A stretch of DNA of 64,000 nucleotides from Cyanobium sp. PCC 7001 (lineage in GTDB: Bacteria; Cyanobacteriota; Cyanobacteriia; PCC-6307; Cyanobiaceae). The notes beneath the pieces were generated by a model, which made no database searches, was not told the DNA's origin, and saw only the letters and a program-made list of their open reading frames with translations. The stretch spans positions 734,416-798,415 of the forward strand of contig NZ_DS990556.1 in the NCBI RefSeq assembly GCF_000155635.1, in the 5' to 3' direction. Every line of letters begins with the position of its first letter. Position 1 is the stretch's first letter. Below are positions 1-64,000 of the stretch, one piece after another. A program made the translations under genes and the position numbers.

Positions 1-165
1 CTGGCCGGAGCGGCCTGGCCCCAGGTGGCGGTGAATCCCGGGAACGGGGAGCTGCCCCCGGGCCCGGTCACCGCAGGGCACCGGATCATCACCGTGTGGA
101 TGTCCACCGCCTCGGCCCAACTGCACCTCGAACCCTTCCCCTGGGTGGAAGCTGGGGCAAACTGA
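1..165 (+). CDS. C-terminal end of a CocE/NonD-type hydrolase (partial)
   Basis: The window opens inside a reading frame that runs without a stop to TGA at 163-165, giving 54 residues. The segment beginning AGAAWPQVAVNPGNGE followed by a GHRIIT strand resembles the last part of the C-terminal beta-sandwich of X-Pro dipeptidyl-peptidase/CocE-type serine hydrolases. The catalytic domain lies outside the window. The next gene starts 23 bases downstream on the same strand. The family call is from recognition of a short segment only, so it is tentative; that the frame is coding is more secure. Confidence 0.5.
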   Translation: MAGAAWPQVAVNPGNGELPPGPVTAGHRIITVWMSTASAQLHLEPFPWVEAGAN

Positions 166-188
166 GCCCACCGATCCCCCTGCAGCTG

Positions 189-1097
189 ATGCGGTCCTCC
201 CTGCGGCCAGGCCAACCGGGCTGGCTCTCCATCTGCCGCGCCGCCATTCACCGCACCGCCGTCCACCGCACCGCCATTCGTCGCACCGCCATTCGCCGCA
301 CCGGCAGCCAGGTGCTGGCCCTGGCCCTGGTGCTGGGCGCCCCGGCCGGTGGGCTGATCGGCAGGGCCGTGCAGGCCGCACCGGCCACCGCCAGCCCCGG
401 TGTTACGGGCACGTCGGCGCTGAAGCCTGCAGCGGCCGCGGCCGGTCCCCTCAGCGTGGACGAGGCCCGGGCGGCGGCCGAGCGCATCCTCAAGGCCGTG
501 CAGACCAAGGATCCCAACCTGCGCTTCGCCCAGTTCTCCCCGGAACTGCAGGCCATCAGCAGCCCGGCGATGGTGGCCGACACCATGCGCACCCAGCCGG
601 ACCTGCTCGGCTGGACGTTGCTCAGCGTGCGGGGCGGTCTGTCCTCCACCACGGTGGAAGCGAGCCTGAGAACCAGCGACGGCGTGCGGGACCTGTTCAT
701 GGTGCTGGATCCCCAGGGCCGCCTCACCGGTTACCACTTCGATCTCACCGACGCCCAGTCGAGCCGCGTGGCGGCGGATTTCGTGCGCGAGCTGAGCCGG
801 GGCCACTTCATCAGCGCCCGCAGCTATCTGGCCCTGCCCCTGCAGGAGGAACTCACGCCGGCCACACTCCAGGCCAAGTGGCAGCAGCTGCAGCGGAGCA
901 CCGGCAATTTCGTGAAGGTGGTGCGGGTGATCGAGGCCAGCCGCAGCGAGGACAGCCAGCTGGTGCTCGTGAACACCGAGTTCAACCGGGTGACCGACAA
1001 CCTGTTCGTGATCCTGAACACCAACAACGAGATCACCGGGGTCGATTTTCCCAAGGACCCCAATCCCCCCCAGCCGGCCTCTGCACCGGCCCGCTGA
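189..1097 (+). CDS. Secreted DUF3887-like protein
   Basis: A 302-residue protein with an N-terminal hydrophobic segment (VLALALVLGAPAGG) and an AQA-like cleavage region, so probably exported or lipid-free periplasmic. Two similar halves follow (about residues 95-185 and 195-290), each with an alpha-beta pattern and a motif such as TGYHFD or TGVDFP; this duplicated layout fits the DUF3887 family. I chose ATG 189 because an earlier ATG at 96 would overlap the preceding gene. The N-terminus before the hydrophobic stretch is unusually long and basic because of a 15-nt tandem repeat. It lies 69 bases upstream of glgB. Function unknown. Confidence 0.6.
   Translation: MRSSLRPGQPGWLSICRAAIHRTAVHRTAIRRTAIRRTGSQVLALALVLGAPAGGLIGRAVQAAPATASPGVTGTSALKPAAAAAGPLSVDEARAAAERILKAVQTKDPNLRFAQFSPELQAISSPAMVADTMRTQPDLLGWTLLSVRGGLSSTTVEASLRTSDGVRDLFMVLDPQGRLTGYHFDLTDAQSSRVAADFVRELSRGHFISARSYLALPLQEELTPATLQAKWQQLQRSTGNFVKVVRVIEASRSEDSQLVLVNTEFNRVTDNLFVILNTNNEITGVDFPKDPNPPQPASAPAR
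246..305 (+). repeat. Four tandem 15-nt units in the signal-peptide n-region
   Basis: Four adjacent 15-nt units (246-260, 261-275, 276-290, 291-305) of the form attcaccgcaccgcc, differing at a few positions. In frame they encode a repeated (I/V)(H/R)RT(A/G) pentapeptide, which lengthens the positively charged region before the hydrophobic core of the export signal. Being a multiple of three, the copy number could vary between strains without breaking the frame. Confidence 0.85.
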
Positions 1098-1166
1098 CAC
1101 GGGCGGATTGCCGGCCAACCCGCCTGGACGGGCCGCCTAAGCTCGCGGCGCGTTCGCTGCGTCTCG

Positions 1167-3479
1167 ATGCCGGTCCCCTCGCTGGAGTGGTTGGTGGAGG
1201 ATGGTTCGCGCCTGGCGGAGTGCCGCCACGACCATCCCTTCGCCGTGCTCGGCCCCCAGCCGATCGAGTCCGGCCGCTGGCTGGTGCGGGTGTGGATGCC
1301 GGAAGCCGACGAGGTGCTGCTGCTGCGGGGTCAGCAGGTGCTGCCCACCACCACGCCCAACCATCCCTGGGTGTTCGAGGCGGAGCTGGACCACGACCCC
1401 GGCTGCGACTACCGGGTGCGGGTGCAGCGGGGCGGCATCACCCATGAGACCCACGATCCCTGGTCCTTCCGCGAGGAGTGGATGGGCGAACTCGATCGCC
1501 ATCTGTTCGCCGAGGGCAACCACCACCACATCTGGCGCCGCATGGGCGCCCACCTGGTGGAACGCAACGGGGTGGCCGGGGTGATGTTCTGCCTGTGGGC
1601 GCCCAACGCCCGCAGCGTGGCGGTGCTCGGACCGTTCAACAGCTGGGATGGCCGTCACCATCCGATGCAGTCGCGGCTGGGCGGCATCTGGGAACTGTTC
1701 ATCCCGGGGCTGGGGGCCGGCGAGATCTACAAGTACGAGATCCGCAACCAGGCGGGGCACTGTTACCAGAAGGCCGACCCCTACGGCTTCCGCCACGAGG
1801 TGCGCCCCGCCAACGCCTCGATCGTGCACCCCCTCGGGGGCTTCGCCTGGAGCGATGCCGCCTGGATGGAGGAGCGGGACAGCCGCAACCCGCTCGACCA
1901 GCCGGTGGCGGTGTACGAGATGCACCTGGGCAGCTGGATGCACGCCAGTGCCGACCAGCCCTACATCGAGGCCGATGGCAGCGCCAGGCCCCCGATCCAG
2001 CCCGCAGACCTCAAGCCCGGTGCCCGCCTGCTCACCTACCCGGAGCTGGCCGACAAGGTGATCCCCTACGTGAAGGCGCGGGGCTTCACCCACATCGAAC
2101 TGATGCCGATCTCCGAGCATCCCTTCGATGGATCCTGGGGGTATCAGGTCACGGGCTGGTACGCCCCCACCAGCCGCTTCGGCACCCCGGAGGAATTCCG
2201 CGCCTTCGTGGACCGCTGCCACGCCGAGGGCATCGGCGTGATCCTTGACTGGGTGCCGGGCCACTTCCCCAAGGATGCCCACGGCCTGGCCTTCTTCGAC
2301 GGAGCCCATCTCTATGAGCACGCCGATCCCCGCATCGGTGAGCACAAGGAATGGGGCACCCTGATCTTCAACTACAGCCGCAACGAGGTGCGGAATTTCC
2401 TGGTGGCGAACCTGGTGTACTGGTTCGAGGAATTCCACATCGACGGCATCCGGGTGGATGCGGTGGCCTCCATGCTCTACCGCGACTACCTCCGGCCCGA
2501 TGGTGAATGGCTGCCGAATGAACACGGCGGCCGGGAAAACACCGAGGCGGTTCTCTTCCTCCAGCAGGCCAACCATGTGCTGTTCCAGCACTTCCCCGGA
2601 GCCCTCTCGATCGCCGAGGAATCCACCACCTGGCCGATGGTGACCCAGCCCACGAACATCGGTGGTCTGGGCTTCAACCTGAAGTGGAACATGGGCTGGA
2701 TGCACGACATGCTCGACTACTTCGAGCTGGATCCCTGGTTCCGCCAGTTCCACCAGAACAATGTGACGTTCTCGATCTGGTATGCCTACACCGAGAATTT
2801 CATGCTGGCCCTCAGCCACGATGAGGTGGTGCACGGCAAGAGCAACCTGCTGCACAAGATGCCTGGCGACGACTGGCAGAAGTTCGCCAACGTGCGCGCC
2901 CTGCTGGCCTACATGTGGACCCACCCCGGCAAGAAGACGATCTTCATGGGGATGGAATTCGGTCAGCGGGCCGAATGGAACGTGTGGGGAGATCTGCAGT
3001 GGGATCTGCTCAATTACGAGCCACACCTGGGCATCCAGCGCCTGGTGGATGACCTCAACGTGTTCTACAAAGCGGAGCCGGCGCTCTGGGGCGACGACTT
3101 CAACGAGTACGGCTTCCAGTGGATCGACTGCAGCGACAACCGCCATTCGGTGATCAGCTTCATGCGACGCGAGAGCGCCACCGGCCGCTGGCTGGTGGTG
3201 GTGGCGAACTTCACGCCCCAGAGTCACTCCCACTACCGGGTGGGCGTTCCGGTGGAGGGGTTCTACAGCGAAGTGTTCAACACCGACGCCGAGCGCTACG
3301 GCGGCAGCAACCTGGGCAATCTGGGCGGCAAGTTCACCGACAGCTGGGCCGTGCACGGGTATGAGCACTCGCTCGACCTGTGTCTGCCCCCGCTTTCGGT
3401 GCTCGTGTTCCAGCGGGATGAGAAACGCAGCCTGGAAGCCGGAGACTTTGCCGCTGCGGCTGCTCTGGCGGCGGCCTGA
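1167..3479 (+). CDS. glgB: 1,4-alpha-glucan branching enzyme
   Basis: Full-length 770-residue GH13 branching enzyme. It introduces alpha-1,6 branches into glycogen, the carbon store of cyanobacteria. The N-terminal region holds two beta-sandwich modules (HPFAVLGPQ early, then [16 protein letters not shown]), followed by the TIM barrel with DWVPGHFP (about residue 360), the nucleophile Asp in [10 protein letters not shown] (about 431), the acid Glu in SIAEES (about 484) and [13 protein letters not shown] (about 551). The all-beta C-terminal domain is present. hemE follows after 97 bases on the same strand. No frameshift or missing residue seen. Confidence 0.97.
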
Positions 3480-3576
3480 TCGCGCGTTGTCGAATTGTCA
3501 CGCTCGGGGCCCAACGGCCCGGGAGGCTCCAGAGCCCTTCGGCTAGGTTGCCGGATCGCTTCTCCCTCCTCGCTCC

Positions 3577-4635
3577 ATGGCCGAAACCGCCCCCCTGCTG
3601 CTGCGCGCCGCCCGAGGTGAGCAGGTGGAGCGGCCACCCGTGTGGATGATGCGCCAGGCCGGCCGGTACATGAAGGTGTACCGCGACCTGCGCGATCGCC
3701 ATCCCGGCTTCCGCGAGCGCTCGGAAAACCCCGATCTCTCCTACGAGATCTCGATGCAGCCGTTCCGGGCGTTCCAGCCCGACGGCGTGATCCTCTTCTC
3801 CGACATCCTCACTCCCCTGCCGGGGATGGGCATCGACTTCGACATCATCGAGAGCAAGGGGCCGATCATCGAACCCGCGATTCGCACCCGGGCCCAGGTG
3901 GATGCCCTGCGACCCCTGAATCCGGCCGAGGCCCTCCCCTTCGTGGGCGAGGTGCTGGGCCGGCTGCGCGCCGATGTGGGCAACGCCGCCGCCGTGCTCG
4001 GCTTCGTGGGTGCCCCCTGGACCCTGGCGGCCTATGCCGTGGAAGGGAAGAGCTCCAAGACCTACGCCGTGATCAAGGCGATGGCCTTCCAGGAGCCGGC
4101 GCTGCTGCACCAGCTGCTGGGCCACCTGGCCGATTCGATCGCCACCTACGTGCGCTACCAGATCGATTCCGGTGCCCAGGTGGTGCAGCTGTTCGATTCC
4201 TGGGCCGGCCAGCTCAGCCCGATCGACTACGACGTGTTCGCGGCGCCGTACCAGAAGCGGGTGATCGATCAGGTGAAGGCCACCCATCCCGATACGCCGC
4301 TGATCCTCTACATCTCCGGCAGCGCCGGTGTGCTCGAGCGGATGGGGCGCACCGGCGTGGACATCGTGTCGCTGGACTGGACCGTGGACATGGCCGATGG
4401 CTGTGCCCGCCTGCCCCAGCATGTGGGGGTGCAGGGCAACGTGGACCCCGGGCTGCTGTTCGGCAGCCCGGAGGCGATCCGTGAGCGGATTCTGGATACG
4501 GTGCGCAAGGCCCGCAGCCGCCGCCACATCCTCAATCTCGGTCACGGGATCCTGCCCGGCACACCGGAAGACAACGCCCGCGTGTTCTTCGAAACCGGCA
4601 AGGCCGTGAGCGAGCTGCTCGGAGCCGCCGTTTGA
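3577..4635 (+). CDS. hemE: Uroporphyrinogen decarboxylase
   Basis: A 352-residue enzyme that decarboxylates the four acetate side chains of uroporphyrinogen III to give coproporphyrinogen III, on the common route to haem and chlorophyll. The N-terminal signature [12 protein letters not shown] (residues 21-32), the second signature [16 protein letters not shown] near residue 144, and the FDSWAG segment are all present. Its TGA stop overlaps the TTG start of the next gene, which suggests translational coupling. hemC is also in this window (31.9-32.8 kb) but is not linked to it. Confidence 0.97.
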
Positions 4636-5717
4636 GCGAGGCCCCGGCAGCGCGGCCCCAGGCTTCGGCCAGGCCCCAGGGCTCGGACCGGCCGCAGCGG
4701 ATCCTGATCACCGGCGCCAGTGGCTGCGTGGGCCAGTACATCAGCGCCCTGCTGCTCCGGGAAACGGATGCGGAGCTGCTGCTGTTGCTCCGCGATCCGT
4801 CCAAGCTCAGGGCCGTGCCGGCGGAGGATCCCCGCATCACCCTGCTGGTGGCCGATCTGCGGCAGCTGGGCAGCCCCGAGGTGAGCGCCGTGAACGCCGC
4901 CATCGCCACGGCCACCCGGGTGATCCACACCGCCACGGCCTGGGGCGATCCGGAACGGGCCCAGCGCGTGAACGTGGACGCGGTGAAGACGCTGCTGGCC
5001 CTCGTCGATCACCAGCGGATCGAACAGGTGATCTACTTCTCCACCGCCTCGGTGCTGGATCGCCGGTTGCGGCTGCTGCCCGAGGCCAGCCAGGTCGGCA
5101 CCGAATACATCCAGACGAAGGCCCAGTGCCTGCAGCAGCTGGAGCAGCACCCCCTGGCTGGGCGCATCGTGGCCGTGTTTCCCACCCTGGTGTTCGGCGG
5201 CCGGGTCGATGGCGGCGGCCCCTTCCCCACCAGCTACCTCACCGCAGGCCTGGCGGAAGCGGCCCGCTGGCTGTGGCTGGCCCGCTGGCTGCGGGCCGAT
5301 GCCTCCTTCCACTTCATCCACGCCGCCGACATCGCCCGGGTGTGCCTCGTGCTGGCCACGGCCCCGCACCAGCCCAACCCCGAGCCGGGGCAGGGAGCCC
5401 TGCGGCGCCTGGTGCTGGGTCAGCCGCCGGTGAGCGTGAACGGCACGGTGCGCAGCCTCTGCCGCTGGCGCGGGGTGTGGTGGCCGCCGTTCGGCCTCGA
5501 CCTGCGTGGCTGGCTGGTGGAGGGGCTGATCCGGCTGCTGCGCATCGAGGTGAACGCCTGGGACCGCTTCTCCATCCGCCAGCGCCACTTCGTGCACGAG
5601 CCGGTGAGCCCACCCGAGCGTTTCGGGGCCAGGAGCCACGCCCCGACGCTGGAAGCGGTGTTCGCCGATGCGGGACTGCCGCGGCGGGGGCGGCTGCCTG
5701 CCCCACCGCGGCCATGA
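4632..5717 (+). CDS. NAD-dependent epimerase/dehydratase (extended SDR)
   Basis: A 361-residue extended short-chain dehydrogenase. The nucleotide-binding motif [10 protein letters not shown] lies near residue 26 and the catalytic YIQTK (YxxxK) near residue 157. The substrate is unknown; the C-terminal third ([15 protein letters not shown]) is typical of sterol/flavonoid-reductase-like SDRs. It starts with TTG overlapping the hemE stop by 3 bases and ends with an ATGA overlap into petE, so hemE, this gene and petE look like one transcription unit. Confidence 0.85.
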
Positions 5718-6103
5718 GCCGCACCCTGGGTTGGCTGTGCGGGGCTGTGCTGCCAGCTGTGCTGCTGTTGGCGCTGCTGCTGGCGGCGGGCGCGGGCCCT
5801 GCCGCCGCCGCCGGCCACCGGGTGCGGCTGGGCACGGCGGAAGGCCTGCTGGCCTTCGAGCCCAGCAGCCTGAGGATCGAGCCCGGCGATGTGGTGACCT
5901 TCGAGGTGCAGGGGCTGGGTCCCCACAACCTGATCGTGGCCGGCCATCCGGAGTGGAGCCACGAGAGCCTGGTGTTCGAGGAGGGCACCCGCTGGCAACA
6001 GCGCTTCGAGGCGGTGGGGCGCTTCCCGTTCTGGTGCGAGCCCCATCGCTTCGCGGGGATGGAGGGGCTGCTGATCGTGGAGGAGCCGGGAGCGGCGGGC
6101 TGA
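5714..6103 (+). CDS. petE: Plastocyanin
   Basis: A 129-residue precursor of the lumenal blue-copper protein that carries electrons from cytochrome b6f to photosystem I. A signal sequence (hydrophobic from about residue 10 to 33, ending AAAG) precedes a cupredoxin domain. The copper ligands are visible: His71 in GPHN, Cys108, His111 and Met116 in WCEPHRFAGM. The opening strand VRLGTAEGLLAFEP is plastocyanin-like. The mature domain is slightly short because the loop after the first His is reduced. The ATG overlaps the stop of the epimerase gene (ATGA). petJ, for the alternative carrier, follows directly. Confidence 0.85.
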   Translation: MSRTLGWLCGAVLPAVLLLALLLAAGAGPAAAAGHRVRLGTAEGLLAFEPSSLRIEPGDVVTFEVQGLGPHNLIVAGHPEWSHESLVFEEGTRWQQRFEAVGRFPFWCEPHRFAGMEGLLIVEEPGAAG

Positions 6104-6133
6104 GCCATGTCAACGCAGGCTGAGCCATGTCAA
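6098..6133 (+). repeat. 16-bp direct repeat at the petE stop
   Basis: The string ggctgagccatgtcaa occurs at 6098-6113, where it includes the petE stop codon, and again at 6118-6133 after a 4-base spacer. The match is perfect over 16 bases. It lies in the 117-base gap between petE and petJ. It may be a local duplication or a tandem binding site; nothing else identifies it. Confidence 0.85.
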
Positions 6134-6220
6134 GAATGTTGCGAAGCACCGCGTCGCCCGGCACATCAGCGGCGGCGGCCCCTAAGTTTTTGCGGTAGCC
6201 CGTGCCTGAAGCGCCTTTCC

Positions 6221-6562
6221 ATGCGCCGTCTTTTTTCCCTGATCGCTCTCTGCCTGGCGTTGGTGCTGGGTGCCGCTCCCAGCTATGCGGCCGATGTGGC
6301 CCATGGGGGCCAGCTGTTCTCAGCCAACTGCGCCGCCTGCCACATGGGCGGTGGCAACGTGGTGAATGCCGAGCGCACCCTCAAGCAGGATGCCCTGGAG
6401 GCCTACCTGGCCAACTACAGCAGCGACCATGAGGCCGCCATCGCCTACCAGGTGACCAACGGCAAGAACGCCATGCCAGCCTTCGGCGGCAAGCTCAGCG
6501 AAGGCGACATCGCCGACGTGGCCGCCTACGTGGAGGACATGGCCTCCAAGGGCTGGGCCTGA
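6221..6562 (+). CDS. petJ: Cytochrome c6
   Basis: A 113-residue precursor of the soluble lumenal c-type cytochrome that can replace plastocyanin between cytochrome b6f and photosystem I. A clear signal peptide (hydrophobic LFSLIALCLALVLG, cleavage after SYA) precedes the haem-attachment motif CAACH at residues 37-41; Met85 in NAMPAF is the likely sixth ligand. I chose ATG 6221 rather than an upstream start because the signal peptide begins there. It lies 117 bases after petE and is followed by a strong terminator. Confidence 0.95.
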   Translation: MRRLFSLIALCLALVLGAAPSYAADVAHGGQLFSANCAACHMGGGNVVNAERTLKQDALEAYLANYSSDHEAAIAYQVTNGKNAMPAFGGKLSEGDIADVAAYVEDMASKGWA

Positions 6563-6645
6563 TCGGATTGCCTCGTCGCTTCGGCACCCCCCCCCTCCAC
6601 TGAAGCGACGCTGGCAGCAGGCTTACCTTTCTGCATCCAGCACTC

Positions 6646-6672
6646 AACCCCGGCATCACGCCGGGGTTTTTT
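6646..6672 (+). terminator. Rho-independent terminator after petJ
   Basis: A perfect 9-bp stem (aaccccggc / gccggggtt) with a 5-base loop atcac, followed by further T residues to 6672. It is 83 bases downstream of the petJ stop and closes the petE-petJ region. This is the clearest intrinsic terminator in the window. Confidence 0.92.
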
Positions 6673-6834
6673 CATGGCGGAACGGAAGGCTCTGGGCAAC
6701 GGGCGCTGCTGGTGAACAGAGGCGCTGGTGAACAGAGGTGCTGATGGAGATCGCAGCCCTGTGAACATTGATTTTCGCAGACGGTGAACAGCCCATGACT
6801 GCACGAGGATCAAGAAACCTATGCATGGTTGAGA

Positions 6835-7797
6835 ATGGCCGTTGCGAGCTTTTCCAATCTCAACCCCGTTGCGATTCCCGGTGTCGGAACTTCCGGAACC
6901 GGCTCCCCCTACCCAAGCCTGATCGGAGTGGGAGGGCTCCAGGGTGGCGTCACCAGGGTGGGCGTGACCCTCAAAGGCCTGAGCCATACCTATCCAGACG
7001 ATGTCGACGTGCTGTTGGTGGCACCCGATGGAACCACCCGATCGCTGGTGATGTCTGACGCCGGCACCAACTTAGACGTCACCGCCGTCAATCTCGCCTT
7101 TGATGACAATTTCCCCGACGCCCTCCCCGACAGCGCCCAGATTCTCAGCGGTTCCTACAAGCCCTCCGATTACGGGGCGACTGCAGACGCGTTTCCGGCC
7201 CCTGCCCCGGCTGGTCCCTATGCAGCGGATTTCAAGACCTTCAGAGGAGTCAATCCGAACGGCACCTGGCGCCTGTACATCAATGACGATGCCGGCGCGG
7301 ATAGCGGCAACCTGGCTCAAGGATGGGAACTGCGCCTCTTCCATGGCGCCAACCCCGTCTTCGGTGACGACGGCGACAACCTGATCAAACTGAAAAAGTC
7401 CATCAACACCTATGCCGGCGGCCCGGGAGCTGACACCTACAGACTTGGAAAAAAGGCCACACGATCGACCTACCTCAGAAAGCTTGACCATATCACTGAC
7501 TTCGATACCGTCAACGATCGCATTGATTATGGCTTCAAGGGCCCACGCCCGTTCGGGAAAGACTTTGGCTCCCTGTCTTCCCTGAATGCCAGAGCGCTGA
7601 AGAAGAAGTTCAAGCCCAACAAACTGAAGAAGAAAGCCTGGGGAACGTTCACGGTTGGCAGCGGGGGCCCCGAGAGTGAACGCACCTTCCTGATCCTCAA
7701 CGACCTGAAAGCGGGCTTTCAACTGAAGCGGGACTTCCTGGTGGAAATCACTGGCTACTTTGGCAGCAACGCCCTCACCAATCTCAATGTGATCTGA
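6835..7797 (+). CDS. P-domain protein with serralysin-C-like tail
   Basis: A protein of 320 residues with an N-terminal proprotein-convertase P-type jelly roll (GVTLKGLSHTYPDDVDVLLVAP, then NGTWRLYINDDAGAD and WELRLF; roughly residues 25-175). The C-terminal half has a motif YAGGPGADTYRL followed by DHITDFDTVNDRIDYG, like the C-terminal domain of M10 serralysins, and a Lys-rich insert. No protease catalytic motif and no N-terminal signal peptide are seen; the hydrophobic, Asn-containing C-terminus (TNLNVI) would fit type I secretion. Base composition is less GC-rich than neighbouring genes, suggesting transfer. ATG 6835 is preferred over TTG 6829. Confidence 0.75.
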   Translation: MAVASFSNLNPVAIPGVGTSGTGSPYPSLIGVGGLQGGVTRVGVTLKGLSHTYPDDVDVLLVAPDGTTRSLVMSDAGTNLDVTAVNLAFDDNFPDALPDSAQILSGSYKPSDYGATADAFPAPAPAGPYAADFKTFRGVNPNGTWRLYINDDAGADSGNLAQGWELRLFHGANPVFGDDGDNLIKLKKSINTYAGGPGADTYRLGKKATRSTYLRKLDHITDFDTVNDRIDYGFKGPRPFGKDFGSLSSLNARALKKKFKPNKLKKKAWGTFTVGSGGPESERTFLILNDLKAGFQLKRDFLVEITGYFGSNALTNLNVI

Positions 7798-7846
7798 TCT
7801 CCATGGGATCTGATCTGGACGCGGTGTTCCCCGGCCGTGGCCAGGG

Positions 7847-8062
7847 CTACGTCGTGGGGGCATCCTGGCGGCGCTGTTGCAGCACGGCCAGATAGAGATC
7901 CTCCGGCACCTCCCGGATGTCGTATTCACTCGGCAGCACACCGTGCACATGGCGATGCACCGCCATCCAGCAGTTGCGCTCCAGGTCACGGGCGGTGGCA
8001 TCGAACTCCTGCGACGCGGTGGCCAGCTCAACGATCAGGCTCCGGGGGTAGGGCGCGGTCAT
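7847..8062 (-). CDS. Small conserved-looking protein, 71 residues
   Basis: A 71-residue soluble protein beginning MTAPYPRSLIVELATAS, read from ATG at 8062. It is charged and helical in character (ATARDLERNCW, DIREVPEDLYLAVLQQRR) with no signal peptide or membrane segment. It converges on the P-domain gene. I do not recognise a named family. Coding is supported by balanced amino acid use and by a fit between neighbouring genes, not by a motif. Confidence 0.55.
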   Translation of the reverse strand: MTAPYPRSLIVELATASQEFDATARDLERNCWMAVHRHVHGVLPSEYDIREVPEDLYLAVLQQRRQDAPTT

Positions 8063-8167
8063 GGCGGGATGGACAGGGTGAAGTGGCCTCGGCGAGACGA
8101 TCGCGACGCTGGCGCAGGCGATGGGCCAGAAGGTAGGCCACAGTGGGGTGTCGCTGGGTCTGCCCGA

Positions 8168-8443
8168 GTGAGCCGCTTCTCCGCCATTGCCATCCCAGCC
8201 CTGGTGGCGTTCTGGCTGGCGGGCATCTCCGCCGCCGCCCAGACGGTGATCACCGGCGGCTGCCCGATGGTGGTGCCGGCCAGCCAGCGCGACCTGCAGC
8301 CCAAGCGCCTGCCCCCTGATCAGGTGAGCCAGAAGAACAGCCGAGGCTGCCTCTCCCCCCACGACGCGGTCTACGGGCCGGATGGCTGCCCCCTGAAGCT
8401 GTGCGGCCCCGAGGCGGGCGTGATTCAGCTGCCGCTGCCGTAA
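8168..8443 (+). CDS. Small secreted Cys-containing protein
   Basis: A 91-residue protein from GTG 8168. A signal peptide (hydrophobic AIAIPALVAFWLAG, AAA region) is followed by a short mature domain with three Cys (GGCPMV, RGCLSP, DGCPLKLCG gives four in total) that could form two disulfides in the periplasm. The function is unknown. Its 3' end overlaps the 3' end of the convergent Gly-rich gene by 19 bases. A GTG start fits the position of the signal peptide; frame extension further upstream is possible but not needed. Confidence 0.6.
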   Translation: MSRFSAIAIPALVAFWLAGISAAAQTVITGGCPMVVPASQRDLQPKRLPPDQVSQKNSRGCLSPHDAVYGPDGCPLKLCGPEAGVIQLPLP

Positions 8444-9135
8444 GCCACCTGGCACACGGCGTTGAGCAGCTGGGCCTGGTCCACCGTGGCCGGCACCTGT
8501 CCATCGAGCAGGCCCTGCTGGCAGTTGGCGGCACCGGTGAGCTGCCCCTCGCCGCCGAGGCTGTAGTTGAAGCTCACCCCGGCCGTGCCCACGCTCTCCA
8601 CCGAGCCGTAGTTGAGCTGAATGCTGGTGTTGGGCACCACGATCACCGTGGATTGCTGGTCGGCAGCGGCGTTCACCAACGAACCGATGGCGGCACCGGT
8701 GGCCAGACCCGCCACTCCCCACGCCGCTGCGCTGGAACCCCACCAGCCCCAGCCACCCCAGCCCCCGTACCAGCCGTGGTTCCAGGGACGGTGGTTCCAG
8801 TAGCCCCCACCGCGCCAGGCGTCATTCCAGCCGTGCAGATCGCGGTTGTAGAAGTTGTTGTTGATGGTCACGCGGTTGAAGCTGTCGCGGTTGCCATCCA
8901 CCCCGGGGCGCACGCCGGGCCCGTAGAGCGGATGCTCACCCCGGTAGCCACCGCGCCAGGCGTCATCGCCACCGCCGGAAAAGCGGTAGCCGCCGCCGCG
9001 GCCATCAAACCCGCGGTCGACCCCTCGACCACCACCGCCCCGGAAGCCGCCGCCGAAGCCCCGGGCCTCGGCGCTCGTGCTCAGCAAGGGCAGGGTGGCC
9101 ACAAGACAGCTCAGCAATAGGGCCTGGCGGCGCAT
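8425..9135 (-). CDS. Secreted Gly/Trp/Asn-rich protein
   Basis: A 236-residue exported protein from ATG 9135, with the signal peptide LLLSCLVATLPLLSTSAEA. The middle (about residues 25-125) is low-complexity, rich in Gly, Arg, Asn, Trp and Tyr (FGGGFRGGGGRG, WYGGWGGWGWWG). A hydrophobic AAAWGVAGLATGAAIGSLV segment follows, and then an ordered C-terminal domain with two Cys. Such proteins often sit at the cell surface; function is unknown. An alternative upstream start is rejected because it would bury the signal peptide. Confidence 0.65.
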   Translation of the reverse strand: MRRQALLLSCLVATLPLLSTSAEARGFGGGFRGGGGRGVDRGFDGRGGGYRFSGGGDDAWRGGYRGEHPLYGPGVRPGVDGNRDSFNRVTINNNFYNRDLHGWNDAWRGGGYWNHRPWNHGWYGGWGGWGWWGSSAAAWGVAGLATGAAIGSLVNAAADQQSTVIVVPNTSIQLNYGSVESVGTAGVSFNYSLGGEGQLTGAANCQQGLLDGQVPATVDQAQLLNAVCQVAYGSGS

Positions 9136-9347
9136 GGGAGGTGGAGCGGAGATGCCTGCCAAGTCTGGCCAGAGCAGGCCGGCTGGGGTGCTTCCTGAAG
9201 AGCTGCAACGGGGATCCGCACTGATCGCTTCGGCCTTCCCACCCTGGGGGAGGAGCCCCGTACTCATCGGTACGGCTGGCACGGGTTCCAGCCCCGTTCG
9301 GGCTCCATAGGTTGATCACAAAGCACCTGAATCCGGGAGGTCGTCCT

Positions 9348-11999
<2,652 letters not shown>

Positions 12000-12030
12000 G
12001 CCGCGCCAAGCTGGGCTGCGGGGTTCTTGG

Positions 12031-12822
12031 TCAGGCGGCCAGCGCCGCCGCCAGGGCCCCGTCGCTATGCCAGCTGGAGATGCCTTCGCGGATCGGAACG
12101 ATCCCCAGCTCGGTTCGGAGCTCCTCGAGGTTCTGTTCCATCCGCAGCTCCCAGCTCACCGGGAAGAGGGGCTGAGCCGCCAGACCCATCTCCAGGCCCT
12201 GGCTGATCATGCGGAACACGTAGGCCGTGGTGCGGGCCTGCTCCCGCTCGCTCTCGAGATCCCCGATCGGGGTATCGGTGTGGAACCACGACATCAGGAG
12301 TCCGATCAGATCGGTGAAGGCCAGGCCGGGGTGGGAATACTGGGCCACGCTGAGGCTGATCACCCCGAGTTCGCCGAAGTTGTCGAGACTGAAGCCAGTG
12401 AGGATGTGGTGGATGTCGTGGGTGGCAAACACCCGGTAGTTGATGTAGTCGGCGTCGGTATCGAGGTTGTTGAAAAACGCGGGCTTGGGGAAGAAATTAA
12501 TGTCGTAGCCCAGAGTTGCCATCACCGTGCCGTAGGTGTGGCCGAGGCTGCCCTTCGGCATCGCCCGCAGGGCCTCGAGGTCGTAGGGGCCGCAGGACCG
12601 TCGCTCCTGCACCCAGGACCAGCTGGCCGGATCGCGCTCCAGGCGCGTGCGGCAAAGTTGCATGGGGCGGGTGTCCCGCAACCGGTGCGAAAGTGCGAAG
12701 ACGTTGTGGGCCGACTTGCCGGCCCCCAAGGCCAGATCGGCCAGATCGAGAAACTCCTGGATCGCCTCAGGGCTGGCAACCCGATCGAGGTAACGGAACC
12801 CCATCCGATGGCTGTAAACCAT
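12031..12822 (-). CDS. Coq4 family protein
   Basis: A 263-residue protein with the Coq4 metal motif HDxxHx(11)E: His135, Asp136, His139 and Glu151 in HDIHHILTGFSLDNFGE. In eukaryotes Coq4 acts in ubiquinone synthesis, and recent work assigns it the oxidative removal of the C1 carboxylate of the ring. Cyanobacteria make plastoquinone, not ubiquinone, so its role here is open. No signal peptide. ATG 12822 is used; a GTG four codons upstream is an alternative. It converges with clpB and sits downstream of an SDR gene on the same strand. Confidence 0.82.
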   Translation of the reverse strand: MVYSHRMGFRYLDRVASPEAIQEFLDLADLALGAGKSAHNVFALSHRLRDTRPMQLCRTRLERDPASWSWVQERRSCGPYDLEALRAMPKGSLGHTYGTVMATLGYDINFFPKPAFFNNLDTDADYINYRVFATHDIHHILTGFSLDNFGELGVISLSVAQYSHPGLAFTDLIGLLMSWFHTDTPIGDLESEREQARTTAYVFRMISQGLEMGLAAQPLFPVSWELRMEQNLEELRTELGIVPIREGISSWHSDGALAAALAA

Positions 12823-12860
12823 CAAAGTAGGCACAGAACCCCGGGAAGGCTGTCACCGCG

Positions 12861-13742
12861 TCAGCCTGCTGAAAGCTGCTCCAGCACTCCGGGGCTGGCG
12901 GGCGTCACGCCCAGGTCCAGCAGGCGCTGATTGCGGATGCGGCGGTTGGGCAGGCCGGTCCCGGCAGCAGGGGAGCTGGAGGTGGAACCGGCGGAGGCCG
13001 GATCGTCGGCTTCCCAGGTCACCGGCTCCAGGCCCCGGGCCGCGCAGACCCCATCCACCAGCTGCCGCAGGGTGACCGGCTGGCCGTCCACCACATTCAG
13101 CACCCCGCTGAAGCCCCGATCCACCACGCGGTCGATCGCCGCCACGGCATCGTCCCGATGGATCCAGTTGCTCCAGGTGCCGCCATCACCGGACCGCTGG
13201 CTGCCGGCCAGGCGGGCCAGGCGAGGTCCCAGCTCCCGACCTGGGCCATGCAGTGCCCCCAGCCGCAACACCGCTACCGCCAGCTGCCCGGCCGCTGCCT
13301 GAAGCAGCTGCTCAGCCTGCAGCAGCACAGCGGCATGGGCATCCCTCGGCTCGGGAGGGGTGGCCTCATCGATCCAGCCGCCGGCGGCATCGCCATACAC
13401 CCCGCAACTGCTCGTGTAGACGATCTGGCGCAGCTGGGGCAGTGCCGGCAGCAGCGCATGCAGGCTTCGGCCGGTATGGAGATAGGTGGCGGCGTAGGCC
13501 TCCGCGTCCACCTGCCGATCGCCCCTGGGGGCCAGGGTCAGCACCACCGCATCCGCTGCGGCCAGGGCCCGGGCCATGGCAGGCTGATCGTCTCCGCACA
13601 GCAGCTGGGCCCGACCCCCCAGCGCCTCCAGCTCCGGCAGCCGTTCCGGACGGGTGGTGGTGAGCACCAGGTCATGGCGGCCATACCAGTGGCGGGCCAG
13701 GGCCTGGCCGAGCCAGCCGCAACCGATGATGGTGATGCGCAA
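12861..13742 (-). CDS. NAD(P)-binding SDR/epimerase family protein
   Basis: A 293-residue protein with an N-terminal Rossmann motif IIGCGWLGQALA and a TSSCGVYGDAAGGWIDE segment, as in YeeZ-type SDRs that repair or reduce small metabolites. The usual YxxxK catalytic pair is not evident at the expected position, as is common in atypical SDRs. The start is TTG at 13742; no ATG is available before the Rossmann motif. It is 38 bases upstream of the Coq4 gene on the same strand, so the two may be co-transcribed. Substrate unknown. Confidence 0.75.
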   Translation of the reverse strand: MRITIIGCGWLGQALARHWYGRHDLVLTTTRPERLPELEALGGRAQLLCGDDQPAMARALAAADAVVLTLAPRGDRQVDAEAYAATYLHTGRSLHALLPALPQLRQIVYTSSCGVYGDAAGGWIDEATPPEPRDAHAAVLLQAEQLLQAAAGQLAVAVLRLGALHGPGRELGPRLARLAGSQRSGDGGTWSNWIHRDDAVAAIDRVVDRGFSGVLNVVDGQPVTLRQLVDGVCAARGLEPVTWEADDPASAGSTSSSPAAGTGLPNRRIRNQRLLDLGVTPASPGVLEQLSAG

Positions 13743-13829
13743 GGTGCTCGAGCCGGCACCCCGACCCTAAGAAGCCAAGGCATCGGCTCGATGCATTGAG
13801 CCGATGATTCCAGCCAGTGAGGCGAGCAG

Positions 13830-14669
13830 ATGACGGGAGCCGAGCGGCAGTGGCAGCTCAACCGGGAGAACTTCGAGGGCCGCTGGCAGGGGCCCACCCG
13901 TTGGTACGGCCGCAACGACGAGGGCGCGCTGGATCTGAAGAACCCTGAGCTGGAGCTGCCCCACAGCACCTACACGATCCAGTTCGACAGCCCCAGCAGC
14001 GGCAGCTGGCACGGCGTGGGTCTGCGCTTCGCTCCAGGCGGGGAACGGCGCATCCCCCTGGCGGCCCACACCTACAACCAGGGCGGCAGTTGCTGGCAGT
14101 TCCCCGGCGCCGGAGGGCAGTCGAGCCTCCAGGTGCCGGAGCCTCCCGCCGCCGGTGGGGCGGCCGGATCCCGCTTCGGCCATGAGATCAACCTGTTTCA
14201 GGGGCGCTCCCGCACCATGCTGGTGGCGTTGTGGCTGCCCCAGCCTGGTGCGCCGCAGGGCGCTCGTCCCTGGCGGCTGGATCAGCTGGCGGTCACTCCG
14301 TTTCGGTGCAGCCTGGGGCCCCAGGACCCGCCGCGCCCCGCCGTGGACCATCCCCAGGAGTTTCTGGAGCCGCTGAGCGGCTGGGTCGGGGAACGGGAGC
14401 GGCTGCAGCCGGGCCGCTGGCCGGAGCACGACGAGCCTGCCGAGGCCTGCGAAACCTTCGAGCCGGCCGGGTTCAACGCGGCCGGGCTCGCGGCCGGGTT
14501 CGCCGATGGCCTGGTCGCCTGCCTGCCCGAGTGGTTGCCCGAGGCGGCGTTCACGCTGGAGGTGGGGGCTCTGCTCGAACCGCACCTGTTCACGCGGATC
14601 ACCCTGCGGTTCAACGCCGCTGGCCAACTGGAAGCCTGGGAGCGGCGCCGCTACCGGCCTGCCGCCTAG
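13830..14669 (+). CDS. DUF3598-like (lipocalin-fold) protein
   Basis: A 279-residue soluble protein rich in beta strand. The start QWQLNRENFEGRWQGPTRWY resembles the opening of DUF3598/calycin-fold cyanobacterial proteins, where a Trp-Gln-Gly segment begins the barrel, and the latter half ends with strands such as FTRITLRFN. This fold is shared with phycobiliprotein lyases of the CpcS type, but I see no residue that proves a lyase role. ATG 13830 follows a gaggcgag ribosome site. It overlaps the 3' end of the convergent pterin dehydratase gene by 4 bases. Confidence 0.5.
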   Translation: MTGAERQWQLNRENFEGRWQGPTRWYGRNDEGALDLKNPELELPHSTYTIQFDSPSSGSWHGVGLRFAPGGERRIPLAAHTYNQGGSCWQFPGAGGQSSLQVPEPPAAGGAAGSRFGHEINLFQGRSRTMLVALWLPQPGAPQGARPWRLDQLAVTPFRCSLGPQDPPRPAVDHPQEFLEPLSGWVGERERLQPGRWPEHDEPAEACETFEPAGFNAAGLAAGFADGLVACLPEWLPEAAFTLEVGALLEPHLFTRITLRFNAAGQLEAWERRRYRPAA

Positions 14670-14953
14670 GAGGCGAGGGCATCGATCCGCCGCGCCAGCT
14701 CCAGATCCAGGTCGGAGAGTCCGCCGGTGTCATGGGTGGTGAGGGTCACCTCCACCCGGTTCCACACGTTGCTCCACTCCGGGTGGTGTCCCATCGCTTC
14801 AGCCACGAGCGCCACCTGGGTCATGAACCCGAAGGCGGTCACGAAGTCGGTGAAGCGCAGTTCGCGGCGGAGTTTTCCGTCCACGAGCTGCCACTCCGGC
14901 AGGGTGGTGGACAGGGCGGCGATCTGTTCGCTGGTGAGGGGAACGGCAGCCAT
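14666..14953 (-). CDS. 4a-hydroxytetrahydrobiopterin dehydratase (PCD/DCoH)
   Basis: A 95-residue protein of the pterin-4a-carbinolamine dehydratase family, usual length about 95-110. The active-site motif is present as EAMGHHPEWSNVWNRVEVTL (His-His-Pro-Glu and the later His of TTHDTGGLS). The enzyme dehydrates the 4a-hydroxypterin formed by aromatic amino acid hydroxylases; in bacteria without such hydroxylases it may serve molybdopterin or pterin recycling. No partner gene is adjacent. Confidence 0.92.
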   Translation of the reverse strand: MAAVPLTSEQIAALSTTLPEWQLVDGKLRRELRFTDFVTAFGFMTQVALVAEAMGHHPEWSNVWNRVEVTLTTHDTGGLSDLDLELARRIDALAS

Positions 14954-14994
14954 GGCAGCCAGCGCGGAGGTCTGCAGCCATGCTGGCGCAGGCT

Positions 14995-15399
14995 TCAGGC
15001 GCTGGGGCCGAACAGGATCGGTCGACGGGTCGGCTTGGCGTCCTCCTTCTCACTCCAGTAGATCTTGCAGGAGACGCTGCGCTCGTCCGGCTCGCCCTCG
15101 CGCCAGTAGTGCATGCGGGTGACCACCGAGCCCTCCGGGCGAAGCTTCTGGGCCCGATTGCAGGCATCCACTTCGGAGATGAAGGAGTTGAAGGTCTCGG
15201 AGCCGGTGCGGGGTTCCTCCTCCTTGGCCATGGGCGCTTCTTCCGCCATCGGCGTCTCCTCGGCCATGGGCGCCTCCTCGGCCATCGGGGCAACGGCGGG
15301 CGGCTCGCTCTCCTGGGCACGCAGGGGCAGAGCGGCCAGGCCCGCACCGCACACGGTGGCCAGGCAGGCAGCGAGGATCGGACGGGACAGGCGGACCAT
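14995..15399 (-). CDS. Secreted small protein with APMAEE repeats
   Basis: A 134-residue exported protein from ATG 15399 with signal peptide ILAACLATVCGAGLAALPLRA. The mature N-terminus holds four tandem copies of a hexapeptide close to APMAEE, which would be a flexible acidic linker. The C-terminal domain (about 70 residues) has two Cys (VDACNRA, VSCKIYW) that could pair. I do not recognise the family. An upstream ATG at 15504 would overlap the YjbQ gene and lose the signal peptide position. Confidence 0.6.
   Translation of the reverse strand: MVRLSRPILAACLATVCGAGLAALPLRAQESEPPAVAPMAEEAPMAEETPMAEEAPMAKEEEPRTGSETFNSFISEVDACNRAQKLRPEGSVVTRMHYWREGEPDERSVSCKIYWSEKEDAKPTRRPILFGPSA
15229..15294 (-). 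repeat. Tandem 18-nt repeat encoding APMAEE
   Basis: Nearly four copies of an 18-nt unit (plus-strand form ggccatgggcgcctcctc with variants) encode APMAEE, APMAEE, TPMAEE and APMAKE in the minus-strand protein. As the unit is in frame, copy number can change without disrupting the gene. Confidence 0.85.
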
Positions 15400-15487
15400 C
15401 AGCACAGCCGGCAGGTGGACGCAAGCTAGACCTGGCTGGCGGAAATGCCAGCACCCTGCTGACGATCGATCGGCAGGCGGTTTTGGA

Positions 15488-15946
15488 TCAACCGTCAGCT
15501 TCACCGATCAGATGCAGGCTCAGACGGCGCCGCTGCCCGGCCTGGCGGTGCTCCCAGAGATAGATGGCCTGCCACGTGCCCAGCACCAGCCGGCCGCTCT
15601 GGAAGGACAGCGTGAGGCTGGTGCTGGTCAGGGCGGTACGGATGTGGGAGGGCATGTCGTCGGGGCCCTCGTCGTTGTGGCGGTAGGGGTGCCAGCTGCC
15701 CTCACCCCCCAGGGGGCTCACGCCGTGCTGGGGCACGAGCGCCCGCATGAAGGTGGTGAGGTCCTGCAGCACCCGCGGATCGGCGTTCTCGTTCACGGTG
15801 AGCGAGCAGCTGGTGTGTTTCACACACAACAGGCAGATCCCAGTGTCCAAGCCGCTTTCGGTGACCAGCTCCTGAATGGCGGCGGTGATGTTGGTGAAGC
15901 CCTCGCCGGGGGTGTCGAGTGCAAGTTCACAGATCGTCTGACGCAT
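15488..15946 (-). CDS. YjbQ family protein (secondary thiamine-phosphate synthase type)
   Basis: A 152-residue protein of the UPF0047/YjbQ family, usual length about 140. The hallmark segment CLLCVKHTSCSLTVNENADP and the later SHIRTALTSTSL (here DDMPSHIR) are present. Family members can supply weak thiamine-phosphate synthase activity, but the natural role is unclear. The gene marks the last ordinary gene before the disrupted island; only 10 bases separate its start from the divergent recombinase remnant, so part of its own promoter region may have been replaced. Confidence 0.92.
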   Translation of the reverse strand: MRQTICELALDTPGEGFTNITAAIQELVTESGLDTGICLLCVKHTSCSLTVNENADPRVLQDLTTFMRALVPQHGVSPLGGEGSWHPYRHNDEGPDDMPSHIRTALTSTSLTLSFQSGRLVLGTWQAIYLWEHRQAGQRRRLSLHLIGEADG

Positions 15947-15956
15947 CGTCGGCCAG

Positions 15957-16278
15957 GTGGCGTTCAGCTACCTCCGAGTCTCGACCCTCCAGCAGGCCGG
16001 CAATGGCCGCTCTGGGCTCGACCGCCAAGGCGATGCCTGCCTGGGGTTCTGCGAACGTCACGACCTGACGCCGAAGCGAGACCCGCTGGTCCAGCGCGGC
16101 CTGTCGGCGTTTACGGCGGCCACCGCAAGCAGGGCCCCTTGGCAGCGTTCTCGTCGTGAAGGACCTGGAGCGCTTCAGCCAAGAGACCCCCAGCCTGGCA
16201 GAGCAGCTCGTGCAGCGGTTGTGGGACCACGACCAGGATGCATGTCTCACCAGGTTGTTCAGTCGAGCAGCTCTCTGA
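15957..16278 (+). pseudogene. Serine recombinase (resolvase-type) N-terminal domain, frameshifted
   Basis: The frame from GTG 15957 reads AFSYLRVSTLQQAGNG and GLDRQGDACLGFCERH, the start of a serine recombinase catalytic domain with the nucleophile Ser in YLRVST. Around 16100-16137 the homology moves to another frame, which continues LGSVLVVKDLERFSQETPSLAEQL to a TGA at 16276-16278; this matches the next part of the same domain (LVVxxLDRFSR). The DNA-binding C-terminus is missing. A frameshifted, truncated relic of a mobile element is the simplest reading. Confidence 0.75.
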
Positions 16279-16441
16279 GCCGCTGCAGTTGTCGATACGA
16301 AGCGGAGTCGACCGGAGATTGTTGTGAGCGGCAGCCGAGGACCAAGTGCGTCCTGTGTCGGTGATCGAGCTGACGTGACACCAACAACCGCTCCAGCGAT
16401 CGCTTTCGCCCCGGGAGGGCCGGATCAGCGACGGCCTGAGG

Positions 16442-16705
16442 GTGCTCCACTTCAAGCCGCTCCGCTACGACCGCTGGAGCCAGTCGCTGGAGGTGACGCT
16501 GGGGGAGTTGATGCCTGCCGGAGAGCCGCCGCTGCTCAAGCGCCGCAAGGAGCTCACCCGCGAGGAAGCGATCAAGCTCTGGACCCAAAAGCTGCAGGCC
16601 GGCTGGAAGGTTTTCCGCCGCAGTGGCAGCCAGCAAGGAACTGAGCTCCGACGGGCAGAAGCGTACCGGGAGTTTGACTCGCACTCAGCAGCGAGCCCTG
16701 GCTGA
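16442..16705 (+). pseudogene. DUF1651-like gene remnant
   Basis: The frame reads VLHFKPLRYDRWSQS, then LKRRKELTREEAIKLW and QKLQAGWKV, the pattern of DUF1651, a family found in many copies in picocyanobacteria and often near mobile regions. The usual N-terminus (a GWL-type opening) is not preceded by an ATG, and the C-terminus runs on about 35 residues past the normal end, so this copy is probably broken at both sides. It could still be made from GTG 16442. Function of the family is unknown. Confidence 0.5.
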
Positions 16706-16891
16706 GGAGCTGCTGCAAGAAGCACAGCCCTGCCTCGATACCCGCCCGAAGCAAGCGACCACCAACACCAGCCGAAGCAGCCATGCCAGCCGGCGTGTCG
16801 AAAGCGAGCCATACTGCGACGACGAATACGGTACAGTACTGTTTGGCCTGGTTGATGCCGGACCCAAGTCGTCCTTCGGTTGCTTTGTTCG
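16706..16891 (+). promoter_or_regulatory. Upstream region of the TetR/RdhA-like cassette
   Basis: This 186-base non-coding stretch separates the DUF1651 remnant from the TetR gene. It falls from high GC to a more balanced composition, marking the left edge of the foreign-looking block. It contains the palindrome at 16828-16842. No clear -10/-35 pair can be fixed by eye. Confidence 0.5.
16828..16842. promoter_or_regulatory. Candidate TetR operator palindrome
   Basis: ACGGTAC-A-GTACTGT is a 15-base inverted repeat (7+1+7) with one mismatch, and includes the perfect 10-base palindrome ACAGTACTGT. It lies 50 bases before the ATG of the TetR-family gene. Size, symmetry and position fit an autoregulatory operator. 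Binding is inferred, not shown. Confidence 0.55.
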
Positions 16892-17539
16892 ATGGTCCGC
16901 GCCGCAACCCCTCCCCGTTCTCGAATCCTCCTGGCGGCCAAAGAGCTCTTTTTCAGTCAGGGTTTCGCCAGGGTCTCGACTGATGACCTTGCCCAGGCTG
17001 CCTCGGTTTCCAAGGCGACGCTGTACCGGCACTTCGAGGGGCTCAATGGGGTTCTTCGAGCAGTCGTGGAAGCTGAGGTTGAATGCTTTGAGCAGGGTGT
17101 TCCAACTGATGTTGAGACAGAGGAAGAATTCGTTGAAGTCCTGATCAGTTTTGGTTCGAAGCTTCTGAGATTTCTCAATCAGCCTGAGATCATCAGATTC
17201 TCACAGTTGATGTTTGAAGAGGCGCGTTCACACCACGATCTCGCCAGAGATTTTTACTCCTGTGCCTATGGCCGAACACAAGATGATCTATCACGCCTGA
17301 TCCAGAAAGGCGTTGATCTTGGCTATCTGAAGTCAGAGCACAGTGCCAGTGATCTTGCTGAACAGCTTCTCGGGCTTTTGGAGGGTTTTGGATTCGTGCG
17401 CGCACTTCTTGGCTTGACCAGCCAACCATTTGAAAATCCCGAAGAAAAAAGCCGATCCTGTGTGCGCATCTTGTTGCACGGGCATGCAGGAAGCCCGAAC
17501 CTTCTCGATCGCACTTTTATTCCTGCACGAAAGCCATGA
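16892..17539 (+). CDS. TetR/AcrR family transcriptional regulator
   Basis: A 215-residue dimeric repressor type. The N-terminal helix-turn-helix is clear: RILLAAKELFFSQGFARVST, then DDLAQAASVSKATLYRHFEGL. The ligand domain (about residues 65-200) is helical and not assignable to a ligand. ATG 16892 is preferred to TTG 16880. Its stop overlaps the ATG of the next gene (ATGA), so regulator and Fe-S protein are translationally coupled. GC content is visibly lower than in the flanking chromosome, in line with acquisition as a cassette. Confidence 0.92.
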   Translation: MVRAATPPRSRILLAAKELFFSQGFARVSTDDLAQAASVSKATLYRHFEGLNGVLRAVVEAEVECFEQGVPTDVETEEEFVEVLISFGSKLLRFLNQPEIIRFSQLMFEEARSHHDLARDFYSCAYGRTQDDLSRLIQKGVDLGYLKSEHSASDLAEQLLGLLEGFGFVRALLGLTSQPFENPEEKSRSCVRILLHGHAGSPNLLDRTFIPARKP

Positions 17540-18894
17540 GCATTCACAAATTCGCGTCTCCAGCGTCGCTTGGCGATCGGTTGAACGACTACAGCAAGCT
17601 TCTGATGGTTCATATCAAGAGCAAGTCTTTCACCATTGCTGTCGCGATCGCCACCCACTCAGTATTCCCGCTCCTTCGCTTGCTGCAGCAGCGGAAGATC
17701 GACAAAGGCGAGACAATCTGGCTGGAAGACATGCCCGGTCCACCACAAAGTCAGGTTTTCCCTCACCTGTCATTTCAACCGGCTGATCTGACTCCAAATG
17801 CCGGGCTACTTCGAAGACGTGCTCGCCACATGAAAGTCGATTACCCAGCAGCGGATTATCCATTTGCATACCGGAAGACGCCACTTTCAGGCAATGTGAT
17901 CAATGGCTTGGGCGAGGAGGCTGCCCGCCAGCCTGACCATGTATTTTTCGGTGACTCCTACAAACGCGCCTGGGGAAAGCTGGACTGGTATTTCCAGGTT
18001 ATGGAGCCCACCTCAATTCACCAACAGATTGCACAAATCTTTTGGCAGGACGGAGGTCGCGTTGGAATTGTGGCGCGCAGAAACACCGCCCCTCCAGAGC
18101 CGTCAGATGCCGCCCTCCTTGTCAAAGAGGCGGCGAGGCGCTTCGGCGCGAGCCTGGTGGGCATCACCAAGATGGATGCAAGTTTTTGCTACCGGGACTC
18201 ATCGCCCGATTTCCAGTATGCGATCTCAGTGGCATGGCCTATGAATCGAGAAGAGATGCTGCACACACCGAGCCAGCGCTCCAATCGGGAGATCATGGAT
18301 GCCTACAGGCAGGTCAATCGAGTCGCGATCAAGCTTGCGAACTTCATTCGATCCCTGGGCCACCCAGCTCAGGCGTCGACCAATCTAGCCCCAGGCTCCA
18401 GCACTGAAGTGCTTCATGTTCCCATTGCCATTGACGCTGGTCTTGGCCAGCTCGGCAAGCATGGATCCTTGATCACTGCTGAATTCGGCTCCAATGTGCG
18501 CTTAGCCACGGTGCTGACCGATTTGCCCCTTGCGATCGATCAGCCGCGCGACCTGGGTGTTGACGACCTTTGCCGTAATTGCCGGATCTGCGAAACCAAT
18601 TGCCCGCCTCACGCTATTTTCTCTGAAAAGCAGACTGTGAGAGGCCAGAAGAAGTGGTATGTCAACTTTGACAAGTGCGCACCCTATTTTGCCGAAACAC
18701 GTGGCTGCGGAATCTGTATTGAGGTGTGCCCCTGGAGTGAGCCCGGAAAAGGTCTGGAGCTCACAAAGACCCTGCTTGCTCGCCGCCATGCTGTTACGGG
18801 CAGCGAGTCGGCAGCTCTGTCGGAATGGGGCCCCACCTGGGTGCAGAGAACAACAAAGCCCGGGTCGAGGCCCCCAGCTCCAGGGCTGCCGTGA
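17536..18894 (+). CDS. Reductive-dehalogenase-like corrinoid/4Fe-4S protein
   Basis: A 452-residue protein. The C-terminal half carries CxxCxxCxxxCP (Cys346, 349, 352, 356) and Cx9CxxCxxxCP (Cys381, 391, 394, 398), the two 4Fe-4S sites of RdhA and QueG. The preceding segment (PIAIDAGLGQLGKHGSLIT, FGSNVRLATVLTDLPL) and the middle NVAIKLANFIRSLGHPA-like helix match the reductive dehalogenase domain, in which cobalamin removes halogen from organohalides. No Tat signal or anchor gene is present, so it would be cytoplasmic, unlike respiratory RdhA. The last 25-30 residues look like read-through into flanking DNA. Substrate unknown. Confidence 0.78.
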   Translation: MSIHKFASPASLGDRLNDYSKLLMVHIKSKSFTIAVAIATHSVFPLLRLLQQRKIDKGETIWLEDMPGPPQSQVFPHLSFQPADLTPNAGLLRRRARHMKVDYPAADYPFAYRKTPLSGNVINGLGEEAARQPDHVFFGDSYKRAWGKLDWYFQVMEPTSIHQQIAQIFWQDGGRVGIVARRNTAPPEPSDAALLVKEAARRFGASLVGITKMDASFCYRDSSPDFQYAISVAWPMNREEMLHTPSQRSNREIMDAYRQVNRVAIKLANFIRSLGHPAQASTNLAPGSSTEVLHVPIAIDAGLGQLGKHGSLITAEFGSNVRLATVLTDLPLAIDQPRDLGVDDLCRNCRICETNCPPHAIFSEKQTVRGQKKWYVNFDKCAPYFAETRGCGICIEVCPWSEPGKGLELTKTLLARRHAVTGSESAALSEWGPTWVQRTTKPGSRPPAPGLP

Positions 18895-19078
18895 TCCAGC
18901 CACTCAGCACGGCGACAGCGCCTGTGCCATCGGCCTGGCGTTGCAGGCACAGCGCAAGCCGGCCCGGCTGCCTCGGTTGGGGTTCCACCTCGAGCACAGC
19001 GCCGTAGAAGCGGGGCAGATCGGCGGGCTGGTCGGCCGCCAGCGCGATCGAGCCCTTCACGTTCCTCACAGACAGCAT
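18794..19078 (-). pseudogene. VOC/glyoxalase-family remnant
   Basis: From ATG 19078 the minus strand reads GSIALAADQPADLPRFYGAVLEVEPQ, the start of a vicinal-oxygen-chelate domain (FYxxLLxVEP), then RQPGRLALCLQRQADG and a GWITAALELGA helix. A normal domain has about 120 residues; here the stretch between the first strand and QPRQPGRLAL seems deleted, and the C-terminal part is replaced by sequence antisense to the end of the RdhA-like gene. This looks like a resident gene cut by arrival of the cassette. Confidence 0.5.
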
Positions 19079-19643
19079 CCCAACAGATTGCAGACAGACT
19101 GCAGGGCCGTGCGTCCAACGGGCCTCAGGCCAGCCACCCACCCAACGAGATTGAGCTCAGGCCGCTCTTGGCGAAGTTGAAACGCAGCGGGCCCAGGTGG
19201 GGGGCACCTGAGCGCTGGGGTGCGCGCGACAAGCCCGGAGCGCATCGCAGCCGGGCCTGCTTCCAGCACCCGGGCCTGCTTCCAGCACATCGTGAAGAGC
19301 GGGGATGGTGGCCGGCAGCTCTCGAGGGAGCCATGCATGGCACGGGCAGCCACCTCCAGCGCAACGGCAGCTTCCCATCAGAGGTGGCCCGCGTCACCGC
19401 TCCAAGCTGGGCCGCCGCCGAGGGCATCGGGTCAGCCGGATCGGCGGGAGCGACCTCCCCGCGGGCGACTGGGTAGAGGTGCTGCTTGATCAGACCTCCT
19501 TCGGGAAGCGCTGAACCCGCGGGGCAGGGGCGGAGAACCGTCGCGTGATCCATCGCGGTGATCACTTGGTGAGAAGCAATCCGAAACAACAACCCGGCGC
19601 CACAGAAGGGATCACTGCCGGGCCGATAGCCTGTCAGGGCTGC
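19079..19643. other. Degenerate non-coding stretch
   Basis: No intact gene is supported here. A 19-base perfect tandem duplication (19251-19288) shifts the frame. On the plus strand one frame ends with LPAGDWVEVLLDQTSFGKR at a TGA near 19514, which resembles the C-terminus of a MoeA-like molybdopterin protein, and another frame nearby reads VTAPSWAAAEGIG; together these suggest the decayed 3' end of a gene, at low confidence. Confidence 0.4.
19251..19288 (+). repeat. 19-bp perfect tandem duplication
   Basis: The unit ccgggcctgcttccagcac is present twice with no spacer (19251-19269, 19270-19288). As 19 is not a multiple of three, the duplication would frameshift any gene across it, in keeping with a decaying region. 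Confidence 0.92.
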
Positions 19644-19838
19644 ATGGAGGCCTCTCTCTTGAACAAACTTGCAGGACCGTTGCGCAGAGCCTTGATCTAT
19701 GGAGTGATCAGCTATTCCGGGCTGGTTCTGATCAACAATGCAGAGCTGAACTTACCCAACATGTGGATCGCCTACCTGCCGATGTTCATCGGCGTGTATG
19801 TGCTCACGCTCTGGCTGGACAGGAAAGTGGGAAGCTGA
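19644..19838 (+). CDS. Small membrane protein, 64 residues
   Basis: From ATG 19644 the protein has two likely membrane segments: LIYGVISYSGLVLI and MWIAYLPMFIGVYVLTLWL, with a polar NNAELNLPN loop and a short basic tail DRKVGS. No family recognised. It is the first apparently intact gene after the disrupted island. Longer upstream starts exist but would add sequence with no coding character. Confidence 0.6.
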   Translation: MEASLLNKLAGPLRRALIYGVISYSGLVLINNAELNLPNMWIAYLPMFIGVYVLTLWLDRKVGS

Positions 19839-19935
19839 GGCTTTGATCACCTTGCTCATCTGGCACAGGTCTGGCACACGATGACGTCGTTGATGCCCTT
19901 TTTTCTTAGAGTTCAGTGACACACCGCCACCCAGG

Positions 19936-20175
19936 ATGCGCCTGCTGCTCCCGGTTCTCGCTTGCCTGCCTGCCGTGCTGCTGCTGAGTGCACCGGCCCA
20001 GGCCCAGCGCGAGGTGAAGAAGCTCGGCTGGATCTGTCCCCTGGGCTACGTGGACCTTCTCAACGGCCGCTGCAGCACCCTTGGGCTCATGCGCTACGAG
20101 GTGCGTCCCACCCACGGCAGGCCCTGTCCTTCCGGCTGGATGAACGTGGGCGGCAAGTACTGCCGTCGCCTGTGA
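19936..20175 (+). CDS. Small secreted Cys-rich protein
   Basis: A 79-residue exported protein. Signal peptide LLLPVLACLPAVLLLSAPAQA, then a mature domain of about 55 residues with four Cys (WICPLG, GRCSTLG, RPCPSGW, KYCRRL) that could form two disulfides. The paired CPxG motifs suggest a small internal repeat. Function unknown. It is 13 bases upstream of a DCC-family thiol oxidoreductase gene, and the pair may be co-transcribed. Confidence 0.65.
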   Translation: MRLLLPVLACLPAVLLLSAPAQAQREVKKLGWICPLGYVDLLNGRCSTLGLMRYEVRPTHGRPCPSGWMNVGGKYCRRL

Positions 20176-20188
20176 GGAGCAGCAGCCC

Positions 20189-20677
20189 ATGACCAGCCCC
20201 GCCCCTGCCCTGGAGATCCTCTACGACGGAGCCTGTCCGCTCTGCCTGCGGGAAGTGGACGTTCTGCGCCGTCGCGACCAACGGCGCCATGGAGACAGCC
20301 CACGTCTCGCCTTCGTGGACATCGACGCTCCCGGCTACGACCCCGCGGCCCATGCCGGCGTGACCTACCGCGAGGCGATGGGCAGGATCCACGCGATCAC
20401 GGCCGATGGCACGGTGCTCCGCGATGTGGAGGTGTTCCGCCGCGCCTATGGGCTGATCGGGCTGGGCTGGCTGTATGCCCCAAGCCGCTGGCCCCTGCTG
20501 AGACCCCTGGCGGATCTGGCCTACCGCGTCTGGGCGGGCTGGCGGCTGCGCCTCACGGGCAGGCCGGATCTCGACAGCCTCTGCCAGGAGCGCTGCGGTC
20601 TAGACCGGCCGTCAGCGGTTGGGGCCGGCGCGACAAGCGAGTCCGCCCCAAGCGAGCCTGCTCCGTCGTCGCCGTGA
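20189..20677 (+). CDS. DCC family thiol-disulfide oxidoreductase (DUF393)
   Basis: A 162-residue protein of the DUF393 family, named for its DxxCxxC signature: here YDGACPLC near residue 12, followed by the typical FVDIDAPGYDP and REAMGRIHAI segments. The redox-active CxxC suggests a role in thiol-disulfide exchange, but targets are unknown. ATG 20189 follows a gaggagcagcag purine-rich ribosome site. The last 20 residues are Ala/Ser/Pro-rich. A flavin oxidoreductase gene follows after 37 bases. Confidence 0.88.
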   Translation: MTSPAPALEILYDGACPLCLREVDVLRRRDQRRHGDSPRLAFVDIDAPGYDPAAHAGVTYREAMGRIHAITADGTVLRDVEVFRRAYGLIGLGWLYAPSRWPLLRPLADLAYRVWAGWRLRLTGRPDLDSLCQERCGLDRPSAVGAGATSESAPSEPAPSSP

Positions 20678-20714
20678 AGCCCCGCCCCAGGCCTGAGGCG
20701 GTGGGGGCGACGGG

Positions 20715-22280
20715 ATGAGCCGCGCAGACCCCGCCACCGATCCCGACCTGCTCGTGGTGGGCAGTGGCCTCGGGGGCCTCTGCGCCGCCGCCATCGCCGC
20801 ACGCCACGGCCTCGGCGTGCTGGTGCTGGAAGCTCACACCAGCGCCGGTGGCGCCGCCCATGGCTTCGAGCGGGAGGGGTACCGGTTCGAGTCGGGACCT
20901 TCCCTGTGGTCGGGGCTGGGGCGCTGGCCCAGCAGCAACCCGCTGGCCCAGGTGCTGCGCGCCGTGGGCGAGAGCGTTCCGGTGGCCACTTATCACGAGT
21001 GGGGGCTGCTCCTGCCGGAGGGCGATCTGCGGGTGGGGGTGGGGCTGGATCCGTTTCTGGCTGTGGTGCGTGAGCTGCGGGGGTTGGGGGCAGCCGAGGA
21101 GTGGGCCGCCTTCATGCGCTGGCTCCAGCCCTACTGCCAGGCCGCCCGCCAGCTGCCGTTGCTGGCCCTGCGTCCTGGCCTGGGGATGGCGAGCACCCTG
21201 GCGGCAGGCAGCGGCCTGGGCCTGCTGGGACAGGCCGGACGGCTGGCGGCCCTGGGCGGTGCCTTCGGTCCCATGGCGCGCCGCCATCTGCGCAATCCCT
21301 TCCTGCTCCACTGGGTGGACCTGCTCTGCTTCCTGATCTCGGGGCTGCCCATGGAGCGCACCAGCGCCGCCGCCATGGCGACACTGTTCGGGGAGTGGTT
21401 CGAACCCGAGGCCTGCCTCGACTACCCCATCGGTGGCAGTCCCGCCGTGGTGAATGCCCTGGTGCGGGGCGTTGAGCGCCACGGCGGCAGCGTGCGCACC
21501 CGCGCCCCGGTGGCCCAGATCCTGGTGGAGGGTCAGCGGGCCGTGGGCGTGAGGCTTCGCGGCGGCGAGATCATCCGGGCCCGCCGCGGGGTGATCGCCA
21601 ACACGAGCCCCTGGGATCTCCTCTCCCTCCTGCCGGAAGGGTCCGTACCGGCCCGTTGGCGCCGCCGCCAGAGCCAGACGCCAGCGTGCCGGAGCTTCCT
21701 GCACTGGCACCTGGCCCTGCGGGCCAGCCCCGCCATGGCCGAACTGCCGATCCATCACGTGTGGGTGGGCGACTGGCAGCGGGGCATCGACGCCGAGCGC
21801 AACATGGCGGTGCTGTCGATGCCCTCGCTGCTGGATCCGGGCCTGGCGCCAGCCGGCCACCACGTGCTCCACGGCTACACCCCCGCCAACGAGCCCTGGG
21901 AGCTGTGGGAGCCACTGGAGCGCGGCAGCCCGGCGTACCGGGCCCTCAAGGCCGAGCGCTGCGCGCTGTTCCACGGGGTGATGGAGCGCCTGCTGCCCGG
22001 CTGGCAGGCCCAGCGGGTGCTGGAGCTCCAGGGCACGCCGCTCACCCATCGGCACTACCTGCGGGTTCACCAGGGCAGTTACGGCCCCGCCTGGCCGGCC
22101 GATCAGGGGCCCTTCCCCGGGGGCGGAACCCCGCTCGACGAGCTGGTGCTCTGCGGTGCAGGGGTCTTCCCCGGCATCGGCGTGCCGCCGGTGGCGGTGA
22201 GCGGTGCCGCGGCGGCGCACCGCTTCGTGACGGCACGGCAACAGCGGCGACTGCTGGAGGAACTGGAGCTGGCTGCCTGA
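20715..22280 (+). CDS. CrtISO/phytoene desaturase-like FAD oxidoreductase
   Basis: A 521-residue amine-oxidase-type flavoprotein. The N-terminal dinucleotide motif VVGSGLGGLCAAAIAARHG, the second motif GGAAHGFEREGYRFESGPS, and the C-terminal FAD segment GVFPGIGVPPVAVSGAAAAH are characteristic of the carotenoid isomerase/phytoene desaturase/retinol saturase group. It differs from CrtH proper in the GPSLWSGLG region, so the substrate may be another polyene or isoprenoid. DCC and this gene are close and co-directional, so may share a transcript. Confidence 0.8.
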   Translation: MSRADPATDPDLLVVGSGLGGLCAAAIAARHGLGVLVLEAHTSAGGAAHGFEREGYRFESGPSLWSGLGRWPSSNPLAQVLRAVGESVPVATYHEWGLLLPEGDLRVGVGLDPFLAVVRELRGLGAAEEWAAFMRWLQPYCQAARQLPLLALRPGLGMASTLAAGSGLGLLGQAGRLAALGGAFGPMARRHLRNPFLLHWVDLLCFLISGLPMERTSAAAMATLFGEWFEPEACLDYPIGGSPAVVNALVRGVERHGGSVRTRAPVAQILVEGQRAVGVRLRGGEIIRARRGVIANTSPWDLLSLLPEGSVPARWRRRQSQTPACRSFLHWHLALRASPAMAELPIHHVWVGDWQRGIDAERNMAVLSMPSLLDPGLAPAGHHVLHGYTPANEPWELWEPLERGSPAYRALKAERCALFHGVMERLLPGWQAQRVLELQGTPLTHRHYLRVHQGSYGPAWPADQGPFPGGGTPLDELVLCGAGVFPGIGVPPVAVSGAAAAHRFVTARQQRRLLEELELAA

Positions 22281-22281
22281 G

Positions 22282-22734
22282 TCAGAAGCGGCGGCGCAGC
22301 TGGGCGGCCGCCAGCTGCACCTCCCGCATGAACAGCAGCACCGCCACCATCAGGCAGAGCATGGCGGCGGTGAACAGGGGCACCACCACCAGGGCCAGAT
22401 CGATGGCAGCCACGGCGCTCATGAACACGACGACCACCACCAGGGCCACCAGCAGCACGGTGACGGTGCAGAGCTCGATGGCCTTGAGCACCAGCCCCAT
22501 GCGGCGCTTCTGCAGCTGCAGCTCCTGCCGCGCCAGCCGGGCCTGGGAGATGGCGGCCTCGGCGAGCTGCTCCTGCAGGCGGCGCGAGCGGTCCACGATG
22601 CGGGCCAGGCGGTTGGTGAGCACCACCAGCAAGCCACCGATGCCGGCCAGCAGGAACACCGGGGCCACCGACAGCTGGATCGCCCGGGCCAGGCCTTCCA
22701 CCGGAGCGGCGGTCACCGCCAGAACAGCGTGCAT
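22282..22734 (-). CDS. DUF2721 membrane protein
   Basis: A 150-residue integral membrane protein. An N-terminal hydrophobic segment (VAPVFLLAGIGGLLVVLTNRLARIVDR) is followed by a charged helical stretch (RRLQEQLAEAAISQ) and two strong C-terminal membrane helices (CTVTVLLVALVVVVVFM; LALVVVPLFTAAMLCLMVAVLLF). This matches the DUF2721 layout, including the NRLARIVDRSR motif. Function unknown. Convergent with the oxidoreductase gene, leaving a 1-base gap. Confidence 0.88.
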   Translation of the reverse strand: MHAVLAVTAAPVEGLARAIQLSVAPVFLLAGIGGLLVVLTNRLARIVDRSRRLQEQLAEAAISQARLARQELQLQKRRMGLVLKAIELCTVTVLLVALVVVVVFMSAVAAIDLALVVVPLFTAAMLCLMVAVLLFMREVQLAAAQLRRRF

Positions 22735-22778
22735 CCGGTCACCACAGTGGGACGACGACGCTAATCCGATCTGTACCC

Positions 22779-23186
22779 ATGACCACCATCACCTGCCAGT
22801 ACAGCGGCGGCCTGCGCTGCGGCGCCGAGCACGGTCCATCCGGCAGCCGGATCGAGACCGATGCGCCCGTGGACAACCAGGGCCAGGGGTCGTGCTTCTC
22901 CCCCACCGACCTGATCGGCACCTCGCTGGCCACCTGTCTGCTCACCGTGATGGGGATCGTGGCCGAGCGCCACGGCTGGACCCTGGAGGGGGCGACGGCG
23001 CGGGTGGTGAAGACCATGAGCCCGGAGGGGCCGCGCCGCATCGCCGGTCTGGAGGTGTGGATCGCGCTGCCGGCCCACCTGGAGGAGCGCCAGCAGGCGA
23101 CGCTGCGCCGCGCGGCCGAGACCTGCCCGGTGAAGGCCAGCCTGCAGGGAGCGATACCGATGACGCTGCACTGGCACAGCGGCTGA
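22779..23186 (+). CDS. OsmC/Ohr family peroxidase-like protein
   Basis: A 135-residue protein of the OsmC family. The two redox cysteines are visible in SLATCLLTVMGIVAE and ETCPVKASL, the classic positions of the OsmC/Ohr active site, with a gap typical of the YhfA/OsmC branch. Such enzymes reduce organic hydroperoxides. Length matches the family. It is divergent from the DUF2721 gene, with 44 bases between starts. Confidence 0.92.
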   Translation: MTTITCQYSGGLRCGAEHGPSGSRIETDAPVDNQGQGSCFSPTDLIGTSLATCLLTVMGIVAERHGWTLEGATARVVKTMSPEGPRRIAGLEVWIALPAHLEERQQATLRRAAETCPVKASLQGAIPMTLHWHSG

Positions 23187-23219
23187 GGCGATGCTGGGAG
23201 GGAGCGCCCGTTCCTCTCC

Positions 23220-25742
23220 ATGCGCACGGCCCGACGCCCTGGCCGGACACCGCCGGCTGATCCGTTGCCCGGCTCGGGGACGGACCTCGCGACGCTGCCC
23301 GTGCCCGAGCTGCTCCGGCAGCTGAAGGCATCGGCCGGGGGCCTGGCCAGTGCCGAAGCCTTGCGGCGCCTCCAGGATGGGGGCCCCAACGAGCTGCCTC
23401 GCCACGCGGTGTCGCCCTGGCGGCTGTTGCTGGGCCATCTCTGGGGGCCCATCGCCTGGATGATCGAGCTGGCCGCCCTGCTCTCCGCCCTGGTGCGCGA
23501 CTGGAGCGACCTGGGGCTGATCCTGCTGCTGCTGGCCGCCAATGCCGGGGTGGGCTTCTGGGAGGAGTTCAAGGCCGGCAACGAGATCGCGGCGCTCGAG
23601 GCCCAGCTGGCCCGGGAGGCGCGGGTGCTGCGGGACGGACTCTGGAGGCTGGTGCCGGCCCGGGAGCTGGTGCCCGGCGATGTGATCCGGCTGCGGATCG
23701 GCGACATCGTGCCGGCCGACGCCCGCCTGCTGGACGGGGGGCCGGTCGAGGTCGACCAGTCACCCCTCACCGGTGAATCCCTGCCGGTGGAACGGGAGCG
23801 GGGGGGCGCCGTGCTCTCCGGCTCGATCCTGCGCCGCGGGGAAGCCGATGCCCTGGTGCACGCCACCGGGCCGGCCACCAGCTTCGCCCGCACCGCCCGG
23901 CTGGCGGAGGCTGAACCGCCGCCCAGCCATTTCCAGCAGGCGGTGCTCAAGATCGGCGACTACCTGATCCTGGTGGCACTGCTGCTGATCACCCTGATCC
24001 TGGTGGTGGCCCTGTTCCGGGGGCACGGGATGGTGGAGACGCTGCGCTTCGCCCTGGTGCTCTGCGTGGCCTCGATCCCCGTGGCCATGCCCACGGTGCT
24101 GTCGGTGACCCTGGCCGTGGGAGCTGAACGGCTGGCCCGGCGCCGGGCCGTGGTCACCCGGCTCGCCGCCATCGAGGAGCTGGCGGGGATCGACATCCTC
24201 TGCTCCGACAAGACGGGCACGCTCACCCAGAACCGCCTCAGCCTCGGCTCGCCCTTCTGCGTGCCGCCAGCCACGCCGGAGCAGCTGCTGCGCTGCGCCG
24301 CACTCGCCTCCCGGGCCGAAGACGGCGATCCGATCGATGCCGCCGTGCTGGAGGCCCCCGAGGCCGGCTCCGCCCTGGCCGGGATGCGGATCGAGGGGTT
24401 CAGTCCCTTCGATCCGGTGTCCAAGCGCACCGAGGCCACGGCGGTGGACGCCGCCGGCCGGCGGCTGCGGGTGAGCAAGGGGGCTCCCCAGGTGATCCTG
24501 GCCCTGGCCGATGAGGCGACAGCGGTGCATCCTGCCGTGAATCAGGCGGTGGAGGCCTTTGCCTGCCGCGGCTTTCGCTCCCTGGCCGTTGCCGCCGCCG
24601 AAGACGACGGCCCCTGGCGGGTGCTCGGCGTGCTGCCCCTCTTTGATCCACCCCGCCAGGACAGCCGCACCACCCTGGAGGAGCTGGGGCAACTGGGCAT
24701 CACCACCAAGCTCATCACCGGGGACCAGGTGGCGATCGCCCGGGAGATGGCGCACCAGCTGGGCCTGGGCAGCACCATCCTGCCGGCGGAGGACCTGGAG
24801 ACGGCTCCCGGCACACCCCAGGCATCCCCCCTGTTCGATCCCGGCGAACGGATCGAGGGGAGCGACGGTTTCGCCCAGGTGTTTCCGGAGCACAAGTACC
24901 GGATCGTGGAGCTGCTGCAGCGCCGCGGTCATCTGGTGGGGATGACCGGCGACGGCGTGAATGATGCGCCCGCCCTGAAGCGCGCCGACGCCGGCATCGC
25001 CGTGTCCGGGGCGAGCGATGCGGCCCGCAGTGCCGCCGACATCGTGCTGCTCAGCCCCGGACTTGGGGTGGTGGTGGCGGCGATCCGGGAAAGTCGGCGC
25101 ATCTTCCAGCGGATGCACCACTACGCCGTGTACCGGATCGCCGAAACGATCCGGGTGCTGGTGTTCATGACCGTATCGATCCTGGTGTTCGACTTCTATC
25201 CGCTCTCGGCGCTGATGATCGTGCTGCTGGCGTTGCTCAACGACGGCGCCATCCTCTCGATCGCCTACGACCGCACCCGCTGGTCACCCCGACCGGTGCG
25301 CTGGCAGATGCCGGTGGTGCTGGGGGTCGCCACGATGCTGGGTCTGGCCGGCGTGGTCGCCACCTTCGGCCTCCTCTACCTGGCGGAGGTGGGATTCAAC
25401 CAGGCCCGGCCGTTCATCCAGACCCTTCTCTATCTGAAGCTGTCGGTGGCGGGCCATCTCACGGTGTTTGCGGCCCGCACCGTGGGGCCCTTCTGGTCGG
25501 TGCGACCGGCCCTGCCGCTGCTGCTGGCCGTGGTGGGCACCCAGCTGGTGGCCACGCTCCTGGCGGTGTACGGGATCCTGATGGCACCGATCGGCTGGGG
25601 CTGGGCCCTGCTGGTGTGGGGCTACTCGCTGCTCTGGTTCCTGGTGGAGGATCGGGTGAAGCTGCTGGCCTACGACCTCTTCGGCCGGCGCCCCACCCTG
25701 CTGCGCCGTCTGGTGCCGCACCGCCGGCTCCGGCCGGGCTGA
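23220..25742 (+). CDS. Plasma-membrane-type proton P-type ATPase (class IIIA)
   Basis: An 840-residue ion pump. Cation ATPase N-domain, then the actuator motif SPLTGESLPVERE, the phosphorylated Asp330 in DKTGTLTQNRL, the N-domain, the hinge TGDGVNDAPALKRADAGIAV, and C-terminal membrane helices. The conserved VCVASIP-type M4 motif (CVASIPVAMPTVLS) and overall size fit fungal/archaeal-type H+-ATPases. It would export protons with ATP. The preceding OsmC gene ends 33 bases upstream and may be co-transcribed. The N-terminus is Pro/Arg-rich and its start (ATG 23220) is the first available. Confidence 0.9.
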   Translation: MRTARRPGRTPPADPLPGSGTDLATLPVPELLRQLKASAGGLASAEALRRLQDGGPNELPRHAVSPWRLLLGHLWGPIAWMIELAALLSALVRDWSDLGLILLLLAANAGVGFWEEFKAGNEIAALEAQLAREARVLRDGLWRLVPARELVPGDVIRLRIGDIVPADARLLDGGPVEVDQSPLTGESLPVERERGGAVLSGSILRRGEADALVHATGPATSFARTARLAEAEPPPSHFQQAVLKIGDYLILVALLLITLILVVALFRGHGMVETLRFALVLCVASIPVAMPTVLSVTLAVGAERLARRRAVVTRLAAIEELAGIDILCSDKTGTLTQNRLSLGSPFCVPPATPEQLLRCAALASRAEDGDPIDAAVLEAPEAGSALAGMRIEGFSPFDPVSKRTEATAVDAAGRRLRVSKGAPQVILALADEATAVHPAVNQAVEAFACRGFRSLAVAAAEDDGPWRVLGVLPLFDPPRQDSRTTLEELGQLGITTKLITGDQVAIAREMAHQLGLGSTILPAEDLETAPGTPQASPLFDPGERIEGSDGFAQVFPEHKYRIVELLQRRGHLVGMTGDGVNDAPALKRADAGIAVSGASDAARSAADIVLLSPGLGVVVAAIRESRRIFQRMHHYAVYRIAETIRVLVFMTVSILVFDFYPLSALMIVLLALLNDGAILSIAYDRTRWSPRPVRWQMPVVLGVATMLGLAGVVATFGLLYLAEVGFNQARPFIQTLLYLKLSVAGHLTVFAARTVGPFWSVRPALPLLLAVVGTQLVATLLAVYGILMAPIGWGWALLVWGYSLLWFLVEDRVKLLAYDLFGRRPTLLRRLVPHRRLRPG

Positions 25743-25772
25743 GGCCATGCTGGCGGCAGCACCCCCGGCACC

Positions 25773-27329
25773 ATGAGCACATCGGGCCCAGCCCTCAGGC
25801 AGCTGCGCGACCATCTCCACGAGACGCGGCTGCTCGGCTCGATCAGCAGCACCCTCTACTACGACCAGAACACGGTGATGCCCGCCGCTGGAGCGGAGTG
25901 GCGGGGCGAACAGCTCGGGCTGCTCGCCACCCAGATCCATCGCCGCCAGAGCGATCCGCACTACGCCGAGTTGCTGCAGGCGGCGGAAGCGGAGGTGGCT
26001 GCCGGGCGGCATGGCCCCCCATCGGCCCCGCTTCAGCGCAACCTGGCGTTGCTGCGGCTGGAGCTGGAGCGGCAGCGACGCCTGGATCCCGCCCTGGTGC
26101 CCGCCCTGGCCCAGGCCCAGTCGCGGGGGAATGCGGTCTGGCAGGAGGCGCGGTCCCGCAGCGACTTCAGCCGCTTCGCCCCGGCCCTGCAGGAGCTGAT
26201 CAGCCTGCGCCGCAGCCAGGCCGCCCAGCTGGCGGCGGCCGAGCCTGTGGCGCGCAGCAGCTGGGAGGTGCTGGCCCAGCCCTTCGAGCCCGGCATCAGC
26301 AAAGCCCGGCTGGAGGCCCTGTTCACCCCGCTGCGCCAACAGCTGCCGCCCCTGCTGGACCGGGCCACCGAGGCGATCGGCCGGAACCCCAGCGGCTGCA
26401 GCCCTGACAAGCCGGTCGAGCTGCCCGAGGCCCTGCAGGAGCAGCTCTGCGCCGCGCTGCTGCAGAGCTGGGGCTATGACGCGCAACGCTGCCAGCGCTC
26501 CCGATCGGCCCACCCCTTTTCCTGCACCCTGGGACCGGCCGACTTCCGCATCACCACGCGGGTGGTGCCAGGGCAGCCGCTCTCGGCCCTGCTGGCCACG
26601 GCCCACGAGTGGGGGCATTCCCTCTACGAGCAGGGCCTGCCCCGCAGCGACGATCACTATTTCCCGTGGCCCCTCGGGGAAGCCACCTCGATGGGGGTGC
26701 ATGAATCCCAGTCGCTGTTCTGGGAATGCCGGATCGCCAGAGGCGAGGCCTTTGCCCGGCGCTGGCATCCTCGCCTGGTGCACGGACTGGGCGCTGATCC
26801 CTGGGGCGACGGTCACGGCTTCTGGCGTGCCCTCAATCCCGTTCGACCCGGCCTGATCCGGGTGGAGGCCGACGAGCTGAGCTACTGCCTCCACATCGTG
26901 CTGCGCTACGAGCTGGAGCTGGCCCTGCTCGAGCAGGACATGCCGGTGGAGGAGCTGCCAGGGGAATGGAACCGGCGCATGCAGGAGCTGCTCGGTCTCA
27001 CGCCTGCCAACCACGCCGAGGGATGCCTGCAGGACATCCACTGGGCAGAGGGCCTGTTCGGCTACTTCCCCTCCTACGCCCTGGGCCATCTGATCAGTGC
27101 CCAGCTGGCTGAGCGGCTGGAGAGTGACCTGGGCGGACCCGGTGCCCTGGAGACCTGCGTGGCCGAGGGTGAGGAAGGGCGGCTGCGCCACTGGCTGGCG
27201 GAGAGGGTGTGGCCGCTTGGGCGCAGTGTGGAGGGCGAGGAGCTGGTGCAGCAGGTGAGCGGCCAACCACTCAGCCCGGATCCTTTCCTCCGCTATCTCA
27301 GCGGCAAGCTGGAGCGGCTGCTGGGCTGA
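25773..27329 (+). CDS. Carboxypeptidase Taq (peptidase M32)
   Basis: A 518-residue zinc carboxypeptidase. The HExxH motif occurs as HEWGHSLYEQGL near residue 278, followed by the third ligand region HESQSLFWE, and the family motifs DFRITTRV and RVEADELSY. Length is typical of M32 (about 500). It releases C-terminal residues from peptides in the cytoplasm. It is 30 bases after the proton ATPase on the same strand and is followed by a convergent gene. Confidence 0.95.
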   Translation: MSTSGPALRQLRDHLHETRLLGSISSTLYYDQNTVMPAAGAEWRGEQLGLLATQIHRRQSDPHYAELLQAAEAEVAAGRHGPPSAPLQRNLALLRLELERQRRLDPALVPALAQAQSRGNAVWQEARSRSDFSRFAPALQELISLRRSQAAQLAAAEPVARSSWEVLAQPFEPGISKARLEALFTPLRQQLPPLLDRATEAIGRNPSGCSPDKPVELPEALQEQLCAALLQSWGYDAQRCQRSRSAHPFSCTLGPADFRITTRVVPGQPLSALLATAHEWGHSLYEQGLPRSDDHYFPWPLGEATSMGVHESQSLFWECRIARGEAFARRWHPRLVHGLGADPWGDGHGFWRALNPVRPGLIRVEADELSYCLHIVLRYELELALLEQDMPVEELPGEWNRRMQELLGLTPANHAEGCLQDIHWAEGLFGYFPSYALGHLISAQLAERLESDLGGPGALETCVAEGEEGRLRHWLAERVWPLGRSVEGEELVQQVSGQPLSPDPFLRYLSGKLERLLG

Positions 27330-27362
27330 ATCAGGCGGCCTCGGTCTTTGCCTGGGCAGGAC

Positions 27363-27914
27363 TCATGCACCCCAGAGTTCTGCGACGGCAGCGTAATCTG
27401 AACGGGTTGCATCGAAATAACGTCTGCGATGGTTGTAGGACATGATGGTGTCCTTCGTTGTGTAGTCAGGATTGAACCCACTTCCGTAAGGATGATCCAG
27501 GCCAAGGACATGCAGGATTTCGTGCTTGATCGTGGCTCCCTCCTTCTTGGCCACCTTTCCTTTCTTCCGATCCAGCCAGGTCACATCGTAGCCATTAGGA
27601 GTAAAGAATGTCGAGCCAATAACTCGCCTGTTTTCATAACGCCGCAAGGAATAGATATCGACAAGCGCGGTTTCCTTCGAATCTGTGCGAACAAAGGACA
27701 GGCCGGTCAGCTGATCGAGGCGGTCCATGAACCCCGTGATGAAGCGCCGCTCACGCTTCGACATGCCACTGGTCTTTCGGAACCGCCCACCAACCAGTTC
27801 ACGCCCACCCCCACTGAGATCGAGGTAATACGTCACGACGCCGCTGTCGTCGAGGAAGTCACCAAGCCGGCGGGCCAAACCTGGGTTGATGATGCCGTCA
27901 GTGGGGATGCCCAT
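27363..27914 (-). CDS. Matrixin/serralysin-like M10 metalloprotease domain
   Basis: A 183-residue protein with the metzincin zinc motif HExxHxxGxxH: His131, His135 and His141 in HEILHVLGLDHP, followed by the Met-turn IMSY at 157-160. It therefore holds a complete catalytic domain but no signal peptide, no propeptide and none of the C-terminal RTX repeats usual in serralysins. Like the P-domain gene at 6.8 kb it has a lower GC content than its neighbours. Substrate and export route are unknown; a truncated relic is possible. Confidence 0.8.
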   Translation of the reverse strand: MGIPTDGIINPGLARRLGDFLDDSGVVTYYLDLSGGGRELVGGRFRKTSGMSKRERRFITGFMDRLDQLTGLSFVRTDSKETALVDIYSLRRYENRRVIGSTFFTPNGYDVTWLDRKKGKVAKKEGATIKHEILHVLGLDHPYGSGFNPDYTTKDTIMSYNHRRRYFDATRSDYAAVAELWGA

Positions 27915-28151
27915 GGCGGTGCGACCCTTCCTCTTTCAAAACCCTACTCACCTCCTGCGATCGGGTGAGTTGACGGGGACCTGCGATTGCATCGGCCCCC
28001 TGCTGCTCGGCGGTTGCTCCCAGGCAGCCCGCCCCCGGTGCCGCCTCTCCAGGCCAGGCGCAATGCGGGCATGGCCAGTCCCTCCCACATCGTGCCGGGG
28101 GAAGCTGGCGAGGCAGTCCCTAAGATGCCTGGCGCTGTCACACTCTGTTTC

Positions 28152-28739
28152 ATGGCGAACATCGACCACGCCCCGAGCCGCACGATGCTCAACCTGTTGC
28201 ACGTGCTGCCGGCCTTCGCCGATGAAGCCGAGCTCAGGCTCAACACGATCGTGGAGCTGAACTCCATGACGATCAACAAATACGAACTGATCACCGAAAC
28301 GGGTCATCTCAAGCTGGATCGGGTCGGCTACTCCTCCCTCGCTTACCCCTTCGCCTACGGCTGCATCCCCCGCACCTGGGATGAGGACGGCGACCCCCTG
28401 GACATCGAGATCGTGGGCGTGACCGAGCCGCTGGTTCCAGGATCCCTGGTGGAGGCTCGCATCATCGGCATCATGAAGTTCGACGATGGCGGCGAGGTGG
28501 ACGACAAGGTGATCGCCGTGCTCGCCGACGACAAGCGGATGGACCACATCACCAGCTACACCCAGCTGGGAGACCACTGGCTCAAAGAAACGCAGTACTA
28601 CTGGGAGCACTACAAGGACCTCAAGAAGCCCGGCACCTGCAGGGTGAACGGCTTTTTCGACGCGGCCGAGGCCGTGGCGATCGTCAAGGCCTGCGAAGCG
28701 CGCTACCTGGCCGAGATCGACGCCAAACTGGTCAACTGA
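28152..28739 (+). CDS. Family I inorganic pyrophosphatase, second copy
   Basis: A 195-residue soluble pyrophosphatase that hydrolyses PPi to phosphate. All catalytic positions of the E. coli enzyme are intact: NKYE, LDRV, the DGDPLD motif (Asp65, Asp67, Asp70 equivalents), FDDGGEVDDK and EHYKDLK. It is clearly divergent from the other copy at 48.4 kb. ATG 28152 begins a 25-residue extension before the first conserved strand. The L,D-transpeptidase gene starts 21 bases downstream, so they may be co-transcribed. Confidence 0.92.
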   Translation: MANIDHAPSRTMLNLLHVLPAFADEAELRLNTIVELNSMTINKYELITETGHLKLDRVGYSSLAYPFAYGCIPRTWDEDGDPLDIEIVGVTEPLVPGSLVEARIIGIMKFDDGGEVDDKVIAVLADDKRMDHITSYTQLGDHWLKETQYYWEHYKDLKKPGTCRVNGFFDAAEAVAIVKACEARYLAEIDAKLVN

Positions 28740-28760
28740 TTCCCGAGGCTGGTCTCCCCA

Positions 28761-29453
28761 ATGTCGCGGCTGATTCCAGGGCTGATGGCCCAGCGTCTGA
28801 TCCAGCGCCCGCTGAACCCCGCCCCCAGGCACCGTCTCCGGACAGGGGGCTTTGCCCTGGGCGTGGGGCTCGCTGCCCTGGTGTGTTCCCTCCCCTCCGC
28901 TCTGGCCGCCACAAACCCTGCCACCAGCGCTGCAACCACCCCGCCCGCGCCCCTTGCCGAGCCTGCACCCCTGTCGTCTCCACGGCCTGCTCCACTGCCT
29001 GGGGAACCGGCCACGCAACCGGCAGAAGTTCAGCCGGCTCCTGCCGCCATCCGGCGGGAGATCGTGCTGGAACTGGGGCGACGGGAGATCAGCCTGCGGG
29101 AGAACGGGCTGGTGGTGAGACGTTGGCCCGTGGCCATCGGCGACCCCAGCACCCCCACGCCTGTGGGCACCTTCAGGGTGGAGAACAAGGTGCTGAATCC
29201 CCGCTACCAGAGCACCCGCAGCGGCAAGATCAACAGCACGGTGGGGCCCCAGGGTCCATTGGGAGACCGCTGGATCGGCTTCAAGCACAGCGGTACCAAC
29301 CAGTACGGCATCCACGGCACGCCCACGGCCTGGGCCTGGACCGTCACCTCGCGGGCCGCGGTGTCCAACGGCTGCGTGCGCATGCTCACCCCCCATGTGC
29401 GTGAGCTGTTCGACAAGGTGGACATCGGCACCCCCGTGATCGTCAAGCGCTGA
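28761..29453 (+). CDS. L,D-transpeptidase (YkuD domain)
   Basis: A 230-residue exported enzyme that crosslinks peptidoglycan stems or attaches proteins to them. An N-terminal hydrophobic segment (TGGFALGVGLAALVCSLPSALA) is followed by a Pro/Ala/Thr-rich linker (about residues 50-95), then the YkuD domain with STPTPVGTF, the His of YGIHGTPT and the nucleophile Cys of SNGCVRM. Length and layout are normal for cyanobacterial members. Confidence 0.93.
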   Translation: MSRLIPGLMAQRLIQRPLNPAPRHRLRTGGFALGVGLAALVCSLPSALAATNPATSAATTPPAPLAEPAPLSSPRPAPLPGEPATQPAEVQPAPAAIRREIVLELGRREISLRENGLVVRRWPVAIGDPSTPTPVGTFRVENKVLNPRYQSTRSGKINSTVGPQGPLGDRWIGFKHSGTNQYGIHGTPTAWAWTVTSRAAVSNGCVRMLTPHVRELFDKVDIGTPVIVKR

Positions 29454-29456
29454 GTC

Positions 29457-29858
29457 CGTCAGGCCCTGAAGCGGCAGGATCCGAAGACTTCCTGGAGATC
29501 GGTTCTGGAACCGTGACATCAACCGGCCTGATCCCGTAAGTTTCCGGCTGCATTTCGATCGCAATGTTTCCTGCTCCGCACCCCCAGCCACGCCAGGGAG
29601 CTGCCGGAACGGTTGGAGCGGATGCGCAGCAGGAGCGCTCTTCGGGCGGTGGCACCCCTGGGGGTCAATGGGGGTCGCAATCGCTCAGCACCACGCTGAA
29701 GTGGTCGGAGGAGGGTGAACTCTCCGCCCTCGACCTCGACCGGATCGTGGCCCGCCTGGCCGACGCGGACCCGGTGGCCAGCCATCTCAGCCTGCATCAC
29801 TTCGGCATGGCCGGCCGCGACCCTGGCCACCGCCCGGAGAACGGAGCGGCGGGCTGAC
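29457..29858. other. Intergenic stretch without a supported gene
   Basis: About 400 bases between the L,D-transpeptidase and the ClC gene. Several overlapping open frames exist; the most protein-like reads LKWSEEGELSALDLDRIVARLADAD near 29695-29775, but it has no good start and no partner motif. I call no gene here. Confidence 0.5.
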
Positions 29859-31877
29859 CTATCGCTGGGCCAGGGCCGAGCGGGCCAGGGCCCGGGCCAG
29901 GCCATCCCGGCTGGCCAGACCCCGCAGGCTGCTCACGGCCAACCCCGGGTTGGGCAGGCCGTGGGGCAGAACGCCGGCTCGGATGTGCTGGGCGGCGAAC
30001 ACGGGCAGCTGGCGACAGCCCGATGGGCTGAGCTGATCCTCCAACTGGGCGAGAGTCGCCTGTTCCGGCAGCCACAGCAGATCGCCGCGCACACAGGCAC
30101 GGAGCAAAACAGCCGGAGCGTCAGCCAGAGCGGCGCCGGCTGGGATCTCGTTGCCTGATCGGATCAGCCGCTGCAGGTCGGCGAGGGTGGCCAGGCCGAT
30201 CACCCAGGGGCCGTCGGCCACCACCAGACAGTGGCCATGCGCGGCCACCAGTTCGGCCAGGGCTTCCACCACCGGGGTCTCCGCCGGCAGCACCAGGGGA
30301 GCCTCCGGCTCGATGGCATCCAGCACCGACACCGCCGCCAGCTGGCGGCGGCGCTGCTCCTCGGCCACATCGGGCCCCAGCAGACCGGGGTCATGCAGGC
30401 CCTGCCAGCGCTCCACCAGCAGGGCGCTGAGGCCGGCGGCCGCCATCAGCGGCAGCACGATGCGGATATCCCGGGTGAGTTCGAACAGCAGCAGCAGGGC
30501 GGTGAGCGGGGCGCGGGCGCTTCCGGCCAGCACCGCTGCCATGCCGACCATGGCGTAGGCGGGAGGTTCCGCCACCGGCAGCTGCAGGCCCGCATCCCCC
30601 AGCAACTGGCCGTAACCGTTGCCCAGCACGGCCCCCAGCACCAGGGCAGGGGCGAAGCCTCCCCCCACGAACCCGGTGGCGTTGCTCACCGTGGTGGCCA
30701 GCAGCTTGACGCCGAGCAGCAGCAGCAGCGTGAGCAGGGGAATGCCCCCATCGCTGCCGAGCAGGGCTTCCACCGTGTCGTAGCCCACGCCCAGCACCTG
30801 GGGAAAGCCCAGCGCCATCACCCCCACGGCGGCGCCGCCGAGGGCCGTGGGAAGTGCCGCAGGAAGGCGGGCCAGCCAGCGCTGCAGCCGCTGATCACGG
30901 CCGAGGGCCAGCAGGCGCACCAGCAGCCAGGACATCAGGCTGGCCAGCACCCCCAGCCCCAGGTACAGGGGCAGTTCCAGGGGGGAGCGCACCTCGTAGG
31001 CAGGCAGCCGCAGGATCGGCGCATCCCCCAGCACCAGCTGGGTGACCAGTGCAGACGCCACGGCGGCCACCAGCACGGCACGGAGGCTGGGGCGTCCCTG
31101 AATAGCACTGAAACTGCCCTCGAAGGCGAAGAACACCCCGGCGATCGGCGCCTTGAATCCCGCCGCCAAACCCGCGGCCACCCCGGCCGCCACCAGCGCT
31201 TTCTGCCGCTGGGGCGGCAATCCTCCGCGCAGCGCCACCCAGAGGCCCAGGTTGCCGCCACTCTCCACACTGGGCCCCTCAGGCCCGAGCGAGGCACCGC
31301 TGCCCAGGCTCAGGGCCGCCCCCAGCAGGCGCAGCAGGGGCAACCGCGGGGCAGGCGCTTCCGTGCCCTCCGCCATGGCCATCAGGCTGGGCAGGCCCGG
31401 GCCCAGATCGCCCCCGAACCGTCGCAGCAGCCCCACCGCCAGACCGCCCAGGGTGGGCACCACCACCACGGGCCAGAGGCTGATCCAGTCCGGCAGCTGG
31501 GAGGCCGGCAGCGGCGGTGGCTCCGGCACCGCCGGGGGGGGCGGCAGGAAACCGAGGCCGCCCAGGCCGATGCGGAGCAGGGCCTCCAGCGGAGTGGCGC
31601 TGTCGGTCGCCAGGGGCGTGAGTTCCTGCACCGGCTCGGCCACCGGTCCACGGCCGATGCCGAGCAGGATCTCGATCAGGGGGCCGAACAGCCCGTTGTT
31701 GATCAGCCCCAGCAGTTCGTGGAAGAGCACCACGGCCATGCCCGTGAGGGCCCCCACCAGGGCCGCCCAGGCCAGCAGGCTCCACTGGAAGGGAAGGCGG
31801 GTGGCCGGCCCGCCTGGCTCGGGCTCGCCAGGGGGCTGGAGCTGCTGGGGTTCAGGCCTCGGGGCGGACGCTGGCAA
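29859..31877 (-). CDS. ClC-type chloride channel/transporter with CBS domain
   Basis: About 672 residues. The ClC core has the ion-selectivity motifs [14 protein letters not shown] (with the gating Glu) and [14 protein letters not shown]; a C-terminal regulatory CBS-type region contains [20 protein letters not shown]. It would move chloride across a membrane, perhaps by proton exchange. The start is uncertain because no ATG precedes the first membrane helix: I use TTG 31877, which overlaps hemC by 26 bases; a GTG at 31976 or an internal GTG are other options. Co-directional overlap with hemC suggests one transcript. Confidence 0.85.
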
Positions 31878-32817
31878 AGATCTCCTCCAGGATCTCGCCG
31901 GCGCCCTGGTTCCGGAGGCTGCGGGCCAGGGCGATGCCGATGGCTTCCGGATCGTCCTGGGGGCCGCGGGCCTCATCCCGAATCAGACGCTGACCATCCA
32001 GGCTGGCCACCATGCCGGTGAGGACGAGCTCGCCGCTCTCCCCGGCTCCGTCGAAGCGGGTGTTCACACCGATCGGCACCTGACAGCCGCCCTCCAGCTC
32101 CCGCAGAAAGGCCCGCTCGGCCAGGCAGCGGCGGGCCGTGGGCAGGTGCTCCAGCACCTTGATCTGCTCCAGCACGGGCTCGTCGCCCTCGCGGCATTCG
32201 ATGCCCAGGGCTCCCTGGCCCACGGCGTGCAGGGAAATGGAGGGATCGATCAGCTCGTGTATGCGGTCGCCGAGGCCCAGCCGGCCCAGGCCGGCTGCCG
32301 CCAGGATCAGGCAGTCGAACTCGCCGGAATCGAGCTTCTCCAGGCGCGTGATCACGTTGCCGCGCACGTCCTTGAAGGTGAGGTGCGGAAAGTGGTGACG
32401 GAGCTGGGCCAGCCGGCGCAGGGAGCTGGTGCCCACCACTGAACCCTCCGGCAGGGTGGCAAGGGTCTTGTCCCGGTGCTTGGCATGCACCACCAGGGCG
32501 TCGGCCGGATCCTCCCGCTCGGTGATGCAGCCCAGCATCAGCCCCTCGGGCAGGTTGGTGGGAAGGTCCTTGAGGCTGTGCACGGCGATGTCGGCCCGGT
32601 CCACCAGCATCTGGGCCTCCAGCTCCTTGGTGAAGAGGCCCTTGTCGCCGATCTTGGCGAGGGCCACATCCAGGATCTTGTCGCCCTGGGTGGCCATGGC
32701 CTCGATCGTGATCGTCAGATCGTCGTGGGCCTTGGCCAGCTCATCGCGCACCCAGTGGGTCTGCACCATGGCGAGCTGGCTGCGGCGGGAGGCAATGCGC
32801 AGGGTGGAGCCGGCCAT
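31852..32817 (-). CDS. hemC: Porphobilinogen deaminase (hydroxymethylbilane synthase)
   Basis: A 321-residue enzyme that condenses four porphobilinogen molecules into hydroxymethylbilane. N-terminal [14 protein letters not shown], the VVGTSSLRR motif that binds the cofactor carboxylates, and the cofactor-attachment Cys in [10 protein letters not shown] (about residue 245) are intact. ATG 32817. The ClC gene overlaps its 3' end. Confidence 0.97.
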
Positions 32818-32901
32818 CGAGATCCTTCGGTCGGCAGACAGACTGCCGTGTCACAGCCGCCCAGCCTAAGGACCGGCCCTCACCCCCAGCAGCCGGCCGG
32901 A

Positions 32902-33297
32902 TCAGCCGAAACACTGCAGTGGCAGAGGGCCCCAGGTGTCCTCCGCCTCGGGGGCGGTGGCGCTGTGGCCGGTGATCAGCACGCCCTCCCCCAGGCCGCT
33001 CTCCAGGCGCAGCCGGAAGCGGCCGGTGCTCTGGTTGGCCTTCAGAAACACCGGGCCGTCACGGCTGTCGAGATCCTCCTGGGCAGGATCGGGCTCCAGG
33101 GCCTCCCAGCCGCACGCTTGCTCCAGGGCTCGCAAGGTGGCGACAGCCCGGCGGGCGGTGGGAGCCATCACCCCCACCGTGAACCACTCGCAGTCACCCA
33201 TGCGGGTGATCAGCTCACCGCGCAGGCCGCTCAGCTCCTCAGGCTCGAGGAGGGGCGCCGTGCGCAGACCACGCAGGCTCTGCAGGGAAACGGCCAT
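32902..33297 (-). CDS. DUF1824 family protein
   Basis: A 131-residue soluble protein. The segment GDCEWFTVGVMAPTARRAVATLRALE fits DUF1824, a small family largely restricted to cyanobacteria. A second block, PVFLKANQSTG, is also family-like. Function unknown. It lies 28 bases downstream of rpoD on the same strand, so it may be read from the rpoD transcript. Confidence 0.8.
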   Translation of the reverse strand: MAVSLQSLRGLRTAPLLEPEELSGLRGELITRMGDCEWFTVGVMAPTARRAVATLRALEQACGWEALEPDPAQEDLDSRDGPVFLKANQSTGRFRLRLESGLGEGVLITGHSATAPEAEDTWGPLPLQCFG

Positions 33298-33325
33298 CGC
33301 TCACGTCGTGCTCACTTGGTCATGC

Positions 33326-34750
33326 TCACTTGATGTATTCCTTGAGCACGCCGTTCCGGTTGGGATGGCGGAGCTTGCGCAGGGCCTTGGCCTCGATCTG
33401 CCGGATCCGCTCGCGGGTCACGTCGAAGATCTGGCCGATCTCCTCGAGGGTCTTCATGCGTCCGTCATCGAGGCCGTAGCGCAGGCGGAGCACATCACGC
33501 TCGCGGGGGCTCAGGGTGGCGAGCACGCCCTCGAGGTCTTCGCGCAGGAGGTTCTTGGCCACGTCCTGCTCGGGGTTCTCGATGTCGGCTTCGATGAAGT
33601 CACCCAGACGGGAATCCTCCTCCTTTCCGATCGGGGTCTCCAGAGAGATGGGCAGCTGGGCGCTCTTGGCGATGAAGCGCAGCTTCTCGATGGTCATCTC
33701 CATCGATTCGGCGATCTCCTCCTCGGTGGGCTTGCGGCCGAACTCCTGCGAGAGGGTCTTGGTGGTTTTCTTGATGCGAGAGATCGTTTCGTAGAGGTGG
33801 ACCGGCAGGCGGATGGTGCGGCTCTGGTCGGCGATGGCCCGGGTGATCGCCTGACGGATCCACCAGGTGGCGTAGGTGGAGAACTTGTAGCCCTTCTCGT
33901 GGTCGAACTTCTCGGCGGCGCGGATCAGACCGAGGGAGCCTTCCTGGATCAGGTCCTGGAAGCTCAGGCCCCGGTTCATGTACTTCTTGGCGATCGACAC
34001 CACCAGCCGCAGGTTCGACTGCACCATCTTTTCCTTGGCCCGGCGGCCCAGCATCAGCCGCCGCCGGAACTTGATCAGGGGCATGTCCACGAGGGCCGCC
34101 CACTCCTTGTTGTCGGGATAGTGGCCATGGTCCGCCTCGAACTGGGCCGCCAGCTCCTCCAGCTGGAGGAGATCGGCGATCTTGCGGGCCAGCTCGATCT
34201 CCTCATCGGGGCGCAGCAGCCGGATGCGGCCGATCTCCTGCAGGTACACCCGGATCGAGTCTTCCGTGTAGACCCCCTTGGGCCCCACCTTGATGCTGGC
34301 CAGGGCCTTGGCGGCCTTCTCGTCTCCGGCGGGCTTCTGATCCCCGGCGGCCTTGGGAGCCTTGGCGGCCTTGGCACTGGCATCGGCCTTGGCGCCCGCG
34401 GTGCCGGCGGCGGCCAGCAGTTCATCCGCCGCGGCATCGAGATCGGCGGCGGACGCATTCGCAGCAGAGACCTTTCCAGCAGAGGCCTTCCCAGCGGAGG
34501 ACTTGGCGGCAGTGGCCTTGGCGGAGGTCTTGGGGGTGGAGGTTTTGGCAGCAGCCTTGGCCTTGGCGGCAGCTCCGGTCTTGGCGGCGGGCTTGGTGGC
34601 CTTGCCGGCGGCCTTTCCCTTGGTGGCGGCTGGGGTGTCGGTGGCGATCTGGTCGGCGGCGGCGGGGCTGACGTTCACCGCTTCACCCGTAGCCGTGGCC
34701 ACCATCAGGATCTGGGCAGCGGGCTTGGCCTTGGGGAGTGCGGTGCTCAT
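33326..34750 (-). CDS. rpoD: Principal RNA polymerase sigma factor
   Basis: A 474-residue group 1 sigma-70. Region 1.2 ([16 protein letters not shown]), region 2 ([39 protein letters not shown]), region 3 and region 4.2 ([28 protein letters not shown]) are all present. The N-terminal 150 residues form an Ala/Lys-rich low-complexity extension in place of a normal region 1.1. ATG 34750 is the first before this extension; an upstream in-frame extension is not protein-like. Confidence 0.96.
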
Positions 34751-35343
34751 CGAGGGAAGGGGTGTGGGGCGGGATGGGGAAGACTGCGAGAGGGGCAGTG
34801 CGGCGCCGTTCAGATCGGTGAAGGGCAGGATCGGCAACGGGCTGGTTCGGCAGGCGGGAACGACGGGCGTTCGGAAGGGCGACCGGCCTGGCCGGGGAAG
34901 CCATGGACGCGACAGCACGGAGCCGCGGGTCGCTGAACGCTCATGGGGAGGGGCCCTGGGGCCCGGTTCCTGACGGCTGGGACAGTCCGGCTGCGGAACG
35001 ACTCGCTGGGGTAGGAGCCGGGTTCATCCGCGAAGAAATGAAACCTGAGGCAACAAAACCTTGAGATGTACGCGCAAGGGCTGGACGTCCCTGGAAGGGA
35101 TGAGGGCAATGGGGGAGGGTTCCGGAGCTGAATCCGGCGTTTGGGCCGACCGAAGCTGGGTTCGGTCGGCTTGGATTGGTGGGTGTGTGGCCGAAGCCGG
35201 ATGCAGGGCTGTCAGGGGTGGTCGCAGACAGGAGGGCTCGGCGGAAGGAAAACTTCCCGGCTCTCTTCGTGTCTTCCCGCTGGACGGAACTCTGCTTGGT
35301 TCCGACGGCAGCCGATGAGCTGCCCAACACGTCCATCCTATGA
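34751..35343. promoter_or_regulatory. Divergent control region between rpoD and priA
   Basis: A 593-base gap between divergently read rpoD and priA, the longest gene-free stretch of ordinary chromosome here. Open frames on both strands lack convincing starts or motifs. It contains the inverted repeat at 35145-35170. It should hold the promoters of both genes, but I cannot fix -10 or -35 boxes by eye. Confidence 0.55.
35145..35170. repeat. 10-bp inverted repeat (hairpin) upstream of priA
   Basis: GCCGACCGAA at 35145-35154 pairs perfectly with TTCGGTCGGC at 35161-35170 across a 6-base loop gctggg. No T-run follows, so it is not a normal intrinsic terminator. It could be an operator, an RNA hairpin in a leader, or part of a small RNA. 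Confidence 0.8.
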
Positions 35344-37587
35344 ATGGCCGGTGCCGAATGCAAGTTGGTGGGGCAGTGGCTCCAGATCTGGCTGGAGGCC
35401 GGACGCGAGGGACAGGTGTTCACCTACGGGAACCCCGCGGCACTCCCCGTTCAGATCGGTGACCTGGTTCAGGTGCGCCTGCAGGGCCGCCGCCACAGCG
35501 GTCTGGTGGTGGACAGGCTCGAGGAGCTCCCAGCCGCGCTGGAAGGGAAACAACTCCAGCCGGTGGAGCAGGTGCTCCAGCCCGCGGCCGTGGATCCCCA
35601 GTGGCACACCCTGATCGCCCGGGTGGCGGAGCAGTGCCACACCAGCCGCTTCAAGACCCTCAAGAGCGCCCTGCCGCCCGGATGGCTCGGCCAGCGCCGG
35701 CAGGGGGGCCCGGGAACGGCCCGGATCCAGGCCGTACGGCTGGGACGCACACCGGCGGCGGATGAGCGGCTCACCGCTCGCCAGCGCCAGCTGCTCGACC
35801 ATCTGGCGGGGGCCCCTGCTTCGGTGCCCCTGCGCCGGCTGTGCGGGCCGGCGGGCTTCAGCCGGGCCGTGCTGCTGGGGTTGGAGCAGCGGGGGCTGGT
35901 GGAGCGTCTGACGCTGGAGGCCGGGGACCTGCACGCGGCGATGGCCGGCGCCCTGGATCCTCCCCAGCCGCTCACCGTGCCCCAGGGGCAGGCCCTCGAG
36001 GCCATCACCGCCGCCGCCCCGGGCCAGGCCTTCCTGCTCTGGGGGGTGACCGGATCCGGCAAGACCGAGGTGTATCTGCAGGCGGCAGCCCACTGCCTGG
36101 GGCAGGGCCGCAGCACCCTGCTGCTGACCCCGGAGATCGGCCTGATCCCCCAGTTGCTCGACCGCTGCCGCCGCCGCTTCGGCGCTGCCGTGGTGGAGTA
36201 CCACAGCGGGTTGGGCGAGGCGGAGCGGATCGCGGCCTGGCGGCGCTGCCTCGGGGGCGATCCGCTGGTGGCCGTCGGCACCCGCTCGGCGGTGTTCCTG
36301 CCCCTGCCCCATCCGGGGCTGATCGTGCTGGATGAGGAGCACGACGGCTCCTACAAGCAGGAGAGTCCCATGCCCTGCTACCACGCCCGTGAGGTGGCCC
36401 GGCTGCGGGCGGAGCAGACCGGGGCCTGGCTGGTGCTGGGCAGTGCCACGCCGGCGCTGGAAACCTGGCTGGCCTGCCAGGGCCAGACGGGTGGAACCAC
36501 GCGGCTGTTGAGCCTCTCCGAGCGGATCGGGGGGCGGCCGCTCCCACCCGTGCGGCTGGTGGACATGCGGCAGGAACTGGCCGAGGGCCACAGGCGCCTG
36601 CTCAGCCGCCCACTGCTGGATCGGCTGCAGGGCGTGAGAGAGCGCGGCGAGCAGGCCGTGGTGCTCGTGCCCCGGCGCGGCTACCGCACGTTCCTGAGCT
36701 GCCGCAGCTGCGGAGAGGCGGTGCTTTGTCCCCACTGCGATGTGGCGCTCACCGTGCACCGCTCGGCAGGGGGACAGGAATGGCTGCGCTGCCACTGGTG
36801 TGACCACCGGACGGCGGTGGAGGCCCGCTGCGGGCACTGCGGCTCCACGGCCTTCAAACCCTTCGGAGCCGGCACCCAGCGGGTGATGGAGCAGCTGGCC
36901 GCCGAACTGGAGGGTCTGCGGGTGCTGCGCTTCGACCGGGACACCACCCGCGGCCGCGACGGCCATCGCCGGCTGCTGGCGCGGTTCGCCGCCGGCGAGG
37001 CCGACGTGCTCGTGGGCACCCAGATGCTGGCCAAGGGGATGGATCTGCCCCAGGTGACCCTGGCCGCCGTGCTGGCGGCCGATGGGCTGCTGCACCGGCC
37101 CGACCTGCGCTCCGCCGAGCAGTGCCTGCAGCTGCTGCTGCAGCTCGCCGGTCGGGCCGGGCGGGGCGAACGTCCCGGGGAGGTGCTGGTGCAGACCTAC
37201 TGCCCCGAGCACCCGGTGATCCGGCATCTGGTGGACGGCCGCTACGACCGCTTCCTGGAAGACGAGATCGCCCTGCGCCGCAGCGGTGGTCTGGTGCCGT
37301 TCAGCCGGGCCTGCCTGCTGCGTTTCAGCGGGACCAGCCCCGGCAGCACGGCCACGGCGGCCGCCAGCGTGGCCGAACAGCTGCGGCCGGCACTGGAGCG
37401 GAACGGCTGGTGTCTGATCGGGCCGGCACCGGCACCGGTGGCGCGGGTGGCGGGGCGCAGCCGCTGGCAACTGCTGCTGCACGGCCCGGCAGGCGGACCC
37501 CTGCCCCTGCCCTCGGAGGCCGAGCTGCGCCGGAGCCTGCCCAGCGGGGTGGGCCTCGCCATCGACCCCGATCCCCTCAGCCTCTAG
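35344..37587 (+). CDS. priA: Primosomal helicase N' (PriA)
   Basis: A 747-residue superfamily 2 helicase that reloads the replicative helicase at stalled forks. Walker A GVTGSGKTE near residue 234, the DEEH box (VLDEEHDGSYKQ) near 330, and the Cys-rich zinc-binding insert (SCRSCGEAVLCPHCD, then RCHWCDHR and CGHCGST) are complete, followed by VGTQMLAKGMD. Converges with and overlaps the DUF3153 gene by 4 bases. Confidence 0.97.
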   Translation: MAGAECKLVGQWLQIWLEAGREGQVFTYGNPAALPVQIGDLVQVRLQGRRHSGLVVDRLEELPAALEGKQLQPVEQVLQPAAVDPQWHTLIARVAEQCHTSRFKTLKSALPPGWLGQRRQGGPGTARIQAVRLGRTPAADERLTARQRQLLDHLAGAPASVPLRRLCGPAGFSRAVLLGLEQRGLVERLTLEAGDLHAAMAGALDPPQPLTVPQGQALEAITAAAPGQAFLLWGVTGSGKTEVYLQAAAHCLGQGRSTLLLTPEIGLIPQLLDRCRRRFGAAVVEYHSGLGEAERIAAWRRCLGGDPLVAVGTRSAVFLPLPHPGLIVLDEEHDGSYKQESPMPCYHAREVARLRAEQTGAWLVLGSATPALETWLACQGQTGGTTRLLSLSERIGGRPLPPVRLVDMRQELAEGHRRLLSRPLLDRLQGVRERGEQAVVLVPRRGYRTFLSCRSCGEAVLCPHCDVALTVHRSAGGQEWLRCHWCDHRTAVEARCGHCGSTAFKPFGAGTQRVMEQLAAELEGLRVLRFDRDTTRGRDGHRRLLARFAAGEADVLVGTQMLAKGMDLPQVTLAAVLAADGLLHRPDLRSAEQCLQLLLQLAGRAGRGERPGEVLVQTYCPEHPVIRHLVDGRYDRFLEDEIALRRSGGLVPFSRACLLRFSGTSPGSTATAAASVAEQLRPALERNGWCLIGPAPAPVARVAGRSRWQLLLHGPAGGPLPLPSEAELRRSLPSGVGLAIDPDPLSL

Positions 37588-38750
37588 GCGGGCAGCTGGG
37601 GCAGCCCGAAGCCGAGCTGCTGCCGCAGCCTGGCCACCAGCAGCACCACCAGCAGGGCGATGCCGATGGCGAAGGCGCCCAGCCCGAGGGGACTCCAGCG
37701 CCAGCAGCGCACCTCCAGCCGGTTGTCGGCTCCGAGCCGCAGGGGCCAGCGCACGCCAGCGCCGGACTCGAGCGGAACGGTCGCCTCCGGGGTGGCCAGC
37801 CGCACGGCGCCAGGCCCGAGGGGGGAAAGATCGAGGCTGAAGGCAGCGCCGGGCAGGGGATCGGCAGTGCGGAGGTCAACACCAACCTCCAGGTGCTGAC
37901 GCACGCCCACCAGCCAGTTGCGTTCCTGCCACCCCAGCCGGGGGGGCGGCAGCTCCAGGCCGGCCAGACGACCGGCCTCGGAGATGGTCTCCCCCAGCTG
38001 CTCCAGGGCGGCAGAGGCCGGCAGGACGGGGCTCACCAGATGGTCCACCCCGGGGCGCTCGGGGCCGGTGGGCCGCAGACCCGCCCGCCGCAGGGACGCC
38101 AGCAGGGCCTGCTCCCAGGGAGTGGGGGCCGTGGCGGGATCCCGCTCCAGCCGTTGCCCCAGCTGCAAGCGGCCGGGGGACTGGAACTGGATTTCGGCGT
38201 GCACGCTGCCGCAGCCCCCCAGGAGGACGGTGAGCAGGAGCAGGGCAAGGGCGAGGGCGGCAAAGCCGAGCGGAGGCCGGGTGGGTCCCACCGGGGGAGC
38301 GGGAGGCGGGGGAGGTTGCCGCTGGCGTCGCCGCTGACTGGCGAGCTGCTGCAACCGTCCGGCCACGGGCTCGGCCTCGCCGAGATCCGGCAGGGTGAGC
38401 GACCAGTGGCGGGGCCGCTCCAGAGCCGGGGCCTCGAGCACCGCCAGCAGATCCCGGGCCTGGGCCCTGAGGGTCGCGTCGCTGCAGCGCTTCACCTGGC
38501 GGCAGCAGGCCATGGCCCGCACGCTGTTGCCCTGGCCCATCCAGGCGGTGGCCATCAGCAGCTGCAGCTGGGCCCCGTCGGCCGTGGCCGGGGGGTAGGT
38601 GGCCACCAGGGGCTCCAGGCTGCGCAGCACGCGGCCGTAATCCCCCCGCTCCAGCCGCTGACGAGCCTCACGGAAGGGATCGGCGGCCGGCAGTTCGCCG
38701 GACGGGGGACCCTCGGGCTGTGAAACGTCGGGCTGAGGAATGTCGGACAT
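37584..38750 (-). CDS. DUF3153 protein with N-terminal TPR-like region
   Basis: A 388-residue protein. The N-terminal 130 residues are helical with TPR-like spacing (FREARQRLERGDYGRVLRSL, MACCRQVKRC), then a Pro-rich linker, a membrane segment LGFAALALALLLLTVLLGGCG and a DUF3153 domain (SVHAEIQFQSPGRL onward), and a second membrane helix near the C-terminus (LGAFAIGIALLVVLLVA). GGCGS may act as an internal lipobox-like motif but is not at an N-terminus. This is a fusion of a helper domain with DUF3153; function unknown. Confidence 0.75.
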   Translation of the reverse strand: MSDIPQPDVSQPEGPPSGELPAADPFREARQRLERGDYGRVLRSLEPLVATYPPATADGAQLQLLMATAWMGQGNSVRAMACCRQVKRCSDATLRAQARDLLAVLEAPALERPRHWSLTLPDLGEAEPVAGRLQQLASQRRRQRQPPPPPAPPVGPTRPPLGFAALALALLLLTVLLGGCGSVHAEIQFQSPGRLQLGQRLERDPATAPTPWEQALLASLRRAGLRPTGPERPGVDHLVSPVLPASAALEQLGETISEAGRLAGLELPPPRLGWQERNWLVGVRQHLEVGVDLRTADPLPGAAFSLDLSPLGPGAVRLATPEATVPLESGAGVRWPLRLGADNRLEVRCWRWSPLGLGAFAIGIALLVVLLVARLRQQLGFGLPQLPA

Positions 38751-38768
38751 CGGGACAGCGCCGCCGGC

Positions 38769-39665
38769 TCAGGGCTCCAGCAGATGGGGACTGCCCACCA
38801 CCATGGTGCCGATGCCCGCGTCGGTGAACACCTCCAGCAGCAGGGCATGGGGGATGCGCCCGTCCACGATGTGGGCCGCTCCCACGCCCTGGGCCAGGGC
38901 CCGGATGCAGCATTCGGTCTTGGGCGTCATGCCTCCCTCCACCACGCCGGTGGCGATCAGCTCCCTGGCACCGGCGAGCGTGAGCTGGCGCACCAGGGTG
39001 GAGGGATCGTGGCGGTCGCGCAGGATTCCGGGGGTGTCGGTGAGCAGGATCAGCTTCTCGGCCTGCAGGGCCGCCGCCAGCTCGCCGGCCACCGTGTCGG
39101 CGTTGATGTTGTGGGCCTGGCCCTCGTGGTCGGCGGCCACGCTGGAGATCACCGGGATGTAGCCCGCCACCAGGAGGGGGAACAGCACGGCGGGATTCAC
39201 CGCCGCCACCTCCCCCACCAGCCCGTTGCGGCCCTCGCCGTAGGGACGGGCCGTCACCAGGGAGCCATCGCTGCCGCAGAGGCCCACGGCGCGGCCGCCG
39301 AGCTTGTTGAGACCGTTGACGATGTGCTTGTTGACGCGGCCCACCAGCACCATCTCCACCACGTCCATGGTCTCGGGGGTGGTGACCCGCAGACCGCCCC
39401 GGAACTCCGGCTGGATGTTGAGGCGGCCGAGCCACTCGTTGATCTCCGGGCCACCGCCGTGCACGATCACCGGGCGCACCCCCACCGACGTGAGCAGCAC
39501 CAGATCGCGGTAGACCGCGTCGCGCAGATCGGCCCGGGCCATCGCGGCGCCGCCGTACTTCACCACCACCCTGCGGCCGCTGAAGCGCTGGATGTAGGGG
39601 AGGGCCTCACTGAGCACCGAGACCCGCAGGGCATCGGTCTGGCTGATGGCGACGTCGGAACTCAC
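38769..39665 (-). CDS. argB: Acetylglutamate kinase
   Basis: A 298-residue enzyme that phosphorylates N-acetylglutamate in arginine synthesis, and in cyanobacteria is the target of PII signalling. Motifs: [18 protein letters not shown], the substrate loop [17 protein letters not shown] and ILTDTPGIL-type segment ([13 protein letters not shown]). The C-terminal TECCIRAL region is present. Start is GTG 39665. It lies 18 bases downstream of nothing on its own strand, with DUF3153 following on the same strand. Confidence 0.96.
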
Positions 39666-39797
39666 GGCGGAGCGATGGGCGGTTGGATCACGGGGGCGGC
39701 CCTGGAGCAGACCGCGAAGAGCTGAGAACTGAGCGCTGTGACTGACAGCTGAGACGGAGAACCGAGGCGAGGCCGCTGGGGCGGAAGCAGCCTCGCC

Positions 39798-40340
39798 TCA
39801 GGAGGGCTGCAACCAGAGGCGCAGATCGAAGCGGCCAGGGTCAAGCGGTTCCAGGGCGCAGGCCAGACCCTGGCCGAAGAAGCGGCCGAGGCGCTCCTCC
39901 TGGGCCTGCCAGCGCTCGAAGGGAACGGCGCCGGTCTCGAAGCTGAGCTTCAGGCCGTAGTGGCCCTGTTCCTCCAGCTCCTCCACCGCCACCAGCTGGG
40001 GAGGGGCGTCGTCATCCCACAGCTTCAGCACCTCGAGGGAACTCTCCAGGTGGGCCTTCTGCCCGTAGCGCCAGCGCATCACATCCTTGAGCAGCTTGCG
40101 CAGGGGTTCGCTTTCGGGCCGCTCCCGCAGATCCCGGAACCGCGCCGCTGGCGTGATCCGCTCCGGTGGTGGCAATTCCGACGATTTGAGGGCCAGCCCC
40201 CCCAGCAGAATCGGGATTCCGTAGAAGATGGTGGGCAGGCTCAGGTTGGGATTGCCGGTGGCGTAACCGATCCAGCCGATCACCGAGAGGGCGGCTCCCG
40301 CCACCGTGACCAGGCTGCCGGGAGAGAGAAGTGCTTGCAT
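39798..40340 (-). CDS. DUF2854 membrane-associated protein
   Basis: A 180-residue protein from ATG 40340. Two hydrophobic N-terminal segments (LVTVAGAALSVIGWIGYATG; TIFYGIPILLGGLALKSSEL) precede a soluble domain with the DVMRWRYGQKAHLESSLE motif typical of the cyanobacterial/plastid DUF2854 family. Function unknown. Longer upstream starts would overlap the divergent small gene and lack coding character. Confidence 0.82.
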   Translation of the reverse strand: MQALLSPGSLVTVAGAALSVIGWIGYATGNPNLSLPTIFYGIPILLGGLALKSSELPPPERITPAARFRDLRERPESEPLRKLLKDVMRWRYGQKAHLESSLEVLKLWDDDAPPQLVAVEELEEQGHYGLKLSFETGAVPFERWQAQEERLGRFFGQGLACALEPLDPGRFDLRLWLQPS

Positions 40341-40374
40341 GACGCCATCTTCCTGTATGCCGCGAGCGGTTGAG

Positions 40375-40632
40375 ATGACCAGCCAGCCCGATTCCGCCCA
40401 GCCCGGCCCCGCCGAGCCAGCCGCTGCTGCCGCGGCCCCCGCGCCCCAGCCCGCCGCCGGCCAACCCACCACCGCTGAACTGATCAGCCAGCTCCAGGCT
40501 GACAGGCTCTGGCTGCTGCGCCAGATCGATGCCGGCGCCTGGCCGGCCTGGCGGCTCGACCTGGCCGCCCTGGAGCGGGAGCTGGGCGAGCTGCTCGACC
40601 GGGTGGCGGAGGTGGAGACATCCGCCAGGTGA
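40375..40632 (+). CDS. Small acidic/coiled-coil protein
   Basis: An 85-residue protein from ATG 40375. The first 35 residues are Ala/Pro/Gln-rich and disordered; the C-terminal part (ELISQLQADRLWLLRQI and DLAALERELGELLDRVAEVE) forms a likely coiled coil. Family not recognised. It is divergent from DUF2854 and convergent with ssb. Confidence 0.55.
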   Translation: MTSQPDSAQPGPAEPAAAAAAPAPQPAAGQPTTAELISQLQADRLWLLRQIDAGAWPAWRLDLAALERELGELLDRVAEVETSAR

Positions 40633-40639
40633 CCGGCCC

Positions 40640-41134
40640 TCAGAAGGGGATCTCGTCGTCGCCTTCGGGCAGGTCGGGCACCAGGGGGGAGGCGTTCCAG
40701 GTGGGTGGCTCCTGAGCCGGGGCCGGCGGGGGTGCAGGCGCGGCCGAGGCACGGATCGGCTGCTCCCGCGGCGCGGCCGCAGCCGCTGGCTGGGCGGCCA
40801 TTCCGGACCCACCTGCGGCAGGGCCCTGGCCAGCCTGCAGGGGGTGCAGACGGGAGAGCGTGAACTCGGCCCGCTTCTCCTTGAGGCCGTCGGGCCGGGT
40901 GACGGTGTTCATCCGCAGCCGGCCTTCGATCATCAGGCGCTGACCCACCTGCACCCGGTTCTGCAGGTCCTGCGCCAGGTTGCCCCAGCCCACCACCTTC
41001 AGCTGCCCGGGCGGGTCATCGGGACGCAGTCCCTCCAGCTGCACGGCCATCTCCGCCACGGGCGTCTGGTTGTCCTGGGTGTAGCGAACCTGGGGGGCCT
41101 CGAGCACATCAACTTCCAGCAGACAGTGGTTCAC
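40640..41134 (-). CDS. ssb: Single-stranded DNA-binding protein
   Basis: A 164-residue OB-fold protein. The core (LEVDVLEAPQVRYTQ, LKVVGWGNLAQDL, MIEGRLRMNTV) is followed by a Pro/Ala-rich linker and the C-terminal acidic tip DDEIPF, through which SSB recruits repair and replication proteins. Start is GTG 41134. Sequence is closer to the cyanobacterial Ycf41-type SSB than to the E. coli protein. Divergent from cobK with 32 bases between. Confidence 0.9.
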   Translation of the reverse strand: MNHCLLEVDVLEAPQVRYTQDNQTPVAEMAVQLEGLRPDDPPGQLKVVGWGNLAQDLQNRVQVGQRLMIEGRLRMNTVTRPDGLKEKRAEFTLSRLHPLQAGQGPAAGGSGMAAQPAAAAAPREQPIRASAAPAPPPAPAQEPPTWNASPLVPDLPEGDDEIPF

Positions 41135-41166
41135 TCGCCAACGACCAGCGGAATGGCCCCATCCTG

Positions 41167-42033
41167 ATGCAAGGGGGTAACCAGCACCAGTTCGTGCTCC
41201 CCGGGCCGCCCGCCCTTGGCCAGGGCCAGAGGCTGTGGCTGTTCGCGGGAACGGGGGAGGGGCCTGGGCTGGCGCAGCAGCTGCTGGCCCAGGGCTGGCG
41301 CCTGCGGATCAGCGTGGTGGACCCTGTGGCCGCGAAGCCCTACGGGCCACTCAGGCCCGTCGAGATCTGCGCAGGGCCGCTGGCAGGGCCGGCAGCCCTC
41401 AAGGACGCCCTGGCGGAGGCGGCCACCGGGGACGATCCCTTCGCCGCAGTGATTGACGCCACCCACCCCTTCGCCGAGCGGATCCACGCCACCCTCGCCC
41501 AGGGATGCGCCGCAAGCCGCCTGCCGCTGCTGCGGCTCCGCAGGCCGTCCTGCCGGATGGAGGAGGCCTCCACCACCCTGCTGCCCCACCTGGAAGCCCT
41601 GGCCGGCCTGGACCTGCGGGACAGCCGCCTGCTGCTGGCGATCGGAGCGCGCCAGCTCGGCGTGGCCGTGGCACGCACGCCCGGAGCCCTGCACCACGCA
41701 CGGCTGTTGCCCACCGCCTTCAGCCTGCAGCAGGCCATGGCGGCGGGGTTGCCGCCCCAGCGGGTGGCCTGCCTGAGACCCACTGGCACAGGGGCGATCG
41801 AGGCGGCGCTGGTGAGGCGCTGGGGGATCGATCGGATCCTGGCGCGTCAGTCCGGCGGCGAGCCGGAGCGCCGCTGGCACCGGATCGCCGCCCGCCAGGG
41901 GTGCCGCCTGCTGCTGCTGCAACGCCCCGAACCCCGCGTCGACGTGCCCCAGCTGAGCAGCTCCGAGCTGGTGCGGCATCTGGCCCGCTGGGCGCCCGAT
42001 GGCGGCTCCGGGAGCAGCATGGGCGGCATCTGA
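41167..42033 (+). CDS. cobK: Precorrin-6A reductase
   Basis: A 288-residue enzyme of corrin-ring synthesis. The N-terminal nucleotide motif LWLFAGTGEGPGLAQQL and DATHPFAERIHA are the family hallmarks of CobK/CbiJ; the C-terminal RDSRLLLAIGARQL and ILARQSGGEPE segments also fit. It supports a functional (pseudo)cobalamin pathway together with cobO at the right edge. cutA follows after 13 bases. Confidence 0.9.
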   Translation: MQGGNQHQFVLPGPPALGQGQRLWLFAGTGEGPGLAQQLLAQGWRLRISVVDPVAAKPYGPLRPVEICAGPLAGPAALKDALAEAATGDDPFAAVIDATHPFAERIHATLAQGCAASRLPLLRLRRPSCRMEEASTTLLPHLEALAGLDLRDSRLLLAIGARQLGVAVARTPGALHHARLLPTAFSLQQAMAAGLPPQRVACLRPTGTGAIEAALVRRWGIDRILARQSGGEPERRWHRIAARQGCRLLLLQRPEPRVDVPQLSSSELVRHLARWAPDGGSGSSMGGI

Positions 42034-42046
42034 ACCCCCAGACCCG

Positions 42047-42433
42047 ATGGTGCCTCCCGATCCGCAGCACCACCCCTTCCACCACGGCAGCGGGCTGGTG
42101 CTGGCGCTCACCACCGAAGCCAACGAGGTGCTGGCCGAAGCCCTGGCCACGGCGGTGCTGGAGGCGGGACTGGCGGCCTGCGTGGCCCTCACCCCGTGCC
42201 GTTCGCTCTACCGCTGGCAGGGGGTGCTGGAGCGCAGCCACGAGGTGCAGCTGCTGATCAAGTGCCACCCGACCCGGCTGGATGCCCTCTGGCGCCTGGT
42301 GCGGGAGCGCCACAGCTACACCACGCCGGAATGGATCACCTGGCCCGCCCACCCCAGCGAGGACTACGGGGCATGGCTGGCCGGCTGCTGTGGAGTGGCG
42401 GAGCAGGCGGCAGCCCCAGCCGAAACCGCTTAG
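42047..42433 (+). CDS. cutA: CutA-type divalent cation tolerance protein
   Basis: A 128-residue trimeric protein. The motif VLEAGLAACVALTPCRSLYRWQG and the later VRERHSYTTPEWITWP are diagnostic of CutA1. Proposed roles in metal tolerance or signalling are not settled. ATG 42047 leaves a short N-terminal extension. Co-directional with cobK and probably co-transcribed. Confidence 0.93.
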   Translation: MVPPDPQHHPFHHGSGLVLALTTEANEVLAEALATAVLEAGLAACVALTPCRSLYRWQGVLERSHEVQLLIKCHPTRLDALWRLVRERHSYTTPEWITWPAHPSEDYGAWLAGCCGVAEQAAAPAETA

Positions 42434-43449
42434 GCCGCCGGATCAGGGCTGCAGTGGGCCTGCATCAGGGCCTTGAGGTCAACCATCGGCCGTGGTCCCA
42501 GCTGGGTGACCACCTGGCCGGCGCAGAGGGATCCCAGCTGGCCACAGCGGACGGCATCCCAGCCCTGGGCCAGGCCATGCAGAAAGCCGGCGGCGTAGAG
42601 ATCGCCCGCACCGGTGGTGTCCACCAGGGACCCCAGCTTGAAAGGCTCGATGCGGTGGGTGCTCGAACCCTCGAGCACCACCGAGCCCAGGGCACTGCGG
42701 GTGAGGGCCGCGATCCGGCAGCGGCCCCGCACCTGCTCGAGGGCCGCCTCGAAGCTGTCGGTCTCGTAGAGGGCCATGATCTCCATCTCGTTGGCGAAGA
42801 GCACGTCGACATGGCCGTCGACCAGCTCCTGGAAGCTGGCGCGGTGGCGCTCCACGCAGAAGGCGTCGGAGAGGCTCAGGGCCACCTGACCGCCATGGGA
42901 GCGCGCCACCTCCGCGGCGGCGATGAAGGCCTGTTTGGCGGCGTCGCTGTCCCAGAGGTAGCCCTCCAGGTAGAGCAGCCGGGACTCGGCCACCATCGAG
43001 AGGTCGAGATCGGCCGGGTCGAGCCCGACGGAGGCGCCCAGATAGGTGCACATGGTGCGCTGGGCATCCGGGGTCACCAGGATCAGGCAGCGGGCGGTGG
43101 AGGGTCCCTCCGTCGCCGCCGGCGTCTCGAAGCGGGCGCCCACGGCGCGGATGTCATGGGCAAAGATGCCTCCAAGCTGGTCGTCGCGCACCCGGCCGAT
43201 GAAGCCGGCCCTGCCGCCCAGCTGGGCAATGCCGGCCAGGGTGTTGGCGGCGGATCCGCCGGAGGTCTCCAGACCCGCTCCCACGCTGGCGTAAAGCCGC
43301 TCCGCCCGGGCCTCATCCACCAGGGCCATGGTGCCCTTGGTGAGGTCGTGCTGGGCGAGGAAGGCGTCATCGGCCTGCACGAGCACATCGACGATGGCGT
43401 TGCCGATGCCGACGACATCGAGGCTCTTCTCGAGGCTCTGGGTGGTCAT
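42430..43449 (-). CDS. Adenosine kinase-like PfkB sugar kinase
   Basis: A 339-residue PfkB-family kinase. N-terminal GIGNAIVDVLVQAD, the GGSAANTLAGIAQLGG motif and the C-terminal catalytic signature DTTGAGDLYAAGFLHG are present. Overall pattern matches bacterial adenosine kinase, which recycles adenosine to AMP. purA lies 105 bases upstream on the same strand, so both adenine-nucleotide genes may be co-expressed. Convergent overlap of 4 bases with cutA. Confidence 0.9.
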   Translation of the reverse strand: MTTQSLEKSLDVVGIGNAIVDVLVQADDAFLAQHDLTKGTMALVDEARAERLYASVGAGLETSGGSAANTLAGIAQLGGRAGFIGRVRDDQLGGIFAHDIRAVGARFETPAATEGPSTARCLILVTPDAQRTMCTYLGASVGLDPADLDLSMVAESRLLYLEGYLWDSDAAKQAFIAAAEVARSHGGQVALSLSDAFCVERHRASFQELVDGHVDVLFANEMEIMALYETDSFEAALEQVRGRCRIAALTRSALGSVVLEGSSTHRIEPFKLGSLVDTTGAGDLYAAGFLHGLAQGWDAVRCGQLGSLCAGQVVTQLGPRPMVDLKALMQAHCSPDPAA

Positions 43450-43554
43450 GGGGAATGGCGGGGCGCAGGACTTGGGTGCAGGAGCGGCGGTGCTGAAGCA
43501 ACGGTGCTGATGCGGCGCTGTTGAAGCGGCGCTGTGGCTCGGTTGTGGCCAGCG

Positions 43555-44874
43555 TCAGACGCTGAGCAGGGCCCGCTTGGGCCCGTGGATCGGATCCTCG
43601 ACCACGATCGTCTGATCCCGATCGGCGCCCAGCGACACGATGGCGATCGGCACCTCCATCAGCTCGGCGAGGAAGCGCAGGTAGCTCATGGCGGTGGCGG
43701 GGAGATCCTCGAGGCTGCGGCAGTCGGCCGTGGAGGTCTGCCAGCCCGGCAGGGTCTCGAACACCGGACGGCAGCGGGCGAACACCTCGGCGCTGCTTGG
43801 GAAATGCTCGATGCGCTCACCGTCGAGCTCGTAGGCCACGCACACCTTGATGGCGTCGAGTTCATCCAGCACATCGAGCTTGGTGATGGCCAGGCAGTCC
43901 AGGCCGTTCACCTCCACGGCATAGCGGCCGATCACCCCGTCGAACCAGCCGCAGCGGCGGCGCCGGCCCGTGGTGGTGCCGTACTCGCCGCCGCGGTCGC
44001 AGAGATGGTCGTTGAGACTGCCGTCCAGCTCGGTGGGGAACGGCCCCTCCCCCACCCGGGTGGTGTAGGCCTTGGCCACGCCGATCACACGGTCGATCAG
44101 GGTGGGGCCCACCCCGGCGCCGATGCAGGCGCCGCCGCTCACGGGGTTGGAGGAGGTGACGTAGGGGTAGGTGCCGTGGTCGAGGTCCAGCAGGGTGCCC
44201 TGGGCCCCCTCGAACAGGATGTTCTGGCGGGCCCGGGCCGCCTCGTGGATGGTGCGGGTGCAGTCCACCACGTGGGGAGCCAGCCGCTGGCCGTATCCGA
44301 CGTACTCCTGTACCACGGCCTCGAAGTCCAGGGGCGCGATCCCGTAGAGCTTCTCGAGGATCTCGTTCTTCTCGGCCAGGGGACCGGCCAGCCGGTCGCG
44401 CAGACGGGCCTCGTCGAGGATGTCGATGATGCGGATGCCGTTCCGCTCCGACTTGTCGGCATAGGTGGGTCCGATGCCCCGGCCCGTGGTGCCGATCCGG
44501 CGGTCGCCGCGCCGCTGCTCCATCGCCTGGTCCAGCAGGCGGTGGTAAGGCATCGTCACGTGGGCGGTGGAGGCCAGCCGCAGGCCCGAGATGTCGATGC
44601 CGAACTCGGCCAGCATGTCGAGCTCCTCGAGCATGACCCGGGGGTCGACCACGGTGCCGGAGCCGATCAGGCAGACGGTGTCGGGATAGAGAATGCCGGA
44701 GGGGATGAGGTGCAGCTTCAGCACCTTGTCATCCACCACGATCGTGTGGCCGGCATTGACGCCACCCTGGTAGCGCACGACCACATCGGCGGAGCGGCTC
44801 AGCAGATCGGTGATCTTGCCCTTGCCCTCGTCACCCCACTGCGCACCGATGACGACGACGTTGGCCAAGGACAC
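43555..44874 (-). CDS. purA: Adenylosuccinate synthetase
   Basis: A 439-residue enzyme making adenylosuccinate from IMP, GTP and aspartate. The N-terminal QWGDEGKGK motif, GVNAGHTIV, the [14 protein letters not shown] segment and the C-terminal [13 protein letters not shown] motif are intact. Start is GTG 44874. The purA-psb27-proS order is usual in cyanobacteria. Confidence 0.97.
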
Positions 44875-44963
44875 AGCGGCTCGCAGCCGCTTCAGAGCAC
44901 AACTGGAGAGACTCTCAGATCGAGGTCCCGTTCGTCAAAACCGGCGCCGGCTCCAGGCTGGGC

Positions 44964-45395
44964 TCAGGCCCCCCGCACCACGCCGCGCTCGGCCTTCTGC
45001 AGCTCCTTGGTGACCCGATCCCGCAGCGCCTCGGGCACAGGACGGTTGGGGTAGTTGGCGTAGTGACCGGCCAGAGAATTGAGGGCGGTCTGCATCGTGG
45101 TGAAGGAGGCCAGGCCGTGGACCGCCGTGCGGGGCCGGTAGCGGGCCATGTAGTCGTTGATCAGGCCGCGGGCCTCGGTTTCGGCCTCGGCCCGGCCGGG
45201 ATCGTCCGCGGAGAGGCTCACGGTGGCGATCAGGGCATCGGCCACGGCCACCGTGTCATCCACGTAGTTGCCGGTGAGGCTCTGGGTGCTGCTGCAGGCC
45301 GTCAGCAGCAGGCAGGCGGCCAGGCAGGCGGCGAGAAGGGCGCGGCTCCAGTTCCCCAGCAGGCGGCGGACCGGGTTGAGGATCACAGCGGCCAT
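44964..45395 (-). CDS. psb27: Photosystem II assembly lipoprotein Psb27
   Basis: A 143-residue lumenal lipoprotein that binds CP43 and prevents early assembly of the manganese cluster during PSII repair. Signal peptide with lipobox LLTAC (Cys34), followed by the four-helix domain containing LTGNYVDDTVAVADAL and FTTMQTALNSLAGHYANYP. ATG 45395 is preferred to the TTG one codon upstream. Between purA and proS as in other cyanobacteria. Confidence 0.95.
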   Translation of the reverse strand: MAAVILNPVRRLLGNWSRALLAACLAACLLLTACSSTQSLTGNYVDDTVAVADALIATVSLSADDPGRAEAETEARGLINDYMARYRPRTAVHGLASFTTMQTALNSLAGHYANYPNRPVPEALRDRVTKELQKAERGVVRGA

Positions 45396-45419
45396 CAAGG
45401 AGAAGCGGATGGGTCGATC

Positions 45420-47267
45420 CTACGGATCGCCATCCACAGGGGCGTCCGCCAGTCCGCGCCGCTCCCGGGCCAGGGCGGGGAGCAGCCGCTCCAGCAGGGC
45501 CTCGGCGGCAAGATCGACGCGGACCCCATCGGCCCGGCGCACCAGTTCCACCTGGCCGTCAGGGGCACCGCGACCCACCACCACCCGCCAGGGAATCCCG
45601 ATCAGATCGGCGTCCTTGAATTTCACGCCGGCCCTCTCGCTCCGGTCATCCAGCAGGGTGTCCACCCCCGCCTGCTGCAGCGTGGCGTAGATCTGCTCGC
45701 CGAGGGCCGCCTGGGTGGCATCGGCGCCATTCGCCACCACCACGATCACCTCGAACGGCGCGATCGGCGTGGGCCAACGGATGCCCTGATCGTCGTGGTG
45801 CTGCTCCACCGCCGCCTGGGCGAGCCGTGACACACCGATGCCGTAGCAGCCCATCCACAGGGGCTCCTCCTCGCCGGCCTCATTGGTGAAGCTGGCCTCC
45901 ATCGCCGAGGAGTACTTGCGGCCGAGCTGGAAGATGTGGCCCACCTCGATGCCCCGGCTGGACTGCAGACACTGGTCCGGATCGTGCACGCAGCGATCAC
46001 CGGGCTGGGCGGCCCGCAGGTCGAGCGGCTCGGGCAGGGGGCAGAGCACACCCCAGGCGGCGCCGCGCCGGTGCTGATCCCCCTGGTTGGCGCCGCACAC
46101 GAAGGCGGGCAGCGCTGCGGCGGTGTGATCCACCAGCCGCAGGAACCGGGGAATCCACTGCCGGGCGCCCTCGAGGTGCCCATCGGCGAGGTCGGGGCCG
46201 AGGAAACCGAAGGGCAGCGGGGCGAGACCCTCCCTGGCGAGTGCCTCCTCGCTGAGGGGGGTGATGTCGAGCAGGGTGCCGTGGTGCTCGCCGCAGCGCT
46301 GGCTGACGGCATTGGCCAGCTTCACGTCGTTGAGCAGCTGATCGCCCCGCAGGCTCACGAGCAGGGGCTGGATGCTGCCGTCCTCGAAGCGCGCCAGCAG
46401 CAGCAGCACCTTCACCACCTGGCTGGGATCGAGTCCATGGGCGGCCGTGAGGCTGTCGATCGTGCCCTGTGCCGGGGTGGAGAACAGTTCGCCAGCCCCC
46501 TCGGCGCGGAGGCCACCGGGCAGGGGAACGGGCTCGGGGGCCAGGGAAACGGCCCGCTCCTGATTGGCGGCATAACGACCGTCCGCACTGCTGAGCACCA
46601 GGTCCTCGCCGGCGTCGGCCGTGACCATGAATTCCTGGCTCGCCGAGCCACCGATGGCACCGCTGTCGGCCTCCACGGCCAGGGCCCGCAGACCGCAGCG
46701 GCGGAAGATGCGCGCATAGGCCCGGTCCATGGCGGCATAGGTCCGGCGCAGCGAGGCCTCGTCGGCATGGAAGGAGTAGGCGTCCTTCATGATGAATTCG
46801 CGGCCCCGCATCAGCCCGAAACGCGGTCGGATCTCGTCGCGGAATTTGGTCTGGATCTGATAGAGGGTCACCGGCAGCTGCCGGTAGGAGCGCAGCAGAT
46901 CGGCGGCCAGGGCCGTGACCACCTCCTCGTGGGTGGGGCCGAGCCCCATGGCGCGTCCCTGACGGTCCTCGAGGTGGAACATGATCCCCTCGCCATCGGT
47001 GTAGCCGCTCCAGCGCCCGCTGCGCTGCCAGAGCTCGGCGGGCTGCATCTGGGGCAGCAGGGTTTCGAGGGCCCCGATGGCGTCGAGCTCCTCCCGCACG
47101 ATGGCGGACACCTTGCGGAGCACCCGCCAGAGCAGGGGCAGGTAGGCATAGATGCCGCTGCCGATCCGTCGCATGTAGCCCGCCCTGAGCAGCAGCTTGT
47201 GGGAGGGGATTTCAGCCTCGGCGGGATCATCCCGCAGCGTCACCAGCATCAGGCGGGAGACGCGCAT
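45420..47267 (-). CDS. proS: Prolyl-tRNA synthetase
   Basis: A 615-residue class II synthetase of the bacterial type, charging tRNA-Pro. Motif 2 region FRDEIRPRFGLMRGREFIMKDAYSF and motif 3 GCYGIGVSRL are clear; the editing insertion domain (about residues 225-400) is present. ATG 47267. No damage seen. Confidence 0.97.
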   Translation of the reverse strand: MRVSRLMLVTLRDDPAEAEIPSHKLLLRAGYMRRIGSGIYAYLPLLWRVLRKVSAIVREELDAIGALETLLPQMQPAELWQRSGRWSGYTDGEGIMFHLEDRQGRAMGLGPTHEEVVTALAADLLRSYRQLPVTLYQIQTKFRDEIRPRFGLMRGREFIMKDAYSFHADEASLRRTYAAMDRAYARIFRRCGLRALAVEADSGAIGGSASQEFMVTADAGEDLVLSSADGRYAANQERAVSLAPEPVPLPGGLRAEGAGELFSTPAQGTIDSLTAAHGLDPSQVVKVLLLLARFEDGSIQPLLVSLRGDQLLNDVKLANAVSQRCGEHHGTLLDITPLSEEALAREGLAPLPFGFLGPDLADGHLEGARQWIPRFLRLVDHTAAALPAFVCGANQGDQHRRGAAWGVLCPLPEPLDLRAAQPGDRCVHDPDQCLQSSRGIEVGHIFQLGRKYSSAMEASFTNEAGEEEPLWMGCYGIGVSRLAQAAVEQHHDDQGIRWPTPIAPFEVIVVVANGADATQAALGEQIYATLQQAGVDTLLDDRSERAGVKFKDADLIGIPWRVVVGRGAPDGQVELVRRADGVRVDLAAEALLERLLPALARERRGLADAPVDGDP

Positions 47268-47445
47268 GGCAGAGAGCGACAGGGAGGGCGGAAACTACCA
47301 CCGCTGCACCGCTCACCGGCTCGGATCAGCCGGCTCGCCGGCCCGCGCGGCCGCTGGCCCGAGGGTGAAGTAGCGGCCACCACCGCGGAGGCCGGGCAGC
47401 TCTGCTAACTTCAACCCTTGATCCAAAGCGTCTCATCCGAGTCCC

Positions 47446-47940
47446 ATGATCACCAGCCCCAGTGATGGCGTCTTCAAGACGGAGACCAGGGGACTGGGAG
47501 GAAGCACCGGAGCCATGCCCCCGCCAGTCGAGGGCGCCGAGGCCCTGATCAGCATCGACGAGGTGCAGAAGGCCCTGAACCGCTCGCGGGCCTCGGTGTA
47601 CCGCTACACCAACACCGATCCCCGCAACCTCAATCCCCCCTTCAACCCAAGGCGGCTCAACCCCGAGTACCGCAGCGACCAGAAGGACCCCCTGCTCTTC
47701 CACCCCCATGAAGTGGCCCGCTTCGCCCGGGATGTGCTGCGCATCAAGGAAGTCACGGTGGAGGTGCTGAACTCCCCTTCCACCGCCACGCAGCAGCTGC
47801 TGGGCGCCATCCTCGAGGAACTGCGCATCATCCGCGGCCAGCTCAGCCAGCTCGACCAGCTGCAAAGCCCCGCTGCCAAGCCCCCCGGCCCCACCGAACT
47901 GGCCGCCCGCTTCGACCCCCAGTCGCGGCCTGCCGCCTGA
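47446..47940 (+). CDS. HTH-type protein, MerR/resolvase-like DNA-binding motif
   Basis: A 164-residue protein. An N-terminal DNA-binding-like motif (LISIDEVQKALNRSRASVYRYTNTDP) is followed by basic Asn/Arg-Pro-rich residues (NPPFNPRRLNPEYRSDQ) and a helical region with ILEELRIIRGQLSQLDQLQS that may form a coiled coil. This looks like a small sequence-specific regulator conserved next to proS; target unknown. ATG 47446 is divergent from proS. Confidence 0.7.
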   Translation: MITSPSDGVFKTETRGLGGSTGAMPPPVEGAEALISIDEVQKALNRSRASVYRYTNTDPRNLNPPFNPRRLNPEYRSDQKDPLLFHPHEVARFARDVLRIKEVTVEVLNSPSTATQQLLGAILEELRIIRGQLSQLDQLQSPAAKPPGPTELAARFDPQSRPAA

Positions 47941-48129
47941 ACCCCGGTCACGCTCCGCGCGTTGAGCCCGGGTCGCGTTGCGTGCGCTGAGCCCGGGGTG
48001 TCATTCCGGCCTACAGGGTGCCAGGATTGAGCCAATCCATTCGATCGCCCAGGTTTCGGTCTTCCACCGCCGCCCGGCCCCGGCCCCGTGCAAGCACACG
48101 GGCACGGCCAGGCGGCGTTGACCACCTCC

Positions 48130-48447
48130 ATGACCCCATCCGCCCTGCCCCAACGCCCTGCTGACGGCACCCAGTCCACGCGAGGCTCCCTCCCCGAACC
48201 CCATTCCCCCAAAGCGCTGGCGTCGGATTCGAATGAGGACCCCCACAGTCCGGGCCTTCAGCCCCTCGCCTTCCTGCTCGGCAGCCTGATCGGCCTGCTG
48301 ACAGCCATCGTTCCCCTGGCCACCGTGGTGGCAGGTCGTCCGGCTCCGCCGGGTCCCGCTCTCTTCTATGGATCTCAGCCAACTGCCGGCATCCCCAGCG
48401 CCCGGGCTGGTGAACCTGGTGGTGGAGATCCCGGCCGGCAGCCGTAA
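48130..48447 (+). CDS. Small single-pass membrane protein overlapping ppa
   Basis: A 105-residue protein from ATG 48130 with one strong membrane helix [24 protein letters not shown] and a Ser/Pro-rich N-terminus. Its last 80 bases overlap the start of ppa in another frame, which is unusual; a shorter product ended by an unseen frameshift, or a spurious frame, cannot be excluded. The hydrophobic segment is not expected by chance from GC-rich codons, which supports coding. Confidence 0.4.
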
Positions 48448-48910
48448 CAAGTACGAATACAACGCCACTGCCGGCGTGATGGCCCTCGATCGGGTGCTGC
48501 ACTCCTCCGTGCGCTACCCCTTCGACTACGGATTCGTACCCAACACCCTGGCCGATGACGGCGCTCCCCTGGATGCCATGGTGATCATGGAGGAGCCCAC
48601 CTTCGCCGGCTGTCTGATCCGCGCCAGGCCGATCGGCATCCTGGACATGGTGGATTCCGGTGCCCACGACGGCAAGTTGCTCTGCGTGCCGGAGGCGGGA
48701 TTCCGCCACCAGCAGATCCGCTCGATCCGCCAGATCGCCCCGAACACCCTCGAGGAAGTGGCGGAGTTCTTCCGCACCTACAAGAACATGGAGGGGCGGG
48801 TGACCCAGATCCAGGGCTGGCTCGACCACGATGCCGTGCCTGCCCTGCTGGAGCACTGCATCGACGCGGCGGAGGGCGGCGGGCATGCCCCGGCGGACCC
48901 TGAGCCCTAG
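48368..48910 (+). CDS. ppa: Family I inorganic pyrophosphatase, canonical cyanobacterial copy, D67A-type
   Basis: A 180-residue protein clearly of the cyanobacterial Ppa type: [36 protein letters not shown] and RTYKNM. The core motif usually written DGDPLD reads DGAPLD: the residue equivalent to the catalytic Asp67 of E. coli is Ala66 (codon gct at 48563-48565). All other ligand positions (Asp63-64, Asp69, Asp in MVDS, HDGK) are present. Its activity may therefore be reduced. A second, intact-looking pyrophosphatase is at 28.2 kb. Confidence 0.93.
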
Positions 48911-49569
48911 GCGGCCCGCTGCAGCAGGAAACCCTCGTAGCCGAGAGCCTGGAACACCCTGGCGGGGTCGGTGAAGCCGGCGGCATTCACCAGGGCCGTG
49001 AGCCGCGCCATACCGATCGGATGCAGACCCTGGATGAGGGCCGAGAGCTCCTCATCCTCCGCCGGCAGGCCGCTGGCCTTCTGGAAGCCGAGCCAGGCCG
49101 CCTCCACCTGGGTCTGCAGGGGCGAGCGCTCCGGTGCCATCAGATCCACCAGCACCAGCTGCCCACCGGGTTCCAGGCTGCGGGCCAGGGCCGTGAGGAA
49201 GGCCAGCTTGGTGCCGTCATCCGGCAACGCCTGCAGCACCAGCACCGAGAGGGCACCGGCGAAGCAGGCATCGGCCTGCAGATCCTCCACCCGGGCCTGA
49301 CGCCAGACGATGCCGGCCTCCCCCAGCCGCTGCTGCGCCTCGGCCAGCATGTCGGCGGAGGGATCGATGGCGGTGATCCGCCAGTCCGGACGCTGGGCCC
49401 TGGCCTCCACGAGCTCGGCTCCGGTGCCGCAGCCGGCCACCAGCACCTGGGCTCCATCGCGGCCGGCGCGGGGCGAGGCGGCCAGGAGGGCCACAGCCAG
49501 CCGGGCGAGACTGGCGTAGCCCGGGATCAACTGCTGCACAACAAGGTCGTATTCCTGCGGAACAGCCAA
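48907..49569 (-). CDS. Class I SAM-dependent methyltransferase
   Basis: A 220-residue methyltransferase. The SAM-binding motif [12 protein letters not shown], the acidic loop AIDPSADML and the [13 protein letters not shown] strand are typical of small-molecule methyltransferases. Substrate unknown. The start is TTG 49569, the earliest start before the conserved strand. Convergent overlap of 4 bases with ppa. Confidence 0.85.
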
Positions 49570-49653
49570 GAACTCGCAACAACTGCGTCGATGCTAGGCA
49601 GCGGGCCCCCGGGGGCCTTAAGTTTGCGGGCGCGTTTCACCCCTTGATCGGCC

Positions 49654-50013
49654 GTGCCCACCATCCGATTCGAACAGGAAGGCCAGCAGGTCGGTTGCAT
49701 CGAGGGGGCGAACCTCCGCAAGGCGGCCCTGGACGCCGGGATCAATCCCTACAAGGGCTTCAACAACGTCAACAACTGCGGCGGTCTCGGCCAGTGCGGC
49801 ACCTGCGTGATGGAGGTGCTCGAGGGGATGCAGAACCTCTCCCCCCGCAGCGATGTCGAGGAGGTCTACCTGGCCGACCGCCCCGCCAGCTACCGGCTCA
49901 GCTGCCGCACCAGCGTCAATGGGGACGTGACCGTGCGCACCCGCCCGGCCGACGCCGTGGGCAAGGGGAGCAACAGCCTGGTGGGTGCCCTCAAGGCCCT
50001 CGTGGGCCGCTGA
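49654..50013 (+). CDS. 2Fe-2S ferredoxin
   Basis: A 119-residue ferredoxin with cluster Cys42, Cys48, Cys51 (CGGLGQCGTC, a Cx5CxxC spacing) and Cys84 in RLSCRTS. The spacing differs from the plant-type photosynthetic ferredoxin PetF (Cx4CxxC), and the protein has a C-terminal extension after the cluster domain, so it is probably a specialised ferredoxin rather than PetF. Start GTG 49654. An ArsC-like gene follows after 33 bases. Confidence 0.88.
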   Translation: MPTIRFEQEGQQVGCIEGANLRKAALDAGINPYKGFNNVNNCGGLGQCGTCVMEVLEGMQNLSPRSDVEEVYLADRPASYRLSCRTSVNGDVTVRTRPADAVGKGSNSLVGALKALVGR

Positions 50014-50046
50014 TGGGCCGGCTCTGACGCCCACGCCGAGCGCACC

Positions 50047-50403
50047 ATGGCCGGGCTCACGGTCTACAGCTACGCCAAGTGCAGCACCTGCCGCAAGGCC
50101 TTGGCCTGGCTGGCCGAGCGGGGGCTCGACCCCACGGTGATCGACATCACCCACCACCCCCCCAGCAGGGCTGAACTGGAACAGGCGCTGGGCCAGCTCG
50201 GTCGCCAGCGCCTGTTCAACACCAGCGGCCAGAGCTACCGGAGCCTCGGAGCTGCCGCCGAGAAGGCCATGGACGACCAGCAGGCCCTGGAGGCCCTGGC
50301 CGCCGACGGCAAGCTGATCAAGCGACCGTTCCTGATCAGGGGCGACGGCCGCACCCTCACCGGCTTCAGGCCTGAGGAGTGGGAGGCTCTGCTTCCGGGG
50401 TGA
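50047..50403 (+). CDS. ArsC/Spx family protein
   Basis: A 118-residue thioredoxin-fold protein with YAKCSTCRKALAWL at the N-terminus, the CxxC redox pair of Spx, MgsR and related ArsC-family proteins, then a KRPFLIRGDGRTLTGF segment. It could be an arsenate reductase-like or redox-sensing regulator; without the catalytic Arg triad visible I do not choose between them. Start ATG 50047. Its 3' end overlaps the convergent membrane protein gene by 38 bases. Confidence 0.88.
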   Translation: MAGLTVYSYAKCSTCRKALAWLAERGLDPTVIDITHHPPSRAELEQALGQLGRQRLFNTSGQSYRSLGAAAEKAMDDQQALEALAADGKLIKRPFLIRGDGRTLTGFRPEEWEALLPG

Positions 50404-51904
50404 CGCTGGTGCTTCCCTTCGGCGCCGCCGCCACGGTGAGGGCATCGAGCTCCCGCAGCAGGGTTTCGATGCCGGCCCGGCTGATCTGGCTCAGGTAGGT
50501 GCCCTTGAGCTGCTCCAGCAGAGCGCAGAGGAGGTCCTGGGAGCGCTCGAGCGCAGGCCCACGCTCCAGGGCCAGGGCCAGCTCATCCCAGAAGCGGTCC
50601 ACGAACCGCTGCAGCAGATCGAGCTGGGCGTCGTCCCGCTGGGCCAGCCGCTGGCCGGCGCTGCGGGAGAGCTCCAGCAGGCTGTCCACCATGCCCGCCG
50701 CCAGCTGACGGCTGAGGCCACTCTCCACCTGCAGCAGCGGCTTCAGCTGGCGCAGCGGTGGTGGCACCACCGTGCGGTCGAGGCTCTGGCGCAGGGTGTA
50801 CCCCAGAACGCCCTGCAGTTCCGGGGCCAGGCGGGGGGCCACCTCGGCCAGCAGCAGCGGGGCCCAGATCCGCACCAGTTCGGCCAGTTCCCGCTCCTCG
50901 CTGCTGCTGGTCACGCTCTGGTGGCTGCGCAGGGCTCGGATCCGCTGCGGCCACTGCCGCGAGCGGATCAGACCCTGAACCCCGTCGAGCAGCTGCAGGG
51001 CGAGCACCTCGAACAGTTCCACGGCCAGCAAGGCCACCACGCCGCGGCTCACCACGGCCCGCAGGGGTTCCAGATTGGCAAGGCCTGAGGTCTGCAGACG
51101 CTCGGCCACGGGCACGATCCGCAACCAGCGCCAGAAGGGCAGCAGCAGGGGCAGATCCGTCCAGCGCCGCAACAGCACCTCATGCCAGCGCAGGGCCGGC
51201 AGTCTCCGCTTGATGCGGATCAAGCGCTGCAGGATGTCCAGCAGGAACACGCTCTGGAAGAGCAGCAGATCGATGCGCCAGAAATGGTCGGTGGGCCGGC
51301 CGTTCTCGTCGATCGAACGCCAGTAGTTGGTCTCCACCAGCGGCAGCACCTGTTCCTGCCAGAAGCGCAGCTCCCCCTGCCAGGACTGCCGCTCCAGCCA
51401 CTCCGGACTCAGCAGCCGCCGGGCCGAGTCCTTGGCCGAATCCCGATCGGCCCGCTGGCGCAGGCGGTTCTTGATCTTCTCCAGCGTGCCGGCCCGGTCC
51501 GAGGCCAGGAACGGGTTGCTGTCGATCATCTGGGCCATCAGCTCGGCCTGGCGCTCCAGCAGCCGCTTCTGCAAGGCCGGATCGGCGGCCGGATTGGCCA
51601 TCACCCGCTCCAGCTCCTCGAACTGCTGCAGGAAGGTGTCGGTTTCCCGGTGGGGCTCGATCCCCTTGATCGGATCCACCCAGGGGGTGATGTCCGGGAT
51701 GAAGGTGAGGGGCACCGCCAGCGGTGCCGAGGGGATCGGATAGAGGTTGCGCTGCAGCCAGAACGTGCGCAGGGGCACGTAGGTGAGATCGAACGCCACC
51801 CACACCAGGTTGACGGTGGCCCAGATGGCCACGAAGCGGTCCCAGGCGAGAGCGCCGAGGCCGGTGGATCGCGGAAGGGGGCGCTGCCAGCGCGGTCGGG
51901 CCAT
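50366..51904 (-). CDS. Large helical membrane protein of unknown function
   Basis: A 512-residue protein, conserved-looking but of a family I do not recognise. A hydrophobic N-terminal stretch (FVAIWATVNLVWVAFDLTYVPL) is followed by a charged helical region (residues about 80-170), more hydrophobic helices including IDLLLFQSVFLLDIL and VVALLAVELFEVLALQLLDG, and a helical C-terminal region rich in Leu, Gln and Arg. The layout recalls ion-channel-like cyanobacterial proteins but no pore motif is seen. Confidence 0.7.
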   Translation of the reverse strand: MARPRWQRPLPRSTGLGALAWDRFVAIWATVNLVWVAFDLTYVPLRTFWLQRNLYPIPSAPLAVPLTFIPDITPWVDPIKGIEPHRETDTFLQQFEELERVMANPAADPALQKRLLERQAELMAQMIDSNPFLASDRAGTLEKIKNRLRQRADRDSAKDSARRLLSPEWLERQSWQGELRFWQEQVLPLVETNYWRSIDENGRPTDHFWRIDLLLFQSVFLLDILQRLIRIKRRLPALRWHEVLLRRWTDLPLLLPFWRWLRIVPVAERLQTSGLANLEPLRAVVSRGVVALLAVELFEVLALQLLDGVQGLIRSRQWPQRIRALRSHQSVTSSSEERELAELVRIWAPLLLAEVAPRLAPELQGVLGYTLRQSLDRTVVPPPLRQLKPLLQVESGLSRQLAAGMVDSLLELSRSAGQRLAQRDDAQLDLLQRFVDRFWDELALALERGPALERSQDLLCALLEQLKGTYLSQISRAGIETLLRELDALTVAAAPKGSTSVTPEAEPPTPQA

Positions 51905-51977
51905 CGGCAGGGCGGAGGGTCGGGCGTGCCTAATCTGCCCGGAACCAGCTGTCGTGCCGCGGCGGAGACATCAGGAC

Positions 51978-52730
51978 TTGAGCGAGCAGAACGGACCCAT
52001 CGGCAGCGAAGCTCCAGCGGACCAGGCCAGCACGACGCCCACCACCCAGCCCGACAACCCCTGGCTGTTCTGGCGCAGCGTGGTGCTCACCCTGGCCGTG
52101 GCGCTGGGAATCCGCCAGTTCGTGGTGGAGGCGCGCTACATCCCCTCCGGATCGATGCTGCCGGGGCTGCAGCTGCAGGACCGCCTGCTGGTGGAGAAGC
52201 TCACCTACCGGGGGCGGCCGCCGCAGCGGGGGGAGATCGTGGTGTTCCACTCGCCCCACAGCTTCGATCCGGTGCTGGCCAGCGACAGCGACCGCAACCC
52301 CCTGCGCTGCCTGCTGGTGAACGTGCCGTTCCTGGGCTCTCTGCCCGGGCTCAGCAACCCCGCCTGCGATGCCTACATCAAGCGGGTGGTGGCCCTGCCC
52401 GGCGAGGAGGTGAGCGTGAACCCCCGCGGCGAGGTGTTCATCGATGGCCGCCGGCTCAGCGAGCCCTACGTGCAGAACTACTGCCCGGTCGACGCCCAGG
52501 GCATGGGCCCCTGCCGCACGCTGAAGGCGATCGTGCCCCCCGGCCACGTGCTCACCCTGGGCGACAACCGCGCCAACAGCTGGGATGGCCGCTTCTGGCC
52601 GGGCGGGGCCTTCCTGCCCACCAGCGAGATCATCGGCCGGGCTTTCTGGCGGTTCTACCCCTTCAAGCAGGCGGGGAGCCTGGTTCCTGGGCAGACGACG
52701 GATCCAGCTGCCAGCACGCCGCCGCGGTGA
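51978..52730 (+). CDS. lepB: Signal peptidase I
   Basis: A 250-residue membrane-bound signal peptidase. The catalytic Ser is in IPSGSMLPGL and the Lys in YIKRVVALPGE; GDNRANSWDGRFW is the late conserved block. One N-terminal membrane anchor precedes them. It is longer than the minimal enzyme because of an insert (LASDSDRNPLRCLLVNVPFLG). I chose TTG 51978, the start that best precedes the anchor; an ATG-start is not available before it. Its 3' end overlaps a convergent gene by 68 bases. Confidence 0.93.
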   Translation: MSEQNGPIGSEAPADQASTTPTTQPDNPWLFWRSVVLTLAVALGIRQFVVEARYIPSGSMLPGLQLQDRLLVEKLTYRGRPPQRGEIVVFHSPHSFDPVLASDSDRNPLRCLLVNVPFLGSLPGLSNPACDAYIKRVVALPGEEVSVNPRGEVFIDGRRLSEPYVQNYCPVDAQGMGPCRTLKAIVPPGHVLTLGDNRANSWDGRFWPGGAFLPTSEIIGRAFWRFYPFKQAGSLVPGQTTDPAASTPPR

Positions 52731-53970
52731 GCCCGGTGGCCCGCACCCGTCCCTGGGGCGGCAGCGCGTGCAGCGGCAGGTTCGCGGCCAGGGACGCCGA
52801 GGGGCCGCCGCTGCTGGCCTCAGGATCGAACAGGAGCCAGCGACGGCTTCCCGCGCGCAGCTGCTCGGGCGGCTGCCGCAGCAGCGCCGAGGGACCCCAG
52901 CTGAGCACCTGCCACAGCGCCTGCGGCGTCCAGCCGCGACGCTGCACCAGTTCCCGCCAGAGGGCAGGGAGCACCAGCCCATGGGAGGCCCCGTGTCCGG
53001 CCACGCCCGGGCGGCGCTGATCGAGGGGAAGCAGGCGCTCCTCGGCGTCCACCGGCTGGTGATGCACCGCCACGGCCTGGATCAGCCCACCTGCGAGGGC
53101 GTCCTGCAGCGCCTGCCGATCCTCGGGTGTGCCGAGGGACGGCTCCACCCGCCAGCCCTCCTCGGTGGGCGTCAGGCTGGAGCTGTCGGCCACCAGGTGC
53201 CACCAGCTCACGGTGACGGGTGGGCACTGGGGCGAGCGGTTGAGGGCCTCCACTCCGGCGGCGGTGGACAGGTTCATCAGGATCAGGCTGTCCCCGCCGG
53301 AACGGCACGCCAGGCTCAGCAGAGCCGTGAGCGGCAGCACCTCGCTGGCGAGGGGGTCGGGGGGCCAGCCGGCACGGAGGGCCTCCACCCCCTCACGCAC
53401 GAAGCCACCGCTGGTGAGGGCCGCCTGACGCGGCGCCACCAGCACGGGCCTGTTGCCGGCCTCGGCCAGCAGCAGGCCCCGCTCCAGCAGCGGCAGCGGC
53501 GGGCACTCGGCACCACAGGCCAGACCGATGGCTCCGGCCGCCACCTGGTCGGCGTGGGGAGCCAGATCGCCGTCGGCGCCGTCGCGGCTGAAGCTGCCCC
53601 AGAGCAGAAGCTGGAGGGGGTCGGGCCACTGCAGGCCGAGCCGCTCGGGCCGGTCCCGCCAGGGCCGGGCCCAGGGAAGCAGGGCCACCGTGCCGTACCC
53701 ACCCGCCGCTGCGGCCTGCGCCAGGCTGGAGAGGGTTTCGGCCCGGCCGGTCCAGGGGTCCTCGAGCACCGAATGGGCGTCCACCAGCACCGGAGCCAGA
53801 ATCCAGCCCGAGGCTGGGATGGGGCGAAGGGCGAGGGCGGCTCCGCGTTCAGCCGCCTCCGGGCCGATCGCCTCGAGCACGCCATCGGCAGCGATCAGAG
53901 CATCCTGAGGATCGGGAAGCGACCCTGGCCCCTGCAGCAGCTGGACGCGTTGCAACCAGAACGGTGCCAT
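52663..53970 (-). CDS. Dihydroorotase-like protein lacking metal ligands
   Basis: A 435-residue amidohydrolase-fold protein related to dihydroorotase. The expected HxH motif reads DAHSVLED, the strand of the second His gives MNLSTAAGVEAL, and the usual DHAP motif reads VHHQPVDAEE, so most zinc ligands are missing. It is therefore probably not catalytic; in other bacteria such degenerate copies support aspartate transcarbamoylase structurally. No pyrB is adjacent. C-terminal 60 residues are less conserved. Could also be a diverged amidohydrolase of unknown role. Confidence 0.75.
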   Translation of the reverse strand: MAPFWLQRVQLLQGPGSLPDPQDALIAADGVLEAIGPEAAERGAALALRPIPASGWILAPVLVDAHSVLEDPWTGRAETLSSLAQAAAAGGYGTVALLPWARPWRDRPERLGLQWPDPLQLLLWGSFSRDGADGDLAPHADQVAAGAIGLACGAECPPLPLLERGLLLAEAGNRPVLVAPRQAALTSGGFVREGVEALRAGWPPDPLASEVLPLTALLSLACRSGGDSLILMNLSTAAGVEALNRSPQCPPVTVSWWHLVADSSSLTPTEEGWRVEPSLGTPEDRQALQDALAGGLIQAVAVHHQPVDAEERLLPLDQRRPGVAGHGASHGLVLPALWRELVQRRGWTPQALWQVLSWGPSALLRQPPEQLRAGSRRWLLFDPEASSGGPSASLAANLPLHALPPQGRVRATGLTAAACWQLDPSSAQEPGSPPA

Positions 53971-53981
53971 GGGTGGTGGCC

Positions 53982-55379
53982 CTACAACGCCCCGGCTGCG
54001 GTGCGATCCAGCACACCGCCCAGGTGCGGGGTGAGGTTGAGGGCCGTGACCACCGGGATGCCGTCGGTGCCGAAGGGGTAATCGATCACCGTGACCCCGC
54101 CGTTCCCCTGCTTGATCGCCCAGATGTCAGCGGGCCGAAGCCCCAGAAGGGCGCAGAGGATGGTCTTGTTGACGGCATCGTGGGCCACGACCATGGCCGT
54201 CTCCTCGGGGGCGAGGCTGCGCACGATGGTGCCCCAGGTGCTCACCGAGCGATCCCACACCTGCTGCAGCGTTTCCCCTTCGGGCATCTGCACCGTCTGG
54301 GGCGCCCGCTTCCAGTCGGCCAGCAGATCCGGCCAGCCGGCCTCGATCTCCTGCTCCAGCCGCCCTTCCCAGAGCCCATGGCCGATCTCCACCAGCCCCA
54401 GGGTGGTGGTGAGGGGCACGCCGGGGTGAAGGGCCAGGATCGCTTCGGCGGTCTGGCGGGGACGCGCCATGACGCTGCTGTAGGCCCGCTGGATGCTCAC
54501 CGGGGCCAGGAAGGATCCGGCCGCCTCCGCCTGGGCCCGGCCGTTGGCGTTGAGCGGGATGTCGATCTGGCCCTGGAAGCGGCCCTGCCGGTTCCAGTCC
54601 GTTTCACCGTGGCGCACCAGCAGCAGCCGCGGGCTGGGGCCCTTGGCGGGCAGGGGCTCGCCGAGGTGGGCCGTGCCGTTCAGCGACTCCACCTGCACGC
54701 CGATGGACCCTCCGGCGGCGCGGCTGAGGTTGAGCACCGAGATCGATCCGTTGTCGATGCGCAGCCGCCGGAACTCGGTGGCCTCGAGGCCGAGGAGGCG
54801 CAGCACCAGACAGCGCAGGATGGCGTTGTGGGCCACCACCAGCACCGTGACGTGGGTGGGCTCGACTGGGGCGGGCTCGGCGCCGGTCGGCTGGGCCAGC
54901 GCCGAGCCATGGCGCTCCAGCAGCAGCGCCTGAAAACGACCTGCCTGCTCCATCAGCTCGGGCAGGGGCTGATAGGTGCTGCCATCCGGCCGCTGCAGCG
55001 TGAGGGCGTGGGGCGCCTCGCGCCACTGACGCTCCTCATCCGGAAAGCGCTGACGCAGGTCCTGGCGCAGCAGGCCACTCCAGGGGGCCAGATCGATCTC
55101 CACCAGATCGTCGACGGGCTCGGCACTGAGGTCCTGGCCCTGGGCGGAGAGCAGGTGGGCCGTGGTATCTCTGGCCCGCCGCAGCGGGGAGGTGTAGGCC
55201 GCCGCAAAGCGGATGGGGGCCAGGGCCTCGCCGGCCGCCCGGGCCTGCTGCTCGCCCTCCGGGGTGAGGCTGGAGAGGTCGTCACGCCCCTGGATCCGGC
55301 GCTCCACGTTGAAGCTGCTCAGCCCGTGGCGCACCAACACGATCCGAAGGGCCACCGGCTTCCGGGCTGCTGGCGCCAT
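53982..55379 (-). CDS. Two-domain histidine phosphatase
   Basis: A 465-residue protein built of two phosphoglycerate-mutase-like domains: the first has LVRHGLSSFNVERR near residue 12, the second LLVRHGETDWNRQGRFQG near residue 242. Each domain keeps the RHG catalytic His. Such double-domain phosphatases are frequent in cyanobacteria and plants, where some act on sugar bisphosphates or 2-carboxyarabinitol 1-phosphate. Substrate here unknown. ATG 55379 lies just before a strong palindrome. Confidence 0.88.
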   Translation of the reverse strand: MAPAARKPVALRIVLVRHGLSSFNVERRIQGRDDLSSLTPEGEQQARAAGEALAPIRFAAAYTSPLRRARDTTAHLLSAQGQDLSAEPVDDLVEIDLAPWSGLLRQDLRQRFPDEERQWREAPHALTLQRPDGSTYQPLPELMEQAGRFQALLLERHGSALAQPTGAEPAPVEPTHVTVLVVAHNAILRCLVLRLLGLEATEFRRLRIDNGSISVLNLSRAAGGSIGVQVESLNGTAHLGEPLPAKGPSPRLLLVRHGETDWNRQGRFQGQIDIPLNANGRAQAEAAGSFLAPVSIQRAYSSVMARPRQTAEAILALHPGVPLTTTLGLVEIGHGLWEGRLEQEIEAGWPDLLADWKRAPQTVQMPEGETLQQVWDRSVSTWGTIVRSLAPEETAMVVAHDAVNKTILCALLGLRPADIWAIKQGNGGVTVIDYPFGTDGIPVVTALNLTPHLGGVLDRTAAGAL

Positions 55380-55396
55380 CGTATGGGAGCACCCCT

Positions 55397-55428
55397 GCCA
55401 GGCCCCGGCCCCGGGGCCGGGGCCTGGC
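55397..55428. repeat. Perfect 32-bp palindrome between divergent genes
   Basis: The sequence is self-complementary with no loop: 16 bases gccaggccccggcccc followed by their exact reverse complement. It is almost entirely G and C. It sits 18 bases from the minus-strand phosphatase start (55379) and 38 bases from the plus-strand CPBP start (55466), where a shared regulator could bind. Palindromes this long usually need a protein or a selected role to persist. Confidence 0.9.
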
Positions 55429-55465
55429 CGCACAGAATCGGCCCACTCCCACTGGAGCGATCCGG

Positions 55466-56854
55466 TTGAACGCACGTGGCCCTCGACCTCCCGCCTGGAA
55501 GACCCTGCTGGCCCTGCTGAGCCTCTCGCTCAGCGCCCTGCTGTGGCTCAACGGCCTGCTGCAGAGCCTGGATGAGCCGACGGTGGTGGGAGCGCTGGAC
55601 CGGCGGCAGCTGGAGCTCACCGCCCTCGCCGCTCCCGCGGTGCCGCCCAGCCTGCGGGAGCTGCTCACGGGGCCCGACCCCCTGAAGACCCTGCGGGAAA
55701 CCCTGGCCGATCAGCTGGAGGAAACCCCCGGACCCGGCCAGCCCGATGAACTGCTGCAGCTGGCCCTGCTGCAGAGCCGTGCCGGTGAGGCCAAGGAGGC
55801 AAGCCAGCTCTGGCGACGCCTCGAGCAGCAGGTGCCCCCGGAGCAACGGGCGCTGGTGGCGGCCCTGGAACGGGGGGAGCCCCTGGCGCCGGAGCTGCGC
55901 CAGACCCTGGAGCAGCCCTGGTTGCTGAGCCCCCTCAATGAGCGCCTCGTCTGTGAACGCCTGAGCGGGAGCCCCGGCGCCTGTGCTCCGGGGCCGGAGG
56001 CCCGCCAGGCCCTGTGGCGACTGCTCGCGGTGAGCTGGCTGCCGGGAGGGCTGCTGCTGGTCGGTCTGGGGCTGCTGGTGCGGCAGGCCTGGATCCGGGT
56101 GCGGGGGCTGGCACCCGCTGCCCCGCCGCTGCAGGGTCCCCCTCTCGATCTGGTGGATGTGACCCTGCTGATCGCCGGGGGCTTCGTGCTGCTGGGGGAA
56201 CTGAGTGTGCCCCTGCTGCTGGCTCCGGCGGTGCAGACCCTGCTGCGGCCGCTGGGCCAGGAGCCCGCCCTGCAGCAGGGTCTGCAGGTGCTGCTGCTCT
56301 ATCTGGCCCTGATGGCCGCCCCCCTGGCGATTCTCTGGGGCCAGCTGCGCAGCAGTCCCGGCGCGGCCCCCGCCGCCGGATGGCTGCAGTGGCGCTGGGC
56401 TCCCCTGGCCACCAGTCTGCGGCTGGCCCTCCAGCAGGTGCTGATGCTGCTGCCTGCCGTGGCCCTGGTGGGCTGGCTCACCAGCCAGCTGGTCGGCGAT
56501 CAGGGCGGCAGCAACCCGCTGCTGGAACTGGTGCTCACCACCGACCAGCCCTGGGCGCTCCTCTGCTTCGCGCTCACCGCCGTGGTGCTGGCGCCCCTGT
56601 TCGAGGAAACCCTCTTCCGCGGCGTGCTGTTGCCGGTGCTGGGGCAGCGCTGGGGCGGCACCGCAGCGGTGGTGGTGAGTGCCGTGGTGTTCGCGGCCGC
56701 CCACCTCAGCCTCAACGAGCTGGCACCGCTGCTGGTGCTGGGCCTGGGCCTGGGCTGGCTGCGACTCCAGGGGGGACGGCTGGGAAGCTGCACCCTGGTG
56801 CATGCCCTCTGGAACGGCTTCACCTTCACCAACCTGCTGCTGCTGGCCGGCTGA
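55466..56854 (+). CDS. CPBP family intramembrane metalloprotease
   Basis: A 462-residue membrane protein of the Rce1/CAAX protease-like family. The EExxxR motif is LFEETLFRGVLLPVLG near residue 380, and the later His motifs are VFAAAHLSLNELAP and LVHALWNGFTF. About eight membrane helices follow a soluble N-terminal region (residues 30-165). TTG 55466 is the start. In bacteria such enzymes process or protect proteins at membranes; target unknown. Confidence 0.9.
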   Translation: MNARGPRPPAWKTLLALLSLSLSALLWLNGLLQSLDEPTVVGALDRRQLELTALAAPAVPPSLRELLTGPDPLKTLRETLADQLEETPGPGQPDELLQLALLQSRAGEAKEASQLWRRLEQQVPPEQRALVAALERGEPLAPELRQTLEQPWLLSPLNERLVCERLSGSPGACAPGPEARQALWRLLAVSWLPGGLLLVGLGLLVRQAWIRVRGLAPAAPPLQGPPLDLVDVTLLIAGGFVLLGELSVPLLLAPAVQTLLRPLGQEPALQQGLQVLLLYLALMAAPLAILWGQLRSSPGAAPAAGWLQWRWAPLATSLRLALQQVLMLLPAVALVGWLTSQLVGDQGGSNPLLELVLTTDQPWALLCFALTAVVLAPLFEETLFRGVLLPVLGQRWGGTAAVVVSAVVFAAAHLSLNELAPLLVLGLGLGWLRLQGGRLGSCTLVHALWNGFTFTNLLLLAG

Positions 56855-56916
56855 AGCGGCCAGCCTTGCTGCGGAGACGGCGGGATGGTTCACTTGCGCA
56901 GTGTTCCGCTGCACCC

Positions 56917-57390
56917 GTGGTCGCCTCCTTCTCGCCTTGGCAGGCCCCGTCCCAGCGGCGCCCTGACGGGCTCGGCCAGCACCGGGCCAACGGTTCCGCT
57001 CCCCTGACCCTCATCCACGGCTCCCTCTCAGCCCAGACCGTGGCGCGCCAGGCCCCCTGGCTGGCCGGCCTGCACCGGGTGGCGGATGGCACCCTCGTGG
57101 GTCTGGGCGTGTGCATGCTCGGCCTCAGCGCCCTCACGCTCCACTGGCAGAACCACTGGGGCAGGAGCTTCGAAAAACTGGAATCGGCCCAGGTGCTCGA
57201 GCACCGGATGCAGGAGTCGGCAGCCCTGCTGGAACAGCACCACCTGGCCACCATGGGCAAGCCCGGACGGCTCGTTCCCACCAGCAGTCACCAGTTGATC
57301 CACCTGCCGACCCCGAAGGCCGCGCAGGCCCCCGCCCTGCCGCCCCTGCTCCGGCAGCTCAGCGTGAAGAACGTGCCTGCCGGCTACTGA
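56917..57390 (+). CDS. FtsL-like single-pass membrane protein upstream of ftsI
   Basis: A 157-residue protein from GTG 56917. After an N-terminal cytoplasmic part (about residues 1-45, Ser/Arg-rich) there is one membrane helix VADGTLVGLGVCMLGLSALTL, then a coiled-coil-like periplasmic region ESAQVLEHRMQESAALLEQHHL. This size and layout, directly upstream of ftsI (126 bases), match FtsL, which is hard to detect by sequence in cyanobacteria. Identity is inferred from context and topology only. Confidence 0.5.
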   Translation: MVASFSPWQAPSQRRPDGLGQHRANGSAPLTLIHGSLSAQTVARQAPWLAGLHRVADGTLVGLGVCMLGLSALTLHWQNHWGRSFEKLESAQVLEHRMQESAALLEQHHLATMGKPGRLVPTSSHQLIHLPTPKAAQAPALPPLLRQLSVKNVPAGY

Positions 57391-57515
57391 CCCCGCCAGG
57401 GCCGATCGCGTGCCCGCCGCCACCTGATCGCCTCCAGCCGGCATCCAGCGGACGGGATCTTCCCGCTCCCCCCTCGCCCTTCCTCCACGCCCTGTCGCCT
57501 CGATCTGTCGCCTCG

Positions 57516-59369
57516 ATGGCCCAGCCCGCCGCTCCCCACAGACCCCGCCGCCCCACCGCCACCCGGCCGGGGCGGCCGGTGCGCACGGGCCGGGTGGTGG
57601 CGATGCAGCCGTTGCCCACCCAACGCCTACTGCTGGTCTACGGCCTGCTGAGCGCCGGCCTGCTCGGCCTGGGGGCCCGGCTGGCGTGGCTGCAGGTGAT
57701 CGACAGCCACAACCTCCAGAGCCGGGCCCGGGCCATCCAGACCCAGTCGGTGGCACCGATCGGCAAGCGCCGCACGATCGTGGACCGCAACGGCCGGCTG
57801 GTGGCGCTCGATGAGGAACGCTTCACGCTCTGGGCCCACCCGCGTTACTTCAACTTCCCGGGGGACGATCCCCAGAAGGTGCGCCGCCCCGAGGAAGTGG
57901 CCGAACGCCTCGCCGCCGTGCTCGCCCAGCCCAAGGAGGCGCTCCTGGCCACCATGGGCGGCCGTCGCAGCGGGGTGAAGCTGCAGACGGACATCGACCC
58001 TGAAACCGCCAAACGTCTGCGGCAGCTCAACATCAGCGGTCTGGATCTGGAGCCCTACCCCCAGCGGGTGTATCCCCAGGGGAGCCTGTTCGCCAATGTG
58101 GTGGGCTTCCTCAACCTGGAGCGGGTGCCGCAGGCCGGGCTGGAACAGAGCCGCGACAGCGACCTCAAACGCCACGAAACCACCCTTCAGATGCGCCGGG
58201 GCGCCGATGGCACCCCCCTGCCGGAGGGCATCGCCGCCGGATCCCTCTACGGCGACGACCTGCGGCTGCAGCTGACCCTCGACGCCCGCCTGCAGCAGGT
58301 GGCCCAGCGGGCCCTGGCCGACCAGGTGAAGACCTGGAAGGCCAAGCGGGGGGCCGCCCTGGTGATGGACGTGCGCAACGGCGAGATGCTCGCCCTCGCC
58401 TCGGTGCCCACCTACGACCCCAACCGGTTCTGGAGCTTCAAGCCCGGCCTGTTCCGGGAATGGTCCGTGCAGGACCTCTACGAGCCCGGCTCCACCTTCA
58501 AGCCGATCAACCTGGCCATCGCGCTCCAGGAGAAGGCGATCCAGCCCGACGGCAAGGTGTTCGACAACGGCTCCCTCACCATCGGCGGCTGGCCGATCTT
58601 CAACCACAACCGCCAGGGCAACGGCCTGATCGACTTCCCCACGGTGCTGGAGGCCTCCAGCAATGTGGCCATGGTGAAGGCCATGAGCCAGGTGAAGCGG
58701 GAACGCTTCTGGACCTGGCTGAGCACGATCGGCATCGACGAGCGTCCGGACACCGACCTCCCCGGCGCCGTGGCGGGCGAGCTCAAGGACCGCAAGACCT
58801 TCGTGAGCCATCCGATCGAGCCGGCGGTGGCCGCCTTTGGCCAGGGGTTCTCGCTCACCCCCCTCAAGCTGCTTCAGCTCCACGCCATGCTGGCCAACGG
58901 CGGCCGTCTGGTGAGCCCCCACATCACCCGGGGCCTGCGCTCCGGCGATGCGCTGGCCCCCACCCCCGGCGGTGGCGGGCTGCAGGTGCTCGATCCCAAG
59001 GTCACCAGGATCGTGATGGGCTGGATGGAGAGCGTGGTGGCCAACAGCAAGAGTCTCGGCATCCACATTCCCGGCTACCGCATCGGCGGCAAGACGGGCA
59101 CGGCCCAGAAAGCCGAACGGGGGGTGTACATCCCCGGCGCCCTGATCACCAGCTTCGTGGGCCATCTGCCCATCGACGATCCGCGCTACGTGGTGCTCGT
59201 GGTGGTGGATGAACCCAAGGGCGGCAACACCTACGGCTCCACGGTGGCAGCCCCGGTGGCGCGCAAGATCATCGATGCCCTGGTGGTGCTCGAGAAGCTG
59301 CCCCCCTCCGATCCGTCGGCGGTGACCAACACCACCGCGAAGGCATCCGCCAGCCCGGTGCAGGACTGA
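57516..59369 (+). CDS. ftsI: Penicillin-binding protein 2, cell division (FtsI)
   Basis: A 617-residue class B transpeptidase of the divisome that crosslinks septal peptidoglycan. N-terminal membrane anchor LLLVYGLLSAGLLGLGARLAWL, then the dimerisation domain, and the transpeptidase domain with STFKP near residue 326 (catalytic Ser), SSN near 384 and KTGTA near 525. ATG 57516 lies just after a short direct repeat (ctgtcgcctcgat twice). It follows the FtsL-like gene on the same strand. Confidence 0.94.
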   Translation: MAQPAAPHRPRRPTATRPGRPVRTGRVVAMQPLPTQRLLLVYGLLSAGLLGLGARLAWLQVIDSHNLQSRARAIQTQSVAPIGKRRTIVDRNGRLVALDEERFTLWAHPRYFNFPGDDPQKVRRPEEVAERLAAVLAQPKEALLATMGGRRSGVKLQTDIDPETAKRLRQLNISGLDLEPYPQRVYPQGSLFANVVGFLNLERVPQAGLEQSRDSDLKRHETTLQMRRGADGTPLPEGIAAGSLYGDDLRLQLTLDARLQQVAQRALADQVKTWKAKRGAALVMDVRNGEMLALASVPTYDPNRFWSFKPGLFREWSVQDLYEPGSTFKPINLAIALQEKAIQPDGKVFDNGSLTIGGWPIFNHNRQGNGLIDFPTVLEASSNVAMVKAMSQVKRERFWTWLSTIGIDERPDTDLPGAVAGELKDRKTFVSHPIEPAVAAFGQGFSLTPLKLLQLHAMLANGGRLVSPHITRGLRSGDALAPTPGGGGLQVLDPKVTRIVMGWMESVVANSKSLGIHIPGYRIGGKTGTAQKAERGVYIPGALITSFVGHLPIDDPRYVVLVVVDEPKGGNTYGSTVAAPVARKIIDALVVLEKLPPSDPSAVTNTTAKASASPVQD

Positions 59370-59467
59370 ACCGGCCCTCTGTGGCCATTCAGCCATGCGC
59401 CCAAGCCCGAACAGGGCAGAGCGGCTGATCTGGCTAGCGTGCGGTCATTCCGGGATCCACGCTGGCC

Positions 59468-60643
59468 ATGGCCAACCTGCTCGACCAACTCTCCGCCATG
59501 ACCGTGGTGGTGGCCGACACCGGCGATATCGAGGCGATCCAGCAGTTCACCCCCCGGGATGCCACCACCAACCCCTCCCTGATCCTGGCGGCCGCCCAGA
59601 TTCCCGCCTACCAGGAGCTGATCGACCGCTCCCTGCGGGAATCGCGTGAGGCGATCGGCGCCGATGCCGGAGCCGATGCGGTGGTGCGCGAGGCCCTCGA
59701 CGAGATCTGCGTGACCTTCGGCAAGGAGATCCTCAAGATCGTGCCCGGGCGGGTGTCCACCGAGGTGGACGCGCGGCTCAGCTACGACACCGAGGGCACG
59801 ATCGCCAAGGCCCGCCGGCTGATCGAGCTCTATGACCAGGCCGGCATCGGCAAGGAGCGGGTGCTGATCAAGGTGGCCTCCACCTGGGAGGGCATCCGTG
59901 CCGCCGAGATCCTGGAGAAGGAAGGCATCCACTGCAACCTCACCCTCCTGTTCTCCTTCGCCCAGGCCGTGGCCTGCGCCGAGGCGGGGGTGACCCTGAT
60001 CTCCCCCTTCGTGGGGCGCATCCTCGACTGGTACAAGAAGAGCAGCGGCCGCGACGGCTATCCCGGCCCCGAGGACCCCGGCGTGATCTCCGTGACCGAG
60101 ATCTTCAACTACTTCAAGACCTACGGCTACAAGACCGAGGTGATGGGAGCGAGCTTCCGCAACACCGACGAGATCATCGAGCTGGCGGGCTGCGATCTGC
60201 TCACCATCTCCCCGGCCCTGCTGGCCCAGCTGCGCAGCACCCAGGGAGCCCTCGAGCGCAAGCTCAACCCCTTCGATCCGGCCCCCTCCCAGCCCAGGAT
60301 CCACCTCGACGAGGCCCGGTTCCGGGCGATGCTGGCGGAGGACCCCATGGCCACCGAGAAGCTGGACGAGGGCATCCGGGGCTTCTGCAAGGCGATCGAA
60401 ACCCTGGAGGCCCAGCTGGCCCACCGACTGGCCGAGCTGGAGGGCGGTGCCGCCTTCGGCCATGCCGTGCACGAGATCTTCCTGCTCAACGACCTCGACG
60501 GCGATGGCTGCATCACCCGCGAGGAATGGCTGGGCAGCGATGCGGTGTTCGATGCCCTTGACACCGACAACGACGGACGTCTGGCGCCGGAAGACGTGCG
60601 CGGCGGCCTCGGCGCCGCCCTGGCCCTGGCAGCCAGCCGCTGA
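59468..60643 (+). CDS. tal: Transaldolase with C-terminal EF-hand pair
   Basis: A 391-residue class I aldolase of the pentose phosphate pathway. N-terminal TNPSLIL, the Schiff-base Lys in [11 protein letters not shown] (about residue 134) and the [11 protein letters not shown] strand are normal. After the usual ~325-residue barrel there is a C-terminal extension with two EF-hand loops, [13 protein letters not shown] and [12 protein letters not shown] (about 341-375), each with the Asp/Gly/Glu calcium pattern. So carbon flow through transaldolase may be tuned by calcium. ATG 59468. Confidence 0.95.
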
Positions 60644-60652
60644 TCAGACGCC

Positions 60653-61030
60653 GTGAACGCCCTCCACACGATGCGCGCCCTCGCCAGCACCGGCGAGGTG
60701 ATCAGCGTTGAGCCCGGCACGCTGATCTTCGGCTCCGGCGAACCCGGCGACTGCATGTTCGGCCTGCTGGAGGGACGGGTGGAGCTCACCTGGAACGGTG
60801 AGCAGGGCCACGAACAGATCAACGCCGGCGATGTGTTCGGAGCCGGAGCCCTGGTGACCAGCGAGCACCGCCGCTACGGCAACGCCCGTGCCCTCACCCC
60901 CTGCAAACTGCTGGTGATGAACCGCGAGAAATTCCTGTTCGCCGTGCAGGAATCACCGATGTTCGCGATCGAACTGCTGGGGTCGATCGACAAGCGGCTG
61001 CGCCAGCTGAAGGACTGCACCCGCATCTGA
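60653..61030 (+). CDS. Cyclic-nucleotide-binding-domain protein
   Basis: A 125-residue protein consisting of a single CRP-type cyclic nucleotide-binding barrel: VEPGTLIFGSGEPGDCMFGLLEGRVEL and GDVFGAGALVTSEHRRYGNARAL (the phosphate-cassette region, with the Arg). No DNA-binding helix-turn-helix follows, so it may act as a stand-alone sensor. Start GTG 60653, 9 bases after transaldolase, so the two are probably co-transcribed. Confidence 0.9.
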   Translation: MNALHTMRALASTGEVISVEPGTLIFGSGEPGDCMFGLLEGRVELTWNGEQGHEQINAGDVFGAGALVTSEHRRYGNARALTPCKLLVMNREKFLFAVQESPMFAIELLGSIDKRLRQLKDCTRI

Positions 61031-61042
61031 ACCCGGGCCGCC

Positions 61043-62200
61043 TCAGCTGCGTTGCAGCAGCAGCCGCTTGATCACCCGCTGGGCGATGTCGCCATAGCCC
61101 ATCTCACCGGAGAGGATCTGGGCGATCCGGCGCGGGGCCGTGGGGCGCTTGATGCCGAGCTGGTAGCCCACCCGCGGCAGCCGGTAGAACACTTGGGCGA
61201 TCCGGCGACCCCACGCCATCGAGTCACCCCACACCTGGCGCATCCGGGTGGAGTAGGCCGCCAGGGCCTCGGGGTCGCCGGCGAGCCAGCGATCCAACGC
61301 CGCTGCGGCCTCGCAACCGCTCAGCAGCGCCGGCCGCAAACCCTCGGCCAGAAAGGGGTCGCACAACGAGGCCGCGTCCCCGGCCACCAGCAGGCCCGGC
61401 CCATGCAGGGGGTGATGGCCATCCCAGAGCCGCAACCGCCCCCGGGTGCGCACCCCGGCCTCGGGGGCGAACCCCAGGGTGGGCAGCAGCTGGGCGAGCA
61501 CGGCGTCGTCATCCACCAGGCCTTCGCGGCCCACGAAACTGCCCAGACCGATGCTGTAGCCGCCCTTCCGGGGAAAGGCCCAGCAGAAGCCATGGCGCAC
61601 CAGGCCGAAGTCGAACCGGGCCGCGGCGGGATCCTGCACCGGCCCCTCCAGCTCCACCGAGACGGTGGCGGCGAAGCGGGGCTGGCGCGGACCCAGGCCC
61701 AGCGGTGCCGCCAGGCTCGAGCCGGAGCCATCGGCCAGCACCACCCCCCGCGTCTCGAGGCTGACCTCCACACCGCCGGGTTCCCGCACCGCCAGGAGCC
61801 AGCCGGTGGCTGAGGGCTCCAGCCCTTCCACCACCATGCCGCAGGCCAGTCGGGCGCCGACGCAGCGGGCCTGCTCGATCAGGAAGGCATCGAGCCGGGA
61901 GCGCCGCACGATCCAGAAGGGTGCCTCGCCAGGCAGTTCCGCCAGCACCGGGTCCTCCAGGGCCCAGGTGAAGCGCACCCGCTCGATCACCGTGTCCACC
62001 GCCGGACGCAGGTCGAAGGGAAACCAGCGCTGCACCGAAGCGGCCATGCCGCCGCCGCAGGGCTTGGTCCGGGGAAAGGTGGCCCGTTCCAGCACCAGCA
62101 CCTCGTGACCCAGCCGGGCGAGGTGATACGCGGCGGCGGCACCGGCGGCACCGGAGCCGATCACCACCACCTCGGGCCTGCAGCCCGCCAGGGTGCTCAC
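61043..62200 (-). CDS. Geranylgeranyl reductase-like FAD oxidoreductase
   Basis: A 385-residue flavoprotein of the geranylgeranyl-reductase family. Dinucleotide motif VVIGSGAAGAAAAYHLARLG, the RTKPCGGGMA segment and the GLLVAGDAASLCDPFLAEG motif are family hallmarks. It is related to ChlP but the C-terminal half differs from the chlorophyll enzyme, so the isoprenoid substrate may be another one. GTG 62200 start. Downstream of frr on the same strand. Confidence 0.85.
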   Translation of the reverse strand: MSTLAGCRPEVVVIGSGAAGAAAAYHLARLGHEVLVLERATFPRTKPCGGGMAASVQRWFPFDLRPAVDTVIERVRFTWALEDPVLAELPGEAPFWIVRRSRLDAFLIEQARCVGARLACGMVVEGLEPSATGWLLAVREPGGVEVSLETRGVVLADGSGSSLAAPLGLGPRQPRFAATVSVELEGPVQDPAAARFDFGLVRHGFCWAFPRKGGYSIGLGSFVGREGLVDDDAVLAQLLPTLGFAPEAGVRTRGRLRLWDGHHPLHGPGLLVAGDAASLCDPFLAEGLRPALLSGCEAAAALDRWLAGDPEALAAYSTRMRQVWGDSMAWGRRIAQVFYRLPRVGYQLGIKRPTAPRRIAQILSGEMGYGDIAQRVIKRLLLQRS

Positions 62201-62210
62201 GCTGATCCGC

Positions 62211-62750
62211 TCACACCTTGAGGATCTCGGCTTCCTTCTCCTTCAGGTGCTTCTCCAGTTCCTCGATGAACTTGTCGGTGAGCTTCTGCACCTTGTCCTG
62301 CTCGTCGCGGCTCTGGTCCTCGGAGAGCTCGCCGTCCTTCTCCTGCTTCTTGATGCGGTCGATGCCGTCGCGGCGGTTGTTGCGCAGGGCCACCTTGCCC
62401 TCCTCCGCATACTTGGCGGCGATCTTGCAGAGCTCCTTGCGCCGGTCCTCGGTGAGGGGGGGGATGTTGATGCGGATCACCCGGCCGTCGTTGTTGCAGG
62501 TGAGGCCCAGGTCGCTCATGGCGATGGCCTTCTCGATCAGCCCCATGGCGCCGGTGTCGAAGGGCTGGATCTGGATGGTCTGGGAATCGGGGGTGGAGAG
62601 GCTGGCGAGCGACTTGAGGGGCGTTTCGGCGCCGTAGTACTCCACCGAGATCTTGTCGAGCAGGGAGGGGTTGGCCCGGCCGGTCCGGATGGTGTTGAAG
62701 TTGCGCAGGGCGGCGTCCACCGATTTGCGCATGCTGGCTTCGAGATCCAT
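62211..62750 (-). CDS. frr: Ribosome recycling factor
   Basis: A 179-residue factor that splits the post-termination ribosome with EF-G. The [26 protein letters not shown] start, the Gly-rich hinge and the C-terminal [22 protein letters not shown] helix are complete. pyrH lies upstream on the same strand, as in many bacteria. Confidence 0.97.
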
Positions 62751-62804
62751 GGCGATGGCTTGAGGGCTGATGCGGGAAGTCTGAGGGAGCGGGGGTGTGG
62801 CCCC

Positions 62805-63515
62805 TCAGGAGGGGTGGATGCGGGTGCCGATCGGTTCGCCCGCCACGGCCCGGCCGATGTTGCCGGCCCCGAACAGATCAAACACCACGATCGGGATGGC
62901 GTTGTCCTTGCAGAGGGCGATGGCCGCCGCGTCCATCACCTCCAGCTCACCGCTCAGCACCTCCAGGAAGGAGAGGCTCTCGTAGCGCCGGGCGTCGGCA
63001 TGCTTGGCCGGGTCCTTGTCGTAGACCCCGTCCACCTTGGTGGCCTTGAACACCACATCGGCACCGATCTCGGCGGCCCGCAGGGCGGCGGTGGTGTCGG
63101 TGGTGAAGAAGGGATTGCCGGTGCCGGCGGCGAAGATCACCACCCGCCCCTTCTCCATGTGGCGGATGGCCTTGCGCCGGATGTAGGGCTCCGCCACCTC
63201 CTGCATGGAGATGGCGCTCTGCACACGGGTGGGCACTCCGGCCCGCTCGAGCCCGTCCTGCAGCGTGATGGCGTTCATCACGGTGGCCAGCATGCCCACG
63301 TAGTCGGCGGTGGCCCGGTCCATGCCGGCGGCACTGCCCTTGAGGCCGCGGAAGATGTTGCCGCCGCCCACCACGATCGCCAGCTGGGTGCCGTCGGCCA
63401 CGCAGGCCGCCACATCGGCCGCGATCGCCTGCACGATCGCCGGATCGATGCCGTAGCCCTGCTCTCCCATCAGCGCCTCGCCGCTGAGCTTGAGGAGCAC
63501 GCGCTGATAACCCAT
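62805..63515 (-). CDS. pyrH: UMP kinase
   Basis: A 236-residue hexameric kinase making [26 protein letters not shown] and the [31 protein letters not shown] segments are diagnostic. ATG 63515. Operon with frr (54 bases apart) is normal for bacteria; cobO lies upstream on the same strand. Confidence 0.97.
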
Positions 63516-63640
63516 CGGCACCACGGATTTGCCGCACCGTAGCAATGGCCAGGACTGGAATCCCGCCGTGGTCAGCTGGCTTGTCGCGGCCGGCCGGGGG
63601 CGCTTCACTGCTTCCAACTCCACCGCCGAGGCCCCTGCCC

Positions 63641-63832
63641 ATGGCCGCCGATCCCACGCCATCCACGGTGAGGAGCTGCGGGGTGATGGCCCGCCTCACC
63701 CTCTCCGCCCTGGAGCGGGCCAGCACGGACACCACCATCTGGCGGGAACCCGCCGTGCATCACGCCCTGCTGATCAGTGGCCTCTCGGTGCTGGTCAGTG
63801 GGCTGGCCCAGCTGCAGCACGACCTGGGCTGA
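63641..63832 (+). CDS. Small possible membrane protein
   Basis: A 63-residue product from ATG 63641. The C-terminal part ([19 protein letters not shown]) forms one short hydrophobic helix; the N-terminus is Thr/Ser/Arg-rich. Family not recognised. It lies between divergent pyrH and the cobO end on the other strand. Coding is plausible but not strongly supported. Confidence 0.4.
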
Positions 63833-63869
63833 ACCCCGCCGGCCCCAGCTGCCGAGGCCACCTGCCGGT

Positions 63870-64000
63870 TCAGTACTCGATCCCGGCCTGGGCCTTCACC
63901 CCCTGCTCCCGGAACGGGTGACGCACCAGGGTCATCTCGGTCACCAGGTCCGCCCGCTCCAGCAGGCCTGCGGGAGCGCCGCGGCCGGTGAGGGCCACGT
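63870..64000 (-). CDS. cobO: Cob(I)yrinic acid a,c-diamide adenosyltransferase (C-terminal part)
   Basis: The minus strand reads [22 protein letters not shown], then [16 protein letters not shown] and a stop at 63870-63872. This is the C-terminus of CobO/BtuR, which adenosylates the corrin cobalt. The N-terminal ATP-binding part lies beyond the window edge. With cobK (41.2 kb) it shows that the cell completes its own corrinoid. Confidence 0.9.

Follow-up and report, generated by a model that had tools for sequence, protein, structure and literature searches.

A predicted RdhA-like cobamide reductase linked to a TetR gene in Cyanobium sp. PCC 7001: a candidate inducible dehalogenase

Analysis of a 64-kb window (the whole stretch of Cyanobium sp. 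PCC 7001 DNA examined, 64,000 nucleotides) points to a self-repressing, acquired operon in which a TetR gene precedes a gene, rdh, whose compact product belongs to the RdhA/QueG (class III cobamide) superfamily. We assign a probability of about 0.48 to this reading in full, wherein the product is an inducible candidate dehalogenase fed by photosystem I ferredoxin. We are considerably more confident of one part, namely that the protein is a reductase carrying a cobamide and two [4Fe-4S] clusters and lies nearer to RdhA than to QueG. Taken together, the putative roles are those of an inducible cobamide reductase, probably dehalogenating, that draws on photosynthetic ferredoxin. The locus contains these features:

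15919 to 19606, strand not assigned: accessory island of ~3.7 kb, absent from the congener G002
16442 to 16702, plus strand: DUF1651 gene (PF07864, 1.4e-11) that travels with the cassette
16828 to 16842, strand not assigned: candidate TetR operator ACGGTAC-A-GTACTGT, a 7+1+7 imperfect inverted repeat of 15 bp
16892 to 17539, plus strand: TetR-family regulator with an AefR-like C-terminal domain (TetR_C_7), from Pfam and relatives
17536 to 18894, plus strand: RdhA-like cobamide/[4Fe-4S] oxidoreductase (rdh), with a homologous part at 17536-18807 (424 aa)
17629 to 17685, plus strand: conserved hydrophobic segment, residues 32-50, with possible membrane association (Kyte-Doolittle, alignment A1)
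18808 to 18894, plus strand: probable read-through after stop loss, the last 28 residues of the rdh ORF

The island is flanked on the left by a UPF0047 gene (15488-15946) and on the right by backbone from 19607. In G002, the flanking matches (to 15918 and from 19607) lie only ~470 bp apart. The left matches of genomes G006 and G005 extend to 15916 and 15914, with gaps of ~90 and 166 bp there, respectively. Their right matches start only at 20216 and 19993, and thus the right edge of the island is based on G002. Island GC is 0.601 versus 0.688 and 0.709 in the flanks. The initial annotation described a tetR/rdh pair joined by an ATGA overlap and poorer in GC than its surroundings, and this is confirmed (0.522 for tetR and 0.555 for rdh, or 52-56%, versus 0.690, or 69%, for the window). 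No feature was found to begin at 16706, where that annotation had placed the start; DNA common to the window and to genome G035 begins at 16403. G035 belongs to another genus, and its cassette DNA is 94.35% identical to that of the window, as compared with 74% for QueG DNA. This disparity, the low GC, and the absence of the island from G002 bear out the earlier proposal of acquisition and support horizontal transfer as the likely origin of the cassette.

The tetR ORF runs from a TTG at 16880 to the stop at 17539, and comparison with relatives indicates ATG 16892 as the likely start (215 aa). The protein matches TetR_N (4.8e-13; 49.1 bits, passing the gathering score of 24) and TetR_C_7 (2.3e-13), and it is 94% and 60% identical to the G035 and L003 copies, respectively. 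A TetR gene directly precedes rdh in L003, L005, L008, and L086 as well, with the same inverted repeat present. The candidate operator is kept upstream of tetR in all six aligned loci, which in effect represent two lineages, and 0.10 matches to its pattern with up to two mismatches are expected in the window. When the operator alone was sought in the genome, one site was returned, as was one site for a reversed control pattern, so rarity of the operator alone is weak evidence. The adjoining gene and the candidate operator together uphold the TetR linkage noted previously. A promoter scan of 16700-19000 found none.

The rdh ORF, which starts inside the tetR stop, comprises 452 codons as originally reported, but the native protein is probably shorter. 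The G035 relative (96% identical) has a TGA directly after codon 424, and the full-length members L003, L004, and L086 end at 426. For this reason, the final 28 residues of the ORF probably arise by read-through, and a native protein of 424 aa whose stop was lost in the window copy appears probable from these alignments. Selenocysteine was considered and rejected, as the two in-frame TGA codons of G035 fall after the conserved end. Only 26 residues of the native part follow the last cluster cysteine, and no reductase domain is included. The tail beyond this cysteine is 26-28 residues long in the family versus 67-74 in three respiratory rows, making the C-terminus ~40-48 residues shorter than that of respiratory RdhA.

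The initial annotation also regarded the enzyme as cytoplasmic and non-respiratory, with neither a Tat signal nor an RdhB anchor. The N-terminus of the window protein, judged by eye, indeed carries no twin-arginine motif. However, a cytoplasmic location is uncertain because residues 32-50 form a stretch whose hydrophobicity (Kyte-Doolittle 1.69, with only 1.33-1.34 in two relatives) might permit contact with the membrane. RR pairs precede the hydrophobic segment in L003 and L006, and hence an ancestral Tat remnant is possible. Among the locus ORFs inspected, no RdhB-type anchor gene lies directly 3′ of rdh, as had been claimed. The next ORF by coding bias (19545-19838) has hydrophobic stretches and is situated ~650 bp downstream, and from 19607 on the sequence is backbone that also occurs in G002, a genome without rdh. 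In L003, a GNAT gene follows rdh.

Profile searches favor RdhA over QueG. Of the two comparisons proposed at the outset, the RDH domain PF13486 falls below its cut-off (E 0.02; 14.5 bits versus a gathering score of 24.3), whereas the NCBIfam RDH model TIGR02486 gives 134.6 bits (6.6e-39; curated cut-off 160.35) against 64.5 bits for the QueG model TIGR00276 (cut-off 200). With PF13486 being weak, the RDH call rests on TIGR02486, itself below its cut-off, together with PDB relatives and residues. The corresponding RDH/QueG scores of relatives are 131.9/59.7 (L003) and 132.3/61.3 (L080) bits. Three plasmid RDHs used as controls score 318.7, 205.6, and 269.3 bits on TIGR02486 and 40.6, 33.4, and 27.0 bits on the QueG model, and a cyanobacterial QueG scores 296.7 bits on TIGR00276. 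Given that its QueG score exceeds those of three true RDHs, the window protein is a less clear-cut RDH than these. A PDB profile search returned NpRdhA (1.6e-39) as the best match, followed by PceA (1.3e-33) and QueG (1e-7).

Residue-level comparisons were made in a 27-row alignment of family (6), RDH (7), QueG (10), and SCP2-type (4) rows, the last label being taken from Priestia and Nostoc record annotation plus tree clade. Equivalent positions were numbered by counting on printed alignments. The sites of interest are:

18304 to 18306, plus strand: Y257, equivalent of the proposed proton donor PceA Tyr246 / NpRdhA Tyr426
18382 to 18384, plus strand: N283, equivalent of PceA Asn272
18499 to 18501, plus strand: R322, equivalent of PceA Arg305 / NpRdhA Lys488
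18571 to 18603, plus strand: first 4Fe-4S motif, C346-x2-C349-x2-C352-x3-C356
18676 to 18729, plus strand: second 4Fe-4S motif, C381-x9-C391-x2-C394-x3-C398

Both ferredoxin-type motifs seen earlier are therefore present as described (C346/349/352/356 and C381/391/394/398), and all eight cysteines are filled in the six family rows. The decayed G372 copy, which is outside those rows, has Tyr for C381. Y257 occupies the position of the tyrosine that published work proposes as proton donor (PMC7565698, PMC5500849), and it is found in 5/5 family rows, as is Tyr in 7/7 RDH rows. N283 is invariant in the family (6/6) and is aligned by HMMER with an Asn of NpRdhA. Because Asn occurs in only two of the seven RDH rows, it is a PceA-type feature and not a universal one; QueG has Asp130 there (PMC4646009). 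The R322 column holds Arg in every family row, Arg or Lys in every RDH row, and neither in the 10 QueG rows, and PMC4646009 gives PceA Arg305 no QueG equivalent. F385 replaces both PceA Trp376 and NpRdhA Arg552, and PceA Tyr382 falls in an alignment gap.

These residues bear on whether the protein is a second tRNA epoxyqueuosine reductase, which we consider highly improbable. The superfamily is shared, 64.5 bits are obtained with the QueG model, and an approximately unbiased (AU) test does not reject a grouping of the family with QueG (p 0.129). However, that score is far under the 200-bit cut-off, and DYH, which with the catalytic Asp marks QueG (PMC4646009), is found in 10/10 QueG rows and in none of the five family rows covering the site (AYR/TYL instead). 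The window protein also has Asn for the QueG Asp and lacks the QueG-type C-terminal region, and the genome encodes a separate QueG-type protein with DYH (C1:1996229; row QueG_L002). A QueG paralogue is thus disfavored by residues, by scores, and by this separate gene. In the tree, the window family forms a long separate branch; support for the branch that bears on a grouping with RdhA is 88/81, and grouping with the SCP2-type proteins is likewise not rejected (p 0.192). We conclude that the sequence comparisons support an RdhA-type protein rather than a QueG, while the tree tests leave other placements formally possible. The best match is accordingly not QueG, the outcome that the initial annotation had named as adverse; scores, PDB profiles, and residues all place the RDH type closer.

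Structure prediction is in agreement with a corrinoid-binding fold, although this fold is common to QueG too. A full-length model from a six-row alignment was set aside (pLDDT 41), and a core model reached moderate values (pLDDT 65, pTM 0.63). The latter was built on nine rows, three of them QueG, and so might be biased toward the QueG fold. Foldseek nonetheless ranks RDHs first (PceA 6e-15, NpRdhA 2.3e-13, QueG 3.0e-9; rmsd 10-12 Å). By VIA-align (Z 13.5-17 to RDH/QueG), RDHs are tied with QueG except for one NpRdhA chain at 17.0: other NpRdhA chains give 14.3-14.6, PceA up to 15.0, and QueG up to 14.3. These matches to PceA, NpRdhA, and QueG support, at the level of a model, the corrinoid fold anticipated earlier. 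B12 chaperones are the next fold neighbors, which raises the prospect that the protein handles cobamides (as a chaperone or a decyanating/corrinoid-reducing protein, MMACHC/CblC-like with clusters) instead of reducing a substrate. We judge this improbable, as the chaperone matches are weaker (Z <10 versus 13.5-17; E at least 2e-3) and as the protein retains both cluster motifs along with the Tyr-Arg pair of RdhA.

Relatives were sought in cyanobacterial genomes and, outside the phylum, solely by exact matching of peptides taken from the window protein. The cassette is rare, being carried by 7 of 300 genomes of the host's taxonomic family and none of 12 congeners. Loss of the motif-bearing frame in relatives, named in advance as evidence against the assignment, did not emerge, although three of eight carriers (G372, an A. 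saxicola MAG, and a Leptolyngbyaceae MAG) hold broken copies. This patchiness, the broken copies, and the lost native stop of the window copy are what might be expected of a passenger gene, selfish or in decay, that currently does nothing in Cyanobium sp. PCC 7001. We view such a passenger as unlikely, since the window copy keeps its catalytic and cluster residues and dN/dS is 0.11-0.22 over all ten pairs of five intact copies. Values for the window copy against G035, L003, L004, and G347 are 0.12-0.13 (0.13 with G035), a range that includes comparison with another genus. The cassette is under purifying selection, which speaks for more than a chance observation.

Two other origins or roles were tried and rejected. 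Phage or plasmid cargo was sought among 50,697 records of phages and 72,556 of plasmids, where matches were all <60% identical and none covered 80% of the query; five scans of viral contigs (two of which used RDHs L071 and L075 and two alignments A2 and A5) yielded no relative. For an anti-phage role, PADLOC gives no match at E ≤ 0.01.

How might a dehalogenase of this type operate? In our proposal, the TetR protein would bind the 15-bp inverted repeat and hold the operon low until a small, probably halogenated, hydrophobic compound frees it. The enzyme would take up two [4Fe-4S] clusters and a base-off cobamide, presumably the pseudo-B12 made by the cell. Consistent with the earlier remark on cobalamin genes, cobK is within the window (41167-42030); cobO, also said to be there, overlaps the right end (from 63873, minus strand) with only its 3′ part inside. 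No match to BluB over its cut-off was found, and thus pseudo-B12 is expected (PMC5816740). Low-potential electrons could arrive from ferredoxin reduced by photosystem I. PMC10463259 describes NpRdhA driven in vitro by spinach ferredoxin and flavodoxin reductase, and catabolic RDases as oxygen tolerant. The halogen would then be reductively removed, and Y257, under the influence of N283 and R322, would act as proton donor.

A substantial but lesser possibility is that a TetR-inducible RdhA-fold cobamide/[4Fe-4S] reductase acts on something other than an organohalide, for instance a secondary or toxic metabolite whose epoxide it would reductively open or from which it would expel some other leaving group. 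QueG performs non-halogen chemistry with the same fold and redox chain (PMC4646009), and the window family stands apart in the tree on a long branch of its own. Compared with the two RDase types of known structure, the pocket is altered by F385 and by the short C-terminus, and the six neighboring ORFs scanned include no halogenase, ferredoxin, or transporter. Conversely, the three proton-transfer positions of PceA are kept, among them the arginine for which QueG offers no counterpart.

Most work on RDases concerns anaerobic respirers, with a small number of aerobic heterotrophs also studied. If an oxygenic phototroph possessed an RdhA-type enzyme, an oxygen-rich cell, readily available low-potential ferredoxin, and home-made pseudo-B12 would come together. 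In the titles and abstract beginnings searched, no RDase was described in a cyanobacterium. A 2024 review of open photosynthesis questions draws a hypothetical photosystem I-reductive dehalogenase fusion (PMC11449116); the window cassette might be a natural case where photosystem I and a dehalogenase-like enzyme are already coupled. More tentatively, it could represent a natural light-powered reductive dehalogenase belonging to an additional, inducible RDase subfamily with a single core, a short C-terminus, a TetR operon, and no Tat signal. Such enzymes would allow oxygenic picocyanobacteria to dehalogenate compounds in the presence of oxygen by means of photosystem I ferredoxin and pseudo-B12, and a small cassette would have carried them from one genus to another. 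Should the enzyme prove active, it could be considered for dehalogenation driven by light, and the organohalide cycle would gain a phototroph. If its substrate is of another kind, further chemistry would be added to the class III cobamide fold.

The protein fits no known RdhA subclass, as it lacks Tat, a linked RdhB, a duplicated core, and a reductase domain and has a short C-terminus. It shares with respiratory RdhA (PceA; TIGR02486; PDB 4uqu, 8q4h) the corrinoid-binding core, two 4Fe-4S motifs, a single core domain, and the Tyr246/Asn272/Arg305 set of PceA. It differs in its missing twin-arginine motif and anchor gene, its truncated C-terminal region, F for Trp376, and a model score below cut-off. 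Sulfurospirillum RdhA genes have a two-component system where this cassette has a TetR gene. T7RdhA and A6RdhA (Acidimicrobiaceae) are alike by description, since PMC10008544 portrays them as PceA-like proteins that hold a corrinoid together with two clusters.

Like catabolic RdhA (NpRdhA, PDB 4ras; BhbA; JtRdhA), the window protein has no Tat signal and plausibly receives electrons from ferredoxin, and NpRdhA is its best profile match. A vestigial duplicated core marks the catabolic group (PMC10463259), and its absence separates the window protein from a standard catabolic RdhA; the 424-aa protein has a single core, and the NpRdhA duplicate is matched to residues 177-337 of it as well. The reductase domain is also missing. 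Moreover, Arg stands for Lys488 and F for Arg552 of NpRdhA, so the latter substrate contact is missing.

QueG (TIGR00276; PDB 5d6s, 5d08) shares the superfamily, the redox chain, and the active-site Tyr. It is set apart by DYH, by Asp in place of Asn, by its C-terminal region, and by a different N-terminus, whereas Arg322 is present in the window protein. The SCP2-tailed RDH/QueG-like proteins of other cyanobacteria and Priestia also belong to the superfamily, and a TetR gene precedes the Priestia one. Unlike the window family, their rows have lost the Arg column (4/4) and the Tyr column (3/4), have Ala in one cluster Cys column (4/4), and carry a long C-terminus.

The gene pair belongs to a TetR-linked family of RdhA-like enzymes that is real, conserved, acquired and present in a few cyanobacteria. 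As in the initial annotation, a TetR gene and a second open reading frame (rdh) are joined by an ATGA overlap and are low in GC content (0.522 and 0.555, respectively, vs 0.690 window-wide). No feature was found to begin at 16706, where the cassette had been thought to start.

Features of the window discussed in the text
16828-16842, upstream of tetR: candidate operator inverted repeat, conserved across aligned loci
16892-17539 (+): TetR-family gene with AefR-like C-terminal domain (TetR_N 4.8e-13, TetR_C_7 2.3e-13)
17536-18894 (+): rdh ORF, its start overlapping the tetR stop
19545-19838 (+): 97-residue ORF with hydrophobic stretches, 3′ of the island
41167-42030: cobK
From 63873: cobO, overlapping the right end of the window

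Although the rdh ORF does encode the 452 residues first described, the last 28 (425-452) are probably not native, because a relative in another genus (G035; 96% identical over 424 residues) carries TGA after codon 424 where the window has TCG, and in loci L003, L004 and L086 residue 426 is the last of the protein. A weak glyoxalase-like fragment overlaps the rdh 3′ end on the opposite strand (18794-19141 (-); PF18029 E 0.076, below the cut-off). Located 3′ of the G035 cassette (L008, about 140-680, minus strand) are two small ORFs resembling, by eye, a PemK/MazF-type toxin and its partner.

Profile searches partly bear out the proposed RDH assignment. The rdh protein scores 134.6 bits (E 6.6e-39) with the NCBIfam RDH model (TIGR02486) vs 64.5 bits with that for QueG (TIGR00276), but falls short of the respective cut-offs (160.35 and 200) and matches the Pfam Dehalogenase domain (PF13486) weakly (E 0.02). 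Two other family members yield 131.9 and 132.3 bits for RDH and 59.7 and 61.3 for QueG, and three plasmid RDHs serving as controls yield 205.6 to 318.7 and just 27.0 to 40.6. These scores therefore place the protein on the RDH side, outside the curated family, with a distance to QueG somewhat smaller than that of known RDHs. In the PDB, a single-sequence query matches PceA (9.8e-29), NpRdhA (1.4e-28) and QueG (3.9e-7), and a profile from six family rows matches NpRdhA (1.6e-39), PceA (1.3e-33) and QueG (1e-7).

A full-length structural model (six rows) was set aside at pLDDT 41. A core model (residues 175-424; nine alignment rows including three QueG) reached pLDDT 65 and pTM 0.63. Its Foldseek matches in the PDB are PceA (6e-15), NpRdhA (2.3e-13), QueG (3.0e-9) and then B12 chaperones (2e-3), where RDHs have query-length TM-scores of 0.55-0.60 and QueG has 0.41-0.45, at an overall rmsd of about 9.5-12 Å. 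The top VIA-align match is NpRdhA chain 6zy0 (K488Q; Z 17.0, 163 aligned, 2.5 Å); the remaining NpRdhA chains (14.3-14.6), PceA (≤15.0) and QueG (≤14.3) are tied, and CblD has Z of about 9.8.

PMC4646009 describes a DYH motif in QueG, an Asp at the position of RdhA Asn272, a Tyr common to QueG (Tyr101) and RdhA (Tyr246), and an RdhA residue, Arg305, that has no QueG counterpart. We compared such residues in a 27-row alignment of family, RDH, QueG and other sequences. DYH occurs in 10/10 QueG rows and in none of the five family rows covering that part. The R322 column holds Arg in all six family rows and Arg (three) or Lys (four) in all seven RDH rows; the ten QueG rows each have Phe, Leu or Tyr there. 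Trp374 is retained in 6/6 family, 7/7 RDH and 0/10 QueG rows. Asn fills the N283 column in every family row (6/6) and in only two of seven RDH rows, both Sulfurospirillum, and is thus a PceA-type feature; the QueG Asp sits one column aside here, and the Asn/Asp pairing appears in a separate comparison. The two ferredoxin-like 4Fe-4S motifs noted originally hold up, with all eight Cys kept in the six family rows; in a decayed copy outside these rows (G372), Tyr replaces C381.

In a 27-row tree, the family (100/99), QueG (99/99) and RDH (87/84) form clades, and family and RDH share a branch (88/81). Removal of six long or odd rows leaves QueG separate (100/100) and RDH at 81/66. AU tests reject none of the groupings of the family with QueG (p = 0.129), SCP2-type proteins (0.192) or respiratory RDHs (0.173). 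The tree leans toward RDH without being proof. Four long-tailed RDH/QueG-like proteins from other cyanobacteria and Priestia (L009, L010, L040 and L078; SCP2-annotated in Priestia) form a separate branch, lacking the Arg column and one cluster Cys (4/4 each) and the Tyr column (3/4). The Priestia gene has a TetR gene upstream.

We estimate a probability of about 0.8 that the protein is a cobamide and two-cluster reductase nearer RdhA than QueG, rather than 0.85, given that not all RDHs have Asn at its column, that most structural Z-scores are no better than those for QueG, and that the protein scores higher with the QueG model than known RDHs do. The same three points lower the explanation as a whole from even odds to marginally less. 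The protein most probably works like an RDase.

The claim of acquisition is reinforced by synteny. In the rdh-less congener G002, about 470 bp separate the sequences that flank 15919-19606, so this segment is an insertion; the 97-residue ORF is backbone, since its DNA from 19607 matches G002. In G006 and G005, the left match has this end point too, and the right match begins again at 20216 in G006 (about 90 bp further on in that genome) and at 19993 in G005 (about 166 bp). G035 shares 94.35% identity with window 16403-18863, although the QueG DNA of the two genomes is 74% identical, so the cassette has moved between genera recently. In L003 it is probably older, because its GC content is host-like (0.70 and 0.68; locus 0.67). 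An ORF at the left island edge (15957-16361 (+)) starts like a serine-resolvase N terminus (PF00239 E 0.051, below the cut-off) and is possibly a remnant of the recombinase that delivered the island. A DUF1651 gene (16442-16702 (+), 1.4e-11) travels with the cassette and has similar DNA at several congener places.

Best matches in 12/12 congeners searched are QueG-level, and 7 of 300 host-family genomes, own included, match at E ≤ 1e-20. Among 386 phylum-sample genomes, four match at E ≤ 1e-12 (own included; G153 by an SCP2-type protein), only G000, G347 and G372 exceed 100 bits with the RDH model (next best 69.5), and none passes its cut-off. A pattern scan of genome contigs found five loci in four genomes: Synechococcus sp. 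BO 8801, Aphanothece cf. minutissima, an A. saxicola MAG and a Leptolyngbyaceae MAG. Five of the eight carriers found have intact copies (the window, G035, BO 8801, A. minutissima and G347); copies are broken in the A. saxicola MAG (frame changes), the Leptolyngbyaceae MAG and G372 (a remnant). The Leptolyngbyaceae gene is split over two contigs (L006 2995-3133, L007 1-142) whose inner ends match over 10 bases in inverted orientation, the trace expected of an insertion element; such an element probably lies at about codon 259.

The dN/dS for rdh is 0.13 between the window and G035 and 0.12-0.13 between the window and L003, L004 and G347; for tetR it is 0.21 (window/G035). The tetR gene lies immediately 5′ of rdh in L003, L005, L008 and L086. 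All six aligned loci carry a 15-bp inverted repeat (ACGGTAC-R-GTACYGT) ahead of tetR, against a background mean identity of 58%; it is perfect in L003, L004, L005 and L086. The six loci effectively represent two lineages, whose tetR proteins share about 60% identity. At ≤2 mismatches, 0.10 matches are expected in the window, but 3 of 100 shuffles gave at least two matches. At ≤1 mismatch the repeat is a single site genome-wide, but a reversed control pattern also matches one place per strand, so the evidence is conservation, not rarity. For the Leptolyngbyaceae copy, the TetR gene is a different, divergent one (TetR_C_30), and the repeat is absent, within three substitutions, from this copy and the G372 stretch.

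We propose that TetR would repress its own operon until a small hydrophobic ligand frees it. The enzyme's base-off cobamide would then be reduced via the two clusters, and halogen removed with Tyr257 as the putative proton donor. Cofactor supply is plausible, since cobK lies within the window and cobO extends over its right end (both were noted initially), and pseudo-B12 is the expected cobamide given a BluB score of 23.5 bits, far under the cut-off of 150. Passages of PMC5816740 call pseudo-B12 typical of most cyanobacteria; those of PMC7565698 and PMC10463259 give norpseudo-B12 as the PceA cofactor and describe NpRdhA driven in vitro by spinach ferredoxin and flavodoxin reductase. Marine Synechococcus reportedly release chloromethane and other organohalogens (PMC6299022, in part), so halogenated compounds would not be foreign to such cells. 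Further sources are PMC5500849, PMC10008544, PMC13101508, PMC2667541 and PMC11449116; no cited passage is about the window protein. A methyltransferase (48907-49569 (-)) scores 66.6 bits with the corrinoid-protein-associated CpaM model, below its cut-off of 180.

RDases are grouped, in sections of PMC10463259, as respiratory, transmembrane and two catabolic types, the catabolic pair marked by a vestigial duplicate corrinoid domain. The window protein has a single core and no reductase domain. Its description as cytoplasmic is tentative: it has no twin-arginine motif, but residues 32-50 form a hydrophobic stretch (mean 1.69, against 1.73, 1.33 and 1.34 for the best windows in three relatives) that makes membrane association possible. 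Arg-Arg pairs lie ahead of the hydrophobic stretch in L003 and L006. Unlike respiratory RdhA, the protein lacks the twin-arginine motif and is shorter after the last Cys (26-28 residues in five full-length family rows vs 67-74 in three respiratory rows); unlike catabolic RdhA, it lacks a duplicated core. It is filed as neither, because tests for defining features of both types show that it lacks them. By residue numbers hand-counted on PDB-match alignments, PceA Tyr382 falls at a gap position and NpRdhA Arg552 is replaced by Phe385. Residue 385 is Trp in 3/3 respiratory and Arg in 4/4 catabolic rows, and with Phe for Trp the hydrophobic wall at this position resembles that of PceA.
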